A program made the translations under genes and the position numbers. Below the pieces are notes generated by a model. The model was not told the origin of the DNA, searched no databases, and saw only the letters and a list, made by a program, of their open reading frames with translations. Shown piece by piece: positions 1-62,994 of a stretch of DNA of 62,994 nucleotides. Position 1 is the stretch's first letter; each line of letters begins with the position of its first letter. The stretch comes from Calothrix sp. CSU_2_0 (GTDB taxonomy: Bacteria > Cyanobacteriota > Cyanobacteriia > Cyanobacteriales > Nostocaceae), in assembly GCA_012034595.1 (NCBI GenBank), contig JAAUPE010000021.1, positions 1-62,994 on the forward strand, read 5' to 3'.

Positions 1-138
1 TCGTAATTTCCGGGCGATCGCTCCCGGTTGCAGTTCCAGGGGTAAGCGAAACAGGGCGATGAACCCAAACATCGTCAACAGACAAAATAAAACAAAAGTA
101 CCGTGCCGCCAACGGACAGCAGTTGCAATCCAGTTCAT
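1..138 (-). CDS. RND efflux permease, N-terminal fragment (AcrB/HAE family), apparently frameshifted
   Basis: The minus strand opens with residues reading MNWIATAVRWRHGTFVLF and then LFRLPLELQPG. This is the cytoplasmic edge and first transmembrane helix typical of cyanobacterial AcrB/HAE-type RND permeases. The rest of the gene lies outside the window. Its ATG overlaps the stop of the adaptor gene in an ATGA arrangement (positions 135-138), so the two are translationally coupled. After QPG the family normally continues GDRPEIT. Here that peptide is readable only in the neighbouring frame, as if one G were missing just before the HIP1 octamer at 14-21. Either the gene is broken or the consensus lost a base. 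Family assignment is good although only about 40 codons are visible. Confidence 0.75.
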   Translation of the reverse strand, partial: MNWIATAVRWRHGTFVLFCLLTMFGFIALFRLPLELQPGAIARKLR

Positions 139-1490
139 GATTTTTGTTTGCTGTTTTGTTCCAAAACCTGCACGGGCATTCCCGGCATTAATCCTTCGCT
201 ACCCCGCACGACAACGGTTTGACCGTTTTGGAGTCGAGCGCTCTCAATCGCCATCGTTTCCCCCATATCCGCCACCAGATTCACATTTGCCTCCACGGCT
301 TTGCCATCAACAACGGTGTACACCAGCCAGCCTTCATCCCGTTGCACCAGGGCATCGCGGGGGACGATAAAACTAGAGGGAGCCACCTGTAGCTGTAACT
401 CTGCGGCGATCGCCATTTTTGGCAATAATTTCGCGGGTGGATTGGATAAACGTACCCGCACCATTTGCCGTCGGGATGCGGCATTGGCAGCCGGAACCAC
501 ACCGCTAATCGTGGCGCGTCCCCGCCAATTGGGAAGAGCGCGGCTATTTAGTTCCACTGGTTGACCGGGGGTAATGCTACCGCTAAGTTGTTCTGGTAAT
601 TCCAAAAACACATCCAACTCGTTGCCGTTCACCAGGGTTAGTAATGGGTCTTTGTTTTCGACTAAATCCCCCGCACTGACATCTCGCGATCGCACAATTC
701 CCCCGGTGGTAGCTCGCACCTGGGTTCTGTTCAGGGCGACTTTTGCCTGGTTAACCGCCGAGACTGCTGCGGCAACGCTTGCTTGCTCGGCGGCAATTTC
801 TTCGCGGGTAGGTCCACTGATGGCTTCCGCTAGGGCTGCTTGCACCTTTAACCGTTCCGCCCTGGTCGCATCCACGGCAGCTTTTTCTTCCAACAGCGCT
901 TTCTTATTCAGTGCCCCTGCTGCCACCAAATCTTCATAGCGTGCCAGGTTTTCCTGAGCTTCCCGTTCCCGTGCTTGGGCAGAAACCAGTTCGGCTCGCC
1001 GTTGGGCAATAATTTCCGCTCGCGTACCCACCTCTAACCGGGCTAGTTCGCTCCGGGCTTGGGCTAATTTTGCCTGGGCTTCGGATAATGCTAGTTGTCG
1101 ATCGGTATCATCTAAAATAGCAACTACCATTCCTGGTTTGACGCGATCGCCCACATCCACCAAAACCCGCTCGACCGTCCCATCGACTTGGCTGCGGAGG
1201 GTGGCGCTTTTATTTGCCTCCACCTGTCCCAATAACTGAATTCGGCTGGTTCCCGCACCCCGTTTGAGGGCAACAGTTTCCACGGGACGAGGGGGCATTT
1301 GTTGAGCCGTTGGGGGTGGATTGGGATTACGACTTGCAGTCAAGGTTCGCCACAGGATTACCCCTCCACCCAGCAATAACAACAACAGGGCAATTAAACC
1401 AAGTCGCGATCGCTTAACATGGCGAGATGGGGCTGAGGATTTGGGTAGCGACTCTTGGGATTGGTCTGTTTTCATGTTTTTCGGAAACAC
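135..1490 (-). CDS. RND efflux periplasmic adaptor subunit (HlyD/MFP family)
   Basis: A 451-residue membrane fusion protein that would bridge an inner-membrane RND pump and an outer-membrane channel. After a short basic cytoplasmic tail there is one membrane anchor (residues about 31-48, rich in Leu and Gly). A biotinyl-lipoyl-like half domain follows, with GQVEANKSATLRSQVDGTV and then GDRVKPG. A long Ala/Glu/Gln-rich coiled-coil hairpin (about 125-245) comes next, then the second lipoyl half and beta-barrel domains. The permease gene follows with a 4-bp overlap, so this is the first gene of an efflux operon. An alternative start is the Met at codon 6 (position 1475). The transported substrate cannot be inferred. 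Confidence 0.9.
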   Translation of the reverse strand: MFPKNMKTDQSQESLPKSSAPSRHVKRSRLGLIALLLLLLGGGVILWRTLTASRNPNPPPTAQQMPPRPVETVALKRGAGTSRIQLLGQVEANKSATLRSQVDGTVERVLVDVGDRVKPGMVVAILDDTDRQLALSEAQAKLAQARSELARLEVGTRAEIIAQRRAELVSAQAREREAQENLARYEDLVAAGALNKKALLEEKAAVDATRAERLKVQAALAEAISGPTREEIAAEQASVAAAVSAVNQAKVALNRTQVRATTGGIVRSRDVSAGDLVENKDPLLTLVNGNELDVFLELPEQLSGSITPGQPVELNSRALPNWRGRATISGVVPAANAASRRQMVRVRLSNPPAKLLPKMAIAAELQLQVAPSSFIVPRDALVQRDEGWLVYTVVDGKAVEANVNLVADMGETMAIESARLQNGQTVVVRGSEGLMPGMPVQVLEQNSKQKS

Positions 1491-1848
1491 TCAAAGTTAG
1501 TTGAATCGTTATGGGTTCTACTCGTGTTCTCCCTTAGCCCGGATAATTATTATCCTTTGCAGTGGTGCTGAATACACCTATCTCTAGATATAGTAAGAAT
1601 GCCGCAGCATTATTTGGCTATGTTCTCGTTTATTTTTGTTTATTTTTGTATACAGGTATTGAAGGCAAGGTCTTTAATTGCAAAGTCAATAATTACCAGA
1701 GAAAATAGAAAATTTAATGAGCGGATCGATCCGCATAATCAACCTCAATACATAGGGTTTATCACCGACTATAATTTTTGATACCAGTGCAGAAAAAATT
1801 CTGCCTGCGAGCATCTCTTCCAGAAGCCGTGTAGAGCAGGTTTACGCA
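1491..1848. other. Intergenic region, 358 bp
   Basis: AT-rich spacer between the efflux operon and the DUF4336-like gene. Apart from the palindrome at 1541-1555 I see no convincing gene. A 60-codon open frame at 1599-1781 has AT-rich, protein-unlike composition and no ribosome binding site, so I leave it out. Confidence 0.5.
1541..1555. promoter_or_regulatory. Candidate operator palindrome upstream of the efflux operon
   Basis: A perfect inverted repeat, GGATAA-TTA-TTATCC, lies about 50 bp upstream of the adaptor start. Its position suits a repressor site for the efflux operon. No regulator gene is adjacent in the window, so the role is inference. Confidence 0.3.
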
Positions 1849-2565
1849 TTAATTTTGAGTATGGTTTTTTGGAAGCTTGGATTGAAAAGATTCCACCAAT
1901 TTTTGTACAACTATCCCATCCCCCGAATTCACTAAAGGCTTCCCATGAGCAAGTACGATCGCCGGGTCATGATTGAGAGCATCCATCACTGTTTGCACTA
2001 ATAATTGCACATCGGTACACAAATATTTCAAATACACGCGATTGATTTTTAGTCCTGGTGCGCTACCCATTAGCCAAAACAAAACCCTAGCCAGAAAAGC
2101 ACTTGGTAATGATGTAAAATTACATACCAATTCATCAAGATAAACAATCGGTCGTCTACCGCGATTAACAATTACCAGTGTTCCCCCTTTCTTTGTTCCT
2201 GGAACTTCTCGAAATTCAACTTCTGAGGTTGAGAATAACTCAGACAACGGAATAAATGGACGCAATCCCAGAGTATTCAATTGCATTAATGCCGCACTTG
2301 GAGCATAGGATTGAGCCTTTGGATAACGAGTTTGCCATTCTGCTTGACCGAGGTAATGTCCAGAGTGGGGTGCAATCAGTGCGGTGACGCGACCTTTTTC
2401 GTCAATTGCGGCAAAATCAGTTTCAGACATTTGAGTTGGAGGGCTAACGATTGCGAGATTATATTCATCCATCAGAACAGCAAAAGCATTCACTTGGCTG
2501 TAACCAGGAACGCTATACTCGTGTACCCACACATTCATATCTGCAATCACTTCTTGCCAAACCAT
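1849..2565 (-). CDS. DUF4336-like (metallo-hydrolase-fold-like) protein
   Basis: A 238-residue protein. The stretch LIAPHSGHYLGQAEWQTRYP followed by YAPSAAL resembles the core of DUF4336 proteins, which look like metal-free relatives of the beta-lactamase-fold hydrolases. The usual HxHxDH metal motif is not visible. A good Shine-Dalgarno (GGAGGAAATT) precedes the ATG. It is the last of three same-strand genes (DUF2834, GFA, this one) divergent from an XRE-type regulator, and may be co-regulated with them. No enzymatic function can be assigned. Confidence 0.6.
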   Translation of the reverse strand: MVWQEVIADMNVWVHEYSVPGYSQVNAFAVLMDEYNLAIVSPPTQMSETDFAAIDEKGRVTALIAPHSGHYLGQAEWQTRYPKAQSYAPSAALMQLNTLGLRPFIPLSELFSTSEVEFREVPGTKKGGTLVIVNRGRRPIVYLDELVCNFTSLPSAFLARVLFWLMGSAPGLKINRVYLKYLCTDVQLLVQTVMDALNHDPAIVLAHGKPLVNSGDGIVVQKLVESFQSKLPKNHTQN

Positions 2566-2667
2566 AATTTCCTCCTTGTCAGTGTATCAGAAGCAGGCAA
2601 GATGCCTGCACTACAAGACTTTTGATAAATTAGACAAGAAAAACCTTTCCTTGGAGTTCGGATACTT

Positions 2668-3075
2668 CTAGGTGGGCATTTTCTCGAACTTGGGCAACTC
2701 TGGATTCATGCAACTCCAGGGTTGAGCGCTGGCTGTATAAATGTCCATTGCTGGTTGAAATTCACTGGGGTCATCCAGACAACCTGCCGTGATACCCATG
2801 AACTCGGTAATTGCTGGCTTGCTAAATAGCCAAGAACCGCAGTTCGGACAGAATCCACGACCGATAATACTTCCAGTATCGCTAACTACATCGAAATACT
2901 TCACTTCTCCAGTGATAGTCACTGCATTGCGAGGTACGAGCATTCCAGCTGCAAATGCACTACCCGTCGCTCGCTGACAATCTCGGCAATGACAATTAAC
3001 CATGACAATCGGTTCTGCTATACATTCATAGCGTATATTTCCGCACATACAACCACCAGTAAAAGGTATTTTCAT
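2668..3075 (-). CDS. GFA (glutathione-dependent formaldehyde-activating) family protein
   Basis: A 135-residue zinc-binding protein of the GFA/CENP-V fold. The diagnostic cysteines are present: GGCMCGNIRYEC near residue 8, NCHCRDCQRATGSAF near 28 and CPNCGSW near 77. GFA members include glutathione-formaldehyde adduct enzymes, but most cyanobacterial copies have no proven reaction. AGGAGAAACTCTG precedes the ATG. It lies 38 bp downstream of the DUF2834 gene and 102 bp upstream of the DUF4336-like gene on the same strand, consistent with one transcript. Confidence 0.88.
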   Translation of the reverse strand: MKIPFTGGCMCGNIRYECIAEPIVMVNCHCRDCQRATGSAFAAGMLVPRNAVTITGEVKYFDVVSDTGSIIGRGFCPNCGSWLFSKPAITEFMGITAGCLDDPSEFQPAMDIYTASAQPWSCMNPELPKFEKMPT

Positions 3076-3113
3076 CAGAGTTTCTCCTGGATTCTTATCA
3101 GTGATATTACTTA

Positions 3114-3485
3114 TTATTTCGCTCTATATCGCTCAGTAATTTGTTCTCGGTAATACAAGAAGCAGGGTAGAGAACAAGAAAGTCCAATTCCAAAAGTCAG
3201 TCCGATGTAGACTATCAACCACATACGAGAAATTCCCAAACGTTTCAGTTCAATCCATGCAAAGGAAAAAAATACTAATGAACTAATGACCAAATCGCTT
3301 GCTAGTCCAGCTGCAATATTATTTGCAAATGCCCTTTGGAAGAATAAAGGTAAGGAAACTAAAGCTGTTGAATCTTGAATCAACCAAAACCAAGGTGCAA
3401 TGGAACCTGCGATCGCCAATAGCAAATAAATGGTTTTGAGGGAATTAGATTGGTTTTTGGTCGAGATATTGGTTGATGGAAGCAT
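3114..3485 (-). CDS. DUF2834 domain membrane protein
   Basis: A 123-residue integral membrane protein with about three hydrophobic helices: residues 18-38, around 62-80 and 86-108. The pattern PWFWLIQDS...PLFFQRAFANNIAAGLASDLVISSLVFF is characteristic of DUF2834. Function is unknown. It is the first gene of the minus-strand group and starts 105 bp from the divergent XRE/MmyB-like gene, so the two starts probably share a regulatory region. Confidence 0.75.
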   Translation of the reverse strand: MLPSTNISTKNQSNSLKTIYLLLAIAGSIAPWFWLIQDSTALVSLPLFFQRAFANNIAAGLASDLVISSLVFFSFAWIELKRLGISRMWLIVYIGLTFGIGLSCSLPCFLYYREQITERYRAK

Positions 3486-3589
3486 GATTTTTACCTCTCA
3501 AGCTGTTATACCTAAATCGTGGCAAAAGGAGATAATAAAAACAATTACCTGCCAGGTAATCAAAACTATCAACATCGATAATTTCCACC

Positions 3590-4492
3590 ATGAAACAGCC
3601 TTTAATGACTTCCAGTTCAAATGCAACCGACTCATTTGCAACACTTCTCAAACAATGGCGGAATCAAAGGGGATTTAGTCAACTCGATTTAGCTCTTGCT
3701 TCTGAGGTTTCCCAAAGACATATTAGTTTTTTGGAATCGGGACGAGCTAAACCCAGTCGGGAGATGGTTCTCCAATTAGCGACTGTTTTGGAAATTCCCT
3801 TAAGACAGCAAAACCTGATGTTGACATCTGCGGGATTTGCTGCTGTACATACTGAAACTGATATTTCCGCTCCGGAAATGACTTCGATTCGCAAAGCAAT
3901 TAATTTTATGTTGCAACAGCAAGAACCCCTACCTGCGATTGTGGTCGATCGCTATTGGAATTTATTGCTGACTAATCAGGGAGCAAATCGATTACTCGCT
4001 ACTTTTATTGATGCAGATAAATTACAAACCAACTTTTGTATCGATGGAAAAATCAATTTAATGCGGGTTGTTTTCCATTCCCAGGGTTTGCGTCCGTTTA
4101 TTCTCAATTGGGAGGAATTTGCCAGCCATTTGCTGCAACGACTACATCGAGAAGCAATTGCAGAAGGGGAAAGTCCCCAATCTCAGGCTTTACTCAAGGA
4201 ATTGATGAGTTATCCTGGTGTTTTGGAAATTTGGCATACCTCGAATCGCAACAACCAAAATGATTTACTACTGGCAATTCACCTCCAGAAAAATGATTTA
4301 GAATTACAGTTTTTCTCCACAATCGCCACATTAGGTACGCCCTACGATATTACCCTGCAAGAACTGCGGATTGAATGTTTGTTTCCAGCAACCGAAGCCA
4401 CTGAATTTAACTGGAAACAGTTAGTTACTAACAAAACTCCTCAATCACCTGCATTTTCACCATCTCCAGGGGAAAAGTCTCTGGATAGGTAG
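3590..4492 (+). CDS. XRE-family regulator with MmyB-like ligand-binding domain
   Basis: A 300-residue transcriptional regulator. The N-terminal HTH (about residues 14-70) contains LKQWRNQRGFSQLDLA and then SQRHISFLESGRAKPSREM. The C-terminal half (about 105-270) has the MmyB-like sensor features VVDRYWNLLLTNQGANRL and LRPFILNWEEFASHLLQRLHREA. MmyB-type regulators sense small ligands, possibly fatty acids. It faces the DUF2834-GFA-DUF4336 genes head to head, which suggests it controls them (inference). The start is the first ATG; Met6 is an alternative. Its 3' end overlaps a doubtful opposite-strand frame. Confidence 0.88.
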   Translation: MKQPLMTSSSNATDSFATLLKQWRNQRGFSQLDLALASEVSQRHISFLESGRAKPSREMVLQLATVLEIPLRQQNLMLTSAGFAAVHTETDISAPEMTSIRKAINFMLQQQEPLPAIVVDRYWNLLLTNQGANRLLATFIDADKLQTNFCIDGKINLMRVVFHSQGLRPFILNWEEFASHLLQRLHREAIAEGESPQSQALLKELMSYPGVLEIWHTSNRNNQNDLLLAIHLQKNDLELQFFSTIATLGTPYDITLQELRIECLFPATEATEFNWKQLVTNKTPQSPAFSPSPGEKSLDR

Positions 4493-4616
4493 AAAACATC
4501 AACATAATCCCTTGCAGTGTTGCAGAAAAATAAAGCGATCGCGTCACTGAGTTCACCACTCCCAATTTGCGAAACATCTCGGTTTGCACCTGAAATTGTC
4601 TGGCTTGCTCGTCCAT
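4428..4616 (-). CDS. Hypothetical small protein (doubtful)
   Basis: A 62-codon frame, convergent with and overlapping the last 65 bp of the XRE gene. Residues such as MDEQARQFQVQTEMFRKLG and TYPETFPLEMVKMQVIEEF look more protein-like than chance frames, so it could be a small gene or the remnant of a larger one. I do not recognise a family. Confidence 0.25.
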   Translation of the reverse strand: MDEQARQFQVQTEMFRKLGVVNSVTRSLYFSATLQGIMLMFSTYPETFPLEMVKMQVIEEFC

Positions 4617-4724
4617 TAATTTCTGACTGTTGCTGATTTAGTGCATCGCAAATGAACTAGATATTTATCCACGCTTGGATGTTACAATTAATCGCTACGC
4701 TGCCTGTGCGCGAGGCTGAAACAG

Positions 4725-5078
4725 ATGAAAGTGGTTTACGTTGTTCAGCACGTCCACATCATTAACGAAGATGAAGAGGACGTGAAGATGATTGGGGTTT
4801 ACTCAACAGAACAACTCGCTCAAGAGGCTGTTGAGCGTCTTCGCTTGCAGTCCGGCTTTTGCGATACCCCTGATGGTTTTTGTATTGACCGCTACGAGCT
4901 AAACAAAGATCACTGGACAGATGGTTACTTGACATACTCCCCGACAGTCACGGTACGGGGATTCTTGACACTTCATTTCAAATCGAATCAAAGATTTTCA
5001 TCATTTGTCAGAATTGCGATCGCTCTTGGGGAAAAACTTTTTCGTTTACTGATTACCAGCACAATCAAACATATGTAA
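4725..5078 (+). CDS. DUF7336-like protein with an unusual C-terminal extension
   Basis: The first ~75 residues ([55 protein letters not shown]) look like a compact family of about 75 residues that I know as DUF7336, found in bacterial genomes without known function. The remaining ~40 residues look like translated non-coding DNA and include a HIP1 site. They run 33 bp into the convergent glsA gene. Probably the native stop was lost by mutation, or a base is missing near codon 75. The N-terminal part is credible. The family name is from memory and only moderately sure. Confidence 0.6.
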
Positions 5079-6038
5079 GCCAAACTTCTGTGATAATTCC
5101 TCGCAAACTTTCACCCCACGCACACTATTTCCCCGTCCATCTAACAAAGGTGAAAATACAGCGATTCCCATTTTTCCAGGAACCACAGCAATAATTCCCC
5201 CACTAACACCACTTTTTGCAGGAATTCCAATTTTATATGCCCATTCTCCCGCAAAGTTGTACATTCCACAGGTATACATGACGCTGAGAATATCTTTAAC
5301 ATAACGACTATCAAGTGCTTGTTCCCCTGTCACTGGGTTAATACCTTTATTTGCCAATGCTGCTGCCATAACTGATAAGTCACGACAACTGACCATCACC
5401 GCGCATTGCTGAAAGTACAAATCTAATGCTTCCTCAATATGCCCATCAATCATACCAAAATTTAACATTAGATGAGCCATTGCTCGGTTTCGATGTCCGG
5501 TGCTACGTTCAGATGTAAACACAGAGATGTCAACATATACATCACGTCCCACATAACGACGATACATATCAAGCATCCGGTTGAGACGTTCGGTTGCTCC
5601 TTTACCTTTAATCAAACTTGTAGTTGCGATCGCACCTGCATTTACCATCGGATTATATGGTCGCTTCGATTGCTCGTCCAAAATAATCGCGTTGAATGCA
5701 TCCCCTGTTGGTTCCACCCCAACCCGCGTCAACACATAATCTCTCCCGTGGTCTTCCAATGCTAACCCGTAGGCAAACACTTTAGACATCGATTGAATTG
5801 TAAATAACCGATTAAAATCCCCAACCTGATAAACTTGACCATCGACTGTAGCAACGCAAATACTAAATAAATCGGGATTGACCTTCGATAACTCCGGAAT
5901 ATAATTTGCGATCGCACCATCTCGTAAGTTTTTGTATTTGCTATGCAAATCATCTAAAAAAGCTGAAAATGATAAACCGATAATCCCTAGTTTCTCTAAT
6001 TCTAATTGTTCTAATTCTTGATTTTCTGAATGTACCAT
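5046..6038 (-). CDS. glsA: Glutaminase A
   Basis: A 330-residue serine-dependent glutaminase (beta-lactamase-like fold) that hydrolyses glutamine to glutamate and ammonia. The catalytic SxxK is in [13 protein letters not shown] (Ser83 and Lys86). The family blocks [26 protein letters not shown] and [13 protein letters not shown] with GNSVRG are all present. Length is normal. It is convergent with, and overlaps by 33 bp, the read-through end of the DUF7336-like gene. About 940 bp of AT-rich DNA lies upstream. Confidence 0.95.
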
Positions 6039-6976
6039 GCAGCTAGTAGCTTGATTTTCTTCTTAAATTATAGTTTTAGAGTTTATTTGCAACCATAATA
6101 TGCTTGCAAGGTATGATTTCAACCTGTTTGATTTTCCCATTATCTACATCAAGAAAAAATAACTTTGAACCTCGAAATTTTAACAATAGCCATACTCAAT
6201 GCTGGTGAATATTTTTTGACAATTGATTAGTTAAACTTAACTAGCTTTGACACAACTTAATGTTTGGAGATTTATTTTCAAATATCTCCGAAATAGCTTT
6301 GGCTATACATTAGCAGACTTAAAAATTCCCATCGACAAGCTGATATCTCATTAATGATTATGATTAGTTATATAAATTAAACATAAGTATCCAACTTGAT
6401 GACATTTTTGTTTGTTTTATTACTTAAACAAATAGTGCATTTACTTAGAAAAGAGTGTATTGATAATCACGTTGCTCTGCTGTTTTTTCCAAATTATCTG
6501 CCTTGGGGTAGACTCATACTTACTTAGAGAGGTACTTGTAAACCAGGTTGAGAATTGACTTATTGGCTAAAATTGCGACTAGCACATTACGTACCTAAAG
6601 TTAGAAGGGAAAAGCATTTGCAGCTTTTAGAGGTGGAATTTAAAGGATGATATTGAAAAATATTTGCTTCCAAAATAAATGTTAAGTTTCAAAAAAAATT
6701 CCTGTTTTTTTCAAAAAATTGTGACATCACGAAAAGGTTGATTATGTCTGGGTTGTAACCTTGTAAATTAATTATCAGATGACGAAGTTTACCAAACTTT
6801 ACGGTAAAACCCCGATCCCCAAGTGCAAAAGTTCGTGTTAGTCTGTTGCAGTCACAAACAAAAAGTGAAAGCGGAACGAGTTCAAGATTCTGCTGACTTA
6901 TGGCACTGACTTTAAGTGCATAACGGCAGACCAAATCAAACAACTCGGTTCTCGTGTTACTTTAAAATTCGGACAC
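6039..6976. other. Intergenic region, 938 bp
   Basis: AT-rich spacer holding the divergent promoters of glsA and rlpA. Weak inverted repeats occur (for example GGAGAT...ATCTCC near 6269-6292), but nothing I can assign. An 84-codon minus-strand frame at 6689-6943 has no supporting features and is left out. Confidence 0.5.
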
Positions 6977-8116
6977 ATGAATCATAGATATTTAATAACT
7001 GTTTTCGCCCTGCTTAGTGCATTTGTGGGCAACCAATCGATCGCTCAAAGTCAAACGACCGAGCAATCAAATCCGAAATTACCTTCATCGCCATCGGGTG
7101 ATGTGGTGAAGGTAGGGGAGTATCAAAGCAAAACAAGTACTCCTTCTGCAAGCGATGCAGTGACGGAAATTCAGACGCACAACAAAGCAGGTCGTCAAGC
7201 AGCTACACTTTACATCCGTAACATTCCGGTTCTCACTTTTGTGGGAAAACAACAGGTAGGAAGCACAGAATCTAAAACAGAAGCCAAGGTCGGTGCCATT
7301 GGTAATGTGATTAGTGAAAATGGGGTTGTAGAACAACAGTACGCCCTTAATGCTAGCAATCCATCTCCCGTAAAGGTTGCAACTGTTGGGGAAAGTGCGG
7401 ATTTGTCAAATCAGGTTAATTTAAGCAACAACGATCCAGTTCAGAGAGCGGGTGTGATAGCGGCTCGCATCAATGACTTAGTTCGTCAAAAAGTCGATGC
7501 CAACAAGATTACGGTCAGTTGGCGGCAAAGTGGTGAAGTAGCAACCGCCAACCCAGCCAAGAATAAGAATTTATCTAACCAAGAGTCTGATGGTCGTTAC
7601 GTTATCAAAGTTGATGGTCGAGAACTCGTAGCGATCGATGGCAATACCAGTTTGCCCGACTCCACCAATAATCAAGCACAGGACGCATTACAAGCCACAA
7701 ATCGCCTCCGTAGGCTGATTGGCAATGCCTCTCCCCTCAAAGAGATTGCAGGTTTACCTGGGAATATGCCTGGAATCTCCATACCTAAATTGCCCGACCA
7801 AATTGCGATCGCACCGGTTAAATTAACCCTTCGTGGTATAGCCTCATTTTACGGCTATGACGGTTCGGGTAATAAAACAGCGACAGGTGAACGCTTCAAC
7901 CCCGAAGCAATGACAGCAGCCCACCGTCACCTACCCTTTGGCACAAGGGTTCGTGTCACCAATACCCGTAATGGTCGTTCGGTAATCGTACGAATCAACG
8001 ACCGAGGACCATTTATTCGCGGTCGGGTCATTGATTTATCCTATGGTGCAGCTCGTGTTATCGGAATGATTGGTAGAGGTATTGCACCTGTTAAAGTCGA
8101 GGTCTTAGGGCGGTAA
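6977..8116 (+). CDS. rlpA: Septal ring lytic transglycosylase RlpA family protein
   Basis: A 379-residue exported protein. It has a signal peptide (hydrophobic residues 5-22, cleavage after SIAQS) and a long low-conservation Ser/Asn/Gln-rich middle part. A C-terminal double-psi beta-barrel (about 288-379) contains [37 protein letters not shown] and VRINDRGPF. That barrel is the RlpA lytic transglycosylase domain acting on peptidoglycan. No C-terminal SPOR domain is present. It is monocistronic, with a palindrome about 260 bp downstream. Confidence 0.88.
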
Positions 8117-8378
8117 AAAGGTAAGGGGCAAAGAATATAGAACGATGGTTTGAAGGAATATTTATTCCCACTCGTTCGAGTCAAACGGTAAGCTCTACCG
8201 AGATAGCCTGCGGAGTGGACAAATCTCTTAGGAATCATCCTAAGACCACGTTGAAACAGGAAGTTAACACCAAAACTACTTTTGTCCAGTTAAGTCTAGA
8301 TTTGATTAGTTTTGGGTAGGTTTAACAGAGCGGTGATAATCTAATACCCAATATTTATTACTCAATTTGATGAAAGAG

Positions 8379-8409
8379 AAGTAGAGACGTACATGTAACG
8401 TCTCTACTT
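8379..8409. terminator. Hairpin of the GTAGAGACG palindrome family
   Basis: AAGTAGAGACGT and ACGTCTCTACTT form a perfect 12-bp stem around a 7-nt loop, with T-rich sequence on the 3' side. It lies in the 404-bp gap between rlpA (end 8116) and panC-cmk (8521) and could terminate rlpA transcription. The same palindrome family recurs at 30588, 39885 and 51757. I see nothing else in the gap. Confidence 0.5.
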
Positions 8410-8520
8410 TTTAATTTTTATGTTTGGTTGTGTAGGTTTTTCTCCTTGTCCTTTTCGCCTCCCCTTTACTGAATTTCGATAAACTAACGGGGGAGGGATC
8501 GATATAATTAGGGGTATTTT

Positions 8521-10164
8521 GTGCGCCTGCTAACAACAGTTGCAGCTTTACGTTGCTATTTAGCCAAACGCGGCTTGGAAACAAGGGATTTAGAATTAAT
8601 TGAGCCGCTACAATTTGAAGTAACAGCTTCTCATCAGACAGCAGTTGGTTTAGTGCCGACAATGGGAGCTTTGCATCAAGGGCATCTAAGCTTGATTCAA
8701 CGGGCGCGAACTGAAAATGCCACGGTAATTGTGAGTATTTTCATTAACCCCTTACAATTTGGTCAAAGTGAGGATTTTCAAGACTATCCTCGAACATTAG
8801 ACCGTGACCGAGAGATATGTGAGGAGGCTGGGGTTGATGCAATTTTTGCGCCGACACCGCAGGAATTGTTGGGGAGATGCTCTTTCCAGCAAACTCCGGA
8901 ACCGATGGGGATTAACACGAAGTATATAGAAGAGTCAAAACTAACACAGGTTATCCCTCCATCTGCTATGATATCTGGCTTGTGTGCCCGTTCTCGGCTA
9001 GGTCACTTTCAGGGTGTGACAACGATTGTTACCAAACTTTTCAACTTGGTACAGCCTGACCGAGCCTACTTCGGTCAAAAAGATGGTCAGCAACTGGCTG
9101 TTATCAAAAAGCTGGTGTGCGACCTGAATATGCCCATCGAAATTGTTGCTTGTCCGACGGTGCGAGAAACGTCTGGTCTTGCTTTAAGTTCGCGCAATCA
9201 ATATTTGAGCGTAACGGAAAAGGAAGATGCTGCGGTATTGTACCGAAGTTTGCAACGAGCGATGGTAACATTTAAAGCAGGCGTTCGCAATGCCAACAAG
9301 CTAATTGCGCTTGTGCAGCAAGAAGTGGCGATGGTCAGTACTGTCTTAGTGGAATATATTGAATTGGTTGAACCGACTACTCTAATGCCATTGGAAACTA
9401 TTCAGGAGGAAGGAATGCTCGCGATCGCAGCTCGTCTGGGTTCTACACGTCTTATTGATAACACCTTGCTTCGCGATCGCAAGCCCATTATCGCCATTGA
9501 CGGTCCTGCTGGCGCTGGCAAATCAACTGTTGCTCGTCTTGTAGCTGCAAATCTGGGTTTAGTCTATTTGGATACTGGAGCTATGTATCGAGCAATGACA
9601 TGGTTGGTACAGCATGAAGGTATTGCCATTGATGATGAATGCGCGATCGCGGAACTAGCTGCCAGATGCATAATTGAACTTGCTCCCAGTCAAAATCTGG
9701 ACTCTCCGGTTCAAGTATGCATCAACAGCTACGATGTAACGGCTAAGATTCGCACCCCAGAGGTGACATCAAAAGTATCGGCAATCGCCGCGCAATCTAC
9801 GGTTCGCCAAGCATTGGTGAAACAACAGCAAAATTGGGGAAAAAAAGGGGGTTTAGTTGCAGAAGGGCGAGATATTGGTACTCATGTTTTCCCCGATGCG
9901 GAAGTCAAAATCTATTTAACGGCATCTGTTGAAGAACGGGCACTTCGTCGTTTACAAGACTTTAAAAAGCAAGGTTTACCGGAAGTTGATTTAGAACAAC
10001 TGGAAAAAGACATTGCTGAACGTGATTGGAAAGACAGTACCCGTAAGGTTTCTCCACTCCAAAAAGCCGACGATGCAGTCGAAATTACAACCGATGGTTT
10101 ACACATCAGTGATGTCACTGCAAAAATTGTTGACTATTATCAACAGAGGTTATCGCAACTGTAA
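8521..10164 (+). CDS. panC/cmk: Bifunctional pantoate--beta-alanine ligase / cytidylate kinase
   Basis: A 547-residue fusion typical of cyanobacteria. Residues ~1-310 are pantothenate synthetase (pantoate + beta-alanine + ATP), with VPTMGALHQGHLSLI, FINPLQFG, YFGQKDGQQL and RETSGLALSSRNQYL. Residues ~318-547 are cytidylate kinase (CMP/dCMP phosphorylation), with the P-loop IDGPAGAGKSTVAR, LDTGAMYRAM and GRDIGTHVFPDA. The start is GTG in front of RLLTTVAAL. The segment before TQVIPPSAM (GRCSFQQTPEPMGINTKYIEE) is a variable linker and not conserved. No operon partner is visible. Confidence 0.95.
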   Translation: MRLLTTVAALRCYLAKRGLETRDLELIEPLQFEVTASHQTAVGLVPTMGALHQGHLSLIQRARTENATVIVSIFINPLQFGQSEDFQDYPRTLDRDREICEEAGVDAIFAPTPQELLGRCSFQQTPEPMGINTKYIEESKLTQVIPPSAMISGLCARSRLGHFQGVTTIVTKLFNLVQPDRAYFGQKDGQQLAVIKKLVCDLNMPIEIVACPTVRETSGLALSSRNQYLSVTEKEDAAVLYRSLQRAMVTFKAGVRNANKLIALVQQEVAMVSTVLVEYIELVEPTTLMPLETIQEEGMLAIAARLGSTRLIDNTLLRDRKPIIAIDGPAGAGKSTVARLVAANLGLVYLDTGAMYRAMTWLVQHEGIAIDDECAIAELAARCIIELAPSQNLDSPVQVCINSYDVTAKIRTPEVTSKVSAIAAQSTVRQALVKQQQNWGKKGGLVAEGRDIGTHVFPDAEVKIYLTASVEERALRRLQDFKKQGLPEVDLEQLEKDIAERDWKDSTRKVSPLQKADDAVEITTDGLHISDVTAKIVDYYQQRLSQL

Positions 10165-10922
10165 GTGGTATTACTGAAAAAGCAGAAGGCAGAGGGCAGA
10201 AGGAAAAAAATATATTTTTATCCTCTGCCACAGGGTTTATAAGCAACTAAATTTATTTATTTATTGGGTTTCACGACTGCCTTCTGCCTTTTCATAAGAC
10301 CTCACGGTATGCGGGAAACGAGCGCGTCTTTAGACGTGTAGGAGTATGTCACGCAATAATAAATGGCTGGTTTGTTCCCGCGTTTTTTGTACTGGCTCAC
10401 CGCTTTATCGATAGTACTGCAGTACTGTATATTTTAAATTTAAGGTAGAAAATCCATTCCAGCAAATACCCTCTTGATAATCCCACTATTTCAATTATTG
10501 AGTGCCAGTTGTTAAAAACTGCTAAACTGTTGCACGTGTAGTCCCGTAATAATGGTAAAAATGTGATCGAGGAATCAGTGGCTCTCGCGATCGCATTAAA
10601 AGTATTGCGCTTGTTTTATTAGGGACATTTCAAATGCTAAAACAATATTTAAAATTTAAAACCCAGATCAATTACTGGACTACCTGGACTAACAGACTTT
10701 TAATTAACCTAAACTTGTCATAACTTAGATGTGAACTGGTACACTAGTTCTATTAGCTGATTATTGTATTTATCAACCAAAGTTGACAATCAATCTTAGG
10801 TTTAGTTAGGTGTGGGGATTTTAGCTCCTAACTTGAATGCGATCGCTGAAAACTAAAATGTAGAGAAGCGATACCCAAGTGTCTCTGCAAATCCAAAATC
10901 TAATTGACAAGCACCTTTAAAT
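10165..10922. other. Intergenic region, 758 bp
   Basis: Just after panC-cmk, CAGAAGGCAGAGGGCAGAAGG (about 10181-10201) can pair with CTGCCTTCTGCC (about 10277-10289), a low-complexity inverted repeat that may end transcription. The rest is AT-rich with scattered HIP1 sites and holds the DUF5895 promoter. I see no gene. Confidence 0.5.
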
Positions 10923-11834
10923 ATGAAAGCATCTGCAAAATTTGACTTCGAGGATGAAAGATTTAACGCACCACCTTCCCAAGTTATTCCTTGGTGTCAG
11001 ATGATAAACCCGCGATATAACGATGATGGGGTACAGTCCCACGGGTTAGCGGTTAAACTAGATAATGCTCAAGCTGTAGGGTTTACACCAGATAGTAATT
11101 GGCAGAAGGTTGAGCATGAGTTTACATCTGGGGTCGAAACAGTTTATCTAAGTACCACTCCCAGAATAGTTATAGTCCGTCGCGGTCCCCTATCGGTGAA
11201 AGACAGGGAAACAGGAGTAAAACTAGGAACATTACGCGATAATTATGATGCATTTTTAGCAGATAAACTCAAATTTAAAACCTTTACTCGTTACCTTGTA
11301 TTTTTGGTGGGTGAAAATCAGAAATTCCTGCATGAATTGCCATTACAGTTAACATTGCATGGTGCAGCTGGAGCAAGTTTTAGTAAAACTTATTGTGAAT
11401 ACCAGCAAGGTAGACCATCTGGTGGATTTGTGATTGAACTCGAACGTGCATATGCCAATTTTCGCCAACAGCCAATCATGCCAAAAGGTGCTTTATTCCA
11501 CGCTCATGGCATTTTTTGTCCAATAATTGAATCTGAAGAAAGAGGGATTCATCCGAATATTGTTTTAGTTGCTTCGACAACTAATTATAAACATCCGACA
11601 CCCTCGACTTTAACCCAATATTTAATTGCTTCCGACTCTCCCGAATCCGCAATTATTACCAGAATATTTGAAGATTACAAAGAATTTGGGAAAGAACAAC
11701 CTCGTCCCGAAAATAACGGGAGTAACGGGAATAATGGAAATAATGGAAATAACAACAAGATGGCAATGGTAGGAGTGGCAAATTCTTCTTATGTTTATGC
11801 AGATGAAGATGACTTTGCATATCCCCCCTATTAA
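10923..11834 (+). CDS. DUF5895 domain protein
   Basis: A 303-residue soluble protein of a cyanobacterial family I recognise as DUF5895. Conserved blocks include SQVIPWCQMINPRY, TTPRIVIVRRGPL, DNYDAFLADKLKFKTFTRY, LHGAAGASFSKTYCEYQQG and KGALFHAHGIFCP. The C-terminus (about 258-303) is a low-complexity Asn/Gly tract (NNGSNGNNGN type) followed by an acidic/aromatic end. Function is unknown. Members often sit on plasmids or near mobile DNA, but there is no other sign of that here. A strong hairpin follows 59 bp after the stop. Confidence 0.7.
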   Translation: MKASAKFDFEDERFNAPPSQVIPWCQMINPRYNDDGVQSHGLAVKLDNAQAVGFTPDSNWQKVEHEFTSGVETVYLSTTPRIVIVRRGPLSVKDRETGVKLGTLRDNYDAFLADKLKFKTFTRYLVFLVGENQKFLHELPLQLTLHGAAGASFSKTYCEYQQGRPSGGFVIELERAYANFRQQPIMPKGALFHAHGIFCPIIESEERGIHPNIVLVASTTNYKHPTPSTLTQYLIASDSPESAIITRIFEDYKEFGKEQPRPENNGSNGNNGNNGNNNKMAMVGVANSSYVYADEDDFAYPPY

Positions 11835-11892
11835 GACAACCGGGACGTTGAAAATCTACGGATGTTAAGGTAATCCCCCATAAATTGGGAAC

Positions 11893-11922
11893 CCTACACT
11901 GTACCTTTCGGTACAGTGTAGG
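11893..11922. terminator. Bidirectional terminator hairpin between DUF5895 gene and mgtE
   Basis: CCTACACTGTACC and GGTACAGTGTAGG form a perfect 13-bp stem with a TTTC loop. It lies between the convergent DUF5895 gene and mgtE, only 5 bp beyond the mgtE stop. There is no long T run on either side, so efficiency is uncertain. Confidence 0.7.
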
Positions 11923-11926
11923 TAGT

Positions 11927-13273
11927 TCACTTAAAAATATGCAAGGCAAAAGAAATCATCGACAGAAAAGTTAAAAAACCGATCGCATCTAAAGTTGTAG
12001 TCATTAATGGACCGCTAATTAATGCGGGGTCGAGTTTTAAGCGTTTCAAACCCATTGGTAATAACGTTCCCAAGGTAGCAGCTAGCAATACATTCAGAAA
12101 CATCACAAATGCTGCAATTACAGATACCCAGCGTTCTTGAGGTTGTGACCAAATAAGTGAAAGTCCAGCAAGAGCAAAACCTAATGCGATCGCAGTACCA
12201 AGTCCTGCTAAAACTTCTTTGCGGAGTAATTTAATTGTATCTTTTGGCGTGATTTCTCCTACACCTAGACCGCGTACTGTTACTGAGAGAACTTGGAAAG
12301 CAACGTTACCACTACTGTTGGCTAAAATCGGCATAATAATTGCCAATACTGGAACTGCTTTTATAACTTCTTGAAATGGCGAAATTGCGCTAGCAGCACC
12401 AATGTATAAAATGATATTTCCTAGTAACCAAGGTAAGCGTTTGCGGATTGTAACTTGAGGAGGGGACAATGCTTGCTCGTCACCACCACTCACACCTGCT
12501 AATTTCTGAATATCTTCGGTGGCTTCTTCTTCTAAGATGTCGATGATATCATCAACGGTGATAATACCCACCAAACGTTCTTCGCGATCGACCACAGGTA
12601 AAGCAATTAAGTCATAGCGCTTCATGATTTGCGCGACATCTTCCTGTGGGGTTTCGGTATGGACTTTGAGAACTCTATGGCTAGCGATTTCTTTAATTAG
12701 AACATCGGGGAAGGTGAATAATAACTGACGTAATGAGACAACTCGCACGAGTTTACGGTTGTCGTCGGTAACGTAAGCGTAATAAATCGTTTCCTTATCT
12801 TCGTCTTGCCGACGAATTTTACTTAGCGCTTCACCAACTGTTAACCCTTCACGCAACCAGACATACTCCGTCGTCATCAACCTTCCGGCTGTTCCTTCCG
12901 GATATCCGAGAATTGTTGCTGTTGCTTGTCTTTGTTCGGTACTAAGTTCTTGCAACAACCGCTTGACAACTTTTGCAGGTAACTCATCAAACAATTCTGC
13001 GCGATCGTCTGGACTCATCGCTTCTACAAGCTGTACTACTTGTACATCATGTAGTGAATTAATCAGTTCTTCTTGTATTTCTGGTGGTAAGTATTCAAAA
13101 ACATCAATTGCCTGACTTTTATTCAGTAATCGAAATGCGATCGCACGCTGTTTTTTGGGTAATTGGGAAATATATTCACCCACATCAACAGGTTGCAAAC
13201 GATTCAAATCGAATTTCAACTGGTTTAAGTCAGCGATATCGACAACTGCATTGCGAATATCCTGTACGAGCAT
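11927..13273 (-). CDS. mgtE: Magnesium transporter MgtE
   Basis: A 448-residue Mg2+ channel/transporter. The N-terminal MgtE_N superhelical domain (about 20-125) has LPPEIQEELI, MSPDDRAELFDELP and LLQELS. Two CBS domains follow (about 130-255, with TTEYVWLREGLTVGEAL and VVDREERLVGIITVDDIIDILEEEATED). Five membrane helices follow (about 280-448, with PILANSSGNVAFQ and DPALISGPLMTTTLDAIGF). The P-A-L-I-S-G-P helix carries the pore Asp. A very strong Shine-Dalgarno (AGGAGG) precedes the ATG. Upstream sequence can fold so as to hide it (see 13279-13332). Confidence 0.96.
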   Translation of the reverse strand: MLVQDIRNAVVDIADLNQLKFDLNRLQPVDVGEYISQLPKKQRAIAFRLLNKSQAIDVFEYLPPEIQEELINSLHDVQVVQLVEAMSPDDRAELFDELPAKVVKRLLQELSTEQRQATATILGYPEGTAGRLMTTEYVWLREGLTVGEALSKIRRQDEDKETIYYAYVTDDNRKLVRVVSLRQLLFTFPDVLIKEIASHRVLKVHTETPQEDVAQIMKRYDLIALPVVDREERLVGIITVDDIIDILEEEATEDIQKLAGVSGGDEQALSPPQVTIRKRLPWLLGNIILYIGAASAISPFQEVIKAVPVLAIIMPILANSSGNVAFQVLSVTVRGLGVGEITPKDTIKLLRKEVLAGLGTAIALGFALAGLSLIWSQPQERWVSVIAAFVMFLNVLLAATLGTLLPMGLKRLKLDPALISGPLMTTTLDAIGFLTFLSMISFALHIFK

Positions 13274-13278
13274 AAAAA

Positions 13279-13332
13279 CCTCCTATGGTCTCCCCCGCGC
13301 TGGGAGACTGATTCTCGCCAACTTAGAGGAGG
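13279..13332 (-). promoter_or_regulatory. Candidate structured mgtE leader that can sequester the ribosome binding site
   Basis: On the mgtE mRNA the Shine-Dalgarno AGGAGG (13279-13284) is perfectly complementary to CCTCCT about 45 nt upstream (13327-13332). Between them lies a 7-bp hairpin, GTCTCCC (13302-13308) with GGGAGAC (13288-13294). The arrangement looks like a translational switch in front of a Mg2+ transporter. I do not recognise an M-box or other known riboswitch consensus, so this is a structural inference only. Confidence 0.4.
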
Positions 13333-14370
13333 GTAATACTGCCATCTTGCGGACTTTTGTCCATAAATCCTTAAAAAATCAACATCGATATCCAAATTAA
13401 GGCATCGCTAATTAATAATCCTAACCCGGAATAGTCTAATTCGGTAGATGCCAACCTTGATTATGCAGGAATGAGTGACATTCAGCACAACATCTAATTT
13501 ATTATTCCCTGAACTGACTATTGGAATTGAGTAAATTTTACTACTGTTTCTATCTGTGTCAAGCACATACAATAATTCCTTTGTAATTTTTACATGGTTA
13601 CAATAGTTACACTTAATAATTTTGGTATTTGTCTGTTGACTATAGCGGAAGATACACAATATTCGCCCAATATTCAGCGATGATGATAACTTTCCCAGTT
13701 TTTTTAGCAAACCCAAATATCAAATAAAAACTACATTCATGGCAAGGAATTATCCGGCTATTTCAGAAATTTAATCTATCTCCATAATTAAACTAACTTA
13801 ACTAAATTAAATTAATACATACAAATTACTTACTTTTGATAAGAATGTTGCACTTGTAACTATGCCAACTGCTGAACCAGTAATCTCCACAGGAATATAG
13901 ACAGGGTTTTTACTATCTCTGTGAAGCTATTAATAACTTCTTTCAATTACTCAGTGCTGACTGTGGGTGTGAGACAATTTTTTAGCATTTTATGCTATGA
14001 GAATTTAAGTAAAAATTCGATTCTTGATTACCAGAAGTAAGAATCTACTTTTGTGATTGATAACCGCAAGTATTACAAAAACCTATGGGTGAAAACTGTC
14101 TCCTTATCTTTACAATCATTTCACTGATTAGATTCCAATTTTTCTCGCGCAGATGCTAGCATCTTTGGAAAGAAAGGTTGAGATTTAGCGATTGACCTTA
14201 AAGGGGATTGTTAGGATTTTGGATTGGAGCGATTTTGTAGTAAAGGTACAGCTAATAGCTAGCCAATCAATGTGGTGACATCTTTAAATTTTAGAATAGT
14301 AGCAGTTTTGAGGGAAATAGCGGATATTTAGACAATTATTTTGATTAAAAATCAAATAAACTAATTTAAA
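13333..14370. other. Long AT-rich intergenic region upstream of mgtE and the GH15-like gene
   Basis: About 1 kb without a credible gene. GGACTTTTGTCC (13351-13362) is a small palindrome in the mgtE leader. A 102-codon minus frame at 13408-13716 has random-looking, basic, AT-driven composition and no ribosome binding site, so I do not call it. The MITE-like element at 14371-14492 closes the region. Confidence 0.45.
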
Positions 14371-14492
14371 TTAAACCTCGTCCACGATCAAACCCGGAGT
14401 TTTTTAACGATTCAAATGCGTCATTGCGACGTAAGGAAGCAATCTCAAGGTCTTTGTCGGAAACTACAGTTCTCAATGTAGACGAGGTTTAA
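14371..14492. mobile_element. MITE-like element, 122 bp
   Basis: Perfect 12-bp terminal inverted repeats, TTAAACCTCGTC at 14371-14382 and its complement at 14481-14492. They enclose a GTCATTGCG...GAAGCAATC module that recurs at 21371 and 40900. No coding capacity. It lies about 115 bp upstream of the GH15-like gene. Confidence 0.65.
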
Positions 14493-14608
14493 CTATATTT
14501 TTTGTCTGAAACGTATACAGAAAGTACAAACAGGAGATAACATAAAATTCGTGTAGCTTCCCTCTCAGTCGTAAAATGACTGGGTTTCCCGCATAGCGTG
14601 TATTTTAT

Positions 14609-17600
14609 ATGAAGACTGCCAATCAACAGCAAACTCGTCTTGAATTTTACTACCAGCAAATCAAGACCATAATTCTCAATCGCCAAAATCCAATTACTGG
14701 TTTATTGCCTGCGAGTACGGCGATAACAGCACATGGAGATTATACTGATGCATGGGTACGCGATAATGTTTACAGTATTTTAGCGGTTTGGGGTTTGGGG
14801 TTAGCTTACCGCAAAGTCGATGACGATCGCGGACGTACTTACGAGTTGGAACATAGTACGGTGAAGTTGATGCGTGGTTTGTTGTTTGCGATGATGCGAC
14901 AAGCCCATAAGGTTGAGAAGTTTAAGCATACTCAGTACCCATTAGATGCGCTGCACGCGAAATATAATACTACCACTGGGGATATTGTGGTGGGTGATGA
15001 TGAATGGGGACATTTACAACTTGATGCGACTTCGATATTTTTGTTGATGCTGGCACAGATGACTGCATCAGGGTTGCAAATTGTTTATACGCTGGATGAG
15101 GTGAATTTTGTCCAGAATTTGGTTTATTACATTGGTCGAGCCTATCGTACCCCTGATTATGGAATTTGGGAAAGAGGTAATAAAATTAATCATGGGAGTG
15201 CGGAATTAAATGCTAGTTCTGTGGGAATGGCAAAGGCTGCCCTGGAAGCAATTAATGGTATCGATCTATTTGGAATACGGGGAAGTCAAGCTTCGGTGAT
15301 TCACGCTTTACCTGATGAAATTGCTCGCACCCGTTTGACGTTAGAATCGTTGTTACCTAGGGAATCGGCATCTAAGGAAATCGATGCGGCTTTGTTGAGT
15401 GTGATTAGTTATCCAGCGTTTGCTGTGGAGGATTTGGATTTACGCGATCGCACTCGTAATGATATTATTAGTAAGCTGGCTGGGAAGTACGGCTGTAAGC
15501 GCTTTTTGCGGGATGGACACCAAACTGTTTTGGAAGATAGCCATCGCTTGCATTACGAGCCTTGGGAATTAAAGCAGTTTGAGAATATTGAGTGTGAATG
15601 GCCTTTATTTTTCACTTATCTTGTTTTGGATGGGTTATTTAGGGGTGATAGGGAGCAGGTTGAATTTTATCAGCAGGGTTTAGAGAATGTTTTGGTGGAA
15701 CGGGATGGAATGCTGTTGTTACCCGAACTTTACTTTGTTCCCCAGGAAAATATCGAAGCTGAAAAAGCCTATCCCCAAAGTCAGCAGCGTTTACCTAATG
15801 AAAATGTACCTTTAGTTTGGGCGCAAAGTTTATTTTATCTAGGACGATTATTGAGTGAGGGTTTGATTGCCCTTGGTGATATCGATCCTCTGGGTAGACA
15901 TTTGACGATGGGCAAAAACCGCGAAGCTCTGGTACAAATTGCCCTTTTGGCTGAAGATGAAGATTTACAAGCGAAACTTGAGGTATATGGGATTGAGACG
16001 CAAACACCTAAGCAGGTTGAACCAATTCAAGTTCGCGAATCGGAAGACTTGATTTTAATTTATACGCAAATTGGACGTAATGATAAACTAGCATTAACTG
16101 GTCGCCCACCCCGTCGTCCCCGTAGTTTAACGACTTCGCGATTTTTTAGGCTAAATAGTGAAACTGTCATATTTTTACCATCATTTTTAGATTCTCAGCA
16201 ATTCTATTTAACTCTCGATTATCACTTTTTAGTCGATCAACTTCGCAGCGAACTAGCATATATCCAAAAATACTGGAATGATTTAGGCAGACCAACTTTA
16301 ACTTTAATGTTGACCCATACAATGTTAGAAGTGGGTAGGGAAGCTTTGCTGGAATTAATGCAGGAACTCAAGGATGGCATTTGTAATGGTGTGCGGGTAA
16401 AGTTAGGCAAACTCAACCAATTAATTTTAACAGGTGCGATCGAGCGGATTGATTACCTACAAAACTTCGAGTTTTTACATTCCTCCGTCCAAAATGCCAC
16501 CCCTCAATGCAAATACTTAGCATTCAACCCCAATAAAATTGGGCAGTTGGGGAACATGCAGGAATTTCAGATGGAGTACGAAACTAACTTGGAAGTATTG
16601 CTTCCCCGGTTGCGTAGTTCAGAAAATATTTACGAACAAATTGAGTTGTTGCGAACCTTGAGTAAATCCCAAGGTTTGGAGTTTGATACTGGGTTTGGTG
16701 GGGGAACGTATCGGGTTACAGTTGACGACTTACTCGATGAAGTATATACCAAAGCTGCCGAATTAGGGCTGTGGGCTGTGGTGCGTCGAGCGGCTGGTTT
16801 ACGACAAATGGCTGATATTAGTTTATCGGATATCGTCACCAGTATTATTGTGCGTGGCAAACAAATCGCTGTTGGCAAAGCATATAGTGAAGATTCCTTG
16901 ATGACATCACCTTTATCCCACAGCGAAATCGTTGAGAAAATCAATAATTTCTGTCGTGATGATGTCAGAGATAGGGTATTAACTCAAGAAATTCTCATCT
17001 ATTTAAGCAATTTAATTAAATCCGAACCGGAATTATTTAAGGGATTGTTGACAGTGCGGGTTGGTTATTTGATTTTGTTGCTGACAAGCGAAATTGCCGG
17101 GAAATCAATTATTACCCAGGATGAAGCATACGAAAAACTCATGCAGTTATCACCATTTGAGGTGAAAAGTAGACTGCGGAAAGTGATGCAAGAATATGCG
17201 GGTTTGAGTAGTGTTTTGCGTCAGCAAGAATCATTGCACATCAAGAAAAAAGATAGGGAAATCAACTGGTTCGTATTATCCCCAACTGTGGCAGCAGAAA
17301 TCGAAGTACCTGAAGGTGGTTGGAGACGCTATCGTAAAGCTGAAGGTTCAACTGGAAGAGTACCCCAAGGATTTTATCAAAATGTGTGGTCGGCGATGGA
17401 ACATTGTAAAGGGGTGGTGATTGGAGATAAACTTGAGCGTCGCAACCGACTCGATAGCGAGATTATGTTAGCAGAAATGACAGCAGGGGAGAAGAATTTT
17501 GCTTTGCGGGTTGAACATTTGTTAAATAAAATCGAAGCTCCAGAATATCGGCAAATCTGTATCGAGACACTAATGGAATTAGGTGCGATCGCATTTGAAA

Positions 17601-17824
17601 ATTCTGATTTACAAGTTGAAGATTATATTGTTTTGGATGTGTTAATTGGACATGCGGTGAGGTTATCATGGTTGGAGATGAAACCTGAACGCGGGGATAG
17701 ATACGATGAAGATAAGGCTTCTGCATGGCGTTCTTTTTACAATAAGTCGCCTCAGGATTGTGCTATTTATATAGTTAAGGCGTTTAGATTCTTGACGGAG
17801 TTTGCTGAAGCTGCACCAGTTTAA
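14609..17824 (+). CDS. GH15 / phosphorylase kinase alpha-beta-like protein
   Basis: A 1071-residue cytosolic protein whose first ~450 residues form an (alpha/alpha)6-type glucoamylase-like domain. Motifs include TGLLPAS, DYTDAWVRDNVYSILAVWGLG, DDEWGHLQLDATSIFL, YGIWERG and HYEPWELKQFENIECEWPLFF. This order matches phosphorylase b kinase regulatory subunits and GH15 enzymes. The C-terminal half resembles the PHK alpha/beta tail rather than a carbohydrate-binding module. Cyanobacterial members are annotated GH15, but whether they hydrolyse glucan or regulate glycogen metabolism is not known. No signal peptide, no partner genes. A poor Shine-Dalgarno precedes the ATG. Confidence 0.85.
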   Translation: MKTANQQQTRLEFYYQQIKTIILNRQNPITGLLPASTAITAHGDYTDAWVRDNVYSILAVWGLGLAYRKVDDDRGRTYELEHSTVKLMRGLLFAMMRQAHKVEKFKHTQYPLDALHAKYNTTTGDIVVGDDEWGHLQLDATSIFLLMLAQMTASGLQIVYTLDEVNFVQNLVYYIGRAYRTPDYGIWERGNKINHGSAELNASSVGMAKAALEAINGIDLFGIRGSQASVIHALPDEIARTRLTLESLLPRESASKEIDAALLSVISYPAFAVEDLDLRDRTRNDIISKLAGKYGCKRFLRDGHQTVLEDSHRLHYEPWELKQFENIECEWPLFFTYLVLDGLFRGDREQVEFYQQGLENVLVERDGMLLLPELYFVPQENIEAEKAYPQSQQRLPNENVPLVWAQSLFYLGRLLSEGLIALGDIDPLGRHLTMGKNREALVQIALLAEDEDLQAKLEVYGIETQTPKQVEPIQVRESEDLILIYTQIGRNDKLALTGRPPRRPRSLTTSRFFRLNSETVIFLPSFLDSQQFYLTLDYHFLVDQLRSELAYIQKYWNDLGRPTLTLMLTHTMLEVGREALLELMQELKDGICNGVRVKLGKLNQLILTGAIERIDYLQNFEFLHSSVQNATPQCKYLAFNPNKIGQLGNMQEFQMEYETNLEVLLPRLRSSENIYEQIELLRTLSKSQGLEFDTGFGGGTYRVTVDDLLDEVYTKAAELGLWAVVRRAAGLRQMADISLSDIVTSIIVRGKQIAVGKAYSEDSLMTSPLSHSEIVEKINNFCRDDVRDRVLTQEILIYLSNLIKSEPELFKGLLTVRVGYLILLLTSEIAGKSIITQDEAYEKLMQLSPFEVKSRLRKVMQEYAGLSSVLRQQESLHIKKKDREINWFVLSPTVAAEIEVPEGGWRRYRKAEGSTGRVPQGFYQNVWSAMEHCKGVVIGDKLERRNRLDSEIMLAEMTAGEKNFALRVEHLLNKIEAPEYRQICIETLMELGAIAFENSDLQVEDYIVLDVLIGHAVRLSWLEMKPERGDRYDEDKASAWRSFYNKSPQDCAIYIVKAFRFLTEFAEAAPV

Positions 17825-18181
17825 TTAGAAATGCAGAGTTAAGATTATCGCAATTCTGAATTATTTTTAATTTTTGTAAATGTTTTTTTGGTATCTATTT
17901 CTGGTATCATTAAATTAATTGAATATCTTGACTTTATTATAATCGGATGTTTGCGCTTTTTAAAATTTTGACTACATCCCATTATTCAGTCATTGTCAAT
18001 ACCGTAATTAAAGTAACTCTACCACGAATAACCTCTTTTTTCCCCTTTTTAAATAAAATTTACAAATATTCTATTTTTGCTTCTATATCAACAATTTTCT
18101 GCGGATGTAATGAATAAAATTTGATAAAATGAGTAAAAAGTTGATGTTTAAGATATCCCCTCTAGAAGTCGGGGATATAGC
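17825..18181. other. Intergenic region with ATATCCCC hairpin
   Basis: A 357-bp AT-rich gap between two convergent genes. ATATCCCC (18153-18160) and GGGGATAT (18171-18178) form an 8-bp stem right at the end of the ABC transporter gene and could serve as its terminator. A relative lies at 47208-47236. Confidence 0.5.
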
Positions 18182-19816
18182 TTATTGACTTGTTTCTGAT
18201 TCGATTTTGCCGTAATCGAGTTTGATAATTCTGTCTGCAATATGAAAATAGCGATCGTCATGGGTAATTACTAATATTGTTTTGCCTGTATCTCGTAATT
18301 TTGGTAACAATTCGGTGTAGAATATATCTTTGAATTCAGGGTCTTGATCTGCTGCCCATTCATCAAATAAGTAAATTGGTCTATTCTCTAAATAAGCTGT
18401 TAATAAAGCCAAGCGTTTGCGTTGTCCTTGGGAAAGCGAAGTAGTGGAAAGTACAGCATTTTCAATTTTAACTTTATGCTGAAGTTGGAGGATTTTTAAA
18501 TATTTTTGTGCTTGTTTATCTAAGTTATTATTTTGATTGATATTATCTAGCCCAAATAATTCATCAAACAAATAAAAATCTGCAAATATTACTGAAAAAT
18601 GTTGACGATACCATTCCCGGTTATCATCGGTAATTAGTTCACCATCGAAGCAAATTTCCCCATTTTCGGGAATATATAACCCAGTAATTAACTTCGCTAA
18701 AGAAGATTTTCCGCTACCATTTCCACCCACAATAAATACTAGTTCTTGCGGATATAAAGTCAAATTAATCGGACCCAGAATAAAATTACTATCTTCTTGT
18801 TCAGTATAATAGGTATGGGTGACACCCTTAATATCTAAACTATGCCAAGATGATTTGATATTGGGGGGAACTGTAGAATTTTCAGCACGACTTGCTAAAG
18901 ATAACCCCAAAGACTCGATTTTTGCTAATGCGATCGCAGCTTGACTCACTAAGGGCAACTTACTAATAATATTATCCATCGGCATCATCAAATATGTAAA
19001 CGTTAAGATGTAGCCATAGAGGGTTTGTAAGTTGAGAGTCAGAAATTTAGGGAGGGCAAATAATACAAATCCAATTGAGAAAAAAAATATTAATCTTCCC
19101 CAAGTGTTTGTTGTCGCAAAAAATGTTAAACCTCGCGAATAATGACTTTTATATGTATTTGCTGTTGCTTGGAGTTGTTTAGTAGTGAAACTTTCTCTTC
19201 GTCGATAATGTAACTTAAGTTCCTTAACTCCCTCTGTAATTGTCCGGAAATGTTTAAATAATATGTCCTCATCTTCACGGGCAAGTGCGAGGTTTTTTCT
19301 ACCTTGTTTGGTAATCCACTCACAACTACTAATAGCAATAACAGCTAATATAATCACGAGGACAATGACTTGCCACGATAGCCAAGTTATGTATATCAAA
19401 CAACCGATAACTATGGCGATATCAATACATAAAAATGGAACCGTGTAAACTGCATTTGCCACTGCTTGCACGTCTTCTGTGAGGGTAGCAAGCAAACGGG
19501 GGGTTCCCATGCGTTCGAGATGACTGAGTTCAGATGCGAGGATTTGTTCACACAGACGCATTCGCAATTGAAATACAGCCTGTTGCGATAAACGAATTAG
19601 GGAAACTTGGGAAATTATGCTTGTGATTAGGGAAATTAGAGCCAAACCCACAAAACCCCAAGCTAGTAGAGTGAGAGAAGAATGAGGATTTTGAGTTGTG
19701 GCATTGCTAATTAAAGCGATGAGACTGGCACTACTACCACCACTTAGAAATCCCGTAACAATTGCGATCGCGACTATTTTCCACGACGATCGCAGTAAAA
19801 AGATAATTAAATTCAT
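18182..19816 (-). CDS. Cyclic-peptide-export-type ABC transporter (SyrD/PvdE family)
   Basis: A 544-residue half transporter with fused membrane and ATPase domains. About six helices occupy residues 1-290. The ATPase has Walker A GGNGSGKSS near residue 367, signature LSQGQRKRLALL near 459, Walker B YLFDEWAADQDP near 477 and the H-loop VITHDDRYF. The DEWAADQDPEFK block is typical of the cyclic-peptide exporter group rather than lipid A or multidrug exporters. No peptide synthetase or precursor gene is nearby, so the cargo is unknown. It is monocistronic. Confidence 0.88.
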   Translation of the reverse strand: MNLIIFLLRSSWKIVAIAIVTGFLSGGSSASLIALISNATTQNPHSSLTLLAWGFVGLALISLITSIISQVSLIRLSQQAVFQLRMRLCEQILASELSHLERMGTPRLLATLTEDVQAVANAVYTVPFLCIDIAIVIGCLIYITWLSWQVIVLVIILAVIAISSCEWITKQGRKNLALAREDEDILFKHFRTITEGVKELKLHYRRRESFTTKQLQATANTYKSHYSRGLTFFATTNTWGRLIFFFSIGFVLFALPKFLTLNLQTLYGYILTFTYLMMPMDNIISKLPLVSQAAIALAKIESLGLSLASRAENSTVPPNIKSSWHSLDIKGVTHTYYTEQEDSNFILGPINLTLYPQELVFIVGGNGSGKSSLAKLITGLYIPENGEICFDGELITDDNREWYRQHFSVIFADFYLFDELFGLDNINQNNNLDKQAQKYLKILQLQHKVKIENAVLSTTSLSQGQRKRLALLTAYLENRPIYLFDEWAADQDPEFKDIFYTELLPKLRDTGKTILVITHDDRYFHIADRIIKLDYGKIESETSQ

Positions 19817-19825
19817 ATATTATTT

Positions 19826-19868
19826 GTTTGGGGATTGGGAATTGGGGATTGGGGATTGGGGAATGGAA
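19826..19868. repeat. GGGGATTGGGAATTGGGG low-complexity repeat
   Basis: Tandem G-rich octamer-like units (TTGGGGAT / TTGGGAAT) just upstream of the ABC transporter start. The same family appears, in either orientation, near 45445-45475, 45660-45710, 54750-54775 and 56180-56218. These are dispersed intergenic repeats common in filamentous cyanobacteria. Confidence 0.7.
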
Positions 19869-20112
19869 TGGTTGTGTGATATGCCTTTAGCATTATATTC
19901 ATATTCAAACGTACCATGGGAGTTTCCGCCCGAATCAAGCGCTTTTTATTTTTAGTATGTATGTATATATCCAAGTGCGGCTCGAACGCTATTTTCTAAA
20001 CGGGTAAAATTGCTCGATATATGTTGGGCGATCTATTACTATCAAATACAACTGTGATGTCTATTAAATTAAAATAAATACAAGCTGACAGACTACATCC
20101 TACAGAAAAAAT

Positions 20113-20376
20113 ATGAAACCATCAAATTTACGTACCAAACTTCTGACAGAAATCAATCTCATCCCTGAAGAAAAACTGGAAGAAGTATATAATGTTATCC
20201 ATTATTTTCGCGTCGGTATAGAAGCATCTCAAAGTGTACCCGCACAAATTATGCAGTTTGCAGGCTGTTGGGATGACATGTCAGATAAAACATTTTCCGA
20301 TTTCAATAAAGAAATCATCACACGTCGTCAACAGGCTTTTTTGGGAAGAAGAAGTGATGAAACCAGCTTTAGTTGA
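20113..20376 (+). CDS. Antitoxin-like protein of a VapBC-type pair
   Basis: An 87-residue small protein (LRTKLLTEINLIPEEKLEEVYNVIHYFRVGIEAS, then FAGCWDDMSDKTFSDF and RRQQAFLGRRSDE). The N-terminal helix pair and the 'F/W-x-D/E' C-terminal tail match small antitoxins that precede PIN toxins in cyanobacteria. The following reading frame begins within its last codons (20357), as in a translationally coupled TA operon, but that toxin is decayed. Family membership is by resemblance only. Confidence 0.65.
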   Translation: MKPSNLRTKLLTEINLIPEEKLEEVYNVIHYFRVGIEASQSVPAQIMQFAGCWDDMSDKTFSDFNKEIITRRQQAFLGRRSDETSFS

Positions 20377-20419
20377 CAATACCTTCACCACGGGGATACT
20401 CACTGCTGGCAAGATTTAA
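20357..20419 (+). pseudogene. Remnant of a PIN-domain toxin (vapC-like)
   Basis: An ATG overlapping the antitoxin's last codons starts MKPALVDNTF. PIN toxins begin like this (ALVDTN with the first catalytic Asp). The frame then turns into unrelated sequence and stops after 20 codons, and no further PIN motifs follow before 20530. I read this as the surviving 5' end of a deleted toxin gene. Confidence 0.45.
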
Positions 20420-20530
20420 GCCAATAAAGCGATCGCAAGTGTGAGTTTTGCTTTTTCTTACCAAACAAGTGCTTCCAAAACTGGCTGGAAGCCCATTCCG
20501 CAAACAAAATTTTATGAATTTTTTATATAA

Positions 20531-20974
20531 CTAAATCCATGATTCCAATTGCAAATCTTTAACTTGTTGAATTCGCAAAAAATCACTATCTATTGAAGCA
20601 ATAATTAGATTATTTTGTAAGGCAATAGCTGCAATCCAAAGGTCATTTTCATCAAAACCAAAATCGGTGATTTTAGTTTTTCGCCGCTTGTTTTTATCTT
20701 TGGGTGCAAATCGCTCGAATAAAGCAGCTTTGATTTGACCGTAAATAGTTGCTGTTTCTTCTGTGATGTTGTAGATGCGGATATCTTCTAGAAATTCTGC
20801 TAATTGAAGTAAATTGGCTTCTTTTCGCTGAGATTTTTCCATCATGAATGTTAGTTCACCCTGAACAATTACGCAACTACAAATGTTATCTTCTCCGATT
20901 TCAATTACGCGATTAATAGCATTTTCGTCGCCTAACATAATTGCACTACAATGATTCGTATCTAATAAATACAT
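20531..20974 (-). CDS. vapC: Type II toxin-antitoxin system PIN-domain toxin (VapC family)
   Basis: A 147-residue PIN ribonuclease-type toxin. The acidic active-site residues are present: Asp5 in YLLDTNHCS, the Glu in VIVQGELTFMM (about 40), Asp in FDENDLWIAAIAL (about 111) and Asp in SIDSDFLRI (about 131). It is preceded by, and shares one base with (TAATG), its antitoxin gene. Length is normal for the family and the reading frame is intact. Confidence 0.9.
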   Translation of the reverse strand: MYLLDTNHCSAIMLGDENAINRVIEIGEDNICSCVIVQGELTFMMEKSQRKEANLLQLAEFLEDIRIYNITEETATIYGQIKAALFERFAPKDKNKRRKTKITDFGFDENDLWIAAIALQNNLIIASIDSDFLRIQQVKDLQLESWI

Positions 20975-21243
20975 TATTCAAAGGGATTTTCTCGATCAAA
21001 TTTTGCTTTACCACGAGTAGCATATACTGCTTGTAGGCATTCTTCAAAATCATCGCCTTCCCAAGTTCCAGCATGTCGAAGGATAGAGCGTCCCGAAGCA
21101 GGACGATAGGTAGGTTTTTCTTTTGATGGGGGTATATTTGGCGTTTGTTTTGTTTTAAGAAAGCGTAAAAAGTCTAGGGTTTCAGCTAGGATTATATCTT
21201 GACTAGATTCTATTTCTTGCAGTAGTTGTTCTTTGATTGTCAT
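20974..21243 (-). CDS. Antitoxin of the vapC pair
   Basis: An 89-residue acidic/amphipathic protein (KEQLLQEIESSQDIILAETLDFLRFLKTKQ, then GRSILRHAGTWEGDDFEECLQAVY). The 'AGTWEGDDFEECL' segment resembles the toxin-wrapping C-terminal peptide of VapB-type antitoxins. It precedes vapC with a 1-bp stop/start overlap. No classical DNA-binding motif is obvious, so the antitoxin call rests mostly on context. Confidence 0.75.
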   Translation of the reverse strand: MTIKEQLLQEIESSQDIILAETLDFLRFLKTKQTPNIPPSKEKPTYRPASGRSILRHAGTWEGDDFEECLQAVYATRGKAKFDRENPFE

Positions 21244-21370
21244 AGTAGGTAATTTAATATTAGTATCTACACTGGCATTATATCGTCGAGTTTTAGTTGT
21301 AAGTTTGGAAAAAGTGGAGAGATAATATCATCTCCTAAGAGTGTTCCAATAAATAAATAATCCGAAATCC

Positions 21371-21475
21371 GTCATTGCGTTCGCGTAACGCTTACGCAAC
21401 GAAGTCTCGCGAAGCAATTCCATAATCTTGCGAACGCTCCATACTCCGAAACAGAGAAGCAAGCTACGCAATGAC
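21371..21475. repeat. Dispersed palindromic element (GTCATTGCG...CGCAATGAC)
   Basis: Begins GTCATTGCG and ends with its complement CGCAATGAC, with nested palindromes between. Imperfect inverted flanks (GTTCCAA on the left, TTGGAAT on the right) suggest an element of about 160 bp. It sits in the 448-bp gap between the antitoxin gene and the hpnP-like gene, where I see no coding sequence. The longer relative is at 40881-41089. Confidence 0.65.
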
Positions 21476-21787
21476 AATTGGGCACTTTTTTACTTGGAAT
21501 ATTCCAAGTGATATTGTTGCTGCTGACATACACCATTTAATTGTCACCGTGTTGGGTAACAAATTTCTCGAAAGTAAGTAGTTTAGGTGGGATGTAGGTC
21601 ATATTTGTCTCCTGTAATTACATAGAAATCAATTCGTATTCTTTTGTAAAAAGATTCACAGGTAGAACTCATCGCAAATCAGTTGTAACTTTTGCTTGCA
21701 ATTAGATTCCGACTGCTGGCAAACATTCTAAACTTATACAGAATTAATCCAAAATTAATCCAAAATTTTATTCGGCTAATCTTGGGA

Positions 21788-23449
21788 ATGACTATAAATC
21801 TAAAACCCTTCGATAACCAACTTACAGCAACAAAGCCATTAACAAGCGCTTCTACGATTCCAGGAAGTCGCTACAACCCTGTTAATTATCGTCGTATTCT
21901 CTGCATTTTTCCTAAATATACCCCTTCCTTCGGGACATTCCACCATGCTTATCCACTGACGGGGAAGGTTAAGGCTTTTATGCCACCACAGGGTATTTTG
22001 GTAATAGCTGCTTATTTGCCGCAAGCATGGGATGTACGCTTTGTTGACGAAAATATTAAACCCGCAACCATTCGTGATTACCGTTGGGCAGATGTAGTCA
22101 TTGTTAGTGGAATGCATATCCAGCGATCGCAAATAAATCAAATTAATGAATTGGCGCACCGTCAAGGTAAAATCACGATTGTTGGTGGTCCTTCGGTTTC
22201 CGGTTGTCCTGAATATTACCCCGATTTTGATATTTTGAGTTTGGGGGAATTGGGAGATGCAACCGATAAAATTATCAAATATTTAGACCAAAATAATCAA
22301 CGTCCAGCCCAACAAATTCGCTTTGAAACTCAAGAGCGTCTGCCATTAACTGAGTTTCCCACACCTGCATATCATTTACTCAATCTCAATCAATATTTCC
22401 TGGCAAATATCCAATTTTCGAGTGGTTGTCCCTACAATTGCGAGTTTTGCGATATACCCGAACTCTACGGGAATACACCACGAATGAAAACCCCGCAACA
22501 GGTTATTAATGAACTTGATACCATGCTCAAATACGGGAATATTGGAGCAGTGTATTTTGTTGATGATAACTTTGTGGGGAATCGTCGAGCAGCGATGGAA
22601 TTATTACCCCATCTCATCGACTGGCAAAAGCGCAATGGTTATCCGATTCAATTTGCTTGCGAAGCGACTTTGAATTTAGCACAGAGTCCAAAATTATTGG
22701 AAATGATGCGGGAAGCTTACTTTTGCACCGTATTTTGTGGAATTGAAACCCCAGAAACCAACGCACTCCAAGCAATTTCCAAAACCCATAATTTAAGTAT
22801 GCCCATACTTGATGCCGTAAAAACCCTAAATAGTTACGGAATGGAAGTAGTTTCTGGGATAATAATGGGATTAGATACAGATGATGAAAAAACCTGCGAT
22901 CGCATTCTGCAATTCATTGAATTATCCCAGATTCCCCTATTAACAATAAATCTCCTTCATGCTTTACCAAGAACCCCTTTATGGCGAAGATTAGAAAACG
23001 AAAAACGACTGGTATTTGATGAAAGTCGCGATTCTAATGTAGAATTCTTACTTCCTTACAAGCAAGTTTTGGAAATGTGGCGACGTTGCATTACTATAGC
23101 TTACCAACCGGAATTTTTATATCAACGTTTTGCCTATCAAATCGAAAATACTTATCCTCACCGCATCAAAGTTCCCAGTAGTCCTGCGAGAGTTTCTAAA
23201 GCAAATATTATCAAAGGATTGACGTATTTAACCAATATTTTGGTCAGGGTTGGTATTTTTAGTAATTACCGGGGGATGTTTTGGAAAATGGCAAAACCTG
23301 CTTTTAAAAAAGGTGATATCGAAGCTTTAATTCATGTCGGTTTAGTTGGACATCACCTAATTAGGTTTGCGACAGAATGTGGTATGGGTCAAGAATCTGC
23401 CTCATTTTACTCGCAAAAGATTCGTCATTTAGTGGAGAATAAAATATAG
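21788..23449 (+). CDS. hpnP: B12-binding radical SAM protein, probable hopanoid C-2 methylase (HpnP-like)
   Basis: A 553-residue cobalamin-dependent radical SAM enzyme. The N-terminal B12-binding Rossmann domain has PSFGTFHHAYPLTGKVKAF, VRFVDENIKPAT and VVIVSGMHIQRSQIN. The radical SAM cluster motif CPYNCEFC lies near residue 214, and a DUF4070-type C-terminus follows (YGMEVVSGIIMGLDTDD, INLLHALPRTPLW). I recall the FGTFHHAYPL and QFSSGCPYNCEFCDIP blocks from HpnP, which methylates hopanoids at C-2. hpnJ and hpnI downstream support a hopanoid role. A TTG start at 21692 would add 32 basic, hydrophobic residues, and I prefer the ATG. A closely related radical SAM methylase is the alternative. 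Confidence 0.65.
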   Translation: MTINLKPFDNQLTATKPLTSASTIPGSRYNPVNYRRILCIFPKYTPSFGTFHHAYPLTGKVKAFMPPQGILVIAAYLPQAWDVRFVDENIKPATIRDYRWADVVIVSGMHIQRSQINQINELAHRQGKITIVGGPSVSGCPEYYPDFDILSLGELGDATDKIIKYLDQNNQRPAQQIRFETQERLPLTEFPTPAYHLLNLNQYFLANIQFSSGCPYNCEFCDIPELYGNTPRMKTPQQVINELDTMLKYGNIGAVYFVDDNFVGNRRAAMELLPHLIDWQKRNGYPIQFACEATLNLAQSPKLLEMMREAYFCTVFCGIETPETNALQAISKTHNLSMPILDAVKTLNSYGMEVVSGIIMGLDTDDEKTCDRILQFIELSQIPLLTINLLHALPRTPLWRRLENEKRLVFDESRDSNVEFLLPYKQVLEMWRRCITIAYQPEFLYQRFAYQIENTYPHRIKVPSSPARVSKANIIKGLTYLTNILVRVGIFSNYRGMFWKMAKPAFKKGDIEALIHVGLVGHHLIRFATECGMGQESASFYSQKIRHLVENKI

Positions 23450-23607
23450 ATGGAGTAGTTAACCGCCAAGTACGCCAAAACGCCAAGGGAAGAAGGAAGA
23501 AAGAGGTATATAATTCTCATAAATATGTAAATGAATTTATCTGCGTCCATCTGCGGTTAATTAACTCATAAATCCTGATAGTTTAGTAAATAATACAAAA
23601 CAAAAAA

Positions 23608-25080
23608 ATGAAAAAAACTTTATTATTAAGTCCTCCTTCCTTTGATGGTTTTGATGGTGGTGCTGGTTCTCGCTACCAGGCAAAACGGGAAATTACCTCC
23701 TTCTGGTATCCAACATGGTTAGCACAACCAGCAGCTTTAATTCCCGGTAGCAAACTTGTAGATGCTCCTCCCCACAATCAAACCATTGAAGATGTACTAA
23801 AAATAGCCTCAGATTACGAATTAGTAATCATGCACACCAGTACCCCTTCATTAGCAAATGACGTTAAATGTGCCGAAGCAATCAAAGCCCAAAATTCAAA
23901 CGTCGAAGTCGGTTTTGTTGGGGCACATGTGGCAGTATTAGCATCAGAAACCCTACAAAATAATCCAATTATTGATTTTGTTTGCCGCAATGAATTTGAT
24001 TACACCTGCAAAGAACTAGCTGAAGGTAAAAATTGGGACAATATAACAGGTTTAAGTTACCGTGATAAATTTGGTAATATTCGCCACAACGAAGACCGTC
24101 CCTTGATTCATGATTGGGATGCAATGCCCAGTGTATTACCAGTTTACGCCCGTGATTTAGATATTTCCAAATACTTTATTGGCTACTTACAACACCCCTA
24201 CATCTCCTTTTATACTGGGCGAGGTTGTCCAGCAAAGTGTACTTTTTGTCTCTGGCCTCAAACAATTGGTGGGCATTTATACCGAACCAAAACCCCCGAT
24301 GCAGTTGGACGGGATATGGAAGAAGCTAAAGTGCTTTTTGGCGACAAAGTGCGCGAATATATGTTTGATGACGATACCTTCACAATAGACAAACATCGTG
24401 CGATCGCAATTAGCGAACACATGAAGCGTCTCAAACTCACCTGGAGTTGCAATGCTCGCGCTAATCTTGACTATGACACCCTGAAAACATTGCGTGACAA
24501 CGGTTTACGGTTGCTACTGGTGGGATTTGAATCAGGAAATCAAGATATTCTTAACCGGATTAAAAAAGGGATAAAACTGGAAGCAGCCAGGGAATTTATG
24601 AAAAATTGCCACAAACTTGGCATCACCGTCCACGGTACATTTATTATAGGCTTACCAATCGAAACTAAAGAAACAGTGGAAGAAACGATTCGTTTTGCTT
24701 GCGAACTTAGTCCCCATACCATCCAAGTTTCCATCGCTGCACCATATCCAGGAACAGAACTTTACGAACAAGCAAAAGCAAATAATTGGTTTACCAATCA
24801 ATCCACAAATCAATCTTTAGTCGCAGAGTCAGGAATCCAAACTTCGACATTGCAATATCCAACCATTTCCAGTGCTGAAATTGAAGATGCAGTAGAAAAA
24901 ATGTACCGACGATTTTACTTTCGTCCCCAAGCAATTTTCCCCATTGTGCGGGAAATGCTTGGAGATAGACAAATGATGGTACGTCGTCTGCGAGAAGGAG
25001 TCGAATTCTTCTCTTATCTGAATGAAAGGCATCAAAAAGCTGCCGAAAATGCCACATCCCATCAAGCTATTCTTAGCTGA
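23608..25080 (+). CDS. hpnJ: Hopanoid biosynthesis radical SAM protein HpnJ
   Basis: A 490-residue radical SAM protein with an N-terminal B12-binding-like domain. It starts KTLLLSPPSFDGFDGGAGSRYQ, a hallmark of HpnJ. The 4Fe-4S cluster motif CPAKCTFC is near residue 208. Further family blocks are FDDDTFTIDK, WSCNARANLDYDTL, LLVGFESGNQDILNRIKKG and HGTFIIGLPIET. HpnJ is implicated in forming the cyclitol ether of bacteriohopanetetrol from its glucosaminyl form. It overlaps hpnI by one base (TGATG), indicating translational coupling. The Ser/Thr/Gln-rich segment near 395-415 is poorly conserved. Confidence 0.9.
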   Translation: MKKTLLLSPPSFDGFDGGAGSRYQAKREITSFWYPTWLAQPAALIPGSKLVDAPPHNQTIEDVLKIASDYELVIMHTSTPSLANDVKCAEAIKAQNSNVEVGFVGAHVAVLASETLQNNPIIDFVCRNEFDYTCKELAEGKNWDNITGLSYRDKFGNIRHNEDRPLIHDWDAMPSVLPVYARDLDISKYFIGYLQHPYISFYTGRGCPAKCTFCLWPQTIGGHLYRTKTPDAVGRDMEEAKVLFGDKVREYMFDDDTFTIDKHRAIAISEHMKRLKLTWSCNARANLDYDTLKTLRDNGLRLLLVGFESGNQDILNRIKKGIKLEAAREFMKNCHKLGITVHGTFIIGLPIETKETVEETIRFACELSPHTIQVSIAAPYPGTELYEQAKANNWFTNQSTNQSLVAESGIQTSTLQYPTISSAEIEDAVEKMYRRFYFRPQAIFPIVREMLGDRQMMVRRLREGVEFFSYLNERHQKAAENATSHQAILS

Positions 25081-26276
25081 TGTGGCAAAATAACTCCATT
25101 ATGATTAATTTAAGTCTGATTAACTTCATTTTGCTAGTTCTGTGCTTAGTGTCAATTTGGTTTTACTGCTATGGAATGTATGCTGGACTCGCATTTTCTA
25201 AACATTCATATCCATTCGACCCCAATTATAATCCCCCCGTCACCATCCTCAAACCAATTTGTGGTAGTGACGGCAACCTTTATGCTAATTTAGCAACCTT
25301 CTGCCGACAAGATTACCCCAACTTTCAAATTATATTTAGCGTTCGCGACTCTGAAGATACGGGAATCAGCATCATCAATCAAATTATTCATGACTTTCCA
25401 GAACTCGATCTACAACTTGTGATTTGCGATCGCATTATCGGGACAAACCTGAAAGTTAGTAACTTAGCCAACGCAGCAGTCTTTGCCAAACATCCTATTT
25501 TTGTCCTTGCCGATAGTGATATTCGAGTCAGTAGCGATTATTTAAAACAAGTCATCCAACCATTTCAAAACGAAAATGTTGGGGTTGTCACCTGTTTATA
25601 TCGTTCCTTAGCTCAAAACTGGGTGACAATTATTGAAGCACTGAGACAAACCACCGAATTTAGTGCCGGAGTTCTAGTCAGTAATCAACTCGAAGGTAGT
25701 ATCAAATTTGGCTTCGGACAAACAATCGTCATTCGCAAACAAACACTCACAGCCATTGGAGGATTTGAAGCGATCGCAGATTACCTTGCCGACGATTTTC
25801 AACTAGGCTACCTACCAGCCCAAGCAGGTTATGAAGTAGTACTTTCCCAATATGTAGTCGAACACGAACTTAGTGCTACATCCTTAACCGACGCAATCAA
25901 ACAACAAATTCGTTGGGCTTGCTGTATCCGTGTCTCTCGTACTTGGGGCTATTTAGGACTAATTTTTACCTACGGAATTGCCACAAGTTTACTATTACTT
26001 GTATTTAATATATACCAGTATGGATATCAATCAAATACCTCTTATCTTAGCTTAATAGTATTAGTTATTACATGGGTGGCAAGATTAATTATGGGCTGGG
26101 TAGTAGGAGTCACCTCTCTAAAAGACTCCTTAGTGAAAAAGTATTTGTGGTTAATTCCATTCTGCGATTTATTCAGCTTTTTCATCTGGTGCTACTGCTT
26201 TATAGATAACACAATTGAATGGCGAGGACGGAGATTAAAGCTTGCAAAAGATGGAAAAATGGTCGCGATAACGTAA
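25080..26276 (+). CDS. hpnI: Hopanoid glycosyltransferase HpnI (ceramide glucosyltransferase-like)
   Basis: A 398-residue membrane GT2/GT21-type transferase. It has an N-terminal membrane anchor and then PPVTILKPICGSD. The nucleotide-sugar site carries ADSDIRVSSDYL, acceptor-side residues are in GGFEAIADYLADDFQLGY, and QQIRWACCIRVSR is of the Q/RxxRW type. C-terminal helices follow. HpnI adds N-acetylglucosamine to bacteriohopanetetrol. It shares one base with hpnJ; Met8 (25101) is an alternative start. The deacetylase HpnK that normally acts between HpnI and HpnJ is not in the window. Confidence 0.85.
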   Translation: MWQNNSIMINLSLINFILLVLCLVSIWFYCYGMYAGLAFSKHSYPFDPNYNPPVTILKPICGSDGNLYANLATFCRQDYPNFQIIFSVRDSEDTGISIINQIIHDFPELDLQLVICDRIIGTNLKVSNLANAAVFAKHPIFVLADSDIRVSSDYLKQVIQPFQNENVGVVTCLYRSLAQNWVTIIEALRQTTEFSAGVLVSNQLEGSIKFGFGQTIVIRKQTLTAIGGFEAIADYLADDFQLGYLPAQAGYEVVLSQYVVEHELSATSLTDAIKQQIRWACCIRVSRTWGYLGLIFTYGIATSLLLLVFNIYQYGYQSNTSYLSLIVLVITWVARLIMGWVVGVTSLKDSLVKKYLWLIPFCDLFSFFIWCYCFIDNTIEWRGRRLKLAKDGKMVAIT

Positions 26277-26316
26277 TTTTTATTTGCACTTTTCACTTGA
26301 AGGAGTGACGAAACCC

Positions 26317-26574
26317 TCAAAAGTCTTGGCTAACAAAACGATTCACTTGTTCGATACGTGCTTTCATATCCGAGATGAAAACCCGACAACCAGAACCTCT
26401 AACATGATTGCGGATAAGTGTGGCTAAGTTTAACGAAACAGTAACGTGAGAGTCGCTAGCACCAGCCATTGCATGAACGTAACCGTCAATGTATTCGTGT
26501 TTGACATTGGTTTTTTGCTCAAGTTGGAGGTATTCTTCTGGGGTTATGTAGTTTTGTTCTAGGGATGCGACCAT
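26317..26574 (-). pseudogene. Truncated Uma2-family endonuclease
   Basis: Eighty-five codons match the start of Uma2 (DUF820) proteins: TPEEYLQLEQKTNVKHEYIDGYVHAMAGASDSH, then VFISDMKARIE. The normal continuation (the YYPD catalytic region and the rest of about 190 residues) is missing. In no frame downstream do I see it, so the 3' part was deleted rather than merely frameshifted. Confidence 0.75.
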
Positions 26575-26627
26575 TATTTTGAGTTGGGAGAGGGTATTTT
26601 TATTTTAGGCAAATTATAGACTCCTAT

Positions 26628-26776
26628 TAAGAGGATGTTTTAAAAGGGTCGTTTTACTTCATGGTTAATACAGCGAGGCATCTCAGTATAGAGATAAAAC
26701 CTTGATTTATCCTTGTATTTCAGTCCAATCAGAGGGGCGAAATTATACCTTCCCTGACTTTCCAAACATCCTCTTA
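26628..26776. mobile_element. MITE-like element with TA duplication
   Basis: Perfect 11-bp terminal inverted repeats AGAGGATGTTT (26630-26640 and 26764-26774), flanked on both sides by TA. This fits an IS630/Tc1-mariner-type non-autonomous element. The 61-codon minus frame inside is not a gene. A further hairpin (CTGCCAAAA 26872-26880 with TTTTGGCAG 26901-26909) lies downstream of it. Confidence 0.7.
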
Positions 26777-26975
26777 GGAAGTCAGCAAAATGTATAATTA
26801 ATTTTGTACTACTACTTAAACCCATAAGGAAACCCCACAGCTAGGGAATTTTGCCTTGCATGGTTTTACTGCTGCCAAAACAGAAGCGCGATCGCATTTA
26901 TTTTGGCAGGTATGGGACGCAGTAACATTTTCTTTGAGAAAAATGAATGCAAGTATTGACAAGCAAGATGCAAAG

Positions 26976-26988
26976 AATGATAATCATT
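26976..26988. promoter_or_regulatory. Fur-box core upstream of the corrinoid-uptake island
   Basis: AATGATAATCATT matches exactly the 13-bp core of the Fur consensus. It is followed within about 25 bp by AT-rich sequence that could hold a -10 element. It lies about 320 bp upstream of the cobalamin riboswitch. Iron (or another Fur-family metal) control of the island is inferred; Zur has a similar but distinct site. Confidence 0.6.
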
Positions 26989-27310
26989 TAAACTAAATAA
27001 GTAAATATAAATACTGCGGTGAGTATCCGTAGGTAAGTATTTGTGTTGATTTTAGTTATTTTTCAGGTATAGAAGGACGAGAGAATGGATACATTATACT
27101 TTCCTAATTTAATTTTATGTTACCCAAAAACTTTGGTAAGCGCGAACTGCTGTACTCTTCCCCAGAAGCCAACTATTCCGAATTGGGTAATTGATTCTGC
27201 TAAGTTAAATTTTACAATCGTTTCCGCAAAGCATTTAGGAAACTGTAGCAGTAAATGTAATATTTCGACATCAATCACTAAATATAACGGTGCTATCCTG
27301 CAACAACACA

Positions 27311-27434
27311 TTGGTTCTAATGAGAATTATTTATTAGAAGAAACGGGGAAAGTTTGGTGAAAATCCAGCGCTGTCCCGCAGCTGTAATGAGACAAAAAAC
27401 TTGTCTCTAAGCCAGAATGCCCGTCAATAACCAC
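27311..27434 (+). promoter_or_regulatory. Cobalamin riboswitch
   Basis: Conserved elements appear in order: CGGGGAAAGTTTGGTGAAAA near 27344, ATCC, GCTGTCCCGCAGCTGTAA at about 27371-27388 (the B12-box-associated core), a variable hairpin GAGACAAAAAACTTGTCTC, then AAGCCAGAATGCCCGTC. TTGGTT at the start can pair with AACCA at the end to form P1. It ends 27 bp before the receptor ATG, so translational control is likely. A 91-codon frame (27085-27360) runs into it and is probably fortuitous. Confidence 0.92.
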
Positions 27435-27460
27435 AAAAAACGATTATCTGCGAGGTACAG

Positions 27461-29634
27461 ATGACAAATATCACATCTAATTCCCGATGGGGAATAAAGT
27501 TTGCTGTCTCTAATTTGACTGCAATCTTAGGCATATTGTCGGGAATTAATAGCACTACAGCAGTAGAAGCTCCCCAAACAGACGTTAAAATTCCAAAATC
27601 TATTTCCGAAATTGAAATTACAGAAACATCTGCTTCATCTCTGCAACCAACACATCAGGAAATATCCCAAAACACGACACCAAAAAGTGAAGCTGAACCC
27701 GATATTGAACTGGATGTCACCGAGAAACTATTAAATCAACCAGTTTTTTCACCGTTTCGTCGTGAGGGAACAGTCAAAGACTCGACTCGTCCGATTTATG
27801 TGATTACGGGTGAAGAAATGGAAGCGCAGGGTGCTAGAAGCGTTAGAGAAGCACTTAAATTTCTTCCCGGTGTACTACCAGACGGAACTGTTGGAACTGA
27901 ACCCCATGCGTTGAGCAATCAATTTATTCGTGGTTCTAATGGTGAACAGGTACTAATTTTACTTGATGGCAGACCAATCAATAACTTAGGTAGCGGTCGT
28001 TTTGACCTGTCGGAATTTACCACTAATAATATTGAGCGAGTGGAAGTGCTACCTGGTGGTGGTTCTACTCTATATGGTTCCGATGCGATCGGTGGAGTTA
28101 TCAACATCATTACCCGTCGTCCAACAAAAGACAAAATTACCACTGATGCAAAGATAGATTTTGGTTCCTATGGACTCAACCAGCAGAGTATTCAATCAAG
28201 TGGAAAAACGGGAAATATTGGTTGGGTGGTAGGTTACAACCGCACTCAAGGAAAATATAATTATCCTTTCTCAATTCCCGAAGTTAACTTCAGGGGAGTG
28301 CGGAAAAATAATGATGTTCTCTACAATAACTTCAACGTTAAATTAGAGGCAGATTTAGATAAACGCAACACCCTAACTCTATCTTCCTTATACTTAGGAA
28401 AAGAGCAAGGAGTACCAGGAGGAGTTCCCATACTCGTACCACAATTTGGTCAAGGTTCTGGTAATGTTTTGACTGATAGAAACCGGAAATATACAGACCA
28501 AGTTTTAAGTGATTTAACCTGGAATTCCAAGCTGGGAAAAGGGAATGATTCCCTATTAACAGCGAGGTTTTACACCGATTTTATCAATACTCGCTTTGAC
28601 TCTAACTCAATCACTATTCCACCTCAATTCAACAGAAGATTTGAGACAAAACAAAGTTCTTATGGTTTTCAAGGAACTCATAGCTGGCAATTCAGTAAAA
28701 ATCAAAGCGTAGTTTATGGCTTTGATTATCGGAATGTGAACGTTGCCAGTAGTGCGGTTAGATTTACTACGGGCGTTAAAACCCCTAACTATGATGATAG
28801 TATCGGACAAGGTGCTATTTTTGCCAGATATGAAATAGGCTTGATTCCTAGCATTAAGTTAAATTTAGGTTTGCGTCAAGATTTTAATACTTTAGCAAAT
28901 GCTTCAGCAACTTCACCATCGGTTGGAGCAAAATGGGATATTAGCAACTCTACAACTATACGCGCAAACTATATCAGAAACTTCCGTGTCCCAACCGTTG
29001 CTAATTTATTTAATCTTAACCCGACTAATATTGGTAATCCAAACCTCAAACCAGAAAAAGGAGATAGTTTTGATATTGGCATAGACCAAAAATTAGGCGA
29101 TATTGGTTTGTTGCGCTTAACTTTTTCCAAAATAACATATCTGACGCAATTGCCTTTAAATCTATTCGTCCAGCTATTAATGGAGTCACTGGAACTTGGG
29201 AAAATATTGGCTTAGTCGAAACTTCAGGAATTGAAGCTGCACTAAATTTACAAATTGCTAAAAATATCTATGCTTTTGTAAATTATACCGCAAATGACCC
29301 ACGCATCAAAAAAAGTTCTAACCCCGCAGAAATTGACAAGGAATTGCGATTTGCAGGTGCTGATAAATTAAACTTGGGTGTTTCCTATGAAAATCCTCAA
29401 GGTTGGTATTTCGGATTATTAATGAATTCTCTCGGTAGATATCCAACAAATAACACCAATACCGAGTCATTAGCGGGTTATACAACTTTTGATGCTAAAA
29501 CTCGAATTCCCCTAAGTCAAAAGTTTACACTTAATGCTAGTGTGGATAATATCTTTAATCAAAGATATCAATTATTTGCTGGATTTCCAGATGCAGGTAG
29601 AGTGTTCCAAATTGGCTTGAGTGCGAATTTCTAA
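27461..29634 (+). CDS. btuB: TonB-dependent cobalamin-type outer-membrane receptor (BtuB-like), frameshifted
   Basis: An outer-membrane receptor directly behind a cobalamin riboswitch. It has a signal/N-terminal region, then a plug domain (about 110-220: RPIYVITGEEMEAQGARSVR, FIRGSNGEQVLILLDGRP, ERVEVLPGGGSTLYGSDAIG, GGVINIITRRP) and a long beta-barrel. The first frame stops at 29215 after an unrelated tail. The true barrel end (SDAIAFKSIRPAING..., ending VFQIGLSANF at 29634) is in the next frame. The shift falls at the T5 run at about 29125-29129, where one more T restores a ~724-residue protein. It is a natural pseudogene or a consensus error. Confidence 0.85.
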
Positions 29635-29697
29635 TGATATGTAGAGATATTATATGTAATGTTTCTAAAACTAACCTAATATACGAGGAAAATTGCC

Positions 29698-30564
29698 ATG
29701 ATTCAATTTAACCCTTGGGTAAAACCATTAAATGAGACTAAAGCTGAACCGACTGGAAATGGTTGGCAAATTGAGTACGAATTTTTTGATTGCCAAGGTG
29801 ATGTGCTTGCTTGTTTAGCTTACACATTATTTCAAGATAATTGGCATCAAATTGGATTAGGACATCTCGAACAAGGTAGTGTTTTAGAGTTAGATTTTCA
29901 CGAAGCACCTAAAAAATGCGTTCTTTACGATGGATATCTAACTGTAATTACTCAAGGTTGGCATTTTCACTTGTGTATTGAAGAAACTTCAGGTGGTCCT
30001 AATTCTGAAACTCCACCGGAAGTAAGACAACAAAGATTGATTAGTAAAGGTGCATTTTATCGACGTATTAATCCAGAAGGAGAACCTCGCAGTTGGGGTA
30101 TTCAATTTTGGAATGGTGCGGATGAAAAAGGAATGACTATATTTTTACCTAATCCGTATATTGAAGACGAGAATTTATTACCTGATGGCAAAGCTAATTT
30201 CAGTAAATTAGCTTTTTACAATGAACTTCGGGAAATTTATGTATTAGGAATAAAGCAACTTCCTTTTACTAAAAATCCTTTTAAGTGTTCTTATATAGCT
30301 GTTTGTACTTCTGGACGTTGTTATCCTTCCCGAAAGTGGCAACCGACATTTGATGCACTTTCTGTGGCAGTCGAAAAAGCGGGAGTGGATATAGAAGTGC
30401 GAACATCTGGTTGTTTACAGGTTTGTAAATTAGGTCCGGTGGCATTTTATTCTGATGAGAAAACTTGGTACACTCGTGTGAAACCAGAAGTTGCAGAACA
30501 AATTGTCAGCGAACATTTAGTTAAAGGTAACAAGGTGACAGAATATATTTATCCACCTGTGTGA
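29698..30564 (+). CDS. Thioredoxin-like 2Fe-2S ferredoxin-domain protein
   Basis: A 288-residue two-part protein. Residues ~1-185 are an uncharacterised domain rich in Trp, Phe and acidic residues. The C-terminal ~100 residues are a thioredoxin-like 2Fe-2S ferredoxin (VCTSGRCYPSRKW near 202, then RTSGCLQVCKLGPVAFY near 238), with four Cys spaced as in that family. It sits between the riboswitch-controlled receptor and the BtuF-like lipoprotein. A reducing role in handling imported corrinoid is plausible but inferred. A palindromic hairpin follows the stop. Confidence 0.8.
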   Translation: MIQFNPWVKPLNETKAEPTGNGWQIEYEFFDCQGDVLACLAYTLFQDNWHQIGLGHLEQGSVLELDFHEAPKKCVLYDGYLTVITQGWHFHLCIEETSGGPNSETPPEVRQQRLISKGAFYRRINPEGEPRSWGIQFWNGADEKGMTIFLPNPYIEDENLLPDGKANFSKLAFYNELREIYVLGIKQLPFTKNPFKCSYIAVCTSGRCYPSRKWQPTFDALSVAVEKAGVDIEVRTSGCLQVCKLGPVAFYSDEKTWYTRVKPEVAEQIVSEHLVKGNKVTEYIYPPV

Positions 30565-30587
30565 TTTTCAGTTTTAATTTATTGTAG

Positions 30588-30607
30588 AGACGCGATATAT
30601 CGCGTCT
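30588..30607. terminator. Palindrome after the ferredoxin-domain gene
   Basis: AGACGCGATATATCGCGTCT is a perfect 20-bp palindrome followed by TTTCTCC. It lies 24 bp after the ferredoxin stop and 40 bp before the BtuF-like start, and may attenuate transcription into the transporter genes. Related to the GTAGAGACG palindrome family. Confidence 0.55.
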
Positions 30608-30647
30608 TTTCTCCATATTTATAATCAAAGGTTAGCAAAGCAAAGTA

Positions 30648-31862
30648 ATGCATAAATTACAGCATTCAAAATTTATTATTTTCATTTTCAATATATTTAT
30701 TATTTCTACATTAATCATTGCTTGTCAAAGTCCTAGATTTAATAATCCTGAAAAATCTGCTATTAATCCAGCTTGCGTGCAAGAATATGACGTGAACCGC
30801 GATTATTTCCCTAATAAGGTTAGTATTAGTCGTGCTAAAGGGTTTAGTGTGGAATATCATCAAAACTATAAAGTGATTACAATTAAAAATCCTTGGAAAG
30901 ATGCTAAAACTGGGTTTAAATATGTTTTAGTTCAATGTGGTACACCTGTACCAAAAGATATAAAAAATTCCCAGGTAATTACTGTACCCGTTAATTCTAT
31001 TATTTCTCTCTCTACAACCCATCTACCTCATTTAGGGAAACTGGGAGTAGTTGATAAATTAATTGGGGTTAGTGATACGAAAACAGTTAATACATCTGAA
31101 GTTGTAGAAAAAATTAAAACTGGAAAAGTTGCGAATGTTGGTAGCAATACCAGTGTCAATATTGAGAAAATCTTAGAATTAAATCCAGAATTAATTACTA
31201 CTTATGGAACTGGAAATACCAAAAGTGATAGTTATCCAAAGTTGTTAGAAGCGGGTTTAAAAGTGGCAATCAATGCTGAATATATGGAAGATTCACCTTT
31301 GGGTAGAAGCGAATGGTTAAAATTTACGGCTTTATTTTTTAATAAGGACAAGGAAGCAGAACAAATATTTGGAAAAGTGGCGAAGAAATATGATGCGATC
31401 GCAAAATCGGTAAAAGCTGTAAAATCACGTCCAAGTGTATTTGTGGGATTTAATTTTAAAGGTACTTGGTATATGCCAGGTGGTAATAGTTATGCTGCGA
31501 GGTATTTAAACGATGCAGGTGCAAATTATCTTTGGGGCAATGATAAGTCTTCAGGAAGTTTACCTTTGTCGTTTGAGGCTATTATTGAACGTGCAACAAA
31601 TGCTGATTTTTGGTTGAATTTTAGTCAAAAGTGGAAAAGTAAGAAAGAGGTTTTAGCGGAGGATAGCCGTTATGGTGATTTTAAAGCTGTGAAAAATGGA
31701 AATCTTTATAATAATAATTTGCGGGTAAATGCAGGTGGAGGAAATGATTATTGGGAGGGGGGAATTAGTAATCCTGATGTGGTTTTGTCAGATTTGATTA
31801 AGATTTTTCATCCGGAGCTTTTACCACAGCATGAGTTGTTTTTTTATCGTCGTGTTGAGTAA
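30648..31862 (+). CDS. Corrinoid/iron-type ABC transporter substrate-binding lipoprotein (BtuF-like)
   Basis: A 404-residue exported lipoprotein. It has a hydrophobic leader ending LIIAC (lipobox, Cys about 26), then two lobes of the type III periplasmic binding fold (VITVPVNSIISLSTTHLPHLGKLGVVDKLIGVSD, NIEKILELNPELITTY, RPSVFVGFNFKGTWYMPGG). Its position behind a cobalamin riboswitch and ahead of a FecCD permease suggests corrinoid binding. Siderophore binding is the alternative and sequence alone does not decide. Confidence 0.85.
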   Translation: MHKLQHSKFIIFIFNIFIISTLIIACQSPRFNNPEKSAINPACVQEYDVNRDYFPNKVSISRAKGFSVEYHQNYKVITIKNPWKDAKTGFKYVLVQCGTPVPKDIKNSQVITVPVNSIISLSTTHLPHLGKLGVVDKLIGVSDTKTVNTSEVVEKIKTGKVANVGSNTSVNIEKILELNPELITTYGTGNTKSDSYPKLLEAGLKVAINAEYMEDSPLGRSEWLKFTALFFNKDKEAEQIFGKVAKKYDAIAKSVKAVKSRPSVFVGFNFKGTWYMPGGNSYAARYLNDAGANYLWGNDKSSGSLPLSFEAIIERATNADFWLNFSQKWKSKKEVLAEDSRYGDFKAVKNGNLYNNNLRVNAGGGNDYWEGGISNPDVVLSDLIKIFHPELLPQHELFFYRRVE

Positions 31863-31871
31863 GTTTGAAAG

Positions 31872-32978
31872 ATGTCACAAAGAGACGCAGAGACGCAGAG
31901 TAATATGTCTATATATAAAAGTATATCAAGGTATAGTGGGAGATATTTAATAAGTGGTAAATTTATATTTTTTGCGTTGTTGATTGGGGTATTAATTCTA
32001 GCTTTTTTGTTGGATATTGCTGTTGGTTCGGTGCAAGTTCCGATTGGTGATGTTGTTAAGGTTTTGCTTGGTGGGGATGCGGAGAAGGTTAGTTGGACGA
32101 ATATTATTTTTAAGTTTAGATTACCGAAAGCGATGACTGCTATGCTTGCAGGTGCTGCTTTGGGTGTGAGTGGGTTACAAATGCAAACTATTTTTAGAAA
32201 TCCACTTGCAGGACCTTTTGTGTTAGGAATTAGTTCTGGTGCTTCGTTGGGTGTGGCTTTGGTTGTGTTGACGGCAGATGTGTCTGGTATGGGGGCTATT
32301 TTTCAAACTTTGGGTATCTTTGGTGATTTAAGTTTGGTTATTGCGTCGAGTTTGGGTGCTGCTGCTGTGCTGGGGTTGGTGTTATTTGTTGCGCGTCGTG
32401 TTCAGGATACAATGACGTTGCTAATTTTGGGGTTGTTGTTTGGCTATGGGACGAGTGCATTAGTTAGCATTTTGTTACAATTTAGCGACAGTCAAAAGAT
32501 TCAAGCATATCTGCAATGGACTTTCGGTAGCTTTGCGGGGGTGACTTGGAGACAAATGCCTGTTTTGTTGGGTGTGGTGTTGTTGGGATTGGTGGTTGCT
32601 TCTGTGTTATCGAAACCGTTGAATGTTTTGCTGGTGGGTGATTCTTACGCTTTGACTCTGGGTTTAAATTTGAAAAGAACGAGGTTTTGGGTAATTACAA
32701 GTGCTTCAATGTTAGCAGGTGCAATTACAGCGTTTTGTGGTCCGATCGCATTTTTGGGTGTGGCTGTTCCCCATCTTTGTAGAAGTATGTTTAATAGTTG
32801 CGACCATCGTATTTTAGTCCCTGCGGTGATGATAATGGGGGCAATTATGGCGTTGTTGGCTGATTTACTGTGCGTTTTACCAGGAAACCAAACACTTTTA
32901 CCGCTTAATTCGGTGACTGCATTAATTGGTACACCTGTGGTTTCCTGGGTGATTTTACGAAGGTATTATGCAAAGTAA
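31872..32978 (+). CDS. FecCD-family ABC transporter permease (BtuC-like)
   Basis: A 368-residue permease with about ten hydrophobic helices. Family motifs are RLPKAMTAMLAGAALGVSGLQMQTIFRNPLAGPFVLGISSGAS, GPIAFLGVAVPHLCRS and LPLNSVTALIGTPV. It would import corrinoid (or siderophore) across the inner membrane with the BtuF-like lipoprotein encoded 9 bp upstream. Met12 (31905) may be the real start, because the first codons (SQRDAETQSN) derive from a GAGACGCAGAGACGCAGAG repeat. The ATPase gene that usually follows is absent: a heptamer repeat and tonB come next. Confidence 0.88.
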   Translation: MSQRDAETQSNMSIYKSISRYSGRYLISGKFIFFALLIGVLILAFLLDIAVGSVQVPIGDVVKVLLGGDAEKVSWTNIIFKFRLPKAMTAMLAGAALGVSGLQMQTIFRNPLAGPFVLGISSGASLGVALVVLTADVSGMGAIFQTLGIFGDLSLVIASSLGAAAVLGLVLFVARRVQDTMTLLILGLLFGYGTSALVSILLQFSDSQKIQAYLQWTFGSFAGVTWRQMPVLLGVVLLGLVVASVLSKPLNVLLVGDSYALTLGLNLKRTRFWVITSASMLAGAITAFCGPIAFLGVAVPHLCRSMFNSCDHRILVPAVMIMGAIMALLADLLCVLPGNQTLLPLNSVTALIGTPVVSWVILRRYYAK

Positions 32979-32992
32979 TTGAAAGGTAATAC

Positions 32993-33037
32993 CATTTTGG
33001 ATTTTGGATTTTGGATTTTGGATTTTGGATTTTGGAT
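32993..33037. repeat. TTTTGGA heptamer tandem repeat
   Basis: About six head-to-tail copies of a 7-bp unit (ATTTTGG) directly after the permease gene. This low-complexity repeat marks where the expected ATPase gene is missing. Confidence 0.85.
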
Positions 33038-33144
33038 TGTGAAATATCTACTGCATAAGCTTTTCGCGACTCCATCTGTCGCAATTATTTTTCAAATTGT
33101 ATAAAAGCAAAAACTACCTTTACTCGCTTTTGCCTTATTATTCT

Positions 33145-34889
33145 TTATTCTCCCCCCTCACTAGTAGGAGCGATCGCAGGTGTGGATTCTCGACTACGAC
33201 GCAAAGCATTCCGTAACCGACTACTGCTATCTGATGACTGACTAGGTTGATTTATAACCCGTCTTCTTCTGCGAATGGGGGTTTGTTCGCTTCCTGATGT
33301 TCTCACATCGGCTGTTACTTCCCTTCTTCTCTGTCTTGGTGTTTCATTTCTAGAACTATTTTCTACATTGCGGTTTTTTTCAGAATTTCCTACCCGTCGA
33401 GGTGTTGTTTCTTCCGAATTTACCGCACTAGTCTGGGTTTGTCGTCGTAATCTACGACTTAATCGGCTACTTCTTGACTCTTCGGAACGCGAAGACGGTG
33501 TTTCCTGAGATGTTTGAGTATTTCTTTGTCTCCTTGGTGTTGTTTGAGAGACTGTATCATTACTTGCGCTGTCCAATCGTCGTTTGCGACGGGGAGTTTC
33601 CTGGGAAGAATTTTCGGAAGAAGATGCTGCTATTTGTCGCTGTTTCTCTTGTTCTGCTCGCTGCTGTTGCCGTTCGCGAACTTGACGATTGCGACGGGAA
33701 CCCTCTATGGAATACTCTGTCGCTATTTTTACTCCTTCTCTTCCGACTTCAGAAGGTTTTAACTTCCATCCCTGTGCTTGCCTAATATGTTCTTCATCTA
33801 AATCGCGATCGCACTCGAATTAACAACGCGCACTTTAGTCACATTTCCATCTTTGTCCGTATCAACTGCTACTTCGACTCTTCCTTCCGAACGCCGTCTT
33901 CTAGCGCTTTCGGAATACTTAACTTTACAATCGCGACAAGCTGCACGACCATCTAAGGAACCGTCAGGACTGCCGCTACGTCCTGGTTTTTGAATTTCTG
34001 TTGGTGGGTTTGGTTGGGTTGGTGCTGTGGATATTTCCCGTTGACGACGTTCTGAGGTTCCGGTTCTATTTCCACTTCCGGTATCATTCCCCGTACCTGG
34101 ATTATTTCCATTCCCGGTACCACTATTCCCTGTACCAGTGCCATTTCCGAAGGCAAGGGGGGAATTACCACCACCTGCTGGTTGATTGGACTCGGAAGAA
34201 CCATTGCCTGTGTTTCCGGTGTTGGCTTCACTGGCTCTGTTATCTCGAATACTGCCGAGTATATTTCTTAAATTTTCACTATTTTCTTGCGTATTCGTAG
34301 ATGTTTTTATCGGTGCGGTATTTGTTGCTACTGGTGTTGCCGGAGTTTGGGAATCTTGATTTGGTGTATTTTCTGTGGTTGTAGTTTTAATGGGTGTTTG
34401 AGATTCGACTTTTGGTTGTGGTTTTTGAGAAACTACGGTATCTTCTTTTACTGGTTGAGGTTTGGAGTTATCAATGAATTTTTGTATTGGGGTAGTTACA
34501 GATTTTTCGATTGGTTTTTCGACCTGGATTGGTTGTTGGGGAATTGGAACATTGACAGGATTGCGAGCAACAGAACTACCACCAGAGTTTCCCCCCGATG
34601 AGGTTATAATTTCTCCACCATTGTTACCAAGGGCAAGTTTTTCCTTTTCTGGCTTTTCTTGCTTCTTTTCTTCTGGTGTTAAAGGGGTTTGCTTCACTTC
34701 TGGTTCTACAAAAGTCAATTCGATTGGTTCTTCTTCCATCTCCGGTACTCTAGCCAGAAGATTGCCCACACCAGATGCTAATACGGCTACGTGCAACACT
34801 AAAGAAGCGATCGTGCTTCCTGTCAGAAACGCCTTGAGTGCTTTAAATTCTTTTTCTCGCTGCTCGATCGCAATACTGGAGAAGCTCAT
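33145..34889 (-). CDS. tonB: TonB energy transducer with Arg-rich C-terminal tail, frameshifted
   Basis: The N-terminus has a membrane anchor (KALKAFLTGSTIASLVLHVAVLASG, about 17-41). A Pro/Thr/Gln/Asn/Gly-rich periplasmic spacer (about 50-300) follows. The TonB C-terminal box begins GRVEVAVDTDKDGNVTKVRVVNSS, then this frame stops at 33798. In the adjacent frame the box continues DLDEEHIRQAQGWKLKPSEVG and KIATEYSIEGSRR. That frame runs on through a highly Arg/Ser/Gln-rich tail of about 170 residues to 33145. The break is at the HIP1 octamer 33805-33812; one extra G restores the frame. Divergent from exbB-exbD. Confidence 0.8.
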
Positions 34890-35174
34890 AAATTTAATTG
34901 ATACTTATTATGGCTAATTCTAACAGATTAAAGTAACTAGACGAAAATGTAAAGCAATAAAAATCACTAAGTTTCACAATATCTATCTCAGGTATCATGC
35001 TATTATAGTGGTTATAATTTAATGATTTCGGCAAACTTAGATTGTTTCAGTACTCAGTAATTTATTTCATTAAGTGGTGACAATTACTTGACTTGCATTT
35101 TAGTTTGTTCTACTGTTTATTGAAAAAGCATATCATTTATTTTGTAACAGTTTTCGACGATTTAGGGGTAACAG

Positions 35175-35831
35175 ATGGGAATAAGTAAATTATTTAGCTC
35201 AGGTGGCGTGGTAATGTGGCCCCTGCTAATCTTTAGTGTACTCGCGATCGCATTAATTATAGAACGGGTTCGTTTTTGGTATCGCGTCAACACTCGTCAA
35301 AGTCGGATAGTGCGGGAGGTGCTAAATCTTTATCGTCTAGAAAATGTAGTTGGTGCGTTAGATAAACTGCAAAAGAATATAGATTTACCGATTGCACGGG
35401 TTTTTCTTTCAGCATTGGAATTGGAAGAACCGAATCCAGAGGAGTTTCGTTTGGCTTTAGAAAGTGAAGCACAAGCAGAAATTCCTGTTCTCAAGAGATT
35501 TAGTAATATATTTGATACTATAATTGCCCTTTCTCCTTTGTTCGGGTTGTTAGGAACAGTTTTAGGATTGATAGCTTCGTTTGCGTCTCTGAATTTAGGA
35601 GATGTGGGAGGGACAAAAACACCAGGTGTTGTTAGTGGTATTAGTGAAGCGTTAGTGTCTACTGCATCAGGATTGGTTGTGGCGATTTTTGTGCTGTTAT
35701 TTGCGAATACATTTCGGGGATTTTACCAGCGTCAAATCGCTTTCCTCCAAGAATATGGTGGACAGCTAGAGTTGTTATACCGTCGTCGTTACGAACGTGG
35801 AGGAGAGAAGTCTTATGCGGCTACCCGATGA
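35175..35831 (+). CDS. exbB: MotA/TolQ/ExbB proton channel family protein
   Basis: A 218-residue inner-membrane protein with three helices (about 12-32, 115-140, 165-190). The ExbB/TolQ blocks are FSNIFDTIIALSPLFGLLGTVLGLIASF and GVVSGISEALVSTASGLVVAIFVLLFAN. With ExbD and TonB it forms the proton-motive-force motor for TonB-dependent uptake. It overlaps exbD by 17 bp and is divergent from tonB (285-bp AT-rich gap with no clear Fur box). Confidence 0.92.
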   Translation: MGISKLFSSGGVVMWPLLIFSVLAIALIIERVRFWYRVNTRQSRIVREVLNLYRLENVVGALDKLQKNIDLPIARVFLSALELEEPNPEEFRLALESEAQAEIPVLKRFSNIFDTIIALSPLFGLLGTVLGLIASFASLNLGDVGGTKTPGVVSGISEALVSTASGLVVAIFVLLFANTFRGFYQRQIAFLQEYGGQLELLYRRRYERGGEKSYAATR

Positions 35832-36219
35832 ACCGGATATTCCTGCACAGATAAATATTGTGCCAATGATAGATGTAATATTTGCAATTTTGACATTTTT
35901 TATTATGTCAACATTATTTCTAACCAGACAGGAAGGATTGCCTGTAAATTTACCGAGGGCAGCGACATCACAGCAATCCCAAATTCCCACTAAAATTACT
36001 GTAACGGTCGAGCAAAATGGACAGGTAAGTTTGAATAAAAAACCTATAGCTGTGGAAAATCTAACAGAACAAATAACTACATTAATGGGTACAAACCCGG
36101 AATCAGTTGTTGTAATTAATGCTGATGCGAAAGTTGAACATGGAAATATTGTCACCGTTATGGATAAAGTACGTCAGGTTAAAGGTGCAAAATTAGCGAT
36201 CGCAACTCAGAAACCTTAA
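35815..36219 (+). CDS. exbD: ExbD/TolR biopolymer transporter
   Basis: A 134-residue protein with one N-terminal helix containing the membrane Asp (INIVPMIDVIFAILTFFIMST) and a periplasmic domain (LPVNLPRA, ESVVVINADAKVEHGNIVTVMDKVRQ). That is the normal ExbD build. I chose the ATG at 35815 (MRLPDEPD), which overlaps exbB by 17 bp and matches family N-termini. An ATG at 35797 would add six residues. It works with ExbB and TonB. Confidence 0.93.
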   Translation: MRLPDEPDIPAQINIVPMIDVIFAILTFFIMSTLFLTRQEGLPVNLPRAATSQQSQIPTKITVTVEQNGQVSLNKKPIAVENLTEQITTLMGTNPESVVVINADAKVEHGNIVTVMDKVRQVKGAKLAIATQKP

Positions 36220-36268
36220 TCACAAATTAATGATTTCTAAACTGTAGCAAAACAAAGGGCTAAATGCG

Positions 36269-36290
36269 CCACCGGGGAGAATCCCCGTGG
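36269..36290. terminator. Hairpin after exbD
   Basis: CCACCGGGGA and TCCCCGTGG pair around GAA with a single-base bulge, about 50 bp past exbD. Likely the end of the exbBD transcript; a T-rich stretch follows further on. Confidence 0.5.
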
Positions 36291-36385
36291 TCACTTTCGC
36301 GCTAAAGCCAGCGTGTTTTGCTTTTTAGTTTTGGTTTCCCAGATGTGAAATCTGGTAGGCACGGTTAATTTAACTTAAAAGATGT

Positions 36386-37099
36386 TCAAGTAGTCAGACT
36401 CCACAAATTTATACCACCCAATAAACCATTAAGATTAGAAACAATTTTTACATTAGCAGGTAATTCAATATTAATTAATTTTGCTTCTCCACCACCAATG
36501 TAGAGAAAATCATAATTAAATAAAGAATGTAGTGATAAAACAGCTTTCTCTAATCTTTGATTCCATTTCTGTTCGCCAATTTTTTCTAAAGTAAAACGTC
36601 CAAGTTGTTGTTCATAAGTTTCACCCTTGCGAAATCGATGATGTCCCATTTCTAAATTTGGTACTAATTTTCCATCCACAAATAAAGCCGAACCAAATCC
36701 TGTTCCCAAAGTAATTACTAACTCCACACCAATTCCTGCAATTGTTCCCAAACCCTGCATATCTGCATCATTAATTACACGCACAGGTTTTTGCAATTGT
36801 TGTAATAATTCCCTAGCTAAATCAAATCCAATCCAATCGGGATGTAGATTTACTGCGGTTTCTGTAACTCCATTTCGTACTACTCCAGGAAAACCAACCG
36901 AGACACGCTCAAATTCACCCGCACTCAATGCCAATTGCGCGATCGCATTCAAAATTGCTTCTGGTAACGGTGGTTGTGGTGTATCAACTCGCAACCTTTC
37001 GCTGAGGGGATTACCACTACTATCTAAAATCATTACTTTTACACCACTACCCCCAATATCAACCGATAAAGTACGGGTAGATGCATCTGCTTCAATCAT
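36386..37099 (-). CDS. ROK-family sugar kinase (polyphosphate-glucokinase-like)
   Basis: A 237-residue ASKHA kinase. The phosphate-1 motif is LSVDIGGSGVKVMILD, followed by VGFPGVV, NDADMQGLG (catalytic Asp) and VITLGTGFGSALFVDGKLVPNLEMGHH. The EMGHH block and overall size fit ppgK-like glucokinases. An upstream in-frame start at 37264 would add 55 Trp/Ile-rich residues encoded by an ACCACC/ATAATC-type repeat, so I place the start at 37099 (MIEADASTRT). The phosphate donor (ATP or polyphosphate) cannot be told from sequence. Confidence 0.85.
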   Translation of the reverse strand: MIEADASTRTLSVDIGGSGVKVMILDSSGNPLSERLRVDTPQPPLPEAILNAIAQLALSAGEFERVSVGFPGVVRNGVTETAVNLHPDWIGFDLARELLQQLQKPVRVINDADMQGLGTIAGIGVELVITLGTGFGSALFVDGKLVPNLEMGHHRFRKGETYEQQLGRFTLEKIGEQKWNQRLEKAVLSLHSLFNYDFLYIGGGEAKLINIELPANVKIVSNLNGLLGGINLWSLTT

Positions 37100-37452
37100 T
37101 TTTTCTGTACCCCTGAATTTTTTTTCTTGGATAATGAGCTTTGTTGTTAAATCTTGGGAAATTACTAAGGAACCTCGTATCAACCACCAAATAATAACTA
37201 TTATCCACAAACTCACAATCATCAACCACCATAGACTTACTATCGTCCACCAGCTATCTAACATGAGTCACCTACCTGTTATGGTGCGATACTTCTACTT
37301 TGCTCAACTCAGGTAAAATTCTCGTTAAGAATGAATTAGCATCTAGGTTAATTGGGTAATTGTTGAATGTAAATTATTTGTAGTATTCTTCCTTGTAACA
37401 AAAGCAAGCTACATCCCTAGTTCCCAAACACCAACCCATTGTCTAAGTATTT
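37100..37452. other. Intergenic region, 353 bp
   Basis: Divergent spacer between the ROK kinase and the creatininase-family gene. It contains imperfect CAACCACCA / AACTATTATCCAC repeats (37175-37260), which create a spurious Trp-rich extension of the kinase frame. I see nothing else. Confidence 0.5.
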
Positions 37453-38265
37453 ATGCATAACTTTATTCCCCCATCGCGTTTTTTTCCGTACCTGACATGG
37501 ACTGATATTGAAGCTATGCCAAATAAGGAAAATGTTGTAATTATTCAACCTGCTGGAGCTATTGAACAGCATGGTCCACATTTACCAATTATTGTAGACT
37601 CTGCAATTGGGATGGGTGTATTGGGGAAAGCCTTAGAAAAACTCGATTCTAGTGTTCCTGCTTATGCAATGCCATCACTATATTATGGTAAATCTAACGA
37701 ACACTGGCACTTCCCCGGAACTATTACTTTAAGTACAGAAACCCTTTCAGCCACCTTGACAGAAGTGGGTGAGAGTTTATACCGTGCTGGATTTAGAAAA
37801 TTAGTATTAATGAATTCCCACGGGGGGCAACCGCAGGTAATGCAGATGGTCGCACGGGATTTGCATATTAAGTATAGTGACTTTATGGTGTTTCCATTAT
37901 TTACATGGCGTGTGCCCCATATTACCAAAGAATTGTTAACACCGAAAGAAGCACAATTGGGAATGCACGCAGGAGATGCGGAAACTAGTATTATTTTGGC
38001 ACTTTTGCCAGACCAAGTAAAAATGGAACGTGCGATCGCAGAGTATCCACCAGAGCAACCGCAGGGTAGTTTACTAACTCCGGAGGGTAAATTACCATTT
38101 GCTTGGGCAACCAGGGATTTGAGCAAAAGTGGTGTAATTGGTGATGCAACGACAGCAACGAGGGAAAAGGGTTTACAGATTTTGGAATCGGTTTCTGATG
38201 GTTGGGTAATGGCAATTAAAGATATTTATGCTTTTCGTCAACCGCAACCGAGTACTGAATGTTAA
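37453..38265 (+). CDS. Creatininase family protein
   Basis: A 270-residue metal-dependent amidohydrolase. Metal-binding and active-site blocks are PAGAIEQHGPHLPIIVDSAIG (about 36-56), HWHFPGTITL, VLMNSHGGQPQVM (about 116) and GMHAGDAETS (about 174). In bacteria this family includes creatininase, mycofactocin and riboflavin-precursor hydrolases. The cyanobacterial substrate is unknown. Length is normal. The vWA genes follow 55 bp later on the same strand, but a functional link is not evident. Confidence 0.9.
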   Translation: MHNFIPPSRFFPYLTWTDIEAMPNKENVVIIQPAGAIEQHGPHLPIIVDSAIGMGVLGKALEKLDSSVPAYAMPSLYYGKSNEHWHFPGTITLSTETLSATLTEVGESLYRAGFRKLVLMNSHGGQPQVMQMVARDLHIKYSDFMVFPLFTWRVPHITKELLTPKEAQLGMHAGDAETSIILALLPDQVKMERAIAEYPPEQPQGSLLTPEGKLPFAWATRDLSKSGVIGDATTATREKGLQILESVSDGWVMAIKDIYAFRQPQPSTEC

Positions 38266-38320
38266 CTACTGATACAAAGGTTAGACTAGTACGGCAAGGT
38301 GACTATCTTTATAGGAAAAC

Positions 38321-38935
38321 ATGACAGATATGACAAGCGATCGCGATTACACTCTAATTATCGATAAAAGTGGCAGTATGTCCACACCAGACCAAGCTGG
38401 TGGTAGAAGTCGTTGGGAAATAGCGCAGGAATCGACGCTGGCATTGGCAAGAAAGTGCGAACAATTCGACCCTGATGGGATTACGGTTTATCTATTTTCT
38501 GGCAAACACAAGCGTTATGATGATGTCACATCTGCAAAGGTCGCGCAAATTTTTATGGAAAATGACCCAGCAGGTACTACCAACTTAGCAGGGGTTTTGT
38601 TACATGCGATCGAAAATTATTTCCAGCGTAAAGCTGCTGGGAAAAGTAAACCTAATGGTGAAACTATTTTAGTTGTAACTGATGGTGAACCTGATGATAG
38701 AAAGGCTGTATTTGAAGTTATCATCAATGCAACTCGTCAAATGGAGCGCGATGAGGAGTTAGCAATTTCTCTAATTCAAGTTGGTTCGGATGCACAAGCA
38801 AGCAAGTTTCTTAAAGCTTTGGATGACCAATTAACAGGTGTTGGAGCAAAGTTTGATATTTGCGACACTGTTACACTTGATGATATGGAAGATATGACTC
38901 TTGTGGAGATATTAATGAATGCAATCAACGATTAG
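38321..38935 (+). CDS. vWA domain protein, copy 1
   Basis: A 204-residue protein consisting almost only of a von Willebrand factor A domain. The MIDAS is complete: DKSGSMSTPD (DxSxS, about residue 13), the Thr in NDPAGTTNLAGVL and the Asp in VVTDGEPDDRKAV. No signal peptide or membrane segment, so it is cytosolic. It is closely similar to the next gene, from which a low-complexity TTAGGAGTTAG spacer separates it: a recent tandem duplication. The partner it binds is unknown. Confidence 0.9.
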   Translation: MTDMTSDRDYTLIIDKSGSMSTPDQAGGRSRWEIAQESTLALARKCEQFDPDGITVYLFSGKHKRYDDVTSAKVAQIFMENDPAGTTNLAGVLLHAIENYFQRKAAGKSKPNGETILVVTDGEPDDRKAVFEVIINATRQMERDEELAISLIQVGSDAQASKFLKALDDQLTGVGAKFDICDTVTLDDMEDMTLVEILMNAIND

Positions 38936-38939
38936 GTTG

Positions 38940-38993
38940 GTTGTTAGGAGTTAGAAGTTAGGAGTTTTGAGTTAGGAGTTAGGAGTTTTGAGT
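38940..38993. repeat. TTAGGAGTTAG / GAGTTTTGAG low-complexity repeat
   Basis: Short direct repeats of TTAGGAGTTAG and GTTTTGAG in the 202-bp spacer between the two vWA genes. The family recurs at 48822-48896 (opposite orientation) and 57655-57837. Confidence 0.7.
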
Positions 38994-39137
38994 TAATAAT
39001 ATCTGTGTTGTCGTGTGTGATTTGTGATTTGTAATTTTCTTTTCCTAATAACTAATGAAGAATAGCCCTGAAAAAATAATCTCTCACTAATAAATCACCA
39101 ATAAATCACCAATAATTTTGAAAAGGAGAAACTACAA

Positions 39138-39743
39138 ATGTTAGAAAATCGCGATTACACTTTAATTATTGATAAAAGCGGTAGCATGGCAACCCCCGAC
39201 CAAAAAGGTGGTAAAAATCGTTGGTATGCTGCACAAGAATCAACGTTTGCATTAGCAAGTAAATGCGAACAATTTGATTCGGATGGAATTACTGTATATC
39301 TTTTTTCCGGTAAATTTAAGCGTTACGATAATGTGACTTCCAGTAAAGTATCGCAAATTTTTATGGAAAATGACCCTTCCGGAACTACAGATTTAGCTGC
39401 TGTATTAAAAAATGCTACAGATAGTTATTTTGACCGTAAAAAAGCAGGAGAAACAAAGCCCAATGGTGAGACAATTTTAGTAGTAACTGATGGTGAACCA
39501 GACGATCGCAAAGCTGTAATGCGGGTAATTATTGAAGCTTCCCGTAAAATGGAACGGGATGAAGAGTTAGCAATTTCATTTATTCAGGTTGGTACAGATG
39601 CTCAAGCTACACGTTTTTTAAAGGTATTGGATGATGAGTTACAAAGTGCTGGTGCAAAATTTGATATTTGTGACACAATTACAATGGATGATATGGAAGA
39701 CATGAGTTTATCGGAAATTCTTCTGAATGCAATTACTGATTAG
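39138..39743 (+). CDS. vWA domain protein, copy 2
   Basis: A 201-residue paralogue of the preceding protein with the same complete MIDAS (DKSGSMATPD, SGTTDLAAVL, TDGEPDDRK) and conserved ends (KFDICDTITMDDMEDMSLSEIL). A good Shine-Dalgarno (AAGGAGAAAC) precedes the ATG. Differences lie mainly in surface positions, as expected after duplication. A hairpin follows the stop. Confidence 0.9.
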   Translation: MLENRDYTLIIDKSGSMATPDQKGGKNRWYAAQESTFALASKCEQFDSDGITVYLFSGKFKRYDNVTSSKVSQIFMENDPSGTTDLAAVLKNATDSYFDRKKAGETKPNGETILVVTDGEPDDRKAVMRVIIEASRKMERDEELAISFIQVGTDAQATRFLKVLDDELQSAGAKFDICDTITMDDMEDMSLSEILLNAITD

Positions 39744-39756
39744 TTCAGAAATGTAA

Positions 39757-39805
39757 AGATGCGATATATAGATTTAGGAGTTCAGAGACACAATATATCG
39801 CATCT
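39757..39805. terminator. Hairpin after the second vWA gene
   Basis: AGATGCGATATAT (39757-39769) pairs perfectly with ATATATCGCATCT (39793-39805). It lies 14 bp past the stop and is a likely transcript end. Confidence 0.6.
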
Positions 39806-39884
39806 TCAGAACTATTTACTAATTACTTTTTCAGATTTGACAATTTTTATACCAATTCAAATAATGATTGCAACACATCCAACG

Positions 39885-39913
39885 GTAGAGACGTAGCAGT
39901 GCTACGTCTCTAC
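39885..39913. repeat. GTAGAGACG-family palindrome
   Basis: GTAGAGACGTAGCA and TGCTACGTCTCTAC form a perfect 14-bp stem with one unpaired base. Same family as 8379-8409 and 51757-51781. Confidence 0.7.
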
Positions 39914-40005
39914 AAATATCTATCTGTCGCGTTGTTTTTTCAAATTTGTATTATTTAAAATTTCTCAATTAATTATCAACTTATAATAATTAACGGTTAA
40001 CTAAA

Positions 40006-40434
40006 ATGGACGAAATTGATAAATTACTCAAAGATTTAAAACAAGAGTATACCGAAAATAAGCCGCAAAAACCGCAACCAAATTCACCTTCTATAAAACC
40101 AAGTAGCTTTAGTTCTCCTAGTTCTTCTAGTTCTTCAAAATCTACTAAATCATCTTCCGCAATTGATAAACTACTAGATGATGTAAAATCAGATTTTCAG
40201 CAGAAGGATTTAGCTGAAGAATTACAACGAAAAGAAGAAATAGAATTAGAAAAAAAACATCAAGAAGAAATTAGATTAAAGCAACAAGAGAATTTAAGAA
40301 AACAAGCTAAAATCTGGTTAGAAAAGTTAGAACCATTATCTCAAGAAGGACTTTGGTTTGAAAAATTCGCAGAAGGATATCCATCAAGCTTAGAAGCTGC
40401 GATCGATTATTTACAAGGTTTAGAAACTGAGTAA
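40006..40434 (+). CDS. Slr1339-family (salt-stress-associated) protein
   Basis: A 142-residue protein that starts DEIDKLLKDLKQEY and repeats a similar helix later (AIDKLLDDVKSDF, about 51). A Ser/Pro/Lys-rich linker (about 20-50) joins them, and the C-terminus is a charged coiled-coil-like helix (about 63-105) followed by LSQEGLWFEKFAEGYPSSLEAAIDYL. I recognise this as the cyanobacterial Slr1339 salt-stress family; the molecular role is unknown. Same strand as the vWA pair, but separated by 262 bp with two hairpins. Confidence 0.65.
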   Translation: MDEIDKLLKDLKQEYTENKPQKPQPNSPSIKPSSFSSPSSSSSSKSTKSSSAIDKLLDDVKSDFQQKDLAEELQRKEEIELEKKHQEEIRLKQQENLRKQAKIWLEKLEPLSQEGLWFEKFAEGYPSSLEAAIDYLQGLETE

Positions 40435-40478
40435 AATTTATAGTATTTCCGATTTAAAAAACAGGGGTATGAATCTTC

Positions 40479-40844
40479 CTAGTTTGAGTTATTCTGAACC
40501 GCCAATTTTGACACTTGGATACTTGAATATTTTACTCCCCATTCATGCATCGCATAAAGTAGTGGTTTCAGGGTTTCTCCCAACGGTGTGAGCGAATATT
40601 CTACCTTGGGGGGGATTTGCGGGTAAACTTCACGATGAATAATCCCATCTTCTTCTAATTCTCGAAGTTGCTGAGTTAACATCTTTTGAGTAATACCTGA
40701 TAATGACCGTTGTAATTCTCCAAAACGCTTAATATCCGTCATCAATTCCCGAATTATTAAAACTTTCCATCGTCCTCCAATTACTTTTAAGGTTGATTCA
40801 ACTTCGCATGTCAGTTTATCATGCTGTTCTGCGTTAGTTTGCAT
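40479..40844 (-). CDS. HxlR-family winged-helix transcriptional regulator
   Basis: A 121-residue HTH protein. After CEVESTLKVIGGRWKVLIIREL the recognition region reads RFGELQRSLSGITQKMLTQQLRELEEDGIIHREVYPQIPPKVEYSLTPLG, which is canonical HxlR/MarR-like. A single Cys near residue 13 is where several HxlR proteins sense electrophiles. The target is unknown, with no divergent enzyme gene next to it. A MITE-like element lies just upstream. Confidence 0.92.
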   Translation of the reverse strand: MQTNAEQHDKLTCEVESTLKVIGGRWKVLIIRELMTDIKRFGELQRSLSGITQKMLTQQLRELEEDGIIHREVYPQIPPKVEYSLTPLGETLKPLLYAMHEWGVKYSSIQVSKLAVQNNSN

Positions 40845-40880
40845 AGTATTTTTGGATTAATACTTATTTCTATTAGAGAA

Positions 40881-41089
40881 CTCCACAGAATGATTGATCC
40901 AAAAGCTGTCATTGCGTACTCCGAAGCGGAGAAGCAAGCTACGCTCTTAGCGTGCGCGATAGCGCTTACGAAACGGAGTGTAGCGAAGCAATCCCAAGAT
41001 TTTGCGATTGCTTCATTTCGCTACCCTTCGGGAACGCGAAGCGCGAACGCTCCATTCGCAATGACAATTGGGCATTTCTTTTTGTGGAG
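40881..41089. mobile_element. MITE-like element with GTCATTGCG module
   Basis: Inverted ends CTCCACA (40881-40887) and TGTGGAG (41083-41089) enclose a GTCATTGCG...CGCAATGAC block rich in nested palindromes. It is a longer relative of 21371-21475. No coding capacity; it lies upstream of the HxlR gene. Confidence 0.65.
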
Positions 41090-41174
41090 GTCTCTTAAAG
41101 TGTACATGCGATCGCACTGTTCTAAATATATATAGTCACCACCGCACATACAGCAGAAATCAGAATACTAATAG

Positions 41175-43439
41175 TTATGGTGTCAGTGTTGGGATTGGTG
41201 TGGGTATTGATGTAACTGTTGGTGTTGGAATTGGTGTGGGTATTGATGTAACTGTTGGTGTTGGAATTGGTGTGGGTGTTGATGTAACTGTTGGTGTTAG
41301 GATTGGTGTGGGTGTTGATGTAACTGTTGGTGTTGGGATTGGTGTGGGTGTTGATGTCGGAGAGGAGAGAGTTGTAACTGAAAGCTCGATCGCATATTCT
41401 AAGTTGCTAGAACCAGAGGAAGTGACAACAAATTCGTAATATCCGCTTTCGGGTAATGTTACTGAAAGGTTACGTTGGGTAGAATTTTGTAAATACTGTT
41501 TACTACCACTGGGTGAATATACGGAAAGCAAAACTTTAGAACTAGCATCTAGCTGACATTCCATTTTTTGTCCTTTCTGCAAGGATGCGATAAATACTTT
41601 ACCATCACCAGGTTTGAGAATACCTCTAGCACTACCAGTGGTTGCACCATTCCCAAAGCTAATTCTTTCAGTTGCCCTACCCGATACGATCGCATCAACT
41701 TTATCGCTAGCGTATGCTTGCCAAACCTGCCGAATCGGTTGGTTAATAAATTCTTGCTTATCTTTGCGATCGCGCTGTTCGGGAAATAATCTCAAGAAGG
41801 CAGCATCGCTCAAGTCGTAAAGCGCTCGACTACCAACGCGAACCTCATTTATTTGCTCTTTCCATCTGTTTACGTCGGATGGGGTATATTTTCCTAGTTT
41901 TTTTCTGGCTTTGGAACTCAAAGGAGCCAATTTTTCTAATAAGTCGGCAGCTGTTTCATCCCATATAGCCCGTAATTTGTCATCACTGGCATCATTAGTT
42001 AAAGTACGTCCTTTCTGACTGGGGTTATTGTCCCAAAATATCTGGTTGACTAGGTTGAGATAGAAGTTAAAGTCAATTTCTAATTCTTGACGACGATTTT
42101 TGAGTTTTTGTTTGCGATCGCGTTCTTCAGGTGAATAACTTGCGAGAGGATCGGTTGGTTGATTGGTTCCTGGAGATGGACTTGCTGTAATTTCGGGATT
42201 CCCGTTGTCTGATGGGTTAAGTAAGCTATTTGCACCCCAAACACCAATACCGACTGCACATGACGCACTCACGAGTGCGATCGCAATCTTTCCTGGTGTC
42301 CACCAGGGAGCAGTGGGAGTAGGGATGGAGTTGGGAATATTCTGAGGTTTCTGTACGGGATTGGAGGGAGTCGGAGGGAAAACAGGGGATACAGCAACTG
42401 TTGCTGAGGTTGGTTGTTCTTGTGTTACTTGGGTGGGAGGATATACGGTTGGTGGGAAATTTGGGGGAATGTTGAGTGCTTGTAAGACTTGGTTTGCGGT
42501 TTGATAGCGATCGCTCGGCAAAGGTGCAAGCATTTTATCAAGTATTTGTCCGAAACCTGGACTTAGGTTAATTTCCCGTCGCCATTGCCAAGTTAGGGTA
42601 TAGGTATCAATTAATTCTTGGGGTTGTTTGCCTGTAAGTAATACTAATAATGTAGCCGCTAAAGCGTATAAGTCACTGTGGGGTTCGACGATACCTGTTT
42701 GCATCTGTTCGGGTGGAGCATAGCCAATTTTACCCAGTAATGTTGCAGGTGATGATGGTGTTCCTAAACCTGGTTCGTAGTATTGGGAAGCGACAGCAGC
42801 GACAACTTGTTTGACTCCACCAAAGTCAATTAAAATTGGTAATGCTGTCTCTGTTGGGGCTTGGGGGTTGCGTAAGATCAGGTTATCGGGGGAGATATCG
42901 CGGTGAATTACACCCATTGAGTGGATGTAATCTAAAACTGGAAGGATTTGCTGTAATAATTGCTTGACTTCAGCTTCGCTAAAGCGCATCCTTTTTTGTA
43001 AAGCTGTATCGAGCAGGGAGCGGTAGTTTTCTCCAGCGACATAATCTTGGACAATAAATAAATATTCTTTGTCTCCTAATTTGCTGCGGAAAAATTCGCG
43101 AAAGCGGGGAATTTGGGGATGTTGGAGTTTGTAGAGAACTGTTGCTTCCCGTTGAAATAATTCCTCGGCTTTTTGGAGTACATAAGCTGTTTGAACTTGG
43201 GGTGCAAATTCTTTAATGACGCAAAGTTCACGAAAACGGTTACTATCTTCTGCGAGATAGGTTTTGCCAAATCCACCTTGTCCCAACTGACGGATAATTA
43301 AATAGCGATCGCCTAAAGCAATTCCAGGTTGAATTCCTTGATTTATACTAACTTGGTTTTTTTCGGATTCTATTTTTTCCCCACAATGAAGGCAAAACTT
43401 GCTCCCTGTTGGGTTTTCATGTCCTTTGGAACAATACAT
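41175..43439 (-). CDS. Membrane Ser/Thr protein kinase with PPC domain and Thr/Pro stalk
   Basis: A 754-residue protein. The N-terminal zinc ribbon is MYCSKGHENPTGSKFCLHCG. The kinase domain (about 45-315) has GQGGFGKTYLAED, VIKEFAPQ, VIHRDISPDNLIL, DFGGVKQ and GYAPPEQ. A Pro-rich linker and one membrane helix (about 388-408) follow, then an outside part. That part holds an unnamed ~150-residue domain shared with the next kinase, a PPC-type beta domain (about 605-690: GDGKVFIASLQKGQKMECQL) and a C-terminal TPTPIPTPTVTS repeat. Serine is present instead of the usual Lys in the catalytic loop (HRDISPDN), as in many cyanobacterial kinases. The ligand is unknown. Confidence 0.9.
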   Translation of the reverse strand: MYCSKGHENPTGSKFCLHCGEKIESEKNQVSINQGIQPGIALGDRYLIIRQLGQGGFGKTYLAEDSNRFRELCVIKEFAPQVQTAYVLQKAEELFQREATVLYKLQHPQIPRFREFFRSKLGDKEYLFIVQDYVAGENYRSLLDTALQKRMRFSEAEVKQLLQQILPVLDYIHSMGVIHRDISPDNLILRNPQAPTETALPILIDFGGVKQVVAAVASQYYEPGLGTPSSPATLLGKIGYAPPEQMQTGIVEPHSDLYALAATLLVLLTGKQPQELIDTYTLTWQWRREINLSPGFGQILDKMLAPLPSDRYQTANQVLQALNIPPNFPPTVYPPTQVTQEQPTSATVAVSPVFPPTPSNPVQKPQNIPNSIPTPTAPWWTPGKIAIALVSASCAVGIGVWGANSLLNPSDNGNPEITASPSPGTNQPTDPLASYSPEERDRKQKLKNRRQELEIDFNFYLNLVNQIFWDNNPSQKGRTLTNDASDDKLRAIWDETAADLLEKLAPLSSKARKKLGKYTPSDVNRWKEQINEVRVGSRALYDLSDAAFLRLFPEQRDRKDKQEFINQPIRQVWQAYASDKVDAIVSGRATERISFGNGATTGSARGILKPGDGKVFIASLQKGQKMECQLDASSKVLLSVYSPSGSKQYLQNSTQRNLSVTLPESGYYEFVVTSSGSSNLEYAIELSVTTLSSPTSTPTPIPTPTVTSTPTPILTPTVTSTPTPIPTPTVTSIPTPIPTPTVTSIPTPIPTLTP
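41181..41365. repeat. 36-bp coding tandem repeat in the kinase gene
   Basis: About five copies of a 36-bp unit encoding the 12-residue motif TPTPIPTPTVTS at the kinase C-terminus. Units differ by few bases, so copy number is probably variable between strains. Confidence 0.85.
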
Positions 43440-43582
43440 ATAAATATTTGAGTTAATAATTTAGTTGTTAATAGTTATATAGTTTAGTTGTTAATGGTTC
43501 AGGCAAATTAAACATACAATATGGTGGCATAGAGAATCATAATTCACAATGCCCATTGCTTAATGTGCTAATTCCCAATGTG

Positions 43583-45364
43583 CTAATTCCCAGATTCTAG
43601 TTTATCTACCTGTGAATCTGCGATCGCATACCAAATTTGACCGTAGGTTTGTTGATTCAGTTTCCCACGTCGAACTCCTGGGAACAAGCTGTCAAATTTA
43701 CGATTTGTGTCAGTGTTTAGCTGTTGGATTGTATATTTACCAAAATCACCGTTTGCGGCTTTTTTCTGCCAAGTCTCGTAATCATTACCACCGTAACTTC
43801 CCAGTTTTTGACGAACTTCCTGACTGAATTTTTCTTGTTCCAATTTATTCAATAAATCTTGTCCAATACTTGCCCATTCTTTCCGTAATGGTTCATCTTC
43901 CGAGCTACCAGTCAAACTACGTCCTTGCAATTCTGGCTTTTTAGTGTAAAAAATATCGTTAACCGTGCGATTAAAAAAGCCTTCGGATACTTCTAACTCT
44001 TGACGACGCACCACAACATTTTTGCTGCGGTTGGAATTTTGATTATTATCCCCAGTTGTTGTCGGTTCAGAATTAGTACCGGGAATGCTGGGTAAGGAAA
44101 TACTGGGAAGTTGAATCGAAGAAACACCTTGGACAACAGCATTAAATAAACCCCAAGTGCCAGCACAAACCAAAACCACAACCGTTGTTCCCACAAAAGT
44201 CACTGCAAATGGACGCATCCACATTGGTAAAGGTAACGCTTGGATTGCCATTTGTGTTTTCTGGTGAAACTTGCTCGCACCAAACCTGGCAGCAGGAGCA
44301 GCAATCATCGTCTTCATCTTGGTAATTAGAGGATTAGCTGCATTAGCGTTCGCTGTTCCTGTACTTGCAGAAACCAATCCTTGTTTACCCTGATGGGAAC
44401 TTGCCTTAGCTATACCAATAGTGGGAATAGAATTATTTTGATTGGCAAATTTTCGTAATTCCTTAATGGCACTTTCAGCATTTTGATAGCGATCGCTAGG
44501 TTTATATGCGACCATCTTCTTGAGAATCGCTTCAAAATTCCGACTAACCTTAATTTCCGTTCCCCATCTCCAATTTCCTTGATAGCTGTCGTAAAGTTCC
44601 TGCGGTTCCTTCCCCGTCAACAACACCAAACCTGTTACCCCCAAAGAATGCAAATCACTGCAAGGAAAAGCTTTACCCTGACGCAACTGTTCTTCAGGAG
44701 CATAACCCTTCTTCCCCAACAAAGTCACATTTCCACCTAGTTGCGTCATCCAAAAACCCTGGGAACCTGGTATCTGTTTCACACCACCAAAATCAATCAA
44801 CACAGGCAAATTATCAGAACTTCGCAAAATCAAATTATCTGGCGAAATATCACGGTGAATTGCCCCCTTACTATGGATATAATCCAACACAGGCAGCATT
44901 TTTTCAAACAGCGAAATCACCTCTTCCTCGCTAAATTTTCCACCTTGGTTGAGACGTTTATCCCACAAATCCCAATAAGTATCACCTTCGACATAATCCT
45001 GCACCAAAAAGAAAAAATCCTTCTTCCCAAAGCGAGTTTGAAAAAATTCATGAAACTTAGGAATTTGCGGATGCTGCAACTCCTTCAAAACATTCGCTTC
45101 CCGTTCAAACAACTCTTTCGCTTTCTGAACATCCTGTAAACTCTCAACTTGCGGTGCAAATTCCTTCAACACGCACTTTTCATTCGACTGCTGGGAATCC
45201 TCAGCTAAATAGGTACGTCCAAAACCACCTTGTCCCAGCTGACGGATAATTTGATAACGACTAGCAATCAATTTCCCCTGCTGTAATGGTAGAGACTCAC
45301 CACATTGGGTACAAAAGCGATCGCTATCTGTATTTGCGTGTTGTTTACTGCAATAAACCTGCAT
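43583..45364 (-). CDS. Membrane Ser/Thr protein kinase, paralogue of the neighbouring gene
   Basis: A 593-residue protein with a zinc ribbon (MQVYCSKQH, CTQCGE), a kinase domain (GQGGFGRTYLAED, VLKEFAPQV, AIHRDISPDNLIL, DFGGVKQ, GYAPEEQ) and one membrane helix near residue 405-425. The outside region carries the domain shared with the 41175 gene (RRQELEVSEGFFNRTVNDIF, GRSLTGSSEDEPLRKEW, LGSYGGNDYETWQ). It lacks the PPC domain and Thr/Pro stalk. An in-frame ATG at 45400 adds 12 residues, but MQVYCSK matches the paralogue's start. About 140 bp separates the two genes. Confidence 0.9.
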   Translation of the reverse strand: MQVYCSKQHANTDSDRFCTQCGESLPLQQGKLIASRYQIIRQLGQGGFGRTYLAEDSQQSNEKCVLKEFAPQVESLQDVQKAKELFEREANVLKELQHPQIPKFHEFFQTRFGKKDFFFLVQDYVEGDTYWDLWDKRLNQGGKFSEEEVISLFEKMLPVLDYIHSKGAIHRDISPDNLILRSSDNLPVLIDFGGVKQIPGSQGFWMTQLGGNVTLLGKKGYAPEEQLRQGKAFPCSDLHSLGVTGLVLLTGKEPQELYDSYQGNWRWGTEIKVSRNFEAILKKMVAYKPSDRYQNAESAIKELRKFANQNNSIPTIGIAKASSHQGKQGLVSASTGTANANAANPLITKMKTMIAAPAARFGASKFHQKTQMAIQALPLPMWMRPFAVTFVGTTVVVLVCAGTWGLFNAVVQGVSSIQLPSISLPSIPGTNSEPTTTGDNNQNSNRSKNVVVRRQELEVSEGFFNRTVNDIFYTKKPELQGRSLTGSSEDEPLRKEWASIGQDLLNKLEQEKFSQEVRQKLGSYGGNDYETWQKKAANGDFGKYTIQQLNTDTNRKFDSLFPGVRRGKLNQQTYGQIWYAIADSQVDKLESGN

Positions 45365-45424
45365 GGCATTTAAAGGACGAATTAAAGGATTTTTACTCAA
45401 TTGCTACAAGATGAAATCTAACTA

Positions 45425-45720
45425 TTACGGAAAATGGGCAGTAATGGGGATTGGGAATTGGGCAATGGGCATTACAGCTATTTCAGGTAAATAAACCACA
45501 TCTTTTTATCTCATGCACAGAGAAATACAATAATAATGTGGTCTAAATAGATGAAAAGCAAACCTACTCAAACTTGGATATACATAACATATATAGGACA
45601 TATAAAACATATAAAACATATAAAACACATAGAACATATAAAACAAATAATTATTTCCTACCCAATCCCCAATCCCCAATCCCAATCCCAATCCCCAATC
45701 CCCAATTAACCAATTAACCA
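45425..45720. repeat. Intergenic microsatellites upstream of pntB
   Basis: The 335-bp gap contains three simple-sequence tracts. These are GGGGATTGGGAATTGGG (45445-45465), a roughly 10-bp ACATATAAAA repeat (45585-45645) and CCCAATCCCCAATCCC (45660-45708). I see no gene. Confidence 0.75.
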
Positions 45721-45735
45721 ACTTCAAGAATCAAG

Positions 45736-47196
45736 ATGACCAATAATTTATTAACAGTCGCATATATCGTTGCCAGTGCCTTATTTATCCTGAGTTTGGG
45801 GGGACTATCCAACCAGCAAACAGCAGGAAAAGGGAATATTTTCGGTATTTTAGGAATGGCGATCGCATTCGTCGCTACCGCACTTACACTCTCCAGTAAT
45901 TCCTATGGAATTTTGGCATCTGTAGTCATTCCGGGAGGAGTTATTGGTGCGATCGTAGCTTCCCGTGTCGCAATGACCTCAATGCCCGAATTGGTAGCGA
46001 TTTTGCATAGTTTCGTAGGTGCAGCAGCCGTTTTGGTTGGTATTGCCAATTACCTGCAAAAACCAGCACTACTTACCCCAGTTGAATCGACAATCCACGA
46101 AATCGAAATCTTCATTGGTGTATTTATCGGTGCTATCACCCTTTCTGGTTCAGTAATAGCCTTTGGAAAACTGCGGGGAATCATCAGCAGCAAACCTTTA
46201 CTTCTCCCTGGCAGACATTTACTCAACCTGGCAATGCTTGGTGGTTGTGTTTGGTTAGGCATCCAATTTATGGGTGTAGCGCATCCAGGAGGACTGCAAC
46301 CATTATTATTAATGTCGGCAGTTGGCTGTATTTTGGGTATTCATTTGGTATTAGCAATTGGTGGTGCTGACATGCCAGTTGTAATTTCCATGCTCAATAG
46401 TTATTCTGGTTGGGCTGCTGCTGCGGCTGGATTTATGCTATCAAACGACTTGCTCATCATTACAGGTGCATTGGTGGGAAGTAGTGGTGCCATCCTCAGC
46501 TACATCATGTGTAAAGCCATGAACCGCTCCTTTATCAGCGTCATTTTGGGAGGTTTTGGGGGAGATACCAATACAACATCTTCAACAGCAGTTGCATTAC
46601 CAACAGGGGATGCATTGACAGCAGATATTGAGGAAACAGTCGAATTTTTACGCAATGCGAAAAGTGTTGTCATCGTTCCCGGTTATGGAATGGCAGTAGC
46701 TCAAGCGCAACATCCCGTATCAGAAATTGTCAAATTGTTGCGGAGTCGGGGTATTCAGGTGCGTTTTGGAATCCATCCCGTAGCTGGAAGAATGCCGGGA
46801 CACATGAACGTACTTTTGGCGGAAGCGCATGTACCCTACGACATAGTTTTGGAAATGGATGAAATCAACGAAGATTTTACCAAAACAGATGTGGTGTTAG
46901 TAATTGGAGCTAATGATACCGTCAATCCTAGCGCTTTAGAAGACCCCAACAGTGCGATCGCGGGAATGCCAGTCATGGAAGTTTGGAAAGCGAAAACCGT
47001 TGTGGTGATGAAGCGGAGTATGGCAAGCGGTTATGCAGGGGTTGAAAATCCTTTGTTTTACAAGGAAAATACGCGGATGTTATTCGGTGATGCGAAGAAG
47101 AATGTGGATGGAATTGTCGCCAAATTGAATCAAGCAAATGAGGAAAAACCAGATGTGTTGTTAACCAGACAACTTGCTCTGTCTAATCCCGGTTAA
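45736..47196 (+). CDS. pntB: NAD(P)+ transhydrogenase beta subunit
   Basis: A 486-residue membrane protein. About nine helices (residues 1-260) form the proton channel. The C-terminal NADP(H)-binding domain III (about 300-486) has [59 protein letters not shown] and [16 protein letters not shown], all diagnostic. Complete length. The alpha-subunit genes that normally precede it are not here; two kinase genes on the other strand are. A palindromic hairpin follows the stop. Confidence 0.95.
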
Positions 47197-47207
47197 TTTA
47201 TTTTATT

Positions 47208-47236
47208 ATATCCCCGACTTCAGAAGCCGGGGATAT
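47208..47236. terminator. ATATCCCCG hairpin after pntB
   Basis: ATATCCCCG (47208-47216) pairs with CGGGGATAT (47228-47236), with an inner CTTC/GAAG pairing. It lies between convergent pntB and the FG-GAP gene, so it can serve both. Same family as 18153-18178. Confidence 0.65.
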
Positions 47237-47255
47237 GAAAAATGATTGATGATTA

Positions 47256-48578
47256 CTATAAGAAAACCCAACCTTTGGGAAGAGGAATTATATTAGCAAC
47301 ACCATTATCTTGAACTTTTAAGTTATCTAAAAACCAAAGTTGATTTTCGCCAGTTTGAAAATTACGCCATAATAAATCGCTTTTTCCATCACCGTTGTAA
47401 TCACCAATATTAAAATCCCAATTTAAGTCTATAATTGCAGGAAAAGAGTTTGCTTTTTCAATTACACCTGTTGCTAAATTATTTTCATCAACTGGTGAAA
47501 TACTAATTTTCCAAATCGTATTTTCACCCGTTTTATAATTTCGCCATACTAAATCGCTTTTACCATCACCATTAGTATCGACAACACCAAAATCCCAATT
47601 CAAATCAGGAAGTTTATCAACAAGAGCACGATAATTATATTCTAAGCCATTATCTTTTAAAAACCAAATAGTATTGTCACCAGTTCTATAATTTCGCCAG
47701 ACTAAGTCAGTTTTACCATTACCATCTGTATCAGCAATTTTGAATTTCCAATCTAAATCTCCAACTGTGGGTAACAACCCCTCTGTTTCAATGTTAAGAC
47801 CACTTTCATTCAAAATCCAACTATAAATTTGACCAGTTTCACGATTATACCAAATCAAATCACTTCTAGTATCACCGTTAGAATTAGCAATTTCAAAATC
47901 CCATTTCGCGTCACTAACATCACTATTAACCGGATTTAGAAATGAGAATCCACTTATTGTTTCGCGATTCATTTGCCAAACAATATTTTGTCCAGTTTTA
48001 TAATTTCGCCAAATCAAATCCATCTTGCGATCGCCATTTGTATCTCCTAGTTTAAAATTCCAATTAGGAATATCAGAATCAACTATGGGAAGAACATAGA
48101 AATCTTTTAATACATTACTACCATCCATCAACCAAACAGTATTTTGACCAGTTACAAAATTACGCCATACTAAATCGCTTTTACCATCCCCATCCATATC
48201 ACCAACCTGGTATTTCCAATTCTCATCAGTTCTAAAATTAATGCTTACGTTCGCATTATCAACAGACGAACCATTCATCAACCACCAGTTATTATCATGA
48301 GTCAAATTATTATGCCAGAAAATATCAGTTTTCCCATCCCCATTAAAATCTGGATTTATCCACCATGATTTGTCAGGTTGTTGTTGTGAAGGATTTGCAC
48401 CTAATGGTTGTACAAGGGGTTCGTGACGTAATGATGCGGATGATTTACCTGGCAGGGGTAAGCTGATATTTCCCTTGTCTGTAAAACTTTCGGTTGATAA
48501 AGGTACAGAAGAATTAGTCGAATGATTAAAATTACGATGATTTGAAGAAACTGCAAAGCTATTATCTGACGTAAGCAT
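47256..48578 (-). CDS. FG-GAP/VCBS repeat protein
   Basis: A 440-residue protein built of about eight ~45-residue repeats after a Ser/Asn-rich N-terminus. Each repeat carries a calcium-loop-like motif such as DFNGDGKTDIFWHN, DMDGDGKSDLVWRN or DTNGDRKMDLIWRN, followed by TGQNTVWLMDG. This gives a seven/eight-bladed beta-propeller typical of secreted or surface proteins. No obvious signal peptide is present; export could be by another route. Function is unknown. Confidence 0.88.
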   Translation of the reverse strand: MLTSDNSFAVSSNHRNFNHSTNSSVPLSTESFTDKGNISLPLPGKSSASLRHEPLVQPLGANPSQQQPDKSWWINPDFNGDGKTDIFWHNNLTHDNNWWLMNGSSVDNANVSINFRTDENWKYQVGDMDGDGKSDLVWRNFVTGQNTVWLMDGSNVLKDFYVLPIVDSDIPNWNFKLGDTNGDRKMDLIWRNYKTGQNIVWQMNRETISGFSFLNPVNSDVSDAKWDFEIANSNGDTRSDLIWYNRETGQIYSWILNESGLNIETEGLLPTVGDLDWKFKIADTDGNGKTDLVWRNYRTGDNTIWFLKDNGLEYNYRALVDKLPDLNWDFGVVDTNGDGKSDLVWRNYKTGENTIWKISISPVDENNLATGVIEKANSFPAIIDLNWDFNIGDYNGDGKSDLLWRNFQTGENQLWFLDNLKVQDNGVANIIPLPKGWVFL

Positions 48579-48821
48579 AAAAATAAAGTATATATAATTA
48601 CTTCCAATCTTCTAACTATTTTTTCTGATTACGTCAAGCTTTATACGTGTTCTTACTTAGGAAAATACAAAATCCTTTCTAGATAGTACTTGTATTGATG
48701 TTTTCACGATATTTAAAACTAATACTTTCTACTTTCTACGTGTAAATACTGCAATTAATCTGGTAAATTAAGCATAATATTTTGATAAATCTGCTTCTAT
48801 GGCTCATACAAAATCCATTCT

Positions 48822-48896
48822 AACTTCTAACTCCTAACTTCTAACTTCTAACTTCTAACTCCTAACTTCTAACTCCTAACTCCTAACTTCTGACTT
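48822..48896. repeat. CTAACTTCTAACTCCTAA low-complexity repeat
   Basis: About nine units of TAACTTC/TAACTCC abutting the 3' end of the acyltransferase gene, in the 304-bp gap that separates it from the FG-GAP gene. Apart from the repeat and an AT-rich stretch, I see nothing in the gap. Confidence 0.75.
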
Positions 48897-50202
48897 CTCG
48901 ATATGTTTTAAATTTTGCGGCAGGAATCTCAATTAAATAGTAGGTAACAGTAGCTAAAATTGACGATAAAATTAAGGTTGCAGTTATTCTTAAAACGAAA
49001 GCTTCTAATGGAATGTCTGAAGTGAATATGGGTGTAATTTTTTGAACAATTGGCATATGCCATAAATATACACCATAGGATAAATTACCCGTAATTTCTA
49101 ATGCTCTAATTGGATTTTTTAAGATATTCGTAAATGATAATTTCTCATTCTTCGTATATGATTCATATCTTTTTAGTTCAAAAGTAAAAATAAAAAAAGA
49201 TGTGATTATGGCTGTTAGAGGTTGAAGAATAAATATTGTGGTGTCAGTTCTAAAACCACCAGGACGATTTGGTAATCCAAATAGTTCTTGATGGTATCCA
49301 TGATGTGCCGTAAATAAATATAGTAGAATCATTAACGCGATCGCAAAAAATTTAGCACTAATAGAAGATAATGAATCAAACTGAAAAAAATTGATTTTAT
49401 TTTTATTTTTATGGTTATTATTTATATTCAGAAAGGTATTTGAGTTTATTATCTGATTCTGCTTATAATATTTCATCAGTGGATTAATTAAAAACCCACA
49501 AATAAATAAATCAAGATTATTAATTAATGGAGCATACCAGTATTTAAATGCATACGCAAACTGTTCTTTTATTTGTTTTTGGAAACCTGATAAGATAATA
49601 ACTTTAATTAAAAAAACTGCAATTATAACTATAAAAAATAAACCAATAGCACGCCTGGTATTGATTATTGAAGCAGTTAATATACTGTACAGAAAAGGTA
49701 CAAGTAAGTAAAATTGAACTTCAGTAGATAGCGACCAAAGAACATCATTAAAAGGTAAATACTGTGCATGAAAATATGGTTGATATGTAAATGTTAACAA
49801 TCGTAAAATATAGCCCCAATTTGACATTTTTAGAATATCTGTATAAACAAAAATAGATAATATAAGTGAAGTAAAATAGTAAAGTGGAACAATCCTTAAA
49901 GCTCGATTATACCAAAAATTAAAAATTCCTTTTGTATCGACAGTATAACGACCGGAATAAAAAGCTTTACCCATCAAATAACCAGATAAGCAGAAAAAAA
50001 TCCAGACTGCAACTAATCCATGACTAAATGTAATCCAACTAAAGTCATAACCTAAATAAGTAATCGAATTTCTTGGAGGTGTACAATGGAGAACTATTAC
50101 CATTAAACAGGCAATTCCACGTAATGCGAGAAGTACATCAAGATTGTTCGTACTAACTCTCAAGTCTTTGTGAGATGATGATTTGGAGGTAATATTATTC
50201 AC
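48883..50202 (-). CDS. Acyltransferase 3 family membrane protein
   Basis: A 439-residue integral membrane protein with about ten helices. Family signatures are LRGIACLMVIVLHC near residue 28 (R/H at the active site), WSLSTEVQFYLLVPFLY near 155 and LSYGVYLWHMPIVQ near 380. Acyltransferase-3 proteins O-acetylate surface polysaccharides, lipids or secondary metabolites. With no polysaccharide genes nearby, the substrate stays open. A slightly AT-richer codon choice than its neighbours hints at horizontal origin, but weakly. Confidence 0.92.
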   Translation of the reverse strand: MNNITSKSSSHKDLRVSTNNLDVLLALRGIACLMVIVLHCTPPRNSITYLGYDFSWITFSHGLVAVWIFFCLSGYLMGKAFYSGRYTVDTKGIFNFWYNRALRIVPLYYFTSLILSIFVYTDILKMSNWGYILRLLTFTYQPYFHAQYLPFNDVLWSLSTEVQFYLLVPFLYSILTASIINTRRAIGLFFIVIIAVFLIKVIILSGFQKQIKEQFAYAFKYWYAPLINNLDLFICGFLINPLMKYYKQNQIINSNTFLNINNNHKNKNKINFFQFDSLSSISAKFFAIALMILLYLFTAHHGYHQELFGLPNRPGGFRTDTTIFILQPLTAIITSFFIFTFELKRYESYTKNEKLSFTNILKNPIRALEITGNLSYGVYLWHMPIVQKITPIFTSDIPLEAFVLRITATLILSSILATVTYYLIEIPAAKFKTYREVRS

Positions 50203-50361
50203 GAAAGTTTATCAGGAAAAATTTAATGACAAAAATAAGAACGCACAATATAGACTAGTTTCAATTAATACTGAAATATTTGTTGATTTCAGCACAGAAG
50301 TGACAGAATTTAAAATACACCGTTAGATAAAACCAAGTACATATCCTAACTCATCCACTAT

Positions 50362-51672
50362 ATGCATAGAGAATATCAGCAACGCCGATCGCAATTAATG
50401 GCGAAAATTGGTAATGGAACAGCGATTTTTCGCAGTGCCCCAATGGCAGTCATGCACAACGACGTTGAGTATAATTACCGTCAAGATAGCGATTTTTTCT
50501 ATTTAACAGGGCTAAACGAACCGCAAGCTGTGGCTGTTTTAGCACCACACCATCCCGAACATCAATTTGTCCTGTTTGTACAGCCGAAGGATAGGGAAAA
50601 GGAAGTATGGAGTGGTTATCGTTGTGGAGTAGAAGCTGCAAAAGCATTTTATGGTGCAGACGAAGCTTACCCCATCAACGAACTAAATGAGAAGTTACCA
50701 CAATATTTAGAAAAAGCCGATCGCATTTATTATCATCTGGGACGCGATCGCAATTTTAATGACAGAATTCTCTCCCATTGGCAAAGCTTAATGCGGACAT
50801 ACCCCAAACGGGGAACTGGACCAATTGCAATTGAAGATACTGGACCAATTCTCCACGGTTTGCGGTTAGTTAAAAGCAAGGCTGAGTTGGAATTAATGCG
50901 AAAAGCAGCAGATATTGCTGTGGAAGCTCATAACCATGCGATCGCATTTACCCAACCTGGACGCTACGAATACGAAGTCCAAGCTGAAATCGAATACATT
51001 TTTCGCAAACGGGGGGCAATTGGTCCAGCATATCCCTCGATAGTGGCATCAGGGAAAAATGCTTGTGTGCTGCATTACATCGAAAATAACTGTCAAATGC
51101 AAGATGGTCAATTACTACTAATCGACGCTGGTTGTGCTTACGGTTACTACAACTCTGATGTTACCCGCACTTTCCCCGTCGGTGGCAAATTTACACCCGA
51201 ACAGAAAATACTGTATGAAATTGTCCTGGAAGCGCAGAAGAAAGCCATAGCCCAAGTTCAACCCGGAAACCCCTATAATCTTGCCCATGATGTCGCTGTC
51301 CGTACCCTCACAGAAGGTTTAGTCGAGATTGGCTTACTTGTAGGTGAAATTGACAAACTCATTGAAGAGGAGAAATATAAACCTTTTTACATGCACCGTA
51401 CTGGACATTGGCTGGGTTTAGATGTGCATGATGTAGGTGTCTATCAATACGGTGACGACAAACCGCAAATTTTACAAGCTGGTCAAGTGTTGACGGTAGA
51501 ACCAGGACTTTATATTGTTCCAGATACAAAACCAGCCGAAGGACAGCCAGAAATCGACGAACGTTGGGTTGGTATTGGTATACGTATCGAGGATGATGTT
51601 TTAGTCACATCCACAGGGAATGATGTGTTGACTGCTGCTGTGCCCAAGGAGGTTGACGATTTTCACCCGTAG
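50362..51672 (+). CDS. pepP: Aminopeptidase P (Xaa-Pro aminopeptidase)
   Basis: A 436-residue metallopeptidase. The N-terminal AMP_N domain has VEYNYRQDSDFFYLTGLNEPQAV. The C-terminal pita-bread domain contains the five metal ligands in IDAGCAYGYYNSDVTRTFP (two Asp), HRTGHWLGLDVHD (His), VEPGLYIVP (Glu) and GIRIEDDVLV (Glu). It removes N-terminal residues preceding proline. Full length; divergent from the acyltransferase gene with a 159-bp gap. Confidence 0.95.
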   Translation: MHREYQQRRSQLMAKIGNGTAIFRSAPMAVMHNDVEYNYRQDSDFFYLTGLNEPQAVAVLAPHHPEHQFVLFVQPKDREKEVWSGYRCGVEAAKAFYGADEAYPINELNEKLPQYLEKADRIYYHLGRDRNFNDRILSHWQSLMRTYPKRGTGPIAIEDTGPILHGLRLVKSKAELELMRKAADIAVEAHNHAIAFTQPGRYEYEVQAEIEYIFRKRGAIGPAYPSIVASGKNACVLHYIENNCQMQDGQLLLIDAGCAYGYYNSDVTRTFPVGGKFTPEQKILYEIVLEAQKKAIAQVQPGNPYNLAHDVAVRTLTEGLVEIGLLVGEIDKLIEEEKYKPFYMHRTGHWLGLDVHDVGVYQYGDDKPQILQAGQVLTVEPGLYIVPDTKPAEGQPEIDERWVGIGIRIEDDVLVTSTGNDVLTAAVPKEVDDFHP

Positions 51673-51756
51673 GGGCAAACGGCTGTTTGCCCGAATTTCC
51701 AGGGTTGTTTGCCCAAATTCCCAGGGTTATTTGCCCGAATTTTTACCAATTTCAAG

Positions 51757-51781
51757 AGAGACGTTCCACCGGAACGTCTCT
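51757..51781. terminator. GTAGAGACG-family palindrome after pepP
   Basis: AGAGACGTTCC and GGAACGTCTCT form a perfect 11-bp stem with an ACC loop. It lies between convergent pepP and the Nudix gene. Just upstream (51675-51745) are three copies of a CCCGAATTTCCAGGGTTGTTTG-like phrase. Confidence 0.65.
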
Positions 51782-51804
51782 ACGGGTTAAATCATGTCAA
51801 TTAT

Positions 51805-52230
51805 TTATTGATTTGTGGATTCGTACTTGACAAATTGTTTCAAAATCCGTCGAAGTGATGATTTCTTGACATGTTTGACAGCTTCCTTCGCTTTCACCCA
51901 CTGCTTTATCCGTTTACCAGATTCCGGAAAGCGATCGCTCTCGATTTGTACGGGCAGCGAGTACATTTTTACAGAGTAGATTTTGCCATTTTTACGATAT
52001 TTGTAGCTACCAAATTGATTTGGGTTAATTTGTCCGAGAACTCCTGCTTCCTCCCAAGCTTCCTTTGCAGCAGAATCCTGTGGACTCATTTTATCTGCAA
52101 TCCCGCCTTTGGGTATAACCCAATCTTGTTGACTGCGAGTAGTAATCAATAGTACCTCAATAGCTCCATTATTCACGCGATACGGAACTACGCCAGATTG
52201 TTTTAATACTTTGTTAGTTTTTTGTCCCAT
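51805..52230 (-). CDS. Nudix hydrolase
   Basis: A 141-residue Nudix protein. The box reads GGIADKMSPQDSAAKEAWEEAGVLG (about 41-65), with the AAKEAWEEAGV core and the Met-Ser-Pro variant seen in diphosphoinositol-polyphosphate-type members. The N-terminal QSGVVPYR and basic C-terminus support that subgroup. The substrate could be diadenosine or inositol polyphosphates, or nucleotide diphosphates; sequence alone does not settle it. Confidence 0.92.
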   Translation of the reverse strand: MGQKTNKVLKQSGVVPYRVNNGAIEVLLITTRSQQDWVIPKGGIADKMSPQDSAAKEAWEEAGVLGQINPNQFGSYKYRKNGKIYSVKMYSLPVQIESDRFPESGKRIKQWVKAKEAVKHVKKSSLRRILKQFVKYESTNQ

Positions 52231-52500
52231 CTACGTATGCAGTTACTATCTTTATTCTGTAAGTTATATAATTTTTACCTCAAAAATCCAGAGATGGTGC
52301 GATCGCATTCCAAATTAATCAGAAAATATCATCAAAAACTTGCTCAGTATAAGCATGTAACTTTATTTTGACAACCTTTTCTAACTTAGGAATTAAAAAA
52401 CTCTGAATATTGCAACATTAGTACCAGAACATTAAGCGAATTCTGAATTAAGCTGATAGAAGTATTGAATAAAAGCATTTAATAAAAGCTTTCTTGATTC

Positions 52501-53277
52501 ATGTGTCAACTGCTGGGTATGAACTGCAATGTCCCAACGGATATTTGCTTCTCTTTTGAAGGATTTTGTGCCAGGGGAGGCAAAACTGATGACCATAAGG
52601 ATGGTTGGGGAATTGCATTCTTTGAAGGAAAGGGATGTAGAATGTTCCTCGATGCGAAATCATCAGTATCATCTCCAATTGCGGCACTTGTAAGACGCTA
52701 TCCCATCCATTCCAACCATGTTATAGCCCATATTCGCAAAGCTACCCAAGGAGAAATCACTCTCGAAAATTGTCATCCATTTCGACGCGAACTTTGGGGA
52801 AGATATTGGGTATTTGCCCATAATGGGGATTTACCAGGTTTTAATCCAGAGAATTTAAGTTTTTATCAACCTGTGGGTACTACTGATAGCGAAAAAGCTT
52901 TTTGCGTAATTTTGGAAACTTTAAGAAAGCAGTTTCCTTTGCAAAAGCCAAGTTTAGAGGAGTTATATCCGGTATTGGAAAAGATTACAAGAAAGCTGGC
53001 AAATATAGGTATTTTTAATTACTTGTTTTCTGATGGTGACTATTTCTTTGCCCATTGTTCTACAAAGCTTTGTTACATAGTACGTCAAGCACCTTTTGCC
53101 GCAGCGCATTTAATCGATGAAGATTTGATGGTAGATTTTAGGGAGTTGACGACACCGGAAGATCGGGTTGCTGTGATTGCAACTACACCACTTACCGATA
53201 ATGAGGTTTGGACGCATTTACAACCGGGTGAGTTATTAGCTTTTCGGGATGGTAAGGTAATCAGTATTGAGTGTTGA
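52501..53277 (+). CDS. Class II glutamine amidotransferase (YafJ-type)
   Basis: A 258-residue N-terminal-nucleophile amidotransferase. Cys2 follows the initiator Met (MCQLLGMNC), as required for the catalytic N-terminus. Other conserved blocks are GGKTDDHKDGWGIAFFEGKG, HIRKATQGEITLENCHPF, WVFAHNGDLPGF and TDSEKAFC. It hydrolyses a gamma-glutamyl amide; the acceptor is unknown for this stand-alone family. A 270-bp gap upstream holds no feature I can name. Confidence 0.92.
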   Translation: MCQLLGMNCNVPTDICFSFEGFCARGGKTDDHKDGWGIAFFEGKGCRMFLDAKSSVSSPIAALVRRYPIHSNHVIAHIRKATQGEITLENCHPFRRELWGRYWVFAHNGDLPGFNPENLSFYQPVGTTDSEKAFCVILETLRKQFPLQKPSLEELYPVLEKITRKLANIGIFNYLFSDGDYFFAHCSTKLCYIVRQAPFAAAHLIDEDLMVDFRELTTPEDRVAVIATTPLTDNEVWTHLQPGELLAFRDGKVISIEC

Positions 53278-53434
53278 ATAAAAGAGTTTTTAACGCAGAG
53301 AGAAGTTTGCGGGAGGTTAGGGTAGAGGTTCGCGGAGAATATTGCTTTTTATGATATTCCTAAAATAGGATTCTTTGTTTTATGAAAAATACTGAATTTT
53401 ATCAAACATTTAATTTTACAGACATCATAAATCC

Positions 53435-53629
53435 TCAAAATCTACGCGATCGCAATTTTGCCAAACCGCTTTGGTCATATTCTCCATTAAGTCCAACCCG
53501 TTCTGGAGCAATTGATTGAGTCGCTGCTGTAGTCACACTTTGCTGTATTGGCTGCGTTTGTTGGGGAACAGGATTGACTTGTGCATTTTGAGGTTTTTCG
53601 AGTCCAAAAAGTCTTTTTAACCAACCCAT
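53435..53629 (-). CDS. Small hypothetical protein
   Basis: A 64-residue protein: MGWLKRLFGLEKPQ, a Gln/Pro/Thr-rich linker, then APERVGLNGEYDQSGLAKLRSR. The tidy amphipathic start and the RVGLNGEYDQSGLAK block look conserved in cyanobacteria. The end falls at a HIP1 site (53444-53451), and the protein may be shorter than its relatives, but no other frame extends it. Function is unknown. Confidence 0.6.
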   Translation of the reverse strand: MGWLKRLFGLEKPQNAQVNPVPQQTQPIQQSVTTAATQSIAPERVGLNGEYDQSGLAKLRSRRF

Positions 53630-53776
53630 AAAATCTTTTCTCCTACTGGTAATATGATGGTATTTTCATATTTAAGTTAGCGGAAGAAATATATAACTAA
53701 CATCTATCGGTGAGAGGACATATTTTGTTGAAAAAACCTACTTTCAGCATGATTTTTAATGAATTTAAATCCCCAA

Positions 53777-54685
53777 TTAACGGTTGAGTGGCATAACATC
53801 ATGAAACAGCGAATAATCAATACAGCGTTTACCATCGCTTGTTTTCGATAAAATATCCACAAAACGCATATTCCAAACTATTTCTTCGGCAACAAATGAG
53901 TGACGTGCATGAATTGGTTGCGATACTGTTTCATCAATTCCAGTTAAAGTTACAACAATTTCCATCTCACTATCAATCATTTCTTCCATTGTGATTCCAG
54001 AAAGCGGACTATCTTCGTTTATTTGATGCATTACTAACCAGGAAAGGGCAAATAGAGGTGATTGACTCCGAACTAGCGGGATATCGTAAAAACGCCGCAT
54101 AAAATCACCTTCTTTAGTCAATTCACTCTTCACAAGACTAACGCGAACTTGCGCTTCTAAAATCCAATTTTGGCGTTTGTTAGCAACTCGAAACATCAAA
54201 GTTGGTAATCCATTATACGGTGCAATCAAAGCTACACGACTAAACATTACCCTAGCTTTAGGTAACGAAAAGCGAGCAAACATAATTCCACTTGCCATTG
54301 CCAAACCTAACAATCCTAATAACGCTTCCAGAGTGACTAATAAATTGGCGTATAATGTTTTAGGATACATTGCTCCATAGCCAATAGATGCCATTGTTTG
54401 CACGCTAAAAAAAAATGCATCAAAAAAGTTTCCTGGACGAGCGTTTGCAATGCCATCTCCACCCAAAATATATGCCCAGGCAAATATGATGTTAGCAATC
54501 AGATAACCTAAACTGACCAGGACAATAAATTTAGCCCAGGAAAGTTTTATTAGTACATGATATAAATCGTAGCGCCAACGGGAGTATGATAGTCCTTTAC
54601 TGATGATGTTAAAACCTCCATCCCGATTAATCATGCGAGGTTTTGGGGAGGTTTGACGGTGGTTTTTAGTCATGTTTTGCTTCAC
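53777..54685 (-). CDS. Inward-rectifier-type potassium channel (KirBac-like)
   Basis: A 302-residue channel. Two membrane helices (about 50-75 and 112-140) flank the selectivity filter TMASIGYGAMYP near residue 96. The C-terminal Ig-like cytoplasmic domain has PTLMFRVANKR, EAQVRVSLVK, LVMHQINEDSPLSG and DETVSQPIHARHSFVAEEI, all typical of the Kir family. Ion selectivity is inferred as K+ from the GYG. Monocistronic. Confidence 0.93.
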   Translation of the reverse strand: MKQNMTKNHRQTSPKPRMINRDGGFNIISKGLSYSRWRYDLYHVLIKLSWAKFIVLVSLGYLIANIIFAWAYILGGDGIANARPGNFFDAFFFSVQTMASIGYGAMYPKTLYANLLVTLEALLGLLGLAMASGIMFARFSLPKARVMFSRVALIAPYNGLPTLMFRVANKRQNWILEAQVRVSLVKSELTKEGDFMRRFYDIPLVRSQSPLFALSWLVMHQINEDSPLSGITMEEMIDSEMEIVVTLTGIDETVSQPIHARHSFVAEEIVWNMRFVDILSKTSDGKRCIDYSLFHDVMPLNR

Positions 54686-54810
54686 GATAAGTGGAGCTTA
54701 ACGCTAAAAGCGTATCGCACCCATAAACTAAGAATAAGTATATTTTGGGTAATGGGTAATGGGCAATGGGCAACGGATATTTACCAATTAAACCATTAAC
54801 TCATTAACAA

Positions 54811-55245
54811 CTACTCTAAATCCTTAATCATCTGCTCTAGTTCAAAATAATGACTTCCTTCTTCTTCGATCATGTCACTGATACAGTTAATTAACTCTGG
54901 ATTACTTTCTCGCACAGAAGATAACAATTGTTTATAAATTTCTATTGCTGTTTGCTCGTGGTTTTGGCTAGCAATCAAAATATCTTTGACTGATGATTTT
55001 TCTATTTCTTCAAGATTGGTACTGCGTGGTTTGGGATTTCCTTTTAAACTTACTAAAATTTCACCAATTCGTTGAGCATGAGTTAAAGATTCCTCTGCTT
55101 GTTCTTTGAGAAAGTTGACAATATCAGTCTGATTTGAATCAGTAACTACTAAAGAATAATAAGTGTAGCGAATAACTCCTGCAAACTCATATTCCATAAT
55201 ACTTTGTAGTAAATTGAGGGTTTTTCGCGAGTCAAATTCTGTCAT
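54811..55245 (-). CDS. Ferritin-like (bacterioferritin/Dps-related) protein
   Basis: A 144-residue four-helix bundle. Candidate di-iron ligands are the Glu in IMEYEFAGVIRY, Glu/His in EEQAEESLTHAQRIGE-like helix two (EESLTHA), Glu in NHEQTAIEIYKQLL and Glu/His in EEEGSHYFELEQ. That order is the ferritin-like di-iron pattern. No heme-binding Met is clear, so it may be a stand-alone ferritin-like oxidase rather than true bacterioferritin. Confidence 0.85.
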   Translation of the reverse strand: MTEFDSRKTLNLLQSIMEYEFAGVIRYTYYSLVVTDSNQTDIVNFLKEQAEESLTHAQRIGEILVSLKGNPKPRSTNLEEIEKSSVKDILIASQNHEQTAIEIYKQLLSSVRESNPELINCISDMIEEEGSHYFELEQMIKDLE

Positions 55246-55735
55246 TGTTTGCTGTGTTTATTTCCTTATCTTGATTTTTTTCGTACATTTTGAATTGCAC
55301 CCAAAATTTAATGCCTTCCCTGTTTCCATCACTTTTTTGGCATCATTAAATTGCAGTATCAATTTCCATTCTTGTGAGGAAAACACAATTTCTGGGGATA
55401 CTCCTATATCTCAGTAGAAAATCTTAGGAATAATTGTTATTTAACTTGCACAAAAAGTATAAAAATAATACAAGTATTAGATGACTTTAAATACCAAAAG
55501 TACTATATAAAGCTACTTTTGAGCGATTAATTATCATCTTAACTAATTTATCATTGCAATTCACAAAAATATTATACATACTTTATTGAAAATGACTTGT
55601 AACAAGTTAAACATTCCTTTATGTATTGTTAACTATTGATGTCTACGTGGTATCACAGAAAACAATCCAAAAAAAGAAACGATGCATTAATGCACCGCTC
55701 TCTAATTCATCTTGATTATTAACAAAACCAAAAAT
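55246..55735. other. Intergenic region, 490 bp
   Basis: AT-rich spacer. TGCATTAATGCA (55684-55695) is a perfect 12-bp palindrome downstream of the next gene's stop. I see no gene or RNA. Confidence 0.5.
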
Positions 55736-56065
55736 TCAGACTTCTACAGTCGAATTTTCGCTCTCGTCGCTATTTTCACTAACTTCGCTGTTCTCTTCTG
55801 TCTCTTCAGAAACAGGTGCAGATTCTACTTCAGGTTCAGTTTTGGCAACAACTGGGGGTTTGGGTTTCGGTGGACGTGCTAGTGCTGGATTAGAAGGTAC
55901 TTTCGACTCTTCGGAGTCAAATGACTTTTTGCCTTTACCCTCACGCTTGTTGTTCCTTGGAGTGCGATCGCTACGATTCGATTTTACTGGCATCGCATCC
56001 AAATTCTCAGATTCACCTTCAGGATTTGACTGGCGATCTGATTTCTTGATTGGTTTTTCTACCAT
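55736..56065 (-). CDS. Hypothetical low-complexity protein
   Basis: A 109-residue disordered-looking protein: a basic first half (KSDRQSNPEGES, RTPRNNKREGKGKKSF), a Pro/Lys linker (ARPPKPKPPVVAK) and a Glu/Ser-rich acidic end. No domain is recognised. It follows chlN on the same strand, 154 bp downstream. It may be a real cyanobacterial small protein, judging by its clean start and stop. Confidence 0.55.
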   Translation of the reverse strand: MVEKPIKKSDRQSNPEGESENLDAMPVKSNRSDRTPRNNKREGKGKKSFDSEESKVPSNPALARPPKPKPPVVAKTEPEVESAPVSEETEENSEVSENSDESENSTVEV

Positions 56066-56219
56066 TGTGAATTTATATTAAATCATTTCGTATAATACAC
56101 CGCTTTACCGTAAGGGGAAAGGGGAATGTAGAAAAGAATAAAGAAGAAAAGAAAGAGATTTCCTTATCTTCTACTATTACTATGCCCAATGCCCAATCCG
56201 CAATTCCCAATCCCCTAAA

Positions 56220-57638
<1,419 letters not shown>

Positions 57639-57654
57639 TTAGGAGTGAGTAATA

Positions 57655-57837
57655 AAGTTAGGAGTTAGGAGTGATTAATTAGGAGTTAGAAGTGATTAAT
57701 TATGAATTATTTTTATGGTGAGCTAGTAACTTTTAATCATAATTTCTAACTCTTAATTCTTAACTTTTAATTCTTAATTCCTAACTTTTGATTTTTTACT
57801 CCTAACTTCTAACTCTTAATTCCTAACTCCTAAATGT
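57655..57837. repeat. TTAGGAGTTAG inverted low-complexity repeat between DUF5331 gene and chlN
   Basis: The left part carries TTAGGAGTTAGGAGT and AGGAGTTAGAAGT. The right part carries the complementary ACTCCTAACTTCTAACTC and CCTAACTCCTAA. The 226-bp spacer can therefore fold back on itself in the chl transcript. Confidence 0.7.
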
Positions 57838-58596
57838 TTATCCGTTGGGGAAGAGACGAGCAATCTCCGAATCTTCTTCAAATGCATTAGTCCCAAACTC
57901 TTCCCCTAATACCATTTCGTTATCAGCTTCAGCTTTTTTGGCTTGAGCTTCTTCTCCCCAAACATCCATTAATACATCGCTAAAAGCATTTTCTTCTTCA
58001 GATGTATTGATATCTTCGAGAGCGCTATATTCCATCTTTGGTGCGATCGCTTCAATATCAAAAGAAATATCAGCACCAAAATCGTCATTTACTTCGGCAA
58101 CAGACATATTTCCTTTGCCAAATCCAGAAACTTCTGGTTCAGAAATACTAGCCATTGACATTGCGTTAGCATAGCTTTCCGCAGGAATCGCGTCTTCGCT
58201 TCCCAATCCATTCCCAGCAATTAAAGCTTCCGCACCCACAGCATCAGTAAAATTACTTATACCAGTAATTTCACTTACCATCATGTCGGAATCTTGCTCG
58301 ACTGCCGGAATTGCGGAGTTACCAAGAGCCATATCTGGATCGAAGTGCAAACCTAATACTTCGATGAGGGTATCAGCATCCGGGTTCAATTTTGAGAAAG
58401 GTAACATCAACTGCGACAATTTTGGCTCTAGAGCGTTCGCTACCCCTAAAATGAGGTAAGAAGGCGGACGCTTGCCTCCATCCGGTGTGTAAACCGATTC
58501 TACCTGCATATGTAGGAGAATCCAGTCGCGATTAGCCTGGAAAAATTGCAACCACTTTTGCTTTAGAGATTCTGTGAAGCTGTAAAAGAATGCCAT
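57838..58596 (-). CDS. DUF5331 domain protein
   Basis: A 252-residue protein. The conserved N-terminus (MAFFYSFTESLKQKWLQFFQANRDWI) and the middle ILGVANALEPKLSQLMLPFSKLNPDADTLIEVLGLHFDP identify DUF5331, regularly found between chlL and chlN. The C-terminal half is acidic and low in conservation. I start at 58596, preceded by GATGGGGGC, rather than the ATG at 58635 that would overlap chlL. Role in the dark reductase is suspected by linkage but unproven. Confidence 0.88.
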   Translation of the reverse strand: MAFFYSFTESLKQKWLQFFQANRDWILLHMQVESVYTPDGGKRPPSYLILGVANALEPKLSQLMLPFSKLNPDADTLIEVLGLHFDPDMALGNSAIPAVEQDSDMMVSEITGISNFTDAVGAEALIAGNGLGSEDAIPAESYANAMSMASISEPEVSGFGKGNMSVAEVNDDFGADISFDIEAIAPKMEYSALEDINTSEEENAFSDVLMDVWGEEAQAKKAEADNEMVLGEEFGTNAFEEDSEIARLFPNG

Positions 58597-58627
58597 ATTG
58601 CCCCCATCTTGAAAAAGAGTGAATGAT

Positions 58628-59494
58628 TTATACAATCATTAAGTCTAATTCCTCTTCCGGATTAGTAACTGGGGGTTTACCCGGATTTAAGTAAAAATCA
58701 GATAACAAAGCGAACAATTCCCGATCTGGGGAATCGTTAGGAACTACACCTTCAGGACGCGCCAAAATTTGGTCGGCGATGTTGAGGTAGTAGTCGCACA
58801 CGTAGTTTAGCGATGGATCGCTTTCTGCCAGTTCAAATAGTGTTTTCCCTTTGACGCGGGAAACACGGATATCTTCGATTAATGGCAGCACTTCCAATAC
58901 AGGCATGGGTACTGATTCGATGTACTTGTCGATGAGGTCGCGTTTTGAGGTGCGATTGCCGATTAACCCAGCCAAGCGTAAGGGGTGGGTGCGAGCTTTT
59001 TCCCGTACCGATGCTGCAATCCGATTTGCCGCGAATAAAGCATCGAATCCGTTGTCGGTGACAATCAGACAATAGTCAGCATAGTTGAGAGGTGCTGCAA
59101 AACCACCACAAACAACGTCACCAAGTACGTCAAACAGGATTACATCGTACTCATCAAAGGCGTTAAGTTCCTTCAGCAATTTTACGGTTTCGCCGACTAC
59201 ATAACCGCCACATCCAGCACCCGCAGGAGGACCACCAGCTTCTACGCAATCGACACCACCGTAACCTTTGTAGATTACATCTTCCGACCAAACATCTTCG
59301 TAGTGATAATTTTTTTCTTGGAGGGTATCAATAATTGTGGGAATCAAAAATCCAGTTAGGGTGAAGGTGCTGTCGTGTTTGGGGTCACAGCCAATTTGCA
59401 ACACTTTTTTACCCCGTTTTGCCAGGGCAACGGAGATATTACAGCTAGTTGTGGATTTTCCGATTCCACCTTTTCCGTAAACTGCTAGTTTCAC
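58628..59494 (-). CDS. chlL: Light-independent protochlorophyllide reductase iron-sulfur ATP-binding protein
   Basis: A 288-residue homologue of nitrogenase iron protein (NifH). The P-loop [14 protein letters not shown] is at residue 5. The switch region is [15 protein letters not shown]. The Cys ligands of the bridging 4Fe-4S are in [11 protein letters not shown] and DVVCGGF. It donates electrons to ChlN-ChlB. The start is GTG (59492-59494) with AAGAGG about 8 nt upstream. First gene of the chl group. Confidence 0.97.
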
Positions 59495-60029
59495 TGTCGT
59501 TTGCCTCTTAATGTTTTTTTTTTAAGCTGGACTGGGGACTTGAGGGACTGCCTGTTAGTCATGTATGTAAAGTCATTATTGTTCAGATGCCTTGGTAAAT
59601 AAAGGGGGTCTTGATTTAAAAGCAGCCGAAATCTAGATTAATTAGAGCCATTAATCTACATAAGCTTATAGATAGCGTATTAATCTCTACTAATTCTACA
59701 AAAAACATTATTTTTAATCTTTGTATAACTATATTTATAAAATTAGTAACAATAGACAAAATATAAAACCCTAGTTTTTGCTTGTTTTGATGGCTTTGGC
59801 TGGGAGAAATAAGGCTTTGAGGTGATGGAATTCAATTCTATCTGATGTCTCCATTGGTTCTCTAGGCATACATTCTCGGCTATGGATGGGAGTTGTTACC
59901 TAGAAATGATAATTAATTATTAAGTGGGTATTTTTTTAGTTTGCGATCGCGACTCACTAGGGAAGTCTCCCATGGTTATGGATTATCAATTATTATTACA
60001 ATTACTCAAAAAGCGATATCTTGACTTTG
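59495..60029. other. chlL upstream region, 535 bp
   Basis: AT-rich, containing the chlL promoter. I see no conserved operator with confidence. A short plus-strand frame (59924-60121) is antisense to the Trp-rich gene and is not called. Confidence 0.5.
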
Positions 60030-60290
60030 CTACGAGGCATTTTCTTGGCTGGTTTGGATTTCGTGGAGTGTTTGCCATCCTGGTTCCCATAGTCCACGGT
60101 CTTGTAAGATTGTGGCGTTAATCCAAAATTTGACGTTGGGGTCACAGGATGAAGTCATTTCTGCATAAACCCATTTTCCTTGGTTTTTGCGGTTGATAAC
60201 TTGAAAATGTCTCCACCCATCTACTTTTTTCTGTGCTGTCCATTTGGAACCAAGTAAATAGGGAAATTTTTGTTTTTTAGGTTTAGGCAT
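60030..60290 (-). CDS. TIGR02450-like Trp-rich small protein
   Basis: An 86-residue protein: FPYLLGSKWTAQKKVDGWRHFQVINRKNQGKWVYAEMTSSCDPNVKFWINATILQDRGLWEPGWQTL. Several conserved Trp and the SKWTA block match a small Trp-rich family (TIGR02450-type). Function is unknown. Monocistronic, with a MITE-like element upstream. Confidence 0.75.
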   Translation of the reverse strand: MPKPKKQKFPYLLGSKWTAQKKVDGWRHFQVINRKNQGKWVYAEMTSSCDPNVKFWINATILQDRGLWEPGWQTLHEIQTSQENAS

Positions 60291-60350
60291 AGTTTTCTGT
60301 GTATATTAATATCTCTTAATATATATTAATATAATCACAATTTATTTATA

Positions 60351-60453
60351 TAGGACTTACGGAAATAAATGGGGTTTCTATACAAAATCTTTGTTTTGAC
60401 GACCAGTTTCTACGAAGAAAACGGGTTTCTCGCTTCACATGCGTAAGTCTTAA
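60351..60453. mobile_element. MITE-like element with ACTTACG ends
   Basis: TAGGACTTACG (60351-60361) and CGTAAGTCTTA (60442-60452) are near-complementary terminal repeats of a ~100-bp element. The GGACTTACG/CGTAAGTCC type is common in Nostocales genomes. Confidence 0.55.
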
Positions 60454-60580
60454 TTTAGTTAAGACGCTTCCAGAAAATAAAACAAAATCTTTTAACTATC
60501 TATTTAACAATTGCATCATTCATAAGGGTGGGATTACCCCACCCCGACAAGATGAAAAGTAAAAAGTCGTGATATGAGCT

Positions 60581-62607
60581 TTATGGTTGGGGACGTAATG
60601 CTGTTAACTTCGCGATCGCATCGTTATAACTTGCTTCTTCTTCTTTGTCTTGGAAGAATTGTGCAGCTTTTTCAAAATCTTCAATTGCATCGGGAATTTT
60701 GCCTAAGTCTGTACGAACTAGTCCGCGATTGTAGTAAGCTAGGGCGTAGTTGGATTCGAGTTCAATGGCTTTGGTGTAGTCGTTCACTGCATCTTGATAA
60801 AGCCCTTTTTCTAAGTAGGCATTACCACGATAATTATATGCTGATGGTTCTTTTGGTTCGAGTTGAATGGCTTTTTGGAAATCTTTGATAGCACCTTCAA
60901 CATCATTATTTCTCAAGCGAAATTTTCCCCAATGTATGTATGTTTCTGGGAATTTATCATCGAGTAAGAATGCTTGATTGTAATCAGTGTAAGCTTTTTG
61001 AGTATCTCCAGATTCGGTGTAGATATCACCTCGCATTAAGTAGGCTTTAATATGTTTAGAATCTAGTTCAATTGTTTTGCTAAAGTCTTTTTTTGCGGAT
61101 TGCTTTTGGTTGAGTTGGAAGTTTGCTAAACCGCGTTCGTAATAGAATTCTGGATTATCTGATTTTAATGCGATCGCTTCATTAAAATCTACGATCGCTT
61201 CGAGTTTTTTGCCTTGTTTGCGGAAGATTTTTGCCCGTTCGAGATAGGCAGCAGCATAGTCGGAGTTGATTGCGATCGCTTGATTGAAATCTTCGATTGC
61301 ACCTTGCCTTTCTTTGATTTGAGAACGGGCAAGCCCTCTGGCATAATAAGTATCAGCATTTCTGGCATCGATGGTAATGGCTTGGCTAAAGTCGGCTATG
61401 GCTCCATTATAATTATTGAGAGTATATAAGGTAAAACCACGGTCGTAATAGGCATTGGCATCTTTGGGATTTAGCCTAATGGCTTCACTGGAATCAGATT
61501 GAGATTTTTCATATTTTTTTTGGCGATAAAAAGCATCTCCACGCTGGTTATATGCTTCGGCATAATCGGGATTAATTTTGATTGCTTGAGTAAAACTTTG
61601 AATTGCACCTTGATAGTTTTCTTGTTGGTATTTATCTGTACCTTGTTCGTAAAATATTTTAGCGCGATCGATATCTCTTTGTGGAGCTAAAAACCAATTA
61701 AGTATTCCTAATAAAAGAAAACTAATGATTCCTGAGAATAAGAAGATACTGACTTTTTTTTGAAGCTGAAATCCCAGAAAAAATGCTTATCTTGTCGCGA
61801 TTGAATATCCTTTAAGACTTCACTTGCAGATTGATAGCGATGACGATAATCGAGACGCACCATTTTATTAATGATTCTCGCTAATTTACTGCTAACTTTT
61901 TGGTTATGATGTTGCCAAATTATTTCCCCAGTCAGTAAATGCTTGGGACTATTTCTTCCCGATATATCCTGTGCTGACTTACCTGTTAATGCTGCGATCG
62001 CAATTATTCCTAAAGCATAAATATCGCTATTAAATTGGGTTTTTCCATGTAATTGTTCTATTGGCATATATTCACTTCTGCCAATGTTATGGATAGCTTT
62101 TCTAATGCTACCAAAGTCAACTAATACTAACTTTCCATCTGGATGACTCTGAATAATATTTGTTGGTTTCAGATTTTGATGAATGACTCCATGATGATGG
62201 ACAAATGCCAGGATTTTGAGTATCTCTGACACAATGCTGATGACTGCTTCTTCCTGGAGGATTTTACCTTTGCCAATTTCTAAACTTAGTGGATTACCGG
62301 GAATATATTCTTGAACCACATAAAAATCATGATTTTCTTCCCAATAAGTAAATAATTCCTGAATTTGTTCTTGTCTTTGTGCAAGCTGTTGTAAAGTCTC
62401 AACTTCACTCCCTAATAAAATTCTTGCATGATTTAATCCTTGCTCATTCTGACTGCGACAAACTAGTTTTTTCACCACATAATATAGTGAATTAGAGTCT
62501 GTAACCTTGGCTGCAAGATAGCTCTCACAGACTGCATTTGCACTCAGTAGCTGAAGAATTTGGTAGCGTGCATTTAACAGTTGAGACATCAGCAAATTTA
62601 TTTTCAT
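60581..62607 (-). CDS. Ser/Thr kinase-transmembrane-TPR protein interrupted by an A8 frameshift site
   Basis: Frame 1 (62607-61708, 299 aa) is a kinase: an ATP lobe without a clear Gly-rich loop, VVQEYIPGNPL, VIHQNLKPTNII (Asn replaces the catalytic Asp of HRD), VDFGSIRKA (DFG present) and YMPIEQLHG. It then reads DFSFKKK and stops soon after in an unrelated tail. In the -1 frame the same spot continues VSIFLFSGIISFLLLGILNW (membrane helix) and at least eight TPR repeats to 60581, all without a start codon for about 240 codons. A -1 shift at A_AAA_AAG (61753-61759) would give about 675 residues. The HRD-to-HQN change suggests a pseudokinase. Confidence 0.85.
61753..61761 (-). promoter_or_regulatory. 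Candidate -1 slippery heptamer A_AAA_AAG
   Basis: On the coding strand the kinase frame reads TTC AAA AAA AAG TCA. The A_AAA_AAG heptamer is identical to the dnaX-type slippery site and in the correct register to shift the ribosome into the membrane-helix/TPR frame. I see no strong downstream hairpin. A lost A in an A9 run would give the same sequence. Confidence 0.5.
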
Positions 62608-62762
62608 TTATTACCTACATTCTTCATTTTATGAAGTTCTGCTAAAATTAAAATAGGCAGTTGTGTAGGATAAAACATTAATTTGTAAAGATTACTAAGC
62701 TTTTAACAATGTATTTTTAATTTCATTTATTGCAGATTACAAATATACAAACCGCATCAAAA

Positions 62763-62994
62763 TAGTTTCCAACCTGGATTTTTCAGCTTTACCGGAATTC
62801 CCCAAAAACTGTTGCGATACTCAGAATGAGTCACTTCGTGAACGCACAACGACTTCAAACCTGGATTTTTCGACTTTCCCTGAATTCCCCAAAAAACTGT
62901 TGCGACACCAAAATAGTTCCAAACCTGGATTTTTCAGCTTTCCCGGAATTCCTCCAAAAAACTGTTGCGACATCACAATAGTTTCAAAGCTGGA
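62763..62994. repeat. 64-bp-period tandem repeat at the right edge
   Basis: Core phrases AACCTGGATTTTTC, GGAATTCC and AACTGTTGCGA recur. Starts of AACCTGGA/AAGCTGGA fall at 62771, 62858, 62922 and 62987, with spacings of 87, 64 and 65. The array continues past the window. Units are degenerate and have no unique spacers, so it is not CRISPR. The rest of 62608-62762 is AT-rich with nothing recognised. Confidence 0.8.

Follow-up and report, generated by a model that had tools for sequence, protein, structure and literature searches.

A cyanobacterial gene of what would be an ordinary type, with a kinase domain, a membrane helix (TM) and TPR repeats in a single frame in relatives, appears to be split in this assembly because a short T run lacks one base; this T run lies 7 nt upstream of eight consecutive A's (A8), and the missing base is most likely a base-calling or assembly error. 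We infer the error itself, which we consider probable for this draft, from the in-frame relatives, the position of the gap, selection on both halves of the gene and the other frame breaks in the assembly; we favour it over a young, real mutation, which ranks second.

In the window (the whole 62,994-nt stretch of DNA analysed), the kinase ORF spans positions 61708-62607 of the minus strand (299 aa; as a protein-kinase domain ORF, family PF00069, it is listed at 61711-62607), and its C-terminal end reads FSFKKK-SVSSYSQESLVFFY, with the stop 14 codons past FKKK at the end of an unrelated tail. The conserved start of the kinase is probably at 62589, matching the start of a 669-aa relative. Beyond the A run (61754-61761, minus strand), the −1 frame reads VSIFLFSGIISFLLLGILNWFLAPQ and continues into TPR repeats; this downstream frame (60584-61786, minus strand) carries a membrane helix, placed by eye at about 61753-61685, followed by the repeats, and is homologous to the intact 669-aa relative from about residue 262. 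The first ATG, GTG or TTG codon of the TM/TPR frame is at 61036, 239 codons past the A run, in line with the approximately 240 start-free codons noted in the sequence-only reading, whose description of the kinase ORF with its 14-codon tail, of the A run, and of an open −1 frame with helix and TPRs was confirmed throughout. The same holds for the perfect A_AAA_AAG heptamer, which lies at 61753-61759 (minus strand) in kinase-frame phase. The two frames had also been said to meet exactly at the A run. A8 does lie in the zone where both are open, but this zone extends over 76 nt (61786-61711, minus strand) and allows other crossing points; thus, the sequence alone leaves the point of crossing unfixed and does not force it to the A run.

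Kinase, helix and TPR repeats are encoded in a single open frame in all 22 relatives read (13 loci, L010-L022, and nine named ones, L030-L038, the latter judged by their lengths, residues 1-330 and the presence of an in-frame TPR motif), and the out-of-frame arrangement, the conservation of which had been raised as a question, is kept in none of them. The relatives thus show the plain in-frame fusion that the sequence-only reading had named as refuting its proposal. This count omits L023-L028, which are other kinase types, L039, a weak match, and the weaker DNA matches beyond L010-L022; L029 and L010 are one contig and were counted once. In L020, the frame is uninterrupted, yet there are fewer TPR repeats than in the other loci of its group. 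A DNA search covered 60 genomes, of which 54 gave some match; the closest relative was Calothrix elsteri CCALA 953, of the same genus, with 90% identical DNA, one ORF of 669 codons and a match of 1222 bases against 1221 in the window. A second genome of the same genus (G002) had no full-length match at E 1e-60 and matched in the TPR part only, at 40%, and in a search of 104 plasmid records every best match was below 60% identity.

The kinase part in the window matches PF00069, and the intact relative matches PF00069 together with TPR families, so that kinase domain and TPR repeats occur in one protein in the relative whereas the window has the two halves in two frames; a search of solved structures returned protein-kinase relatives. 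Both hallmarks of an active Ser/Thr kinase that were looked for, the HRD Asp and the glycine-rich loop, are absent from the window kinase, which has HQN at the HRD position (the catalytic Asp replaced by Asn, HQNLKPTN in place of HRDxKPxN) and ANAVC at the glycine-rich loop. Among the 23 sequences comprising the window and its 22 relatives, the HRD Asp is absent in 13 and the DFG Asp in 6, and the kinase tree requires at least three changes of HRD state; catalytic residues have been lost repeatedly in this lineage. A published survey gives each of the two residues as present in 97.2% of proteins, with 17 proteins without catalytic parts excluded, and tabulates TPR kinases in several cyanobacteria (PMC2176072). 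Judging from the motifs, the HQN domain in the window is probably weak or inactive, many members probably carry a pseudokinase or a domain of weak activity, and the kinase-TPR lineage is possibly a widespread pseudokinase scaffold. The intact protein would comprise a cytoplasmic kinase-like domain, a single helix anchor and a TPR binding platform.

When aligned with Calothrix elsteri, the window has one base fewer, and the gap falls at the T run 61769-61771 (minus strand), which has three T's in the window and four in the relative. In a base-by-base scan of gap positions, placement at the T run gave 159 matches out of 191, whereas sites inside the A run gave 152-153. Under a simple model that assumes 88% identity, the T run was favoured over the best site in or adjoining the A run, which had 154 matches, by a log10 likelihood ratio of 6.7. 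This placement depends on a single close relative, the region being a variable linker that differs too much in the others. Two further alignments of the window with Calothrix elsteri gave the same gap position. Where the window has A8, the closest relative has five A's only; most likely, A8 arose through substitutions in the lineage of the window, or was lost in that of the relative. Read in this manner, A8 and its A_AAA_AAG would be lineage-specific sequence beside the break and not its cause.

Comparison of the window with Calothrix elsteri gave dN/dS values of 0.21 for the kinase (272 codons) and 0.17 for the helix-TPR part (390 codons), and no stops were found in the TPR frame over these 390 codons. 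In the kinase tree, the end branch of the window is short (0.026, compared with 0.11 for the relative). Both halves are, by their dN/dS values, under purifying selection; pseudogene decay was considered and rejected, with no sign of it in either the substitution pattern or the branch length. Given that neither half has decayed, the split is very recent, bypassed or not real.

Frame breaks were identified in 6 of the 57 genes compared between this genome and Calothrix elsteri (32 in the window and 25 from three other 20-kb stretches), an excess of isolated breaks over the close relative, in which none was found among 33 non-redundant ORFs (one flag, from a tandem paralogue) or among 83 ORF matches including antisense (three flags, two antisense and one paralogue). 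The set excludes three short or partial genes out of a list of 28 and one 105-aa ORF in the window, and includes one tandem pair entered as two. An indel was not taken as a break if it lay at the end of a stop-to-stop ORF (most such indels preceded the start codon) or if another close by compensated for it, and flags from tandem paralogues or antisense ORFs were left uncounted. In the window, a TonB-dependent receptor gene (27434-29631, plus strand) is split by a single base missing, relative to Calothrix elsteri, in a T run near 29122, and a TonB-like gene (33148-34904, minus strand) by a single missing base, with the gap at about 33812, next to the palindrome GCGATCGC. Elsewhere, a CHASE2-kinase gene (L070:12357-14733) has two single-base breaks, one of them adjoining GCGATCGC, a split gene at L068:8384-11032 has two mutually cancelling breaks about 340 nt apart, and another at L068:11252-13989 has a break without clean placement; the two L068 genes align at just 75-77% identity, which makes their orthology less sure. 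Of the seven breaks with clean placement, two touch the GCGATCGC palindrome, which may hint at base-calling trouble there.

All seven cleanly placed single-base breaks lie inside genes, with a base missing from this genome in six and an extra base in one. Counting all coding sequence, there were 13 clean single-base differences (8 missing, 5 extra); 6 of these, 2 with a base missing and 4 with an extra base, were at gene edges. Single-base differences in noncoding sequence were symmetric (30 missing, 30 extra), and their direction was therefore uninformative as a test of error; a general bias of the assembly towards base loss is not evident from the coding counts with edges included (8 vs. 5) or from the noncoding ones. 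The 57 genes showed no interior nonsense codons; the alignments contained six stops, four of them within 10 residues of an alignment end and two in a match, beyond the frame break of L068:8384-11032. The window and the three further stretches contain no N letters. The single-base breaks are isolated, are seen in only one of the two genomes and come with neither nonsense codons nor decay, a pattern that resembles indel errors more than gene loss. Two other features of the window were recorded. Its end, which is the contig end (62750-62994), holds several near-copies of a unit somewhat shorter than 100 bp, as judged by eye; similar DNA recurs elsewhere in this genome, on C301 and C230, and the assembly may have broken at this repeat. 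An ORF of 586 codons at 21689-23446 (plus strand) matches the Calothrix elsteri stretches compared over only about a third of its length, which may reflect an insertion or rearrangement in either genome.

Several observations count against an error. The T run is short (3 vs. 4), and errors would be expected more often in longer runs; A_AAA_AAG in slippery phase is expected by chance only 0.002 times per 76-nt zone, although the case was picked from the whole window; and two of the six broken genes are those aligned at 75-77% identity, one with cancelling breaks. There is a smaller but appreciable chance that the frameshift is a real, young mutation, leaving a short kinase form, with the TPR half lost or made at a low level through slippage of RNA polymerase or ribosomes on A8. 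In favour of this, the assembly as it stands does contain the break, and downstream of it, before the new stop is reached, comes an A8 in the appropriate phase; a laboratory experiment is reported to have shown that frameshifts can be bypassed at repeats 3-8 bases long, 8A among them (PMC3812077). Against it, the TPR half is free of decay, and 6 of 57 genes in this assembly have similar breaks without interior nonsense codons. A more specific variant, in which a real deletion is tolerated because some transcripts or ribosomes regain the TPR frame at A8 and its A_AAA_AAG, yielding mainly the short soluble pseudokinase plus a small amount of the membrane-bound TPR form, would amount to a bypass recently acquired in a cyanobacterium and appears improbable.

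Loss of a base from the A run itself is still harder to sustain. The sequence-only reading had offered the loss of one A as an alternative to recoding; a single lost base indeed accounts for the frames, but alignment to the closest relative places it in the T run, outside the A run. Although A8 is a plausible slippage site, a gap placed there forces mismatches over TTTCAGC, a stretch that a gap in the T run leaves matched to the relative, and costs 6-7 matches; a break within the A run was rejected on this placement.

Programmed frameshifting in this gene is unlikely, and a dnaX-type −1 ribosomal shift giving two functional forms, as the sequence-only reading had proposed, is the least probable of the explanations considered. 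In its favour are the A_AAA_AAG in slippery phase and, as a possible Shine-Dalgarno-like stimulator, a weak GGGA 12 nt upstream of the heptamer (61775-61772, by eye). Against it, no shift is needed in any of the 22 relatives, the break maps upstream of the slippery site, and the 100 nt past the A run, where a stimulatory structure had been suggested, fold no better than shuffled sequences (z −0.67; 50 of 200 shuffles as stable). In E. coli, the high shiftiness of A_AAA_AAG is tied, in the account given in PMC5009743, to a sole tRNA-Lys. Here, by contrast, decoding of AAG by tRNA-Lys(UUU) alone does not apply: 30 tRNA loci, read out of 39 matches, include two tRNA-Lys genes with CUU and one with UUU. 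Across 37,419 nt of coding sequence, A_AAA_AAG in slippery phase occurs once, at this site, and any heptamer of the form X_XXY_YYZ is expected 0.20 times per 76-nt zone. A8 as a repeated device was also rejected, A8 runs being scarcer in the window than in dinucleotide shuffles (12 matches vs. 30.9 expected).

The case guards against inferring recoding from a single draft: the perfect dnaX-type heptamer is adjacent to the break, yet comparison with one close relative showed the break to lie outside it. The 6 split genes among the 57 compared are a flag on this assembly. If the deletion is real, the locus would offer a clean test of how a recent frameshift is tolerated.

Among known systems, E. 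coli dnaX (PMC5009743) has the same A_AAA_AAG in phase, whereas here the heptamer lacks downstream structure and conservation, tRNA-Lys(CUU) is present, and a shift would give the longer product. In Citrobacter rodentium tssM1, for which transcriptional slippage at A11 is described (PMC4256274), an A run likewise shortly precedes a premature stop; here the run is A8, not A11, and the break maps outside it. In domain order, the gene resembles the cbSTKII kinases with TPR of PMC2176072, in which a kinase domain is likewise followed by TPR repeats; here, Asn replaces the catalytic Asp of HRD, and the assembly has a broken frame. The favoured reading, an error in the draft, has its counterpart in the indel errors that fragment genes in draft assemblies (PMC8011154, PMC12007338): those reports concern long-read data, and the sequencing method here may differ, but in both settings genes are split that homologues keep whole.
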